Shown here: one piece after another, positions 1 to 34,401 of the stretch | Layout of the letters: every line of letters begins with the position of its first letter | Numbering within the stretch: the stretch's first letter is position 1 | Origin: Betaproteobacteria bacterium | Lineage (GTDB): Bacteria > Pseudomonadota > Gammaproteobacteria > Burkholderiales > Thiobacteraceae | Reading direction: 5' to 3' | NCBI GenBank assembly: GCA_024641855.1 | Contig: JAHECG010000008.1 | Coordinates: 18,031-52,431 of the forward strand | DNA: 34,401 nucleotides | Made by a program: the position numbers and the translations under genes | The notes under the pieces: generated by a model | Told to the model about the DNA's origin: nothing | What the model saw: the letters and a program-made list of their open reading frames with translations, nothing else | Databases searched by the model: none

Positions 1-620
1 AACATGACGCCAATTTTCATACGGATCTGGTTAATGAAGATCACCAGCGTATTAGAGCGCTTAATGTTGGCAGTGAGTTTGCGTAGCGCTTGCGACATCA
101 GACGCGCTTGCAAGCCCATGTGCGAATCGCCCATCTCGCCTTCGATCTCCGCTTTGGGGGTGAGTGCGGCGACAGAGTCCACCACCACCACATCGACGCT
201 ACCTGAGCGCACCAGCATGTCGGCGATTTCCAGTGCTTGTTCACCGGTATCTGGCTGCGAGACCAGCAGGTCATTGACATTCACACCAAGCTTTTGGGCA
301 TAGGATGGGTCGAGCGCATGTTCTGCATCGATAAAAGCTGCGGTGCCGCCCAGCTTTTGCATTTCAGCAATCACTTGCAAGGTGAGCGTGGTTTTACCGG
401 ACGATTCCGGGCCGTAAATCTCAACCACACGACCGCGCGGCAAGCCGCCAATGCCCAGCGCAATATCCAATCCTAATGAACCCGTGGACACCGCTTGAAT
501 ATCCTGCGATGCAACATGATCGCCCAGGCGCATTACCGAGCCTTTACCAAATTGCTTTTCAATCTGACCCAGTGCTGCGGTTAATGCTTTGAGCTTGTCG
601 TCTGCGGCTACGGTTGCCAT
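1..620 (-). CDS. recA: Recombinase RecA (partial, runs off the window edge)
   Basis: RecA forms ATP-dependent filaments on single-stranded DNA, drives strand exchange and stimulates LexA self-cleavage. About 206 N-terminal residues are visible. The Walker A loop GPESSGKT is at residues 70-77, the catalytic glutamate lies in DAEHALDP (about 98-105), the Walker B strand VDVVVVDSV is at 142-150, and INQIR is at 196-200. The reading frame leaves the window just before loop L2, so the C-terminal third is missing here because of the window edge, not because of a mutation. The ATG at 618-620 is preceded on the minus strand by GAGGAGAG at good spacing. The gene is divergent from a WYL-domain regulator. 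A sigma-70 promoter is visible at 689-717, but I see no CTGT-N8-ACAG LexA box. Identity is certain from the motifs. Confidence 0.98.
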
Positions 621-688
621 GGTCTCTCTCCTCGTTGATTCGTTAATCGTGAACTTCTTTGCCAGCCTTGCGGCTGCTCCATGACGTC

Positions 689-717
689 AATGTAGTCCAT
701 ACATTTATACATGTCAA
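689..717 (-). promoter_or_regulatory. Putative sigma-70 promoter of recA
   Basis: On the minus strand there is a perfect -35 TTGACA (717-712), a 17-nt spacer (711-695) and a -10 TACATT (694-689). It lies about 70 nt upstream of the recA start codon. The spacer contains two direct copies of the ATACAT hexamer when read on the plus strand (699-704 and 707-712), which could be bound by a regulator. No LexA-type dyad was seen. The call rests on consensus match and position only. Confidence 0.6.
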
Positions 718-735
718 TACTTTTTATTATGTCGG

Positions 736-806
736 TATTTTGTATTGTGTAATATTTTGTATTAGACCTATATTTAGATCGCCTATAATTTACGAAACGA
801 CCGTTT
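736..806 (+). promoter_or_regulatory. Putative promoter and operator repeats of the WYL regulator gene
   Basis: A consensus -10 TATAAT is at 784-789, 32 nt upstream of the start codon, with no good -35 at 16-18 nt. Upstream are two identical direct repeats TATTTTGTATT (736-746 and 753-763, 17-nt period). Just downstream of the -10, over the expected transcription start, is the inverted repeat AAACG-N2-CGTTT (795-806). CapW/BrxR proteins are DNA-binding repressors that commonly act at their own promoters, so these repeats are plausible operator sites. That assignment is inference. Confidence 0.45.
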
Positions 807-821
807 GGCTTGGGGTAAGCA

Positions 822-1712
822 ATGGTTTTAAAAGAAAAAATGCTATTAGACGTTAAGTGGGCGACGCGCCAACGGCTTCAATACATCGAAATCATGGCTT
901 TCTATACTGGCGTCGTTACGCGTAGCGATGTGGCCAAGGCCTTCGGTATCTCCGACGCGGCCGCCACAAAAGATCTGAAGCTTTACAGTGACTTGACGCC
1001 AAACAACCTACTCTACAACCACAGCGTGTTTGGCTTCGTACCCAGTCCCAGCTTTAGCCCGAGCTTTGCCAACCTGGCTCCCGCCGCTGTTTTGCCCGTC
1101 ATCGCCGCCAATCTTGCGGTTTCCGGCGGCCCTTACGGTGCGGACTCCATTTATGGCCTGACCACCGCAGCGCTACCGTTACCGGCGCGCCTACCCAGCC
1201 AGCAAGTACTGGCACAAATCACCCGCGCCATCCGCAGCCACAAGAAACTACGGGTTAGCTATCGCTCACTGTCCAACCGCGACAGCCAGGAAAGGCGCAT
1301 TATCGAACCCCACGCGCTAGTCGATACCGGCATCCGCTGGCATATCCGCGCCTACAGCGAAGACACTTACGACTTCCGCGACTTCGTACTATCGCGTTTT
1401 TCTCATGCCGAATGCCTAGACGAAGCCGCCGAATCCAACGTGCAATACGACGACGACTGGGTAGAAGTAGTCACCCTGCTTCTCGGCCCGCACGCCGACC
1501 TCGACGCGCAAAAACGTGAGAACCTGCTACTGGATTATGGTGCCCAAAATGAATTCATTGAAATCAATGTCCAACGCGCCTTGATTGGCTATGTATTGCA
1601 ACGCCTCCATGTGGACACGACTCAAGACCACTCGATGAACCCCCACGCTTATCAGTTGATGCTACTAAATCGAGCGGAAATAGAACCGTTTGCCGCCTGG
1701 GCATTTACTTAA
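822..1712 (+). CDS. WYL-domain transcriptional regulator, CapW/BrxR-like
   Basis: This 296-residue protein has three parts: an N-terminal winged helix (about 15-75, recognition region near RSDVAKAFGISDAAATKDL), a WYL domain (about 130-200) and a C-terminal WCX-like extension (about 210-296). The WYL part contains VSYRSLSNRD, ERRIIEPHALV, RWHIRAYS and FRDFVLSR, the signature seen in CapW/BrxR regulators that control CBASS, BREX and other anti-phage loci. The ATG at 822 follows GGGGTAAGCA; the in-frame ATG at 840 has a poorer upstream context. No defence effector genes are visible downstream: the next gene is a convergent di-heme cytochrome. It is therefore an orphan here, divergent from recA. 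Its ligand and target are unknown. Confidence 0.85.
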   Translation: MVLKEKMLLDVKWATRQRLQYIEIMAFYTGVVTRSDVAKAFGISDAAATKDLKLYSDLTPNNLLYNHSVFGFVPSPSFSPSFANLAPAAVLPVIAANLAVSGGPYGADSIYGLTTAALPLPARLPSQQVLAQITRAIRSHKKLRVSYRSLSNRDSQERRIIEPHALVDTGIRWHIRAYSEDTYDFRDFVLSRFSHAECLDEAAESNVQYDDDWVEVVTLLLGPHADLDAQKRENLLLDYGAQNEFIEINVQRALIGYVLQRLHVDTTQDHSMNPHAYQLMLLNRAEIEPFAAWAFT

Positions 1713-1752
1713 AACTGTATCGATATAACGAATCATTACGGCTAACAGAAGC

Positions 1753-1791
1753 AAAAAAAATCCCCCGGCAAGATTCACCCTGCCGAGGGAT
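1753..1791 (-). terminator. Rho-independent terminator of the di-heme cytochrome gene
   Basis: Read on the minus strand, a strong stem (TCCCTCGGCA pairing with TGCCGGGGGA, one internal mismatch) is followed directly by a run of eight T. It sits about 40 nt past the stop codon of the minus-strand cytochrome gene and about 40 nt past the stop of the convergent WYL gene. The A-run on its 5' side in plus orientation gives no U-tract for the plus strand, so it serves the minus strand. Confidence 0.85.
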
Positions 1792-1831
1792 TCATGACAC
1801 GCACTTTCCTTATTACGCTAAAGCAATTGCT

Positions 1832-3394
1832 TTATAGCGAACGCAGGAAATCTAAAATCGCTTGCTGATCATTTTTCTTCAAGCTGTTAAAGCGGTTAAC
1901 CACTTGATTGGCCTCAGAAGGTGGGTATCCGCCTTTTGGACAACCCACATTCTCGGTGCATCCTGCAGAAGAAGCATGCTCCTGAATAGCCACCAACAAA
2001 TCATCGGTACGACCATCATGTAGGAAGAACTTGCGCTGTCCTACGCCCCACAAAGGTTGGGAACGGAACATATCGCCTTTCGCGGCACCTTGCGTAATGT
2101 TATCCGCCAGATTTTTCCCCATATGATGAGTCAACAGATCCGAATAAAGATTTGCCGTAATGCCGCTTAATGCTGCGCTCTTAATAGAAGTCGCGGTTTG
2201 CATTTGCGGCGTGTGGCATGCAGCACAACCAATCCCTAGATTATCCGCGCCGGTACCAAAAAGCTCTTTCCCTCGCTGTGCGCTGGCGGTCAAAGCGACT
2301 GGTTGCGGTGCGTCCAAGAAACGCATAAAGAGAGAGAACTCCATCCAGTCAGGCAAAATGTGCAGTGGATTGTTGAAGCCGTCATTCTCAGAATCATCGG
2401 TATCGGTTCTAGTAATGTCGTTAGGATGCGGTTTTTGCGGCCCATTGCACAGCGGATTTTCTTCGGTCGCTTGCGGGAACAGCTCATTGGTCACACCCAT
2501 CTCGACGTTATATGCTTCACCCGAGAAAATTGTGAGCGACTTGTTCTGCGCTTTCCAGCCAAATCGTGTGATCGTACCGTCATTCCCACTCGTATTCGGC
2601 ATACCTGTAATGCCATTTGCGGCTCTATAGGCTGCGGTTGCATCATGCCGAGCAAGAATTTCGATATCTTGAATGGAATCGATCAAGCCCAAGCCAAAAA
2701 GCTGCAACGGGATACGGAAAATCACGTTTTTATTCTTCAGCTGAGTCTCAAAATCAGGCTGCTTCAACACATCAATTGTGCAACCTGGAATCGTCGGATC
2801 ATCCGTTCGACCAACCACCGTAAAGAGTTGATGCACACCACCATCCGGCGTCCCATCCGGCTTTAAAATAAAGCGCGCTTCACGTATCGGCCCATATTGC
2901 TTAATGAACGAAGGCGTTACGTTTGTCTGGCCCTTACGGTGCGGAATCAAATCAAACATGGGATTTTCTGGTGGACGATGTTGCGCCACTGGATCTTGCG
3001 GGTTCGGCACCAAAAAACCACCAGATCCACCCAACGCAGGCTGACTATGGCAGATCGTACATTGATCGCCATTGAAGCGCGCGCCAAGTCCAGCAGAATT
3101 GGTAATCGTATTTAGCAGCGGATCTTGCCCGTTCGGCGTACCCGGGATGAGTTGAGCGCAGCCTTCACACGTGGACTCAAGCTCAGTCGCACGAAATTGA
3201 CCCTCTCTGAATAGCCCCAACTCATTGATTTGTATGTTTGGGAGGGGATCACCCGCACCCGGAGCACCGCCCCGAACACCCGGATCTTGTGGCCCGCTTC
3301 GAGCTGGATAATTTCCTGATTGGCCGGCCAGCGCCAATCCCGACATGCATAAACATGCCGATAATAAAATTGCTAAAGTAAGCTTGTTTTTCAT
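1832..3394 (-). CDS. Secreted di-heme c-type cytochrome, DHOR/DUF1111-like putative peroxidase or oxidoreductase
   Basis: The 520-residue protein begins with a signal peptide whose likely cleavage site follows ALA at residue 23, so it should be periplasmic. Two c-type heme sites are visible: CTICH at 112-116, after GLGARFNGD, and CAACH at 390-394. An additional CxxC (76-79) lacks the histidine and is not a heme site. The sequence FFLHDGR near 456-462 is the conserved C-terminal loop of the cytochrome c peroxidase/MauG/DHOR group. The GLG.RFNG..C..CH..PA.GG pattern points to the di-heme oxidoreductase family (COG3488) rather than classical CcpA. Its substrate cannot be told. The start codon follows GGGAGGAT at good spacing. 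It is monocistronic, with a terminator downstream and a long AT-rich gap upstream. Confidence 0.85.
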   Translation of the reverse strand: MKNKLTLAILLSACLCMSGLALAGQSGNYPARSGPQDPGVRGGAPGAGDPLPNIQINELGLFREGQFRATELESTCEGCAQLIPGTPNGQDPLLNTITNSAGLGARFNGDQCTICHSQPALGGSGGFLVPNPQDPVAQHRPPENPMFDLIPHRKGQTNVTPSFIKQYGPIREARFILKPDGTPDGGVHQLFTVVGRTDDPTIPGCTIDVLKQPDFETQLKNKNVIFRIPLQLFGLGLIDSIQDIEILARHDATAAYRAANGITGMPNTSGNDGTITRFGWKAQNKSLTIFSGEAYNVEMGVTNELFPQATEENPLCNGPQKPHPNDITRTDTDDSENDGFNNPLHILPDWMEFSLFMRFLDAPQPVALTASAQRGKELFGTGADNLGIGCAACHTPQMQTATSIKSAALSGITANLYSDLLTHHMGKNLADNITQGAAKGDMFRSQPLWGVGQRKFFLHDGRTDDLLVAIQEHASSAGCTENVGCPKGGYPPSEANQVVNRFNSLKKNDQQAILDFLRSL

Positions 3395-3977
3395 TATTAC
3401 ATCCTCCCTAAATTATTAATAAAACAGCAAATATCTCCTTTTCTAGCACTGCAACTACTACAACACCGGTGTAAAACCTGCGCTGCAGTATCAGGTAAGA
3501 CTGCCCACCACTATTCTTGTTTTAAAAGAGCAACCCAAATTGGAACATTGATATATTCTAGAATATAGAATAAGTACATCTCATGAATTAAGCATACACC
3601 AGTTTTTTAAAAAAACGTATTTTGTTACTTATTTTGCAGGCTATGTAGAATTAGAAGAACCTAATTAAGTATTCAATATAATAAATCAACATACTGTAAG
3701 CATTATATTTATGCTTATAAATTAACTCCAAAAGCGCTAAGGATTGCAACTCCGTCGAAGCGTAACCATCAAGAAAATTGCCAGCGACGCCGCCATGACG
3801 GCTACGAATAGCGCACCTGAAAACTACTTAAAATCTAAGATTGCGTAAAATTTGGGTATCGAGAGAGGAAACGCTGGCCGATGAATGGCCTTTTACCCAG
3901 GATGAAAGCCGTGCAGACTTACTTCATACAAAAAAATAGGGGCTTGCGCCCCATTTTTTCGCTATACCAACAGCGCC
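3395..3977. other. 583-bp AT-rich intergenic region with palindromes, no gene seen
   Basis: No convincing coding region is present; the short open frames lack family resemblance and ribosome-binding sites. The region holds a perfect 16-bp palindrome TATATTCTAGAATATA (3552-3567), a perfect 10-bp palindrome ACACCGGTGT (3463-3472), and an inverted repeat TAAGCAT-N7-ATGCTTA (3697-3717). At its far end is the terminator of the ankyrin gene. It presumably carries the promoter of the minus-strand cytochrome gene, but I could not find a good -35/-10 pair or a sigma-54 box. Confidence 0.6.
3929..3960 (-). terminator. Rho-independent terminator of the ankyrin gene
   Basis: The stem GGGGC-TTGC-GCCCC (3939-3952) is flanked by an A-run on the left and a T-run on the right in plus orientation. 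It can therefore terminate in both directions. It lies 18 nt past the stop codon of the minus-strand ankyrin gene, which is its likely client. Confidence 0.85.
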
Positions 3978-4553
3978 TTAATGCTGATCTTTTTTCAAGA
4001 ACGTCACCACATTCGAATTCGGCGCATTGCGTGAGCCACAACCGCCACCATCCTCGCCAAGTTCGACCATCGATTCTGCTTCGTGCAGTAAATTGATCAC
4101 ATCCACGTAATCTTTGTCCTTCACCATCATCAAGGCTGTGCGACCGCCCTCATTGCGTGCTTTCGGATCTACGCCTGCGTTGAGCAACACGATCACCACG
4201 CCCGCCTCGCCAGCACCCGCCGCCAACATCAAGGGACGAATATCGTAGAAAATTTTAGTTTCGATATCGGCGCCGGCATCGATCAGTGCTTGCACGACAT
4301 CCGGAAAGCCGCGATCCAAATCCGCGTTATAAACCGCACACATCAAAGCGTTGTATTCACGCTCATCGCGTGCCGCCACATTAGCACCGGCACCGATCAA
4401 CGCGTTCACTTGATCCAGGTGACCGAGACTGGCAGCCAGCATCAGCGGCGTCATGCCACCTTCACCGACGGCATTAACATCAGCGCCAGGCAAGGCGCTA
4501 TTGAGTTGGGATAAATCACCATTTTTAACAGCATCGAATAGGGCTTGAGACAT
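3978..4553 (-). CDS. Ankyrin-repeat protein
   Basis: This 191-residue protein has four to five ankyrin repeats covering roughly residues 3-155. Repeat signatures include GMTPLMLAASLGHLDQVNAL, YNALMCAVYNADL, IRPLMLAAGAGEAGVVIVLL and GRTALMMVKDKDYVDVINLL. The C-terminal tail contains a short GEDGGGCGS stretch. No signal peptide or membrane segment is visible, so it is probably cytoplasmic and mediates protein-protein contacts; its partner is unknown. I chose the ATG at 4553 because GGAGG lies 6 nt upstream. A GTG immediately before it would leave only 3 nt. A 13-bp palindrome GGGGAATTTCCCC (4589-4601) sits 36 nt upstream of the start. The gene appears to be monocistronic. Confidence 0.85.
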   Translation of the reverse strand: MSQALFDAVKNGDLSQLNSALPGADVNAVGEGGMTPLMLAASLGHLDQVNALIGAGANVAARDEREYNALMCAVYNADLDRGFPDVVQALIDAGADIETKIFYDIRPLMLAAGAGEAGVVIVLLNAGVDPKARNEGGRTALMMVKDKDYVDVINLLHEAESMVELGEDGGGCGSRNAPNSNVVTFLKKDQH

Positions 4554-4754
4554 CACGAACCTCCACAGGTAAATCCATTCAACAAATAGGGGAATTTCCC
4601 CGTAATTTCATGATTTTAGCAAAGTCTAATAAAGCCTGCTCGGCATCTTTCCGCTAAGCTTCTTAGAGGGGCTGTTTTGTTTAAAATGGTGCTTGAAAAG
4701 TAGCCCAAAGGCCTCAAGTAAATACCTGTCTTTAAGCCAACCCGCGCTTTCAGG

Positions 4755-4781
4755 TATAATGTAGCCATCTGATTTTAGGAG
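4755..4781 (+). promoter_or_regulatory. Putative -10 element and ribosome-binding site of fmdB
   Basis: A consensus TATAAT at 4755-4760 in the context CAGGTATAAT is followed by the Shine-Dalgarno AGGAG at 4777-4781, 6 nt before the ATG. The -35 region (TTAAGC at 17-nt spacing) is weak. The same CAGGTATAAT string recurs ahead of aspS at 5754-5763. Confidence 0.55.
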
Positions 4782-4787
4782 CAAATC

Positions 4788-5048
4788 ATGCCAATTTATG
4801 AATATCGCTGCGATTCCTGCGGTTTTCAAAAAGAGTTTTTGCAAAAAATGAGCGACGCAACGCTCACGACTTGCCCCGAATGCAAAAAAGAAACGTTTTC
4901 CAAGATGCTCTCTGCGGCCGGCTTCCAATTAAAGGGCAGCGGCTGGTATGCGACCGACTTTAAAGGCGGTGCCAAGCCCAAGGAAGAGAAAAAGGAAGCA
5001 GCGCCTGCCTGCGGCACGGGCGCTTGCCCTGCCTGCCCCAGCAGTTAA
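4788..5048 (+). CDS. FmdB-family zinc-ribbon protein
   Basis: The 86-residue protein starts MPIYEYRC and has two CxxC knuckles, C8-x2-C11 and C29-x2-C32, which define the FmdB/CxxC_CXXC_SSSS regulatory zinc-ribbon family. The region around 50-57 (LKGSGWYATD) is typical of the family, and the tail is rich in Lys/Glu and Cys/Ala. The biochemical role of the family is poorly known; a regulatory part was proposed from the FmdB founder. It opens the fmdB-DUF502-aspS gene string, an order common in betaproteobacteria. The start is fixed by AGGAG 6 nt upstream. Confidence 0.92.
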   Translation: MPIYEYRCDSCGFQKEFLQKMSDATLTTCPECKKETFSKMLSAAGFQLKGSGWYATDFKGGAKPKEEKKEAAPACGTGACPACPSS

Positions 5049-5113
5049 CCTCGCCTTGATCGTCAACCTCCGTTTTCCCGTCAGCGCGTAACCGTCCGCC
5101 AAAAGCCTATTCC

Positions 5114-5713
5114 ATGAAAAAATACTTTCTTACCGGCTTACTGATTTGGGTACCGCTGGCAGCAACTGTCTGGGTGCTGAATTTATTGATTAGTACGCTG
5201 GATCAATCGTTGCTGCTGTTGCCGACTCAATTTCGCCCTGAAGCATTGTTCGGCATGCGCATTCCGGGATTGGGCGCAATTGTCACCTTACTGGTTATTC
5301 TCATTACGGGTGTACTCGCCGCAAATTACTTCGGTCGCCAATTATTGGCCTTGTGGGAAAATATTCTCGCTCGGATACCCGTCGTCAAATCAATTTACAA
5401 CAGTGTCAAACAAGTCAGCGACACGTTATTTTCTGGTTCCGGCGATGCTTTTCGCAAAGTGCTGCTCGTGCGCTACCCGCACCCAGACGCTTGGTCGCTC
5501 GCGTTCCAAACCAATGTTCCAACGATGGTCAGCGATACCCTCAGCGAAGACTATGTCGCGGTGTTCATCCCCACCACGCCCAGCCCGGTAAATGGGTTTT
5601 ATTTCTTCGTGAAGAAGAGCGAAACTATCGAACTCAACCTGAATGTCGATCAAGCGCTGAAATACATCGTCTCCATGGGTGTTGCGACGCAAGAAAAGCC
5701 ACGCGGCCAATAG
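5114..5713 (+). CDS. DUF502 inner-membrane protein
   Basis: This 199-residue protein has two predicted membrane segments (about 5-28 and 52-72). They are followed by the family hallmark RIPVVKSIYNSVKQVSDTL (88-106), so it belongs to the DUF502 family of inner-membrane proteins of unknown function. The soluble C-terminal part contains a short beta-rich region ending in PSPVNGFYFFV. It lies between fmdB and aspS in the order usual for betaproteobacteria. The start codon has no strong Shine-Dalgarno sequence; MKKYFLTG is the standard N-terminus of the family, which supports the choice. A small hairpin GCCTAA-TGGC-TTAGGC (5713-5728) begins at the stop codon. Confidence 0.9.
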   Translation: MKKYFLTGLLIWVPLAATVWVLNLLISTLDQSLLLLPTQFRPEALFGMRIPGLGAIVTLLVILITGVLAANYFGRQLLALWENILARIPVVKSIYNSVKQVSDTLFSGSGDAFRKVLLVRYPHPDAWSLAFQTNVPTMVSDTLSEDYVAVFIPTTPSPVNGFYFFVKKSETIELNLNVDQALKYIVSMGVATQEKPRGQ

Positions 5714-5753
5714 CCTAATGGCTTAGGCAATCGCCTCATTTAATAGGCAATTC

Positions 5754-5763
5754 CAGGTATAAT
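5754..5763 (+). promoter_or_regulatory. Putative -10 element upstream of aspS
   Basis: The string CAGGTATAAT is identical to the one ahead of fmdB and has a consensus -10 TATAAT at 5758-5763, 48 nt before the aspS start codon. No good -35 is present. It suggests that aspS has its own promoter in addition to readthrough from fmdB-DUF502. Confidence 0.45.
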
Positions 5764-5811
5764 TCACGTTTTTTCCGCGCCCGCTCGGGGCGAACACAAG
5801 GATATTTTGCA

Positions 5812-7596
5812 ATGCGTAGCCATCACTGCGGCGCGGTCAATCGCGACCATCTCTCTCAAACTGTCACGCTGTGCGGCTGGGTGCATCGCCGTCGCGACCA
5901 TGGCGGGGTTATCTTCATTGATCTGCGCGACCGCTCTGGCCTGGTTCAGATCGTGTGCAATCCCGATCAAGCCGAGACTTTCGCCAACGCTGAAAAAATT
6001 CGTAACGAATTCGTGCTAAAAGTCACCGGCATCGTGCGCGACCGACCAGAAGGCACCGTCAATCCGAACCTGCCCAGCGGAGAAATCGAAGTCATCGCCA
6101 ACGATGTAGAAATTCTCAATACCTCGGCCCCACTGCCGTTCCAACTGGACGAAGAGCCGACAGAGAACGTGCGCCTGACCTATCGCTATCTGGATCTGCG
6201 GCGCGAGCCGATGCAAAAGAACATGGCCCTGCGCTACCGCGTGGCCAAGACCATGCGCGACTATCTCGACACCCATCAGTTCATGGAGATTGAGACGCCC
6301 ATGCTCACCCGCTCCACCCCAGAAGGTGCGCGCGACTATCTGGTGCCGTCACGCGTGCACCCGAACATGTTCTACGCCTTGCCGCAGTCGCCGCAGTTGT
6401 TCAAACAATTGCTCATGGTGTCCGGTTACGAGCGCTACTTCCAGATCACCAAATGCTTCCGCGACGAAGACCTTAGAGCCGACCGCCAGCCTGAATTCAC
6501 CCAGGTGGATTTGGAGATGTCATTCGTCAATGAAGAAGACGTGATGAGCTTGGTCGAAGGCATGATCCGCGAAACGTTCAAGAAAGTGATGAACGTCGAT
6601 CTACCCAATCCTTTTCCCCGCATGAGCTGGCACGAGGCCATGAGCAAGTACGGTTCCGACAAACCGGATATGCGCGTCAATCTGGAAATCACCGAACTCA
6701 CGGACGCCATGAAGGACGTGGACTTCAAGGTGTTCTCCGGCCCCGCCAATGCGGTGGGTGGTCGCGTCGCAGCGCTACTTATTCCAGGTGGTGGCGAGAA
6801 GCTATCACGTGGCGAAATCGACGCTGCAACCGAGTTCGTAAAAATCTACGGCGCCAAGGGCCTGGCTTGGATCAAGGTGAATGAACAAGCCAAAGGCCGT
6901 GACGGCCTGCAATCGCCCATCGTGAAAAATATTCATGACGCAGCTCTCAACACCATTCTGGAACGCACCAGCGCGCAAGACGGCGATGTGCTGTTCTTCG
7001 GTGCGGACAAAGCCAAGATCGTCAACGACGCGCTGGGTGCGCTACGCGCCAAGATTGGTCACGAGAAAGGCTACGCCGTCAACGAATGGAAACCGCTGTG
7101 GGTAGTGGATTTCCCCGCCTTTGAATACGACGAAGACAACAAGCGCTGGGTAGCATTGCATCACCCCTTCACCGCGCCGGCGATCGGCCACGAGGATTTA
7201 CTCAGCACCGACCCCGGCAATTGCCTGTCGCGCGCCTACGATATGGTGCTCAACGGCTGGGAAGTCGGCGGTGGCTCGATCCGTATTCATCGCGAAGACA
7301 TGCAAGCGAAAGTGTTCACCGCACTCGGCATCGGTGAAGAAGAAGCGCGCAATAAATTCGGCTTCCTGCTCGACGCGTTGCAATTCGGCGCGCCACCGCA
7401 CGGTGGTTTGGCGTTTGGTTTAGATCGTTTGGTAACGCTGATGGCGGGTGCGGAATCAATTCGCGATGTCATCGCCTTCCCCAAAACGCAGCGTGCCAAC
7501 GATCTGATGACGCAAGCGCCAAACAGCGTAGATGAAAAGCAGTTGAAAGAATTGCATATTCGATTGCGGCAGGTTGAAGTAAAGCCGCAGGCATAA
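5812..7596 (+). CDS. aspS: Aspartyl-tRNA synthetase (probably non-discriminating, Asp/Asn type)
   Basis: AspRS charges tRNA with aspartate in the cytoplasm. The 594-residue length and start MRSHHCG are usual for the bacterial type. An N-terminal OB-fold anticodon domain (about 1-110, with [15 protein letters not shown]) is followed by the class II catalytic core. The core carries motif 2 near 217 ([16 protein letters not shown]) and motif 3 near 530 ([10 protein letters not shown]), with a GAD insertion between them. The residue after RRRD is His and the later segment is PSGEIEV. In studied AspRS these His and Gly positions go with relaxed specificity, which also charges tRNA-Asn for the GatCAB amidotransferase. 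That specificity call is inference; no gatCAB genes are in the window. AAGGA lies about 16 nt upstream of the chosen ATG. Confidence 0.97.
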
Positions 7597-7604
7597 AAAA
7601 CCTT

Positions 7605-7676
7605 TTAACGCAAAGACGCAAAGGTCGCAAAGAATACAAGGATTTTCCTTTGCGTTCTTAGCGGCCTTTGCGTTTA
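7605..7676. repeat. Imperfect palindromic repeat of CGCAAAG units
   Basis: The left arm (7605-7633) reads as tandem CGCAAAG-type units beginning TTAACGCAAAGACGCAAAGG. The right arm (7644-7676) is its imperfect inverse, CTTTGCG units ending TTTGCGTTTAA. It lies between aspS and the SMR gene and resembles, in design, the elements at 17329-17460 and 34296-34401. It is probably a dispersed palindromic intergenic repeat that folds into a long hairpin. Confidence 0.75.
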
Positions 7677-7721
7677 ATGGCTATTGATTTTCTTCTTAAA
7701 ATTTGTGACGAACCACTCAAA

Positions 7722-8036
7722 ATGGAATGGCTCTATCTCTTCTCTGCGGGCATCTTCGAAATCGTGTGGGCCGTGAGCCAGAAATATTCGGATGGCTTCT
7801 CGCGCCCGCTACCCACCGCCATCACCTTAGTCGCCGCCACCATCAGCTTCGTGTTGCTGGGCTTGGCCATGAAACACATTCACCTCGGTACGGCTTACGC
7901 CATTTGGACCGGCATCGGCATTGTCGGTACAGCGATACTTGGCGTGTTGCTATTCGCAGAACCGGTCAACCTGACGCGCTTGTTTTTCTTAGGCTTGATT
8001 CTCGTCGGCATCGTCGGCTTGAAGCTGAGTTACTGA
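7722..8036 (+). CDS. gdx: Small multidrug resistance family transporter, guanidinium exporter (Gdx/SugE) type
   Basis: This 104-residue protein has four hydrophobic segments and the SMR fold. Residues known to shape the Gdx guanidinium site fall at the expected numbers when the ATG at 7722 is used: E13, W16, S42, Y59 and W62 (segments FEIVWA and GTAYAIWTGIG). This supports the Gdx/SugE subgroup over EmrE-like multidrug pumps. The exchange is proton-coupled export across the inner membrane, inferred from the family. The open frame extends upstream to 7668 inside the repeat, but those extra residues are not family-like. The Shine-Dalgarno is weak, and I see no convincing guanidine riboswitch upstream. 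It sits between aspS and nudB, ending 3 nt before the nudB ATG, next to a palindromic repeat. Confidence 0.88.
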   Translation: MEWLYLFSAGIFEIVWAVSQKYSDGFSRPLPTAITLVAATISFVLLGLAMKHIHLGTAYAIWTGIGIVGTAILGVLLFAEPVNLTRLFFLGLILVGIVGLKLSY

Positions 8037-8039
8037 GTC

Positions 8040-8492
8040 ATGCAGAAACCTTACAAAATCCCAGTATCGGTATTAGTGGTGATCTATACCCCGGATTTGC
8101 AAGTACTGCTGATGGAACGCGCCGACCATCCGGGCTACTGGCAATCCGTCACCGGCAGCCAAGAACCCGGCGAAACCTTGCGTGAAACCGTACAGCGCGA
8201 GGTTCAGGAAGAAACCGGACTATCTGCCGAACAACTCGAACTCACTGACTGCAAACAGCAAAACACCTACGAAATATATCCCGAATGGCGCCATCGCTAT
8301 GCCCCTGGCGTGACCACCAATACCGAGCACGTTTGGCGCCTTAAGCTACCCGCAGCTTTGCCGATATCGTTAGCGCAGCAAGAGCACTTGCGCTATGTCT
8401 GGCGCCCCTACCAAGCGGCCGCGCAACAATGCTTTTCCCCCAGCAATGCAGCAGCGATTTTGCAATTGCCGCAGTGGGTGGAGCCACACTGA
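8040..8492 (+). CDS. nudB: Dihydroneopterin triphosphate diphosphatase (Nudix, NudB)
   Basis: NudB removes pyrophosphate from 7,8-dihydroneopterin triphosphate in folate synthesis. The 150-residue protein carries a complete Nudix box at 39-61: G39, E45, then REVQEETGL (53-61) with the metal-binding glutamates. The N-terminus (KPYKIPVSVLVVIYTPDLQ) and the tail of alternating aromatic residues match NudB rather than other Nudix hydrolases. The aspS-nudB association is common in proteobacteria; here the SMR gene has come between them. The start follows the SMR stop codon by 3 nt, which suggests translational coupling. Confidence 0.92.
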   Translation: MQKPYKIPVSVLVVIYTPDLQVLLMERADHPGYWQSVTGSQEPGETLRETVQREVQEETGLSAEQLELTDCKQQNTYEIYPEWRHRYAPGVTTNTEHVWRLKLPAALPISLAQQEHLRYVWRPYQAAAQQCFSPSNAAAILQLPQWVEPH

Positions 8493-8537
8493 ATCGGGAC
8501 ACCAATAACCAGCAAGGATCAAGCTATACTTTCCCCT

Positions 8538-9290
8538 ATGTCCGATACCCTGCATATCGCCACCTACAACATCCATAAGGGCTTCTCGCAGTTTAATCAA
8601 CGCATGGTGATGCATGCCTTGAAAGAGCAACTGCACCAGATGCGCCCGGATCTGGTATTCCTGCAAGAAGTGCAGGGGGAACACATGGGCCATGCGGCAC
8701 GCCACGAAAACTGGCCGACCGCACCGCAATATGAATTTCTCGCCGATGAACTCTGGCAAGATTTTGCCTACGGTAAAAATGCCGTTTATCCGGAAGGGCA
8801 CCACGGCAATGCGGTGCTCTCGCGCTACCCCATCGTGGCCTGGGAAAACCTGAATATTTCCGCGCATACACTGGAGAGCCGCGGTCTTTTGCACTGCGAA
8901 GTCGCCATCCCCGGCTGGCAAGAAAATCTGCATTGCGTCAATGTACATCTCGGCCTGGGTGGCCGTGGTCGCATGAAGCAATTGCAAGCCATTCGTGACC
9001 GCATTCAAAAAGTCGTTCCTGCGCATGCGCCGTTGATCATCGCTGGGGATTTCAACGATTGGCGTATTCAAGCCGGTGATTTTCTGGCGCGCTCGCTGCA
9101 CGTGCACGAAGTGTTCGAGCAATTGCATGGCGCCTCGGCCAAGAGCTATCCATCCGCGCTACCCATACTGCGGCTGGATCGTATTTATTATCGCGGCCTA
9201 AAGGTCAAAACGGCGCAAGTCCATCATGGTCGCCCTTGGTCACGCATTTCCGACCACGCGGCGCTATCGGCCACCATGTCCCGCGCGTGA
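8538..9290 (+). CDS. Endonuclease/exonuclease/phosphatase family protein, YbhP-like
   Basis: The 250-residue protein has the full EEP (DNase I-like) metal-dependent phosphodiesterase core: N11 in TYNIHKG, E44 in LQEVQ, H137 in NVHLGL, D171 and N173 in GDFND, and D239-H240 in SDHAALSA. No signal peptide or membrane segment is seen. The gene immediately downstream encodes a ClsB-type phospholipase D protein, the same pairing as ybhP-ybhO (clsB) in Escherichia coli, so a role in membrane phospholipid metabolism is plausible. The substrate is not established. A TATACT-like -10 lies about 20 nt upstream of the start. Confidence 0.88.
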   Translation: MSDTLHIATYNIHKGFSQFNQRMVMHALKEQLHQMRPDLVFLQEVQGEHMGHAARHENWPTAPQYEFLADELWQDFAYGKNAVYPEGHHGNAVLSRYPIVAWENLNISAHTLESRGLLHCEVAIPGWQENLHCVNVHLGLGGRGRMKQLQAIRDRIQKVVPAHAPLIIAGDFNDWRIQAGDFLARSLHVHEVFEQLHGASAKSYPSALPILRLDRIYYRGLKVKTAQVHHGRPWSRISDHAALSATMSRA

Positions 9291-9318
9291 ATGCCGCAGG
9301 CCCTATACTTAATACACT

Positions 9319-10470
9319 ATGATTAAGTATCTCGGTGGCAATCAACTCACTCTACTGCAAAGCGGTGCCGAATATTTTCCCGCGTTGGAAGCCGCTATCG
9401 ATCAAGCGCAACACCACGTCTATTTAGAAAGTTATATTTTTGCGCATGATGCGGCAGGTCAACGCATCGGCGCAGCGTTAGTGCGCGCAGCGCAACGCGG
9501 TGTAGCATGCCATTTAGTCATCGATGGTTATGGCGCACAAGACTACCCGGCGATTGCACTAGAGGCATTACGCAAAGCGGGCGTGTCAGCACTGGTTTAT
9601 CGCCCGCACATCTCCCCCTGGCGCTTTCCGCGCCAACATCTGCGCCGAATGCACCGCAAACTCGCGGTCATTGATCATCTTAATGCCTTTGTGGGCGGCA
9701 TCAATATCATCGCCGACCATCCCGATATCCCACCGCAGTTCGATTATGCCGTGCGTGTCGAGGGGCCTTTGGTGAGAATTATTCTGCATGAAATGCAAAA
9801 TCTGCACGCCCGCTTGTCATGGGCACAACTGCGACGACCGCGTGAAATAAAAACCAAACCAATACCCGATCCAACACAAGCCGGCACCATGCGCGCCGCC
9901 TTTGTGCTGCGCTCTAGTTTGCGGCATCGCCGAGATATCGAACGCGCTTACTTGCGCGCTATTGGAAAAGCGCGCAAAGAAATCATTTTGGCCAATCCTT
10001 ATTTTTTGCCAGGACGCCGTTTTCGCAAAGCGTTGCTGCATGCGGCTTCGCGCGGGGTTACAGTAAAGCTGTTGTTACAAGGTCGCGTTGAATTTCGTTT
10101 AGTGCAATACGCCAGCCGGGCACTCTATAAACAACTCCTCTCCGCAGGCATTGAAATCTACGAATATCAGCCCAGTATTCTGCATGCCAAGGTCGCAGTC
10201 ATCGATGGCTGCTGGGCGACAGTCGGATCATCCAACATCGACCCCACCAGTTTATTTCTATCGCGCGAAGGCAATATTGTTGCGTTTGATCAACGCTTCG
10301 CTACCGCGCTCCATGCCAGCTTGAATACGGCCATCAGCAACGATGCACGACAAATCACCTCCGATTACTTGCACAACGACTTATGGCTAAATCGTCTATT
10401 ACAGTGGCTTTCCTATAGCGGGGTGCGTCGCTTGGCCGGTTGGGTTGGGTACGGACGTGAAATGGAGTAA
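9319..10470 (+). CDS. clsB: Cardiolipin synthase B (phospholipase D superfamily)
   Basis: The 383-residue protein has two phospholipase D HKD motifs: H112-x-K114-x4-D119 (HRKLAVID, followed by GGIN) and H289-x-K291-x4-D296 (HAKVAVID, followed by GSSN). It lacks the N-terminal membrane helices of ClsA, which matches ClsB. ClsB-type enzymes make cardiolipin from phosphatidylglycerol or use phosphatidylethanolamine as donor, at the inner membrane. The HKD1 region carries an arginine-rich stretch (PRQHLRRMHRK) suited to anionic lipid. It ends the plus-strand run that began at fmdB. A TATACT-like element (about 9304-9309) could give it its own promoter. Confidence 0.93.
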   Translation: MIKYLGGNQLTLLQSGAEYFPALEAAIDQAQHHVYLESYIFAHDAAGQRIGAALVRAAQRGVACHLVIDGYGAQDYPAIALEALRKAGVSALVYRPHISPWRFPRQHLRRMHRKLAVIDHLNAFVGGINIIADHPDIPPQFDYAVRVEGPLVRIILHEMQNLHARLSWAQLRRPREIKTKPIPDPTQAGTMRAAFVLRSSLRHRRDIERAYLRAIGKARKEIILANPYFLPGRRFRKALLHAASRGVTVKLLLQGRVEFRLVQYASRALYKQLLSAGIEIYEYQPSILHAKVAVIDGCWATVGSSNIDPTSLFLSREGNIVAFDQRFATALHASLNTAISNDARQITSDYLHNDLWLNRLLQWLSYSGVRRLAGWVGYGREME

Positions 10471-10607
10471 CGCTCAGAACTCTTCCCGCGCAGTCCTTAA
10501 CACATCCTTAACATTTCATTAGCATAATGTCGGTTTTTTTTACACTTTAAAAATAATTACAATAGCATGTCATTGAAAAATCTAAATTTTTTAGGCTGAT
10601 AGCATAT

Positions 10608-10623
10608 CGGCACGATACTTGCA
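10608..10623 (+). promoter_or_regulatory. Sigma-54 (RpoN) promoter of the second di-heme cytochrome
   Basis: The sequence CGGCACG-N4-TTGCA has the invariant GG (10609-10610) and GC (10621-10622) spaced by exactly 10 nt. It matches the consensus TGGCACG-N4-TTGC at all but the first base. It lies about 90 nt upstream of the ATG, in a 240-bp AT-rich gap. Three TAGCAT hexamers upstream (10520-10525, 10563-10568, 10600-10605) might mark an activator site, but this is speculative. Confidence 0.75.
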
Positions 10624-10710
10624 TATAAAAAAACGATCCAACGTATAACAACCAAAGCACGGGAGAATGCGTTGATCAGAAACAATCCACTTTAAAGGGG
10701 AACACTTATT

Positions 10711-12192
10711 ATGAAATTGCTAAAACTAAGTATCGCGTGCGCTTCGGTGCTCGCATCATCGCTGGCGACAGCTAGCGATGTGGATATCGGCGCACTGTAT
10801 CGCGGCGCTTTCCGTATTGATCAAGCCAATGTATCGAGCATGTCACGTGACGAAGTCCGTCTAGCCGGTATGCGCATGTTCACCAATCCATTCTTAAAAG
10901 AAGAGGGTTACGGTGACGGTAACCACGCCCTGCCGAGCCGTACGCCTGGCAACCATGAAGGCGAGCGCGGCACCCTGCAGAACAACGGTACCTTCCAACG
11001 CATCAATGGCCTCGACGCACAGACCTGTTTGGAATGCCACAGCATCATCAGCCGTCGTAAAGTGCCGATGACCTTCGGTATCGGCGGTGTCGGTGGCGTA
11101 AACAATACCGTGCTCGGCGCAGGTGGCGCAACGTTTGTTGACCTCACCACTGCCGACAAAGAGCACAACATCGATGGCCGCGTCATCAACCCACCATTCA
11201 TCTTTGGTGCCGGTGGTGTAGAGCAAGTCGCCAATGAAATGACCATTGAATTGAATGCCCTGCTGCATGCGACTGCGCCTGGCACCACCAAAGCGTTGTC
11301 GGCTAAAGGCATTACATTCGGTTCCGTAACCCGCAATGCAGACGGCAGCATTCAGACCGATGCCAACGGCAATGCAGTCGGCGTAGTCGGTGTGTTTGAT
11401 CCGCGCCCAATCGTCAGCGGCGCAGCAAATACCGACTTCCTGACTGTCGCTCCATTTGGACGCAAAGGCAACCAGAAATCGACTCGCACGTTCGATATCG
11501 GCGCGTTGTCATTCCACTTCGGTATGCAAGTTGATCCAGGCGATCCAGACGGTGACGGCGTATCCAACGAAGTTACGCAAGGCGAGTTGTCTGTATTGAG
11601 CATCTTCGTCGGCACAGCGCAAGTTCCGTTCCAGACGGAAGTTAAAGGTGCCGCGGTACAAGGCTTCAAAGTCATGAACGAAGTGGGTTGCACTGCATGC
11701 CACGTTCCATCCATGGAAACCAAATCCAAGAATCACGGATTCCGTTTCCCAGAAGTGGGCAACGATCCGCTGGCGAACGTGTTCTACACAGTTGATTTGA
11801 CCAAGTCGCCGATGAACTTCGAGAAAAACAAACAAGGTGGCGTTACTGTCCCATTGTTTGCTGACTTGAAGCGTCACTTCATGGGCCCATCGCTGGCAGA
11901 GTTCAATGGTGATGCGATGTTCACCACAATGCGTCTGTGGGGTGTTGCCGATACGGCACCTTACCTGCATGATGGTCGCGCGCTAACCATTCGTGACGCA
12001 ATCCGTTTACATGGTGCAGATGCCACCAGTGAAGCCAACCCAGCCGTGTCCGCCTTCCTGGCACGTAGCGCTGCGGATCAGGATGCAGTACTGGCCTTCC
12101 TGGACACCCTGCGTTCACCCGATGGCACCTTCCCTGAGTTGCTCGGCGACTTAGCGAAGAAAGTGGCACATCAACAAGGCGTAGCTCACTAA
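10711..12192 (+). CDS. Secreted di-heme c-type cytochrome (CcpA/MauG/DHOR superfamily)
   Basis: This 493-residue protein has a signal peptide (cleavage probably after ATA at about 21) and two c-type heme sites, CLECH at 106-110 and CTACH at 327-331. The C-terminal TAPYLHDGRA (415-424) is the conserved loop of di-heme peroxidases and MauG-like proteins. A DPDGDGVSNE segment (278-287) resembles a calcium-binding loop. Long glycine-rich stretches lie between the hemes. It should act in the periplasm; peroxidase or oxidoreductase activity is a family inference and the substrate is unknown. It is similar in plan but not in detail to the cytochrome at 1832-3394. It has AAGGGG upstream of its ATG, a sigma-54 promoter, and hairpins downstream, so it is a single-gene unit. 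Confidence 0.85.
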   Translation: MKLLKLSIACASVLASSLATASDVDIGALYRGAFRIDQANVSSMSRDEVRLAGMRMFTNPFLKEEGYGDGNHALPSRTPGNHEGERGTLQNNGTFQRINGLDAQTCLECHSIISRRKVPMTFGIGGVGGVNNTVLGAGGATFVDLTTADKEHNIDGRVINPPFIFGAGGVEQVANEMTIELNALLHATAPGTTKALSAKGITFGSVTRNADGSIQTDANGNAVGVVGVFDPRPIVSGAANTDFLTVAPFGRKGNQKSTRTFDIGALSFHFGMQVDPGDPDGDGVSNEVTQGELSVLSIFVGTAQVPFQTEVKGAAVQGFKVMNEVGCTACHVPSMETKSKNHGFRFPEVGNDPLANVFYTVDLTKSPMNFEKNKQGGVTVPLFADLKRHFMGPSLAEFNGDAMFTTMRLWGVADTAPYLHDGRALTIRDAIRLHGADATSEANPAVSAFLARSAADQDAVLAFLDTLRSPDGTFPELLGDLAKKVAHQQGVAH

Positions 12193-12205
12193 AAGCACGT
12201 GATAT

Positions 12206-12280
12206 GGCGGCGGGAGTTTTTCTCTCCCGACCGCCGTTAGTATTCAAATAGTCATTGCCTTGTCCATCGTGACGGACAAG
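12206..12280 (+). other. Two hairpins downstream of the di-heme cytochrome
   Basis: Hairpin one (12206-12235) pairs GGCGG-c-GGGAG with CTCCC-ga-CCGCC but has no T-run after it. Hairpin two (12259-12280) pairs CTTGTCC with GGACAAG around 8 nt. Both precede the true terminator and may protect the 3' end of the message. Confidence 0.5.
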
Positions 12281-12282
12281 TT

Positions 12283-12319
12283 AAAAAAGGCAGTTGGTAA
12301 ATCACCAGACTGCCTTTTT
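12283..12319. terminator. Strong bidirectional Rho-independent terminator
   Basis: GGCAGT-TGGT pairs with ACCA-G-ACTGCC around a short loop, flanked by six A on the left and five T plus further T-rich sequence on the right. It separates the plus-strand di-heme cytochrome from the convergent minus-strand small membrane protein, and can serve both. Confidence 0.9.
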
Positions 12320-12375
12320 CTTTTTTGTTGCCCGCATTGCTACGCGCGTGATTGCATTACTTCTACACTGTATTT

Positions 12376-12585
12376 TTAAGCGTTGTGTGGCTGGCGTGCC
12401 AAAATCATCACTGCCAGGAAATGAATTAAACCGATAATCAACCCCATCCACCCCGCCACCATCCACCAGGTATCCGGCCCAAACGTGCGCGCCAAACCAT
12501 CGCGCAACAAATAACCCGCACCGAGTGAAATCCCTAACCACAACAATAGTGCCATGCTTGCACGTCTTATCGCCGAAGTCTTCAT
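12376..12585 (-). CDS. Small membrane protein of unknown function, two transmembrane segments
   Basis: This 69-residue protein starts MKTSAIRRASMALLLWLGIS. It has two hydrophobic stretches (about 9-27 and 40-60) separated by LRDGLARTFGPDTWW, with a short polar tail. I recognise no family. The ATG at 12585 is chosen because GGGGAGAG lies 5 nt upstream; a longer open frame begins at 12639 but that start has no such signal and the extra residues are highly charged. It lies downstream of the M42-like peptidase gene on the same strand, with a 69-bp gap. Confidence 0.65.
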   Translation of the reverse strand: MKTSAIRRASMALLLWLGISLGAGYLLRDGLARTFGPDTWWMVAGWMGLIIGLIHFLAVMILARQPHNA

Positions 12586-12654
12586 AACAGCTCTCCCCTT
12601 TCTTATTTTATATTCAATCATTTTATGGGCTGAACCCACATTTATCCAACCCAG

Positions 12655-13824
12655 CTACAACTGTTTCTGATATTCACTATAATTTTTTTGCAAACGCGCC
12701 GTCACCTGACGCCAAGGGTTGTACCAAGAAAGCTGGCTTTGCATCAGCGCAAGACACAATTGGCGCAGCCCTTCCACGTCACCCAAATGCACAAACTCCG
12801 GCGCCGGCCCGAGATGCCCACGACAATCCGGCCCGCCTTCCAGCCCCTGGTTGTGATAATTACCCAGCGGAACTGCCAGCGCAATGGTGGGAAATCCATA
12901 GGCCGTAGCCGCAGATCCCTCACAACTGCCGCCATCCATAATGCGACGTTGGTGTTGCTTTGGCAGCACCTGCTCAGCCAGCTCTGTCAGCACTTGCGAA
13001 TAATCGGCATGGAATGGCGTACGACGATCACCCAAGCGCACGATCGGCCCTTTGCCGACAACCGCACCGGGCAAAGTGCGCGAAGCTTCCAAACTCACGC
13101 AAATAACCGCTCTTGACGCTGCTTGTAACCAACCCAGTTCAAAATGGCCCACTGCGCCAACCAAACCCACTTCTTCCGCTCGCGTCAGTAAGCCAATAAA
13201 TGGTGGGCGATTTTTCTGGCTGCATTTAGCGAAGACTTCCAATGCCGTAGCGACAATGCAAAACACGCCAACCAAATCGTCTGCAGCTTTGGTATACAGT
13301 TTCGCGCCGCTCTTCCAAACTGGTTTACGAAATTGAAAGCCGCCGAACAAACTCTTTGCTCCAGGCCGCAATACAGCGACCTGCGACATTTTTACCTGCA
13401 CCTCAGCGGTACCAATGGCGTAACCCTTGGGATGCAAGGTCACTTTGCGCAGCACCCCCTCACCCGCCCAACCCTCAGCCGTAGACAACCAGACCCGACT
13501 ACCGCTCAGCAACTTGGTGGGAGAACCGCCATGCCAACGAACACGCAACACATTAGGCGCCAGCCAACGCACACCATGAAAACCCGGATGATTCATATGC
13601 GCAATGAAAACGCGCACGGGTTCGGGACTCGGTGCATGCAACAACCGTTGAAAATCGGTTTTCGATGTAGCGCCGACCACAATATTGCCAATGGGGTCGA
13701 TAAAATACGGGATGGCATTCTGATCCAACAATGCCGTCACCCACTGAATCACGTGGTGTTCGCGAAACGGCGCCGTCGGTTGAGTCAGCAGTGACGTCAA
13801 TAACGATTGGTGTTCCGAACGCAT
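12655..13824 (-). CDS. M42/M28-like metallopeptidase (FrvX-type aminopeptidase family)
   Basis: The 389-residue protein follows the plan of dinuclear-zinc aminopeptidases of clan MH. The candidate ligands are H76 in AHMNHPG, D182/D183 in AADDLVG, E217-E218 in TRAEEVGLVGA (general base and bridging region), E246 in SLEASRT, and H324 in NYHNQ. Two departures from typical M42 are visible: the HxD motif is HMN, and the usual Asp near 246 is Glu. Other segments (GGSCEGSAATAYGFPTIAL) fit the family. No signal peptide is seen, so it is probably cytoplasmic. Whether it is an active peptidase is uncertain because of the HMN change. The Shine-Dalgarno is weak. Confidence 0.7.
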   Translation of the reverse strand: MRSEHQSLLTSLLTQPTAPFREHHVIQWVTALLDQNAIPYFIDPIGNIVVGATSKTDFQRLLHAPSPEPVRVFIAHMNHPGFHGVRWLAPNVLRVRWHGGSPTKLLSGSRVWLSTAEGWAGEGVLRKVTLHPKGYAIGTAEVQVKMSQVAVLRPGAKSLFGGFQFRKPVWKSGAKLYTKAADDLVGVFCIVATALEVFAKCSQKNRPPFIGLLTRAEEVGLVGAVGHFELGWLQAASRAVICVSLEASRTLPGAVVGKGPIVRLGDRRTPFHADYSQVLTELAEQVLPKQHQRRIMDGGSCEGSAATAYGFPTIALAVPLGNYHNQGLEGGPDCRGHLGPAPEFVHLGDVEGLRQLCLALMQSQLSWYNPWRQVTARLQKNYSEYQKQL

Positions 13825-13910
13825 GACAACTTTCTGGTGTTTGGTCAGACTGTCAAACTTAACACAGTGGCAGTGCGTGCGACATCGGCAATGAAATTAT
13901 GTCGCTACGC

Positions 13911-15644
13911 CTACGCTTTCACAGCGGTGAATATAATCTGATCGATCCCTTGATAGGAATTAATTCGATCCACCAGACGAACAATGCGCTGCTCCACCCC
14001 TACTACCATCGAATAAACACGATGTAGCTGATAACTGTCGGCTGCCAACAAAAGCGAATCTTCGTTCTGGTACGGCGATTCTTTACGCATCAAGATGGCG
14101 GGCGTGTGATGGTAGGTCTGCGTATCGGCAGCGGTTTCCCACACGCTCATTTCGCTATCGGCTGGACGCAGCATAGCTGCCTGTGGCAAAAGCGATAAAA
14201 TTTGAATACCGACCTGCGCATTTTCAATTGACTCGCTCGCAATACGGCGAATGACGCCAATCTGCCAAGGTTCGCCATCGGGCTGTATACCGATGATGGT
14301 TTGGCTGCGCACCCAATCTTCTTTCAAACCGGAAATGGATACGCCATAACCCATGCGACTGATATTCTCGACCACCCAACTTTCGGTCTCGTCGCCATTT
14401 CCCTCAAGGATCAGCGTCGTGGACGGGATCAGCGCCTGCAAAGATTGTACGTGTTGCATTTTTTCTCGCGTTTTGTCGGTAACAAAACCGTAGATTTTCA
14501 TGTCCACCTGTTCTTGGTAAACGAGGTTGTCGCTTTGTGTGCTGAGGGCATTGCTAGCGGGCGGTGGCGTCACAACAGCGTTACCCAGTGCATCGCACAA
14601 GAAATTGAAGCTGTGCACCACGCTAATTTGATAGAACACTTGCTTACGTTCCGCATGGCGTTTGTCGAAGTGCGCATGCGCATGCAGCGCGTCCATCTTG
14701 CACCAGCTTTGGGATAAATGCGCGACAACTTCCAGCAAATCTTCGCGTTTATAATTGGAAAAATCAATCACGTCGAGCGTGTTGGGAACCCCGCCTTGCT
14801 CAAGCTGTTTTAAGCCGACGACCAACGCCCGCACTGCCTCGCCGGAGCCAAAACAACGCGACATAAAATGGTGCTCAGAAACTTTCGTCAGTCGAATGGG
14901 CGTTTTCGCCTTGGAAAAATCGACATGAAAAACTGTACTACCGTTAGGGATCTGTTCCCAGCAAAACGTTGGCGCCATATTTTGCGTAAGCACATGCGCC
15001 AAATCAATTTGCGTCTTGGTCAAATGTTCCGGTGCGGAAACCGACATCATCAATAACTTCAACATTTCCTGTGCCGCGGTCGTTTGAATATTCGCTGCAC
15101 TATTCAGCGTGACAGGAAGGTGCAGTAGCCCATGCTCCTCCGCAAACTGAATCACCGAAAATATCCGCTCCCACAGTGCAGGAGAAATCGAGCGGTAACG
15201 CAAATGCAACCAATGCGCCTGAAGATCCAGGCGACGCAAAACACGCATGGTAATAATCGCTAAATCCTGATCGTTGCGCTCACTCTTTTGCGGCAAATTC
15301 TCGATGCAGCGTAAATGCGCGTTGATGGTTGCTTCGAGAAATTCATACCCCGCATTCCAAATGCGCTCTTCGGTCGCTTTGTGCATGCGCGAGGTATCCG
15401 CATATTGGCGGCGCAAAGCGCGCTCATACTTCTGTGCGGATTGGTCGATACGCGCCAAACGCTTGACGCGCTCTTTTAAACTAATCCCTTCTACGGTAGA
15501 TAAAGCCAAGAGCCAATGTGTGAGTTCTTCCAGCGCCATTGCCGGATTATCGGCAGGCAATTCCTCAAGAATTTGCGTCATGCCCGACTCATGCGCCAGG
15601 GGATGGTCGTTCTTTTTATATAAATTACTAAGGAATTCAAGCAT
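13911..15644 (-). CDS. Uncharacterised 577-residue protein with a PilZ-like C-terminal region
   Basis: I do not recognise the full-length family. The N-terminal half (about 30-220) is largely helical and charged (KERVKRLARIDQSAQKYERALR at 58-79). A middle region (about 235-400) is mixed. Residues 422-486 look like a PilZ beta-barrel: SWVVENISRMGYGVSI carries an NxSxxG motif at 427-432, followed by PDGEPWQIGVIRRIASES and QVGIQILSLLP. This is the layout in proteins with a divergent PilZ fold. I cannot identify an unambiguous upstream RxxxR c-di-GMP motif, so nucleotide binding is open. No signal peptide or membrane segment is seen. It lies between the HerA-like ATPase gene and the peptidase gene on the minus strand. 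Confidence 0.65.
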   Translation of the reverse strand: MLEFLSNLYKKNDHPLAHESGMTQILEELPADNPAMALEELTHWLLALSTVEGISLKERVKRLARIDQSAQKYERALRRQYADTSRMHKATEERIWNAGYEFLEATINAHLRCIENLPQKSERNDQDLAIITMRVLRRLDLQAHWLHLRYRSISPALWERIFSVIQFAEEHGLLHLPVTLNSAANIQTTAAQEMLKLLMMSVSAPEHLTKTQIDLAHVLTQNMAPTFCWEQIPNGSTVFHVDFSKAKTPIRLTKVSEHHFMSRCFGSGEAVRALVVGLKQLEQGGVPNTLDVIDFSNYKREDLLEVVAHLSQSWCKMDALHAHAHFDKRHAERKQVFYQISVVHSFNFLCDALGNAVVTPPPASNALSTQSDNLVYQEQVDMKIYGFVTDKTREKMQHVQSLQALIPSTTLILEGNGDETESWVVENISRMGYGVSISGLKEDWVRSQTIIGIQPDGEPWQIGVIRRIASESIENAQVGIQILSLLPQAAMLRPADSEMSVWETAADTQTYHHTPAILMRKESPYQNEDSLLLAADSYQLHRVYSMVVGVEQRIVRLVDRINSYQGIDQIIFTAVKA

Positions 15645-15799
15645 ATCTTACTCTTCACGCATCTTTATCGATCCCAAGTGCGAAGTGTCTTGGCGATCTT
15701 ACTGAAACTAATAGGCAAGATATGTGCCCAGCAAAACGGTGAGCATTGCTCCGTTTAGACCGGTGTTGAGTACAGATAAAAGGCTGGATTTATCGCGGA
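15645..15799. other. Intergenic gap, nothing certain
   Basis: This 155-bp gap on the minus-strand path between the YjgR-like gene and the 577-residue gene holds no recognisable RNA or terminator. A short hydrophobic frame on the minus strand ends near 15709 but lacks a start long enough to be persuasive. Confidence 0.4.
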
Positions 15800-17293
15800 T
15801 TAACGCTTCTTACTTCCACCGAGAATGGAGCCCAATACGCCGCGAATAATTTGCCGCCCGACTTCACTGCCGATGGCGCGTGCAGCACTCTTAGCGACCG
15901 CTTCACCCACGCTTTGGCGCTTGCTGTTACCGCCGCCAAAAATGCCGCCGAGAATATCGCCCCAACCACCGCTGCTTTCTGCCGCAGGCGCTGGCTTGGC
16001 TTCGGCTTCAGTGCGTTGCGCAGCACGCGCTTTGAGAACTTCATAAGCTGACTCGCGATCCACTGTTTTTTCATACACACCAGCCACTAGCGAGCCTTGA
16101 ATAATTTGCTGGCGCGCCGCCGCATCAATCGGCCCAATTTGGCCTTGTGGCGGTATGACCAAGGCGCGCTCAGTGATGGTGGGACGGCCTTTTTCATCCA
16201 AGGTCGAGATCAGCGCTTCCCCCACCCCTAGTTCGGTAATCGCCTGTTCGGCGCTGAATTTAGGGTTCTCGCGCATCGTAGTCGCAGCCGCCTTGACCGC
16301 CTTTTGGTCGCGTGGCGTGAACGCACGCAGTGCATGTTGCACGCGGTTGCCGAGCTGGCCCAGTACGCGGTCGGGAATATCTAACGGATTTTGCGTGACG
16401 AAATACACGCCCACGCCTTTGGAACGTACCAAACGAACCACTTGCTCGATCTTCTCCAACAAGACATCCGGCGCATCGTTGAATAGCAGATGCGCTTCAT
16501 CGAAAAAGAACACCAGCTTGGGTTTCTCTGGATCGCCTAACTCCGGCAGGCGCTCAAATAACTCCGACAGCAACCACAACAAGAAAGTGGAATACGCTTT
16601 AGGCGATTGCATCAATTTATCAGCCGCCAGGATATTCACTACCCCATGACCTTGCGCATCAGTTTGTATCAAGTCTTCCAAATTGAGCGCCGGCTCGCCG
16701 AAAAAGCGATCGCCATTTTGCGTTTCGATCTGCAACAAGCCGCGTTGAATCGCGCCAATCGAAGCGGCCGAAATATTGCCGTATTCGGTCGTGAATTGCT
16801 TGGCGTTTTCCCCGACGTTTTGCAGCATCGCGCGCAGGTCTTTCAAGTCCAGCAACAGCAAACCACTGTCGTCGGCAATTTTGAATACCAGGTTCAACAC
16901 GCCTTCTTGGGTTTCGTTCAAATTGAGCATGCGCGCCATCAACAATGGGCCCATCTCCGACACCGTGCTGCGCACCGGATGCCCCATCTCGCCAAACACA
17001 TCCCAAAACGTCACCGGACAAGCGGCGAAGGCATGGTCCTGTACGCCCATCTTGGCGAGACGCTCTTCAAGCTTAGGACTCATCTTGCCAGGCTGGCTAA
17101 TACCGGAGAGGTCGCCCTTCACATCCGACATGAACACCGGAACACCTTGGCGGCTGAAATTCTCTGCCAATACCTGCAAGGTGACTGTTTTACCCGTACC
17201 CGTAGCGCCGGTAATCACGCCATGGCGGTTAGCCATCTTGGGTAACAAATAAACATCCACGTCGGATTTGGCAATGAGCATCGGTTCGGTCAC
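15800..17293 (-). CDS. YjgR/HerA-type ATPase (DUF853 family)
   Basis: This 497-residue P-loop ATPase belongs to the DUF853 (YjgR) group of HerA/FtsK-like ATPases. Walker A GATGTGKT is at 29-36, Walker B with D265-E266 lies in [11 protein letters not shown], and a sensor-type segment [14 protein letters not shown] follows. The C-terminus is a low-complexity Gly/Ser-rich tail ([18 protein letters not shown]) ending GSKKR. The cellular role of this family is not well defined; DNA translocation is inferred from HerA. Upstream lies a palindromic repeat, and the gene is divergent from yebC. Confidence 0.88.
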
Positions 17294-17328
17294 GGTTTAT
17301 TCCTCTAATTATTCTAAAAAAATCATTT

Positions 17329-17460
17329 AACCACGGAGATCACAGAGTACACGGAGGAAAATCAAAAACTTGATCTTTGCGTTTCATCAAACAAATGGCG
17401 AACTAACGGCAGTCAGTTCGCTAGCCTTTTCTCCGCGTACTCCGTGATCTCTGTGGTGAT
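17329..17460. repeat. Long imperfect palindromic repeat of CACAGAG units
   Basis: The left arm (17329-17361) runs AACCACGGAGATCACAGAGT and on to GGAGGAAAA. The right arm (17427-17460) is its near-exact inverse. Between the arms is a shorter inverted repeat GCGAACT-N10-AGTTCGC. Positions 17330-17352 match 34341-34363 at 22 of 23 bases. The element sits between the divergent yjgR-like and yebC genes. Confidence 0.85.
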
Positions 17461-17503
17461 AAAGACGCTTTTCAGCATTAATCGCAGTTTATTAAACACT
17501 GGC

Positions 17504-17519
17504 CAAATGGTACCATTTG
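17504..17519. promoter_or_regulatory. Perfect 16-bp palindrome upstream of yebC
   Basis: CAAATGGTACCATTTG is a perfect palindrome ending 26 nt before the yebC ATG and followed closely by seven T. It could be an operator for a dimeric regulator overlapping a weak -10 (TACCAT, 17511-17516; -35 TTTATT at 17-nt spacing), or a small hairpin. It cannot be assigned to a known regulator. Confidence 0.5.
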
Positions 17520-17545
17520 CTAGTTTTTTTACGGAAGTTTTAACC

Positions 17546-18271
17546 ATGGCCGGCCATTCCAAATGGGCAAATATTCAGCACCGCAAAGGGCGTCAAGACG
17601 CTAAGCGCGGCAAAATCTTCACCCGACTCATCAAAGAAATTACCGTTGCCGCCCGCATGGGTGGCGGCATCCTCGGCGATAACCCGCGTTTGCGGCTCGC
17701 CGTTGAAAAGGCCAAGGCTGAAAACATGCCGGGCGATAACATCGAACGCGCTATCAAGCGCGGCACCGGCGAGCTGGAAGGCGTAACCTACGAAGAGGCG
17801 CGCTACGAAGGTTACGGCCTCGGTGGCGCAACCGTCATGGTGGATTGCTTGACCGACAATAAAGTCCGTACCGTCGCCGATGTGCGCCATGCCTTCGCTA
17901 AATATGGCGGCAATATGGGCACGGATGGCACCGTTGCCTATCTATTCAAGCATTGCGGCCAACTGCTGTACGCGCCAGGCACTTCGGAAGACAAAGTCAT
18001 GGAAGCAGCCATCGAAGCCGGTGCAGAAGATGTCGTGACCAATGAGGACGGCAGTATCGAAGTGATTACCGCGCCCTATGATTTTGGCGCCGTGCAAACA
18101 GCGCTGGAAAAAGCCGGCCTCAAAGCGGAACTGGGCGAAGTCACCTACAAGCCATCCATGGAAACCGAGCTCACCGGCGACGATGCGGTCAAAATGCAAA
18201 AGTTGCTGGATGCTTTAGAAAATTTGGACGATGTGCAGAACGTTTACACCTCGGCGGTATTCGACGAATAA
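17546..18271 (+). CDS. yebC: YebC/PmpR-family protein (TACO1 family)
   Basis: The 241-residue protein starts [19 protein letters not shown], the hallmark of the family. It keeps the three-domain layout with [33 protein letters not shown] and the C-terminal [11 protein letters not shown]. The family was first described as a DNA-binding regulator; more recent work links it to ribosome translation of proline-rich stretches. The open frame extends upstream to 17444 into the palindromic repeat, but the ATG at 17546 is the family start and has GGAAG upstream. It begins the yebC-ruvC-ruvA-ruvB cluster, an order typical of proteobacteria. Confidence 0.95.
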
Positions 18272-18286
18272 AGGCAATTATTGCCT
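18272..18286. other. Small palindrome between yebC and ruvC
   Basis: AGGCAAT-T-ATTGCCT is a perfect 7-bp-arm palindrome starting immediately after the yebC stop and ending 7 nt before the ruvC Shine-Dalgarno. A related string occurs upstream of aspS (5725-5747). It could form a small hairpin in the polycistronic message. Confidence 0.5.
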
Positions 18287-18305
18287 CACTTAAAAGGATC
18301 TCTTC

Positions 18306-18836
18306 ATTCGCATTCTCGGTATCGATCCTGGTTTACGCATTACCGGCTTTGGCATTCTGGACCAAAGTGGTAATCAGCTGGCGTATGTCACCAGCGGCTG
18401 CATTAAAACGCCGGATGCTGCTTTGCCAGAGCGCTTGAAAACCATCCTGAATAGCCTGACCGAAATCATTCAAGCGCACCAACCCGAGCAGGTTGCCGTT
18501 GAACAAGTGTTCGTCAACGTCAATCCGAAATCTACTTTGCTGCTTGGCCAAGCACGCGGCGCCGCGATTTGCGCTGCCGTCTCCGCCAACCTACCCGTGG
18601 CTGAATACACCGCATTGCAAGTCAAACAAGCGGTCGTGGGCAATGGCCACGCCGCTAAGGAGCAAGTGCAAGAAATGGTCAAACGCCTACTGAAACTCCC
18701 CGCCGCGCCCTCACCAGATGCTGCCGACGCACTCGCCTGCGCCATCTGCCATGCCCACGGCGGCATGGGTTTGGGTGCCATGCAAACCGCCGGCTTTCGC
18801 GTGCGCAATGGTCGCTTAGTGGGGCGCTCACTATGA
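18306..18836 (+). CDS. ruvC: Holliday junction resolvase RuvC, apparent ATT start codon
   Basis: RuvC is the endonuclease that cuts Holliday junctions with RuvAB. The protein reads (I)RILGIDPG at its N-terminus, and with ATT at 18306 as codon 1 the four catalytic acids fall at D7, E66, D138 and D141. The length is 176 residues, normal for RuvC. An in-frame TAA lies at 18291-18293 and no ATG, GTG or TTG occurs between it and the IDPG motif. The next in-frame TTG (18423) would remove D7. AAGGA (18294-18298) lies 7 nt before the ATT, as expected for a real start. The choices are a rare ATT start, as known for infC, or a sequence error. The stop overlaps the ruvA ATG by 4 bp. Confidence 0.92.
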
Positions 18837-19414
18837 TCGGGCGCATCACCGGTACCTTAGTTGAGAAACATCCACCGCAAGTGCTGGTGGATGTCGGTGG
18901 CGTCGGCTATGAAGTCGATGTACCGATGAGCACGTTCTACAATTTGCCCGCCATTGGCGAACGCATTTCGCTGTATACCCATCTCGCCATTCGCGAAGAT
19001 GCACATTTGCTGTATGGCTTCGGCACGGATAGCGAACGCCAAGCATTTCGCCAACTGTTGAAAGTCAGTGGCATCGGTGCGAAAACTGCACTCTCGGTGC
19101 TCTCCGGCATGAGTGTGACCGACCTGGCGAATGCCATCGCTGCGCAAGAAACTGGACGCATTACCAAAGTCCCGGGCATCGGCAAAAAAACTGCCGAGCG
19201 CTTGCTGCTGGAATTGCGCGATAAGTTTTCTGCCGCAACGGCAACCGTCACTGCTGGCGGCGTACAGCCTTCGGGTGAATCGGACATCCTGAATGCGCTG
19301 AATGCGCTTGGGTATAATGACAAGGAAGCCGCTTGGGCTGTGAAACAATTGCCGACGGATTTATCTGTATCCGACGGCATCCGCCAAGCATTGAAACTTT
19401 TATCTAAAGGATAG
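18833..19414 (+). CDS. ruvA: Holliday junction branch migration protein RuvA
   Basis: RuvA binds four-way junctions as a tetramer and loads RuvB. The 193-residue protein shows domain I (OB-fold, 1-62, [12 protein letters not shown]), domain II with helix-hairpin-helix motifs ([17 protein letters not shown] and [18 protein letters not shown]) and the RuvB-binding domain III (about 148-193, [16 protein letters not shown]). Its ATG overlaps the ruvC stop as ATGA. Its TAG stop (19412-19414) lies at the edge of the left inverted repeat that bounds the four-helix-bundle gene, which separates it from ruvB. Confidence 0.97.
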
Positions 19415-19839
19415 GCGTCAGGCTTCGGGCGTCAGGAAAAACATATGACCAGAGTTGTTCAATACTTCGATTTGGGCGTCTGGCAAAAGGCCATGAACTT
19501 AGTTGAGGATATTTATCGTTTGACGCGGCCCTTTCCCAAAGAAGAACAGTTCGGTCTGGTTTCGCTAATGCGCCGCGCCGCTGTTTCCATCCCATCGAAT
19601 ATCGCTGAAGACTATGGTCGCAAGGCCACCAAGGCTTATATCAACTATCTCTCGATTTCGTATGGCTCGCTTCTGGAATTAGAAACACAAATTCAGATCA
19701 GCCACCGCTTACAGCTCTGGAACCAACCCACCATGGATAAACTACTCGTACAAACCAATGAAATAGGCCGTATGTTAAACGGCTTACAACAATCCCTAAC
19801 GCGGCGATCTGTCGCCTGACCCCTGACGCCTGACGCCTA
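19412..19839. mobile_element. IVS-like insertion: four-helix-bundle gene bounded by inverted repeats
   Basis: A perfect 12-bp inverted repeat TAGGCGTCAGGC (19412-19423) / GCCTGACGCCTA (19828-19839) brackets the four-helix-bundle gene. Additional GTCAGG units lie inside each end (19428-19436; 19815-19820; 19822-19830). The ends could pair into a long stem, as intervening sequences in 23S rRNA genes do. The whole unit is 428 bp and sits between ruvA and ruvB. Mobility is inferred from structure and context; no transposase or target duplication is evident. Confidence 0.6.
19445..19819 (+). CDS. Four-helix-bundle protein, 23S rRNA IVS (S23) family
   Basis: The 124-residue protein matches the four-helix-bundle family first found in the intervening sequences of 23S rRNA genes, related to the Avd accessory protein of diversity-generating retroelements. 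Diagnostic segments are VWQKAMNLVEDIYRLT, FPKEEQFGL, RRAAVSIPSNIAEDYGR and YGSLLELETQIQIS. The usual NIAEG motif is NIAED here. The family forms a pentameric barrel-like bundle with a basic surface and probably binds nucleic acid; its role is unknown. It is bounded by inverted repeats and interrupts the ruvA-ruvB pair. It has no strong Shine-Dalgarno sequence, and its stop codon overlaps the right-hand repeats. Confidence 0.92.
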   Translation: MTRVVQYFDLGVWQKAMNLVEDIYRLTRPFPKEEQFGLVSLMRRAAVSIPSNIAEDYGRKATKAYINYLSISYGSLLELETQIQISHRLQLWNQPTMDKLLVQTNEIGRMLNGLQQSLTRRSVA

Positions 19840-19845
19840 ACTCAA

Positions 19846-20889
19846 ATGATTGAAACCGACCGCCTGATCGCTGCCGTTCCCGAATCCAAGCAAGAAGAGG
19901 TGTTGGAGCGTGCACTGCGCCCGAAATTGCTCGACGAATATGTGGGCCAGCACAAAGCGCGCGGGCAACTGCAAATCTTTATCGAAGCTGCGCGCAATCG
20001 CAAGGAAGCGCTCGACCATGTATTGCTGTTTGGTCCACCCGGTTTAGGCAAGACGACATTGGCGCACATCATCTCGCGTGAGATGGGTGTAAACCTGCGT
20101 CAAACTTCCGGCCCAGTATTGGAGCGTGCGGGTGATTTAGCGGCGTTGCTGACCAATCTGGAACCCAACGATGTGTTGTTCATCGACGAAATTCACCGCC
20201 TGTCACCGGTTGTCGAAGAAATCCTCTACCCGGCGCTCGAGGATTATCAGATCGACATCATGATCGGTGAAGGCCCAGCCGCACGCTCGGTCAAACTCGA
20301 CTTGCCGCCCTTCACGCTGGTCGGTGCGACAACGCGTGCCGGCATGCTCACCAATCCTTTGCGCGATCGTTTCGGCATTGTGGCGCGCTTAGAATTTTAT
20401 TCGGCGGATGAGTTGCAGCAAATCGTGTCGCGCTCCTCTGGCTTGTTGAACGTACAGATTACGGATGAAGGCGCCTTCGAAATCGCCCGCCGCTCGCGCG
20501 GCACCCCACGCATCGCCAACCGTTTGTTGCGCCGCGTACGCGATTTCGCCGAAGTCAAAGCCAGCGGCCATGTCACACCCGAAGTCGCCGATGCAGCGCT
20601 GGTGATGCTGGATGTCGATCATGCCGGCCTCGATATGATGGATCGAAAATTGATCGAAGCGGTATTGCATAAATTCGGCGGTGGCCCAGTCGGCTTGGAC
20701 AATATCGCCGCCGCCATCGGTGAAGAGCGCGACACCATCGAAGACGTGCTGGAACCGTTTCTGATTCAACAAGGCTATTTGATGCGCACACCACGCGGCC
20801 GCATCGCCACCCCAATGGCTTATGAGCACTTCGGTCTCAATGCACCAGCAACCGGCGGTACCCGTGAACTATGGGACGGCAAAGCATGA
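19846..20889 (+). CDS. ruvB: Holliday junction DNA helicase RuvB
   Basis: RuvB is the hexameric AAA+ motor that drives branch migration with RuvA. The 347-residue protein has Walker A GPPGLGKT (63-70), Walker B with DEIH (114-117), sensor 1 GATTRAG, and the winged-helix C-terminal domain (about 265-335, with TPRGRIAT). The length is normal. The start at MIETDRLIA follows the right-hand GTCAGG-type repeats directly, and I see no Shine-Dalgarno sequence in the 20 nt upstream. This is expected if the insertion replaced the native one. Translation may therefore rely on coupling to the upstream gene or on a leaderless-like context. Its stop overlaps the ybgC ATG. Confidence 0.97.
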
Positions 20890-21323
20890 GCCTGGCACCC
20901 ACCGCAACCGACGCTGACCCGTTTTCTTTTCCGGTTCGCGTTTATTATGAAGATACGGACAGCGGTGGCGTCGTGTATTACGCTAACTATCTGAAATTTT
21001 TAGAACGCGCCCGTACGGAATGGCTACGCGCTGCCGGTTTCGAGCAACCGGAACTAATGCGTGACCATAATGTCATCTTTGTGGTGCGTTCGGTGGCGAT
21101 AGAATACTTACAACCAGCGCGTTTCAACGATGAACTGAACGTGACGGTACATTTAGAAAAGCTCGGGAGTTGTACCATTGATGTGTTTCAAACCGTCGCG
21201 CGTGACAAACCCTTAGTCGAAGCCCGCGTACAAATCGTTTGCGTGGATAACCAATCAGGATTTAAACCCGTACGCATCCCGTCTTTTATAAGACAACAAC
21301 TCGAAAGCCACTCAAGCTCATGA
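20886..21323 (+). CDS. ybgC: Tol-Pal-associated acyl-CoA thioesterase YbgC
   Basis: YbgC is a hotdog-fold thioesterase of the 4-hydroxybenzoyl-CoA type encoded at the head of tol-pal operons, linked to phospholipid metabolism. The 145-residue form starting at 20886 carries [20 protein letters not shown] (20-39), with catalytic D25. I prefer the ATG at 20886 because it overlaps the ruvB stop as ATGA. An upstream in-frame ATG at 20871 would add five residues inside ruvB. Its stop overlaps tolQ by 4 bp. Confidence 0.93.
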
Positions 21324-22003
21324 AAATCGAAACGACCCCGGATTTTTCTTTTCTGACGATGGTGAGCGGTGCCAGCCTGATTGTGCAATTGGTCATGCTG
21401 CTGCTGTTGCTGGCCTCATTCATGTCGTGGTGGTTTATTTTTCAGAAACTGTTCGCCCTGCGCACCGCCATTAAACAAGCCGATGCCTTTGAAACCGAAT
21501 TTTGGAGCGGCGTCGATCTCAATCAATTGTTCCAGCGCCTGACTTCCGGCCGCGTGATTGCATGCGGCATGGAAAAAATCTTTGAAGCGGGATTTCGCGA
21601 ATACACCAAACTCAAGCGGCAACCCGGCCTGGATATCAGCAGCGTGATGGACGGCACGCGCCGCGCGATGCGCGCCGCTTATCAACGCGAAACCGACAAC
21701 CTCGAGCGCAAATTAGCCTTCCTCGCGACCGTCGGCTCGGTCAGCCCCTATGTCGGCTTGTTCGGCACGGTGTGGGGCATCATGAATTCATTTCGCGGTC
21801 TAGCGAATGTCGGGCAAGCCACCTTGGCTCACGTCGCACCGGGCATTGCCGAGGCATTGATTGCCACCGCCATGGGCTTATTCGCGGCGATTCCGGCGGT
21901 GATCGCCTACAACCGCTTCACCCATGATGTCGATCGATTGGCCACGCGCTACGAAAGCTTTATGGAAGAGTTTTCGAATATTTTGCAACGCCAAGGACAC
22001 TAA
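21320..22003 (+). CDS. tolQ: Tol-Pal system proton channel subunit TolQ
   Basis: TolQ is the MotA/ExbB-family inner-membrane protein that with TolR converts the proton motive force to motion of TolA. The 227-residue protein has three membrane segments (about 13-35, 130-155, 165-190). The conserved LFGTVWGIMNSFRGLANVG lies in the second and GIAEALIATAMGLFAAIPAV in the third. The start overlaps the ybgC stop as ATGA, showing translational coupling. The tolR ATG follows 5 nt after its stop. Confidence 0.97.
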   Translation: MKIETTPDFSFLTMVSGASLIVQLVMLLLLLASFMSWWFIFQKLFALRTAIKQADAFETEFWSGVDLNQLFQRLTSGRVIACGMEKIFEAGFREYTKLKRQPGLDISSVMDGTRRAMRAAYQRETDNLERKLAFLATVGSVSPYVGLFGTVWGIMNSFRGLANVGQATLAHVAPGIAEALIATAMGLFAAIPAVIAYNRFTHDVDRLATRYESFMEEFSNILQRQGH

Positions 22004-22008
22004 GCCAC

Positions 22009-22422
22009 ATGCCGCGTCAACGTCGCCTGATGAACCAAATCAACGTCGTGCCGTTTATCGACGTCATGTTGGTATTACTCATCGTTTTCATGGTGGCCGC
22101 TCCCCTGATCAATCCGGGGCAAATTGAACTACCCACCGTCGGTCAGCAATTAAAACAACCCATCGCGCCCTTGGAAGTGATTCTGCATGCCGACAAAAAA
22201 TTGTTTTTGCGTGACCGCGAACGCTCCTCCTCCGAAATCCCCTTGGATCGCGCGGCCTTAGTACAAGCGATTAAAGAAAAACAAGCGCGCAATCCGGAAC
22301 AGGCGGTGGTGATTGCGGCTGACAAGAGCGTGCGCTACGAAGAAGTCCTGAAAGTCATGGATATTTTGAGCCAGAACCAAGTGAAGAAGGTAGGCTTGCT
22401 GGCCAAGCCGAATGCGAATTGA
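22009..22422 (+). CDS. tolR: Tol-Pal system protein TolR
   Basis: TolR is the ExbD-family partner of TolQ. The 137-residue protein has one N-terminal membrane helix (about 16-38) beginning NVVPFIDVMLVLLIVFM, with the proton-path aspartate at D18, then a periplasmic domain ending VMDILSQNQVKKVGLLAK. The length and order are normal. Its TGA overlaps the TTG start of tolA as TTGA. Confidence 0.97.
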   Translation: MPRQRRLMNQINVVPFIDVMLVLLIVFMVAAPLINPGQIELPTVGQQLKQPIAPLEVILHADKKLFLRDRERSSSEIPLDRAALVQAIKEKQARNPEQAVVIAADKSVRYEEVLKVMDILSQNQVKKVGLLAKPNAN

Positions 22423-23165
22423 TCGCGCAAGCCCAACCACAGCACCAACTCTCGGCCGGTGTGCTCGCGCTGTTGGTGCATATCGGATTTTTTGCTTTTC
22501 TGATTTTTAGCGTGAATTGGCGCACCGTTGAACCGCCCGGTATGGTGGTAGATTTATGGGCCGACATTCCGACACAAGCGCCGCAGAAAATAGCGCCGCC
22601 ACCTAAGATTGAGCCCACACCCAAACCGGAACCGATGCCGGTAAAAAAAATTGAACCCAAACCCGTGCCACCGACTCCAATTTCCAAAGCCGATATCGCA
22701 CTGAAAGATAAGAAGCCTAAAGCCGAGAAGCCAAAACCCAAGCCGGAACCGATAAAACCGACCAAACAAGAACAATTGAAGCAAAAAGAATTGTTACAAC
22801 AAGAAGAAATTGCCCGCCAACAGCAAGCGCAAACAGCCTTGGCGCAAATTGCGCTGGCCAAGCAAAACGCAGCGCAAAAATCCGTTGTCAATGAATACTC
22901 GGATCGGATTCGGGGTAAAATTCGTCAACGGCTCAATCGCACGGTCTGTGGCGATGGCAATCCGCTGTTGAAATTCGATATCGCCGTATTGCCGACGGGC
23001 CAAATTCTCGGTAACCCCGTGTTGCGTAAGAGCAGTGGCATTCCAGCTTGCGATAAAGCCGTTGAAACCGCAATTTTGCAATCAGACCCGCTACCCGTTC
23101 CAACGCAACCGGAAATTTTTGCGCATTTCCGTGATTTGCATCTGGAGTTCAAACCGAATGAATAA
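22419..23165 (+). CDS. tolA: Tol-Pal system protein TolA (TTG start)
   Basis: TolA spans the periplasm to contact Pal and TolB. The 248-residue protein has an N-terminal membrane anchor (about 12-32, AGVLALLVHIGFFAFLIF), a Pro/Lys/Glu-rich middle (about 55-120, many KP and EP pairs), a short helical region (about 120-155), and a C-terminal domain (about 157-248) with a cysteine pair (C172 and C209 approximately) as in TolA domain III. The helical region is much shorter than in enterobacteria. The TTG at 22419 overlaps the tolR stop and is the only start upstream of the membrane anchor in this frame. Confidence 0.92.
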   Translation: MIAQAQPQHQLSAGVLALLVHIGFFAFLIFSVNWRTVEPPGMVVDLWADIPTQAPQKIAPPPKIEPTPKPEPMPVKKIEPKPVPPTPISKADIALKDKKPKAEKPKPKPEPIKPTKQEQLKQKELLQQEEIARQQQAQTALAQIALAKQNAAQKSVVNEYSDRIRGKIRQRLNRTVCGDGNPLLKFDIAVLPTGQILGNPVLRKSSGIPACDKAVETAILQSDPLPVPTQPEIFAHFRDLHLEFKPNE

Positions 23166-24480
23166 ATCAATGACATCCTTACGAATAACCGTTATTGGAA
23201 CAGTCCTCACACTGCTATTGAGCGTTATAACATTCAATGCACGTGCTGCCCTCACGATTGAAATTACTGGCGGTTCCAGCTTGCAAATTCCGGTTGCGAT
23301 CGCGCCTTTTGCCGGCGAAGAGGCTTACCCAGACACACTCAGCAAAATTGTCATGGACGACCTTGCACGCAGCGGCATTTTTAAATTAATTGACACCAGC
23401 GGTATGATCGCCCCACGCCTCCCCGCCGATGTCCGTGTCAGCGAGTGGCGCGCGAAGGGTGCAACCGCATTGGCCATGGCGAATGTCATACCGCAAGTCG
23501 GGGGACGGATCGACGTGCAATTTCGCCTGATCGATACCGTGCGCCAAGATGTCGCACAAGTGGTGCAACTGGCCGGTTACAGCTTGCCAACCACTAATGC
23601 GCAATTGCGTCTGACAGCACATCAAATTGCCGATATCATTTTCGAGAAACTGACCGGCACCCCCGGTGCTTTCGCCACACGTATCGCTTACATCACCAAG
23701 CATGGCAACTCGCATGAACTGCAGGTTGCCGACTCTGATGGTTACAATGCGCAAACCGTTTTCACCTCACGTGAGCCAATCATCTCACCCACTTGGTCAC
23801 CGGATGGTACGAAACTGGCCTATGTTGCTTTCGATCAAAAAAAACCTATCGTCTACGTGCAAACCTTAGCGACAGGAAAACGCCAAGCTGTCGCGAATTT
23901 TAAAGGCAACAATAGTGCGCCAGCTTGGTCACCCGATGGCCGTCAATTAGCGGTCGTACTCTCACGTGATGGTTTTGCGCAAATCTACAGCATCAATGCC
24001 GATGGTTCCGGCCTCAAGCGTCTCACGCACACCGCAAACATCGATACCGAACCCAATTGGTCCCCAGACGGAAAATATTTATTATTCACTTCCGATCGTG
24101 GTGGCAGCCCACAAATCTACCGGATGCCATCTTATGGCGGCGAACCGGTTCGCCTCACCTTCGAAGGCAGTTATAATGTAACGCCACGCTTCAGCCCAGA
24201 TGGTAAAAGCTTTGCCTTTATTCAGCGCGAAGGTGGCAAGTTCCGTGTTGCGGTGCAGGATATCGTCTCTGGCCAGGTGCAAATACTCACCGATAATGGG
24301 CTGGACGAATCACCATCTTGGGCGCCGAACGGCAAAATGATTTTGTATGCAACAGAAAGGCTCGGCCGCGGAGTGCTGGCAGCTGTTTCCAGCGATGGCC
24401 GCGTCAAGCAAAAACTATCTGCTCAAGCGAGCGATGTTCGCGAACCATCTTGGGGCCCTGTACTAAGAGCAAAGCCCTGA
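23158..24480 (+). CDS. tolB: Tol-Pal system beta-propeller protein TolB
   Basis: TolB is the periplasmic partner of Pal and TolA. The 440-residue protein has a signal peptide (cleavage probably after ARA at about 30), an N-terminal alpha/beta domain, and a six-bladed propeller from about 200. The propeller carries repeated WSPDG units (SPTWSPDGTKLAYV, APAWSPDGRQLAVV, EPNWSPDGKYLLF, TPRFSPDGKSFAF, SPSWAPNGKMILY). The ATG at 23158 overlaps the tolA stop by 8 bp and has GGAG 10 nt upstream; a second ATG at 23170 is further away. The open frame continues upstream into tolA but without a signal peptide. Confidence 0.96.
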   Translation: MNKSMTSLRITVIGTVLTLLLSVITFNARAALTIEITGGSSLQIPVAIAPFAGEEAYPDTLSKIVMDDLARSGIFKLIDTSGMIAPRLPADVRVSEWRAKGATALAMANVIPQVGGRIDVQFRLIDTVRQDVAQVVQLAGYSLPTTNAQLRLTAHQIADIIFEKLTGTPGAFATRIAYITKHGNSHELQVADSDGYNAQTVFTSREPIISPTWSPDGTKLAYVAFDQKKPIVYVQTLATGKRQAVANFKGNNSAPAWSPDGRQLAVVLSRDGFAQIYSINADGSGLKRLTHTANIDTEPNWSPDGKYLLFTSDRGGSPQIYRMPSYGGEPVRLTFEGSYNVTPRFSPDGKSFAFIQREGGKFRVAVQDIVSGQVQILTDNGLDESPSWAPNGKMILYATERLGRGVLAAVSSDGRVKQKLSAQASDVREPSWGPVLRAKP

Positions 24481-24489
24481 TTTTTCTCA

Positions 24490-24503
24490 TCGGTTAAAAC
24501 CGA
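24490..24503 (+). other. Small hairpin between tolB and pal
   Basis: TCGGTT-AA-AACCGA forms a 6-bp stem in the 44-nt gap between tolB and pal. There is no T-run, so it is more likely a message-processing or stability element than a terminator. Confidence 0.4.
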
Positions 24504-24524
24504 AACTTTGAAAGGAGTTACCAC

Positions 24525-25052
24525 ATGAAACGTCTCCCACTTTATCTTCTCCTGACCGCCTTACTCAGTGCCTGTGCCAGCGATCCCGGCACTACCCAAG
24601 CCGGTGCAAAAGTCGAAGACCGCACCGCACAAAAACCGGTTGCCCCCACCGAAGACACCAAACCCCTGATTCCGCCGCAGACGGCTGTTAACCCGCTGAA
24701 AGATCCAAACAACATCTTATCTCATCGCAGTGTGTTTTATGATTTGGATAGCTTCGACGTAAAACCTGAATACAAAGCGTTAGTAGAAGCGCATGGCAAT
24801 TACCTAGCAACCAACCCCAATGCAAAAGTCTTCTTGCAAGGCAATGCCGATGAGCGTGGCAGCCGTGAATACAATCTGGCTTTAGGTCAAAAGCGCGCCG
24901 ACGGCGTACGCAAGATCCTTTCTTTGTTGGGTGCAAAAGATGCGCAAGTGGAAGCCGTCAGCTTGGGTGAAGAAAAGCCCCGTGCCGAATGCCACGAGGA
25001 ATCTTGCTGGTCGCAGAATCGCCGCACTGACTTCCTGTATCAGGGCGAATGA
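24525..25052 (+). CDS. pal: Peptidoglycan-associated lipoprotein Pal
   Basis: Pal is the outer-membrane lipoprotein that binds peptidoglycan and TolB. The 175-residue protein has a lipobox LLSAC with C17 as the modified cysteine, a Pro/Thr-rich linker, and an OmpA-like domain (about 65-173). The domain carries GNADERGSREYNLALGQKRA (106-125), including D109 and R124 that contact diaminopimelate. A pair of cysteines near the C-terminus (ECHEESCW) is unusual for Pal and could form a disulfide. AAAGGAG lies upstream of the ATG at good spacing. Confidence 0.97.
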   Translation: MKRLPLYLLLTALLSACASDPGTTQAGAKVEDRTAQKPVAPTEDTKPLIPPQTAVNPLKDPNNILSHRSVFYDLDSFDVKPEYKALVEAHGNYLATNPNAKVFLQGNADERGSREYNLALGQKRADGVRKILSLLGAKDAQVEAVSLGEEKPRAECHEESCWSQNRRTDFLYQGE

Positions 25053-25891
25053 TAATGAACCGCACGTGGCTCGTTGTGCTCTTGCTCGCCGTGAGCCCAC
25101 TGGCCACGGCGGGTTTATTTACCGATGACGAAGCGCAAAGCAAAATTACTGCATTGCAACAGCAAAACCAGCAATTGCAACAAAAGCTGACGCAACAAGA
25201 AGAGCACCTGACCAAACTAGATGCGACGCTGCGTTCTCAAGGCTTAGTGGATCTGTTCCAAAGCGTGGAAGCTTTAAAAGCTGAAATCGCTAAGTTGCGC
25301 GGTCAAATCGAAGTCAACACCAACCAACTCGAAACCACGCAAAAGCGTCAAAAAGATTTGTATGTGGATCTCGACAATCGCTTGCGCAAACTGGAACGCG
25401 TCGATGTGCCAGTCGCTGCGGTACCGTCGACTGCACCTGCGACGACCGCTCCCCCGCCCAGCACCATAACCGCGCCCGTTGCCGGCAATCCAAGCATTAG
25501 CGTTCCCAGTGATCCTGCTGCTGAGAATCGTGCTTATGAAACCGCTTTCAATTTGTTCAAAATCGGTAACTATCAAGCGGCGATTGCCGGTTTCCTGAAT
25601 TTTCAGAAAGCCTATCCCACCAGTCCGTTGGCTGCGAATGCGCAGTATTGGATCGGCAACTCTTATTCGGCGCTCAAGGACTATAAGACCGCCATCGCGC
25701 AACAGCAAAAGTTGGTCAGCACTTACGCGAACAGTCCGAAGGTTCCAGACGCTCTATTGAATATGGCCAGCAGCCAATTGGAATTGGGCGAAAAAGAAGC
25801 CGCGAAAAAAACCTTGGCCGACATTATCGCCAAACATCCTTTGAGTCCCGCCGCAGAAAGTGCCAAGAAGCGTTTAGCCAATCTAAACTAA
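25049..25891 (+). CDS. cpoB: Cell division coordinator CpoB (YbgF)
   Basis: CpoB is the periplasmic TPR protein that links Tol-Pal to PBP1B during septal synthesis. The 280-residue protein has a signal peptide (cleavage near ATA at about 21), a coiled coil rich in glutamine and leucine (about 30-115), a Pro/Thr/Ala linker (about 120-155), and TPR repeats to the C-terminus (ETAFNLFKIGNYQAAIAGF, YWIGNSYSALKDYKTAI, LLNMASSQLELGEKEAAKKT). The ATG at 25049 overlaps the pal stop as ATGA; an ATG at 25055 is also possible. Confidence 0.95.
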   Translation: MIMNRTWLVVLLLAVSPLATAGLFTDDEAQSKITALQQQNQQLQQKLTQQEEHLTKLDATLRSQGLVDLFQSVEALKAEIAKLRGQIEVNTNQLETTQKRQKDLYVDLDNRLRKLERVDVPVAAVPSTAPATTAPPPSTITAPVAGNPSISVPSDPAAENRAYETAFNLFKIGNYQAAIAGFLNFQKAYPTSPLAANAQYWIGNSYSALKDYKTAIAQQQKLVSTYANSPKVPDALLNMASSQLELGEKEAAKKTLADIIAKHPLSPAAESAKKRLANLN

Positions 25892-25895
25892 GGCT

Positions 25896-26825
25896 ATGAG
25901 CACCGCGTACCTGACCCATCTTGATTGCCTACAGCATGACATGGGAACAGGTCACCCGGAGCAACCAGACCGCTTAAAGGCAATCCAGCAGACGTTGCAG
26001 ACGACCGGCTTGTGGCAACAACTGTTACAAATCACACCACCCCAAGCCAGCGACGCGCAATTAGCGCGCGTGCACAGCAAAGCTTACATCGCCCAGATTC
26101 AGCACACAGCGCCAGCCCAGGGATTGGCTTACCTGGATGCCGATACCGCAATGAATCCATACTCCTTGTCCGCCGCCTTGTTTGCCGCAGGCGCCGTGGT
26201 ACAGGCCGTGGATTGTGTGATACAAAAAACTGCCGACAATGCTTTTTGCGCTATTCGTCCACCCGGACATCACGCGCTGCCAGACCGCGCCATGGGGTTT
26301 TGTATTTTCAATAATGTTGCCGTGGGTGCAGCACACGCGCTTATGGAGCATGGTTTGAAGCGCATCGCCATCGTCGACTTCGACGTACATCACGGCAACG
26401 GCACCGAGGCCATCTTTCACAATGATCCAAGGGTGATGCTGTGTTCCAGTTTCCGCCATCCCTACTATCCTTACAGTGGCGCCGATTCAGCCAATCCGCA
26501 CATCATCCCCATGCCTTTGCCAGCAGGCTCCGGCTCAGATGCTTGCCGCCAAGTTTGGCGCGACATCGGGCTGCCGGCATTGGAACGCTTTCAACCCGAA
26601 ATGATATTGATCTCCGCTGGATTCGATGCGCATCACGACGATCCCTTGGGTGGATTAAACTGGAAGACAGAAGACTATGCTTGGCTGACGCAAGAAGTGC
26701 TGCAAATTGCATACAATCATGCGCAAGGGCGACTCGTTTCAACCTTGGAAGGTGGTTATGACTTGGATGCGCTCGGGGCAAGTGCGGCAGCACATATTCA
26801 AGCGCTGCTGACCGCTCAGCACTAA
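25896..26825 (+). CDS. Histone-deacetylase-family amidohydrolase
   Basis: The 309-residue protein is a zinc-dependent deacetylase of the HDAC/AcuC/acetylpolyamine amidohydrolase superfamily. Visible parts are the RPPGHHA active-site histidines (H125, H126), the zinc ligands D163 and H165 in DFDVHHGNGT, D244 in SAGFDAHHDDP, and the EGGYDL tyrosine. The substrate in bacteria of this type is not established; protein, acetoin-related or polyamine substrates are possible. It follows cpoB by 4 nt on the same strand and so may be the last gene of the tol-pal unit. The convergent proB gene ends 8 bp downstream without a terminator between them. Confidence 0.92.
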   Translation: MSTAYLTHLDCLQHDMGTGHPEQPDRLKAIQQTLQTTGLWQQLLQITPPQASDAQLARVHSKAYIAQIQHTAPAQGLAYLDADTAMNPYSLSAALFAAGAVVQAVDCVIQKTADNAFCAIRPPGHHALPDRAMGFCIFNNVAVGAAHALMEHGLKRIAIVDFDVHHGNGTEAIFHNDPRVMLCSSFRHPYYPYSGADSANPHIIPMPLPAGSGSDACRQVWRDIGLPALERFQPEMILISAGFDAHHDDPLGGLNWKTEDYAWLTQEVLQIAYNHAQGRLVSTLEGGYDLDALGASAAAHIQALLTAQH

Positions 26826-26833
26826 GCTAAGAC

Positions 26834-27955
26834 TTACAGTAGAACCAAACTGTCGCGATGCATCAGTTCCGGTTCATCGACATATCCCAACAAAGCTTCA
26901 ATTTCAGCAGAAGGTTTGCGCATGATTTTTCGAGTTTCTTGCGCACTGTAGTTGACGAGGCCGCGCGCAATTTCTTTGCCGCTCTCATCCACGCACGTCA
27001 CCACTTCCCCGCGATCGAATTCACCGGAGACGTCTTTAACCCCAATCGGTAACAGGCTTTTACCATCCGACAGCAAAGCTTTGATCGCGCCCGCGTCGAG
27101 CACCAGCTTGCCACGCACTTGCAAATGATCAGCCAGCCACTTTTTGCGCGCAGCGATTTTATTCGTTTCATCCGCGAGCAATTGCGTGCCGATCAATTCA
27201 CCTTGCGCCAAGCGCACCAAGACATCTGGCTCGCGTCCCCAAGCAATCAAAGTATGCGCGCCACTGCGTCCGGCACGTTTGGCGGCCAGAATTTTGGTCA
27301 GCATTCCACCGCGACCGATGGAACTGCCAGCGCCGCCGGCCATTTTTTCCAGCGCCAGATCGCCTGCGCGCGCTTCTTGGATCAGCGTCGCATTCGCATC
27401 CTTGCGTGGATCGGCGGAATACAAGCCTTTTTGATCGGTCATGATCACCAATGCATCGGCTTCAATCAAGTTCGTCACCAACGCGGCTAAGGTATCGTTG
27501 TCGCCGAATTTAATTTCGTCGGTCACTACCGTATCGTTCTCGTTAATAATTGGAATCACATTCAGCGCCAGCAAGGTACGCAGCGTGGAACGTGCATTCA
27601 AATAGCGTTTGCGATCGGCGAGATCTTCGTGGGTCAGCAGAATCTGTGCGGTATGCAAATCGTGTTTGCGAAAGCAGGTTTCGTACACTTGCACCAAGCC
27701 CATTTGCCCGACTGCGGCGGCAGCCTGCAATTCATGCAGCGCATGGGGGCGCTTTTTCCAACCGAGTCGTTGCAAGCCCTCGGCAATTGCACCACTGGAA
27801 ACCAACACCACTTGCTTGCCCATGGCTTTGAGGCGAGCGATTTGATCGGCCCAATGCGCAATCGCAATGGTGTCGAGCCCTTGGCCTTCGTTGGTCACCA
27901 AACTGCTACCAACTTTGACTACCAGGCACTTCGATTTGCTGAGAATTGATTGCAT
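26834..27955 (-). CDS. proB: Glutamate 5-kinase ProB
   Basis: ProB phosphorylates glutamate in the first step of proline synthesis and is feedback inhibited by proline. The 373-residue protein has an amino-acid-kinase domain (1-260) with [37 protein letters not shown] and [12 protein letters not shown], followed by a PUA domain (about 280-365). No strong Shine-Dalgarno sequence precedes the ATG at 27955; [18 protein letters not shown] fits the family N-terminus. It is downstream of obgE on the minus strand, 36 nt away, in the usual betaproteobacterial order rplU-rpmA-obgE-proB. Confidence 0.96.
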
Positions 27956-27991
27956 GCTATGTTGCGCCGCACCGAAAAATGACGGGGTATT

Positions 27992-29059
<1,068 letters not shown>

Positions 29060-29072
29060 TCATCCTGGCTAT

Positions 29073-29106
29073 ACAAACAAAAAGGCCCTATCTCGCGATA
29101 GGGCCT
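29073..29106 (-). terminator. Hairpin terminator between rpmA and obgE
   Basis: On the minus strand AGGCCCTAT-CGCGAG-ATAGGGCCT forms a perfect 9-bp stem followed by TTTTTGTTTG. It lies about 20 nt past the rpmA stop codon and should stop or attenuate the rplU-rpmA message before obgE. Confidence 0.88.
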
Positions 29107-29127
29107 CGGTTCGCGGTGCGTGCCGAA

Positions 29128-29391
29128 TTAAGCCGATACCGGCTCAATAATAACCATATGGCGCTGCATCGGGCCTTTGGTCTTGAAGCAAACTTTGCCT
29201 TCAATTTTAGCGAACAAGGTGTGATCCTTGCCCATGCCAACATTGTCACCCGCGTGGAACTGGGTTCCGCGCTGACGAATGATAATTTCACCTGGGCCCA
29301 CCAACTGGCCGCCATAACGCTTCACACCTAAACGCTTGGAATGTGAGTCGCGGCCGTTACGGGAACTACCACCTGCTTTTTTATGTGCCAT
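29128..29391 (-). CDS. rpmA: 50S ribosomal protein bL27
   Basis: bL27 sits near the peptidyl transferase centre of the large subunit. The 87-residue protein starts [20 protein letters not shown], the standard bacterial N-terminus without a cleavable extension, followed by [20 protein letters not shown] and GNNVGMG-like [20 protein letters not shown] is well placed before the ATG. It is 12 nt downstream of rplU on the same strand. Confidence 0.98.
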
Positions 29392-29403
29392 GAATAATCT
29401 CCT

Positions 29404-29715
29404 TTACTTGCCGATGCTCTGAATTTCGAGCTCGGTGTAGTTTTGGCGATGTCCCTGATGCTTTTGGTAGTGCTTACGGCGACGCATTTTAAAAATGGTC
29501 ACTTTCTTGCCACGACCTTGGGACAAAACTTTGGCGGTTACGCTGGCGCCGGACACCAAAGGTGCACCGACCGTCACGTTGTCGCCATCGGCGAGCATCA
29601 AGACTTGATCCAGAACGATTTCGCTGCCAATGTCTGCCGGTATCTGTTCTACTTTAAATTTTAGGCCGGGGGTCACGCGATATTGCTTGCCACCAGTTTT
29701 TACGACCGCATACAT
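29404..29715 (-). CDS. rplU: 50S ribosomal protein bL21
   Basis: bL21 binds 23S rRNA in the large subunit. The 103-residue protein starts [17 protein letters not shown] and carries [16 protein letters not shown], the typical C-terminal rRNA-binding motif. GGAG precedes the ATG. It heads the rplU-rpmA unit, is transcribed from the promoter at 29752-29780, and is divergent from ispB. Confidence 0.98.
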
Positions 29716-29751
29716 ATTAGCGCTCCGTTAATTCAATTCGGAAAACCCAGC

Positions 29752-29780
29752 ATTGTATTGGAAAACCCGACTTTGGTCAA
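29752..29780 (-). promoter_or_regulatory. Sigma-70 promoter of rplU-rpmA
   Basis: On the minus strand there is a -35 TTGACC (29780-29775), a 17-nt spacer and a -10 TACAAT (29757-29752), about 37 nt upstream of the rplU ATG. Two direct repeats GGAAAACCC (29740-29748 and 29760-29768, 20-nt period) overlap the start-point region and the spacer. Confidence 0.75.
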
Positions 29781-29827
29781 AACATTACGCAACCCCCTTA
29801 TTTCCTGTCAAAACCCGGCTTTTCTTC

Positions 29828-29856
29828 TTGACCGCAGGGACGCGCCTTTCTACCAT
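29828..29856 (+). promoter_or_regulatory. Sigma-70 promoter of ispB
   Basis: A -35 TTGACC (29828-29833), a 17-nt spacer and a -10 TACCAT (29851-29856) lie about 30 nt upstream of the GTG start of ispB. It is divergent from the rplU promoter in the same intergenic region. Confidence 0.65.
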
Positions 29857-29885
29857 TGCGGTTTTGCTTTTTCCGGCCAAAATTC

Positions 29886-30854
29886 GTGAATATTGAAGAA
29901 ATTCGTAGTGTTATCGAACCCGACATGCAACGCGTGGATGCCGTTATCCGGGAACGTCTGTATTCCGATGTAGTCCTGATCCGCCAGGTTTCGGAATACA
30001 TCATCGGTAGCGGCGGCAAGCGCCTGCGCCCGGCTTTGGTGCTGCTCTCCGCCGGCGTGTTCGACTACCAAGGGGCGCATCATCACGAATTAGCCGCCGT
30101 GGTCGAGTTCATTCATACCGCTACCCTGCTGCACGACGATGTGGTGGATGAGTCCAATTTGCGCCGTGGGCGCGAAACCGCCAACGCCTTGTTCGGCAAC
30201 GCCGCCAGCGTGCTAGTGGGCGATTTCCTGTATTCGCGGGCGTTCCAGATGATGGTCGGCGTCAACGATATGCGCGTGATGCAAGTACTGGCCGACGCCA
30301 CCAACACCATCGCCGAAGGTGAAGTGCTGCAACTATTGAATTGCAACGATCCCGACATCGACGAAGAGCGCTACCTGCAAGTGATCCGCTTCAAAACCGC
30401 AAAATTGTTTGAAGCCGCCACTCGCCTCGGCGCCATCATCAGCCAAGCCAGCGCGCGCGATGAAGAAGCCATGGCGCAATACGGCATGCACCTTGGCACG
30501 GCGTTTCAACTCATCGACGACGTACTGGACTACTCCGGCAACCACGCCGACACCGGCAAAAACCTGGGCGATGACCTAGCCGAAGGCAAACCCACCTTGC
30601 CCTTGCTCTACGCCATGCGCCAAGGCTCGCCGGAACAAGCCGCACTCATCCGCAGCGCCATCGAACAAGGTGGCTTGGACGATTTTTCTCAGGTCTTGGA
30701 AACCATCAATGCCACCGGTGCACTAGCCTACGCCGCGCAACAGGCGCAGCGTGAAGTGGACATTGCCTGCGCCGCTATCGCCCATCTGCCGGATTCAAAT
30801 TACAAGCAAACGCTGATAGAATTGGCCACTTTCTCGGTGACCCGAAATCACTAG
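29886..30854 (+). CDS. ispB: Octaprenyl (polyprenyl) diphosphate synthase IspB, GTG start
   Basis: IspB makes the long isoprenoid tail of ubiquinone from farnesyl and isopentenyl diphosphates. With the GTG at 29886 the protein is 322 residues and starts MNIEEIRSVIEPDMQ, matching the E. coli IspB start and length. The first aspartate-rich motif DDVVD is at 84-88 and the second DDVLD at 211-215; GSGGKRLRP lies at 41-49. A longer TTG frame from 29856 would begin within the promoter. No clear Shine-Dalgarno precedes the GTG. It is divergent from rplU, the usual arrangement. Confidence 0.95.
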   Translation: MNIEEIRSVIEPDMQRVDAVIRERLYSDVVLIRQVSEYIIGSGGKRLRPALVLLSAGVFDYQGAHHHELAAVVEFIHTATLLHDDVVDESNLRRGRETANALFGNAASVLVGDFLYSRAFQMMVGVNDMRVMQVLADATNTIAEGEVLQLLNCNDPDIDEERYLQVIRFKTAKLFEAATRLGAIISQASARDEEAMAQYGMHLGTAFQLIDDVLDYSGNHADTGKNLGDDLAEGKPTLPLLYAMRQGSPEQAALIRSAIEQGGLDDFSQVLETINATGALAYAAQQAQREVDIACAAIAHLPDSNYKQTLIELATFSVTRNH

Positions 30855-30902
30855 CAGATCCTTGCTATCCGCAGATACTGCTTAACACCAGAAATCCAAA
30901 CT

Positions 30903-30979
<77 letters not shown>

Positions 30980-31002
30980 AGTTCTTGTTTCTCCCTAATT
31001 TC

Positions 31003-31036
31003 CTTAACTTCCCTTCCCTATTTGGGATGGGTTAAG
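31003..31036 (+). other. Imperfect hairpin downstream of tRNA-Pro
   Basis: CTTAAC..CCC..CCC pairs with GGG..GGGTTAAG around a short loop, with one 2-nt bulge. There is no T-run after it, so it may be a processing or weak termination structure before the next gene. Confidence 0.4.
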
Positions 31037-31058
31037 ATGACAGCATCTTTTACCTTGG

Positions 31059-31301
31059 GTGCTTAAGTTGTTTAAAATTCTGACGCTTCTGATCGGCTTC
31101 TTTTTAATTTATCTGCTCCTGAAAAAATATTTTCTGAATTTGCAGCGGCCGGAAAATCCGTCTCGCCCACCCGCCGCTCCTGCCGCCGAAAACATGGTGC
31201 GTTGCGCCCAATGCGGGGTGAACGTGCCGCAAACCGAGGCTATCTTCAGTCGTGGCGCCTACTACTGCACCGACGAACACCGTAAGCTCCACCAGCGCTA
31301 A
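31059..31301 (+). CDS. PP0621-family membrane-anchored zinc-binding protein
   Basis: This 80-residue protein has one N-terminal membrane helix (about 4-25), a Pro/Ala linker, and a small metal site C49-x2-C52 with C70 and H74 (MVRCAQCGVNVP, YYCTDEHRK). This is the layout of the PP0621 family of unknown function that lies next to pilSR in many betaproteobacteria. The start is either GTG 31059 or TTG 31068; the latter has GGG about 8 nt upstream. The longer form is listed. The following pilS frame begins inside it. Confidence 0.8.
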   Translation: MLKLFKILTLLIGFFLIYLLLKKYFLNLQRPENPSRPPAAPAAENMVRCAQCGVNVPQTEAIFSRGAYYCTDEHRKLHQR

Positions 31302-32928
31302 CCCACAGGCACTGGGAGGACCCAGTGCCGGTTGGCCGGAATTGCCGGGGGCAGCGAGCACCCCATTCGGCGCAACTTATTGGCGCTCGCTTCACTACTT
31401 CAATTTCTACCGTATCTTTTTAGCCAGCCTATTGTTGCTGGCGCATTTCTTATTCGCGGGAAACAATCCACTCGGCGCACTGGTTCCGCATCTGTTCGTG
31501 TTGACTGGATTGTTGTATCTACTGCTCGGCGTTGCGTTGATTATTACCACCCAATCGCGTTGGCCGCGATTTGAGGTGCAAGTTTCCGGCCAAGTCTTTG
31601 CCGATATTTTTCTACTCACGGTGCTGATGTATAGCAGCGGTGGTGTGGTAAGCGGCCTGGGTTTATTGGTTTTGGTGACGCTCGCCGCGTCGAGTCTAAT
31701 TGCGCGGGGCCGGCTCGCCATGTTCCATGCGTCCGTCGCCACCATCGCGGTATTGTTGGAAGAAACCTATTTATCCTATAGCCCCATAGCCAGCAGCAAT
31801 TACCTGCAAGCTGCGTTGTTATCCACGACTTATTTTGCGGTCGCCGGCTTGGCATATTACTTGGCCAAACGCCTTAGCGTGAGCGAAGCCATCGCCCAAC
31901 GCCAGCGCGTCGACTTAGCCAACCTCGATACCGTCAACCGCTTAGTGATACAAGACATGCAAGATGGCGTCATTGTCGTGGACGGCGACAACCGCATCCG
32001 ACAAATCAACAGCCAAGCCGAGCGATTACTCGGCCCGCTAACGGGGCGACGCGGCGAAGTTACCATTGATGCCTATTCCGTCCTCCTTGCCGTCCGCATC
32101 GCTGAGTGGCGCGAGTCTGGGGATATCAGTCTGATCCCCTTGCGTTCTCCGGATAGCCATCGCTCTTTTCGCACACGCATTACTCCCATCGGCACAAAGC
32201 GCGCACTCGGTGCCGTGATTTTTCTGGAAGACCTGAGCCGACTGCAAGCGCAAGCGCAGCAACTGAAACTTGCCGCGCTCGGGCGTCTGACGGCGAATAT
32301 CGCCCACGAAATTCGCAATCCTTTGAGCTCGATAGGTCACGCAGCGCAATTGCTGCAAGAGGATGACGCTTTCGATACGACTCAAAAGCGCCTACTGGAA
32401 ATCATCAACGACAATACCTTCCGTCTCGACCGTATGGTGCAAGATATTTTGCAACTCAATCGCAAAGATCGCGGTCAGGCGGAAACACTGCAACTCGCTG
32501 CCTACTTAACATTGTTTAGTCAAGAATTCAGCCATAGTGAACAACTCCCACCCGCGCTGTTTAAAATCGAAGTCGATACGCATTGCACCATTGAATTCGA
32601 TCGCTATCACCTGCATCAAGTATTGTGGAACGTGTGCCGCAACGCTTCGCGCTATTGCCAGCAACAGCCGAACAGTATTCGCCTGATCGCACAGCAAACA
32701 CCCGCCGAGAATGTAATACAATTGGATATCATCGATGACGGCCCTGGCGTTGCAAATGAAAACCAAGCGCAGCTGTTCGAGCCATTTTTCACCACAGAAA
32801 GCACCGGCACCGGACTCGGTCTATATATCGCACGCCAATTGGCGGAAGCCAATAACGCGACACTGGATTACATCGATAACCCGCAAGGCGGGCAATTTCG
32901 ACTGAGCGCCAAAGGAGTCATGCATTGA
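31252..32928 (+). CDS. pilS: Sensor histidine kinase PilS (start uncertain)
   Basis: PilS is the inner-membrane kinase that phosphorylates PilR to control type IV pilus genes. From the listed start it is 558 residues. There are about six membrane segments (50-205), a PAS region (about 225-330) with VIQDMQDGVIVVDGDNRI, a HisKA box with H352 in NIAHEIRNPLSS, and an ATPase domain with N464, DDGPG (495-499) and GTGLGLYIA (519-527). The start is unclear. GTG 31252 overlaps the PP0621 gene by 50 bp, while the strong GGGAGGA at 31314-31320 has no in-frame start at proper distance (the next is TTG 31342). Its stop overlaps pilR by 3 bp. Confidence 0.9.
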   Translation: MAPTTAPTNTVSSTSANPQALGGPSAGWPELPGAASTPFGATYWRSLHYFNFYRIFLASLLLLAHFLFAGNNPLGALVPHLFVLTGLLYLLLGVALIITTQSRWPRFEVQVSGQVFADIFLLTVLMYSSGGVVSGLGLLVLVTLAASSLIARGRLAMFHASVATIAVLLEETYLSYSPIASSNYLQAALLSTTYFAVAGLAYYLAKRLSVSEAIAQRQRVDLANLDTVNRLVIQDMQDGVIVVDGDNRIRQINSQAERLLGPLTGRRGEVTIDAYSVLLAVRIAEWRESGDISLIPLRSPDSHRSFRTRITPIGTKRALGAVIFLEDLSRLQAQAQQLKLAALGRLTANIAHEIRNPLSSIGHAAQLLQEDDAFDTTQKRLLEIINDNTFRLDRMVQDILQLNRKDRGQAETLQLAAYLTLFSQEFSHSEQLPPALFKIEVDTHCTIEFDRYHLHQVLWNVCRNASRYCQQQPNSIRLIAQQTPAENVIQLDIIDDGPGVANENQAQLFEPFFTTESTGTGLGLYIARQLAEANNATLDYIDNPQGGQFRLSAKGVMH

Positions 32929-34280
32929 AACCCGCAGCAGCAAATCATACTAGGCCGATGGTGTTGATCGTTGACGACGAAGCCGATATTTTAGAGTTAC
33001 TTGAACTCACGCTATTGCGCATGGGCCTTGAATCACAACGCGCGATGAAAGTTGCGGATGCCATCGCGCTGATTAAAACTCAACATTTTGATCTTTGCCT
33101 CACCGATATGCGACTGTCGGACGGCACCGGCATCGAGATCGTGCAATACATCGAGCAGCACTGTCCGGAATTACCCGTAGCCGTCATTACTGCTTATGGC
33201 AGCACCGAAAATGCAGTCGTCGCTCTCAAAGCAGGAGCTTTCGACTACATCCCCAAGCCCGTGTCCCTGGAACAGTTACGCGCCTTAGTCAAATCCGCGT
33301 TGAGCGTGTCCGAAAAGATCGCACCGGAAAATCAACAGCGGACTTTACTGGGTAATTCTCCAGCCTTGCAGTTAGCGCGCGACATGATCGGCAAGCTCGC
33401 CCGCAGCCAAGCACCCGTCTATGTCACCGGCGAATCCGGCTGCGGCAAAGAACTTGCGGCACGCCTGATTCACGAACATAGCGTGCGCCAAGAGCAACCA
33501 TTTATCGCGGTGAACTGCGGCGCGATTCCGGAAAACCTCATGGAGAGTGAATTCTTCGGCTACAAAAAGGGCGCCTTCACCGGGGCCGATGCCGACCGTG
33601 ACGGCTTCTTTCAAGCCGCGAACGGGGGCACGCTGTTTTTAGACGAAGTTGCCGACCTGCCATTGCAAATGCAAGTCAAATTATTGCGCACTATCCAGGA
33701 AAAAAAGGTGCGTAAAATTGGTGCGACGCAAGAAGAGCCAATCGATGTACGGATTATCAGTGCAACACATCAAGCCTTATCGAGCTTGGTTGAAAACGGA
33801 AAATTCCGCCAAGACTTGTATTATCGGCTGAACGTCATCGAACTAAAAATGCCGCCACTGCGTGAGATGCGTGAGGATATTCCGCTGATTGCACAAGCCA
33901 TTCTCGATCGACTCGCCAAGCAAAGCGGCGCGTCCTTGCCCGACTTGGCACCAGACGCCATCGTCGCCTTGAGCGAATACAGTTTCCCCGGCAATGTGCG
34001 CGAATTGGAAAATATTTTAGAGCGCGCACTGGCGCTATGTGGCGGCAATAAAATTGGCCGCGATGATCTGTATCTCAGTATCCCAGAAGCCGCACTGGAT
34101 GAAAGCAGCCACGAGCCCGGCGCTAAATGGCCATTACAAGATTATTTGGATCGCATCGAGCGCGAGGCAATTCAAGAGGCGCTGGAAAAAACTCGCTTCA
34201 ATAAAACCGCCGCGGCAAAGTTACTCGGCATCACCTTCCGCGCGCTGCGCTATCGGCTGGAGCGGCTGGGGATCGAGTAA
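32925..34280 (+). CDS. pilR: Sigma-54-dependent response regulator PilR (TTG start)
   Basis: PilR is the NtrC-family activator that, when phosphorylated, drives sigma-54 transcription of pilus genes. The 451-residue protein has a receiver domain (12-125, acidic pocket D17-D18, phosphoacceptor D61 in LTDMRL, K111), and a AAA+ domain (about 142-370) with Walker A GESGCGKE (169-176) and the sigma-54-contacting loop GAFTGA (216-221). A Fis-type helix-turn-helix (about 415-451, KTAAAKLLGITFRALRYRL) ends it. The TTG at 32925 overlaps the pilS stop and has AAAGGAG 7 nt upstream; the alternative ATG is at residue 12. Confidence 0.95.
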   Translation: MKPAAANHTRPMVLIVDDEADILELLELTLLRMGLESQRAMKVADAIALIKTQHFDLCLTDMRLSDGTGIEIVQYIEQHCPELPVAVITAYGSTENAVVALKAGAFDYIPKPVSLEQLRALVKSALSVSEKIAPENQQRTLLGNSPALQLARDMIGKLARSQAPVYVTGESGCGKELAARLIHEHSVRQEQPFIAVNCGAIPENLMESEFFGYKKGAFTGADADRDGFFQAANGGTLFLDEVADLPLQMQVKLLRTIQEKKVRKIGATQEEPIDVRIISATHQALSSLVENGKFRQDLYYRLNVIELKMPPLREMREDIPLIAQAILDRLAKQSGASLPDLAPDAIVALSEYSFPGNVRELENILERALALCGGNKIGRDDLYLSIPEAALDESSHEPGAKWPLQDYLDRIEREAIQEALEKTRFNKTAAAKLLGITFRALRYRLERLGIE

Positions 34281-34295
34281 TCCGCTAAAAGCGCT

Positions 34296-34401
34296 TTAAC
34301 CGCCAAGACGCCAAGAGCACCAAGAAAACAAAAAAGATTTACCACAGAGATCACAGAGTACACGCGGATAGAGAGACTTGTTTTTCTCTGTGTGCTCTGT
34401 G
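34296..34401. repeat. Palindromic repeat of GCCAAGA and CACAGAG units, cut by the window edge
   Basis: After pilR come tandem CGCCAAGA-type units, an A-rich stretch, and then ACCACAGAGATCACAGAGTA and following bases (34341-34363), which match 17330-17352 at 22 of 23 bases. The right arm CTCTGTGTGCTCTGTG (34386-34401) is the inverse and continues past the window. It is the third copy of the repeat design seen at 7605 and 17329. Confidence 0.75.

Follow-up and report, generated by a model that had tools for sequence, protein, structure and literature searches.

A predicted PrsR-type sigma-54 promoter upstream of a di-heme oxidoreductase gene in a betaproteobacterium

The closest described relatives of the promoter discussed here stand before genes for PEP-CTERM proteins. 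In the description by Haft 2006 (PMC1569441), a 17-nt motif 1 ending in TTTACA precedes 99 of 167 proteobacterial PEP-CTERM genes. It is followed after a spacer of 62.8 ± 10.6 nt (range 32–92) by a sigma-54 motif 2, which lies on average ~71 nt (SD 38.5) before the start codon. Motif 1 is assigned to PrsR, and a few motif sites are also found before other genes, whose names are absent from the section on the motif. The pepA gene of Aquincola tertiaricarbonis (PMC9850573) encodes a PEP-CTERM floc protein and is described as RpoN-dependent; its start was mapped, an enhancer is predicted upstream of its -24/-12 motif, and PrsK/PrsR is the suspected regulator. Two further systems involve heme proteins. 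Mesorhizobium loti ccpR, a gene of the di-heme peroxidase superfamily, is described as controlled by RpoN (PMC3538637), which sets a precedent for a di-heme peroxidase relative under RpoN. In Methylococcus capsulatus, the c-type cytochrome genes of the MCA0424 operon follow a putative sigma-54 promoter (PMC4831470).

The window (the whole stretch of 34,401 nt analysed) contains a gene for a di-heme oxidoreductase of the DHOR family that shares features with these systems. With the PrsK/PrsR system, it has in common the 17-nt motif ending in TTTACA, the spacer, the -24/-12 element, the distance to the start codon and a long region upstream of a single-gene unit, and PrsK, PrsR and PrsT are encoded in the genome. 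It differs in its product, a di-heme oxidoreductase that lacks a PEP-CTERM signal. The -24/-12 motif, the predicted upstream enhancer and the (here predicted) dependence on RpoN are shared with pepA, which was examined by experiment, whereas the window promoter is computational only. Compared to ccpR, which encodes a COG1858 protein and is described together with NifA, the window gene belongs to the DHOR family and carries a PrsR-like operator. The MCA0424 operon encodes multiheme cytochromes behind a promoter that is predicted only, and the accessible part of that report mentions no PrsR-type site. A PrsR-controlled di-heme gene was not encountered among the titles and abstract openings listed for PrsR/PEP-CTERM with cytochrome and for MauG/PEP-CTERM/di-heme/sigma-54. 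Judged from its sequence context, the DHOR gene is probably a member of a PrsK/PrsR–RpoN surface regulon, a reading to which we assign a probability of roughly 0.8.

The di-heme gene and its sigma-54 element

The DHOR gene (10711–12192, + strand) encodes a protein of 493 aa with an N terminus that resembles a signal peptide by eye. It is preceded by a Shine-Dalgarno-like AAGGGG (10695–10700, +, by eye). The heme-binding motifs CLECH (residues 106–110, 11026–11040, +) and CTACH (residues 327–331, 11689–11703, +) keep both cysteines and the histidine in 14 of 14 aligned sequences. The Pfam family DHOR (PF06537) matches residues 298–466 with 40 bits against a cut-off of 22. The protein thus resembles the family in its two CxxCH motifs and in the C-terminal part of the profile (positions 345–498 of 499), but differs from it in that the rest of the protein is unmatched. 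DHOR is the sole Pfam family at E≤0.001 and at E≤0.01; CCP_MauG (PF03150) gives no match, nor does any NCBIfam family at E≤0.001. The structure model is poor (pLDDT 55.6), and its top PDB matches are di-heme peroxidases, none of them at E≤0.001. The sequence-only reading had called the protein a MauG/CcpA-type cytochrome. The two-heme motifs stand, whereas the family label was loose, as Pfam gives DHOR and not CCP_MauG. The protein ends in AKKVAHQQGVAH without a PEP-CTERM tail or a PF07589 match. Downstream of the gene, two strong hairpins are found within 12195–12330, the second of which is followed by a T-tract and forms a terminator-like structure (12283–12326, +). The fold of 12195–12340 reaches -56.4 kcal/mol (z -6.1).

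Upstream, CGGCACGATACTTGCA at 10608–10623 (+) forms a -24/-12 element, CGGCACG-N4-TTGCA, in which GG (10609–10610) and GC (10621–10622) are separated by ten nucleotides. It differs in one position from the consensus TGGCACGN4TTGCW and is the sole site with at most one mismatch in the window. The element begins 103 nt and ends 87 nt before the ATG at 10711, and transcription would start at 10634 (+), as placed by element spacing 12 nt past the C of the -12 part. A single such site per 34 kb is ordinary, as 54 of 100 whole-window shuffles hold at least one. Inside the 240-bp intergenic region, in contrast, the score of the site is reached in only 2 of 20000 dinucleotide shuffles.

The source genome is a draft of 3.19 Mb (91.7% complete) with one match to rpoN. 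Sigma-54 sites with at most one mismatch number 67, compared to 30 for a reversed control pattern; a crude gene caller assigns 30 of them to intergenic regions and 37 to open frames. By an approximate weight matrix based on the published consensus, the window site is fifth among the 67. When 20 proteins downstream of intergenic sites were compared with NCBIfam, nifH, an Rrf2 regulator, YbiB (DNA-binding), a TorF porin, FliE, FlgB, GlnL/NtrB and the XrtA-type glycosyltransferase EpsB_2 were recognized above the cut-off. Matches below the cut-off comprise NarK-, FliK-, LapG-, NirB-, peroxiredoxin-, PorB- and c-di-GMP phosphodiesterase-like proteins, and five of the 20 have no listed NCBIfam family. 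Many of these proteins are typical RpoN targets, and the motif is therefore read in this organism. The predicted sigma-54 promoter before the DHOR gene looks real on these grounds. The GG-N10-GC element of the sequence-only reading is confirmed, and its proposal that RpoN controls the di-heme gene is well supported by the strength of the element, the presence of rpoN and the typical RpoN targets.

Motif 1 and candidate activators

The predicted PrsR enhancer site, TGTCGGTTTTTTTTACA at 10528–10544 (+), was identified by sequence match and is the only place in the window with at most two mismatches to TGTCRGNNTTTTTTACA. The spacer to the sigma-54 element is 62 or 63 nt, depending on whether the motif is counted as 17 or 16 nt, and its centre lies ~98 nt upstream of the predicted start. 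The site agrees with PMC1569441 in the TTTACA end, the spacer and the 87 nt to the ATG, the comparison being with the description there and not with the logo. TTTACA alone is not rare in an AT-rich stretch, where it occurs at the right spacing in 1664 of 20000 shuffles.

The resemblance extends beyond this hexamer. A PEP-CTERM gene elsewhere in the genome (L119), recognized by the tail of its protein, has a motif-1 site that is identical to the window site in 14 of 17 positions. Used as a lone query, the L119 site finds 11 places with at least 14 of 17 positions in 1.23 Mb, compared to seven in 3.70 Mb of shuffled sequence. The window site is among the 11 (score 14), and three others (one on the - strand of the window, L139 and L137) lie outside a motif-1/sigma-54 promoter arrangement. 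Because the first motif-1 pattern was based on both L119 and the window site, the window's score of 15/15 with it is partly circular. A matrix was then trained solely on four sites, which belong to three PEP-CTERM genes confirmed by PF07589; the L169 sites among them had been found with this first pattern. The window motif scores 22.2 bits with this matrix. In the ~1.34 Mb scanned (~42% of the 3.19 Mb genome), 11 matches reach at least 19 bits, four of them being the training sites. Nine of the 11 are followed at a spacing of 30–95 by a sigma-54 score of at least 9, and the remaining two are upstream tandem copies; the same score is found at 98 of 4000 random positions and behind one of 27 weaker motif-1 matches. 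Ranked among the matrix matches, the window site comes fourth for motif 1 and first for sigma-54.

Both elements could in principle have arisen by chance in an AT-rich intergenic region. About half of the whole-window shuffles hold a sigma-54 site of this quality, and 11 of 12 orthologues of the gene are without it, which would fit such a coincidence. Local shuffles, however, reproduce the sigma-54 score only at the frequency given above, and a match to the L119 site in at least 14 of 17 positions at an allowed spacing in 14 of 20000 cases, which makes chance an extremely improbable explanation.

A search for sigma-54 activation domains gave 13 matches in the genome, six strong (E below 1e-60) and seven weak; these counts are lower bounds, as the genome is 91.7% complete. 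The strong matches are PrsR, NtrC, PilR, an AtoC/FlbD-like protein near fliE and two proteins without an assigned identity. The PrsR gene adjoins the genes for PrsK and PrsT, with profile scores of 732 bits for PrsR, 802 bits for PrsT and 445 bits for PrsK (over the part of the protein read), and EpsB_2 reaches 554 bits. The exosortase XrtA was not found among ten proteins scanned, nine of them from the PrsKR contig. NtrC is encoded behind GlnL and cut by the contig end. PilS and PilR are encoded in the window ~19 kb downstream of the DHOR gene; they were considered as its cognate regulator and set aside, as there is no evidence for the pairing. None of the 13 matches adjoins the DHOR gene. 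A dedicated activator, as the sequence-only reading had implied, is not supported by this arrangement and by an upstream operator that matches the shared PrsR-type motif 1. The same reading had taken three TAGCAT hexamers (10520, 10563 and 10600) for the activator site. This also finds no support: some hexamer with at least three different letters occurs three times in 22.7% of 1000 region shuffles (TAGCAT itself in none), so that a triple repeat is not above chance, and TAGCAT is found on the same strand in 0 of 29 other intergenic sigma-54 regions. Its reverse complement occurs once each in two of the 29.

A sigma-54 promoter could also be served by PilR, NtrC, the AtoC/FlbD-like protein, one of the two unassigned proteins or a NifA that escaped detection in the draft. 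These or similar regulators are encoded in the genome, the PilS/PilR pair even in the window, and M. loti ccpR is described as NifA–RpoN regulated (PMC3538637). The genome has NifA-type sites, yet none of the six strong enhancer-binding proteins of the draft was identified as NifA. The nifH gene and its Rrf2 neighbour (L001, contig C3) each have a sigma-54 site and a paired TGT-N10-ACA upstream, which served as a positive control for enhancer detection. The 200 nt upstream of the DHOR gene, in contrast to the two sites at nifH, contain no TGT-N10-ACA, and motif 1 fits PrsR in both sequence and spacing. Another activator is hence considered unlikely, and PrsR is the preferred candidate. A site resembling that of IHF with at most one mismatch is absent upstream of the DHOR gene, and a perfect one is present at its orthologue L042.

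Upstream of motif 1, at 10496–10524, the 11-bp spaced repeats CTTAACA-CATC-CTTAACA-TTTC-ATTAGCA resemble OmpR/PhoB sites. Similar direct repeats are seen by eye upstream of a pstS-like gene of the source genome. In an alternative to RpoN control, the main promoter would be of the sigma-70 type, perhaps with an OmpR/PhoB-like site at 10496–10513, and the -24/-12 match would be minor or accidental. Two sigma-70-like sites with 9 of 12 positions lie upstream of the DHOR gene on the + strand, among six in 10300–12700 compared to 2.1 ± 1.6 in shuffles, and in one orthologue (L039) TAGAAT follows a repeat that makes a good Pho-box-like match. The Pho-box score in the window is not above that of shuffles (p 0.206), on which a Pho box before the DHOR gene was rejected, and the sigma-54 site is a strong one that shuffles rarely produce. 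A sigma-70 main promoter is accordingly rated very unlikely next to the PrsR/RpoN reading. An FNR-like TTGATCAGAAACAA at 10672–10685 (one mismatch, 1.75% of 2000 shuffles) was set aside, as it lies downstream of the predicted start.

Genes behind the two-part promoter

Nine motif-1/sigma-54 promoters, including that of the window DHOR gene, were found in the sequence scanned. Three precede PEP-CTERM proteins (L119, and L169 twice). At L121:15782–19999, each gene of a two-partner secretion pair has its own promoter; the pair consists of a ShlB/FhaC-type TpsB-like transporter and an ESPR-bearing TpsA-like protein that is cut by the stretch end. At L087 (contig C76), one promoter leads to the gene of a di-heme CCP_MauG protein (~720 aa), behind which a second DHOR protein is encoded. 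The divergent promoter leads to a secreted-looking protein with a TIG match and a weak, below-cut-off match to DUF4331, provided that its start is the assumed ATG at 3400, as the open frame continues upstream across the motif. The promoter at L171 precedes a protein whose N terminus is twin-arginine-like and for which no family is listed. All nine products look exported, several of them by their N terminus by eye and with assumed start codons. At one more PEP-CTERM gene (L075/L128), a strong sigma-54 site is combined with a motif 1 that is only weak. EpsB_2 has its own sigma-54 site, yet its region is absent from the motif-1 matches listed.

Motif 1 occurs three times in the L087 locus (674–7857), where sigma-54 sites lie on either side of the divergent arrangement. 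A gene for a TPR protein lies beside that for the TIG/DUF4331-like protein, in the direction opposite to the MauG and DHOR genes. The window encodes a second DHOR protein (1832–3394, -) that is 54% identical to the DHOR protein of contig C76; the scan lists no motif-1/sigma-54 promoter before it.

Both elements of the window promoter, their spacing, the occurrence of the same pair before other surface genes and the presence of rpoN, prsK, prsR, prsT and epsB are computed results. In the proposed circuit, 10711–12192 would form a single-gene transcription unit that is read by RpoN-RNA polymerase from 10608–10623. The PEP-CTERM response regulator PrsR, bound at motif 1 (10528–10544), would be the most likely activator and would be switched on by the sensor kinase PrsK. 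PrsR binding, activation, the signal and the transcription start are what we infer from this arrangement. The upstream DNA carries the predicted PEP-CTERM switch, and the two-heme enzyme is therefore probably made with surface proteins and without a regulator of its own. It would be secreted, and its regulon, concerned with the surface or biofilm, would also yield the PEP-CTERM proteins, the two-partner secretion pair and the products of the second di-heme locus (MauG/DHOR). The enzyme may oxidize a surface substrate or remove peroxide. In a broader and rather doubtful reading, PrsK/PrsR would be a general surface-state regulator beyond its role for PEP-CTERM genes, and its regulon would include secreted di-heme enzymes (the window DHOR protein and those of the MauG-DHOR locus on contig C76) that act on exported proteins or matrix polymers by oxidative modification or cross-linking.

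The proposed membership turns a vague promoter guess into a named circuit with a testable operator sequence, that is, the TGTCRGNNTTTTTTACA pattern, and links secreted two-heme enzymes without an assigned function to the export of surface proteins. The PrsK-on state, which is thought to accompany aggregation and exopolysaccharide, would be the condition in which to seek the substrates of the enzyme.

Orthologues and distribution

The DHOR gene has no close orthologue in its genus mates, and the type of its promoter is that of a regulon of the host itself. At E≤1e-20, it is matched in none of seven genus mates and in neither of two further family members. One genus mate, G005, has a weak C-terminal match, and no motif-1/sigma-54 promoter was found within 20 kb around this DHOR relative. 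Matches occur in three of 399 genomes of the order (E≤1e-30) and in six of 369 genomes of the class sample (E≤1e-60), the own genome being included in both counts. An orthologue in a Sulfuriflexus MAG (L036) has 59% identity in the best segment, and G529 (74%), G641 (65%) and G736 belong to one genus, probably Sulfuriflexus. More distant copies (42–50%) were seen in the orders to which G763 and G593 belong, in eight of 296 and one of three genomes, respectively.

In L036, the DHOR gene follows a purD-like gene (by eye) and not ClsB. ClsB was found in six of the seven genus mates; a further match, L109 (36% identity, a second copy in G003), was left out. In four mates (L103, L105, L106 and L107), a small reading frame and an M42 peptidase gene come directly after ClsB with no cytochrome between, and the same frame and peptidase gene lie beyond the cytochrome gene in the source genome. 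The regions downstream of ClsB in these four contain no strong sigma-54 site (best 4.0–9.0). Gene and promoter region were therefore either acquired together in this lineage or lost together from the mates. Two mates (L104 and L108) have other sequence after ClsB.

The sequence-only reading had expected GG and GC to be kept among orthologous promoters and had taken their loss as speaking against it. They are not kept: the strong sigma-54 site is missing in 11 of 12 orthologues, the closest included, namely in three of the (inferred) Sulfuriflexus group and eight others, with next-best scores of 9.0 (L046) and 8.8 (L040). The exception is L042 from G593, where TGGCGCGACACCTGCT lies 90 nt before the ATG. 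Motif 1 is found in 0 of the 12 (best 8–11 of 17 positions), L042 with its sigma-54 site included. The set of 12 leaves out L037 and L038 (27–29% identity; scanned, no strong sigma-54 site) as well as L043/L044 of G736, which were taken as the same locus as L036. With the sigma-54 site missing from all but one of the 12 orthologues, the promoter is a property of the copy in this lineage and not one of the family as a whole. What its absence elsewhere constrains is how old the promoter is; its type is unaffected.

In the orthologue L039 from G529, a Pho-box-like repeat, CCGTCAC-GCCC-CTGTCAC, followed by TAGAAT, lies ~212 nt before the DHOR start. None of 500 mononucleotide shuffles gave a repeat as good, which suggests that the orthologue in G529 may be under phosphate control.
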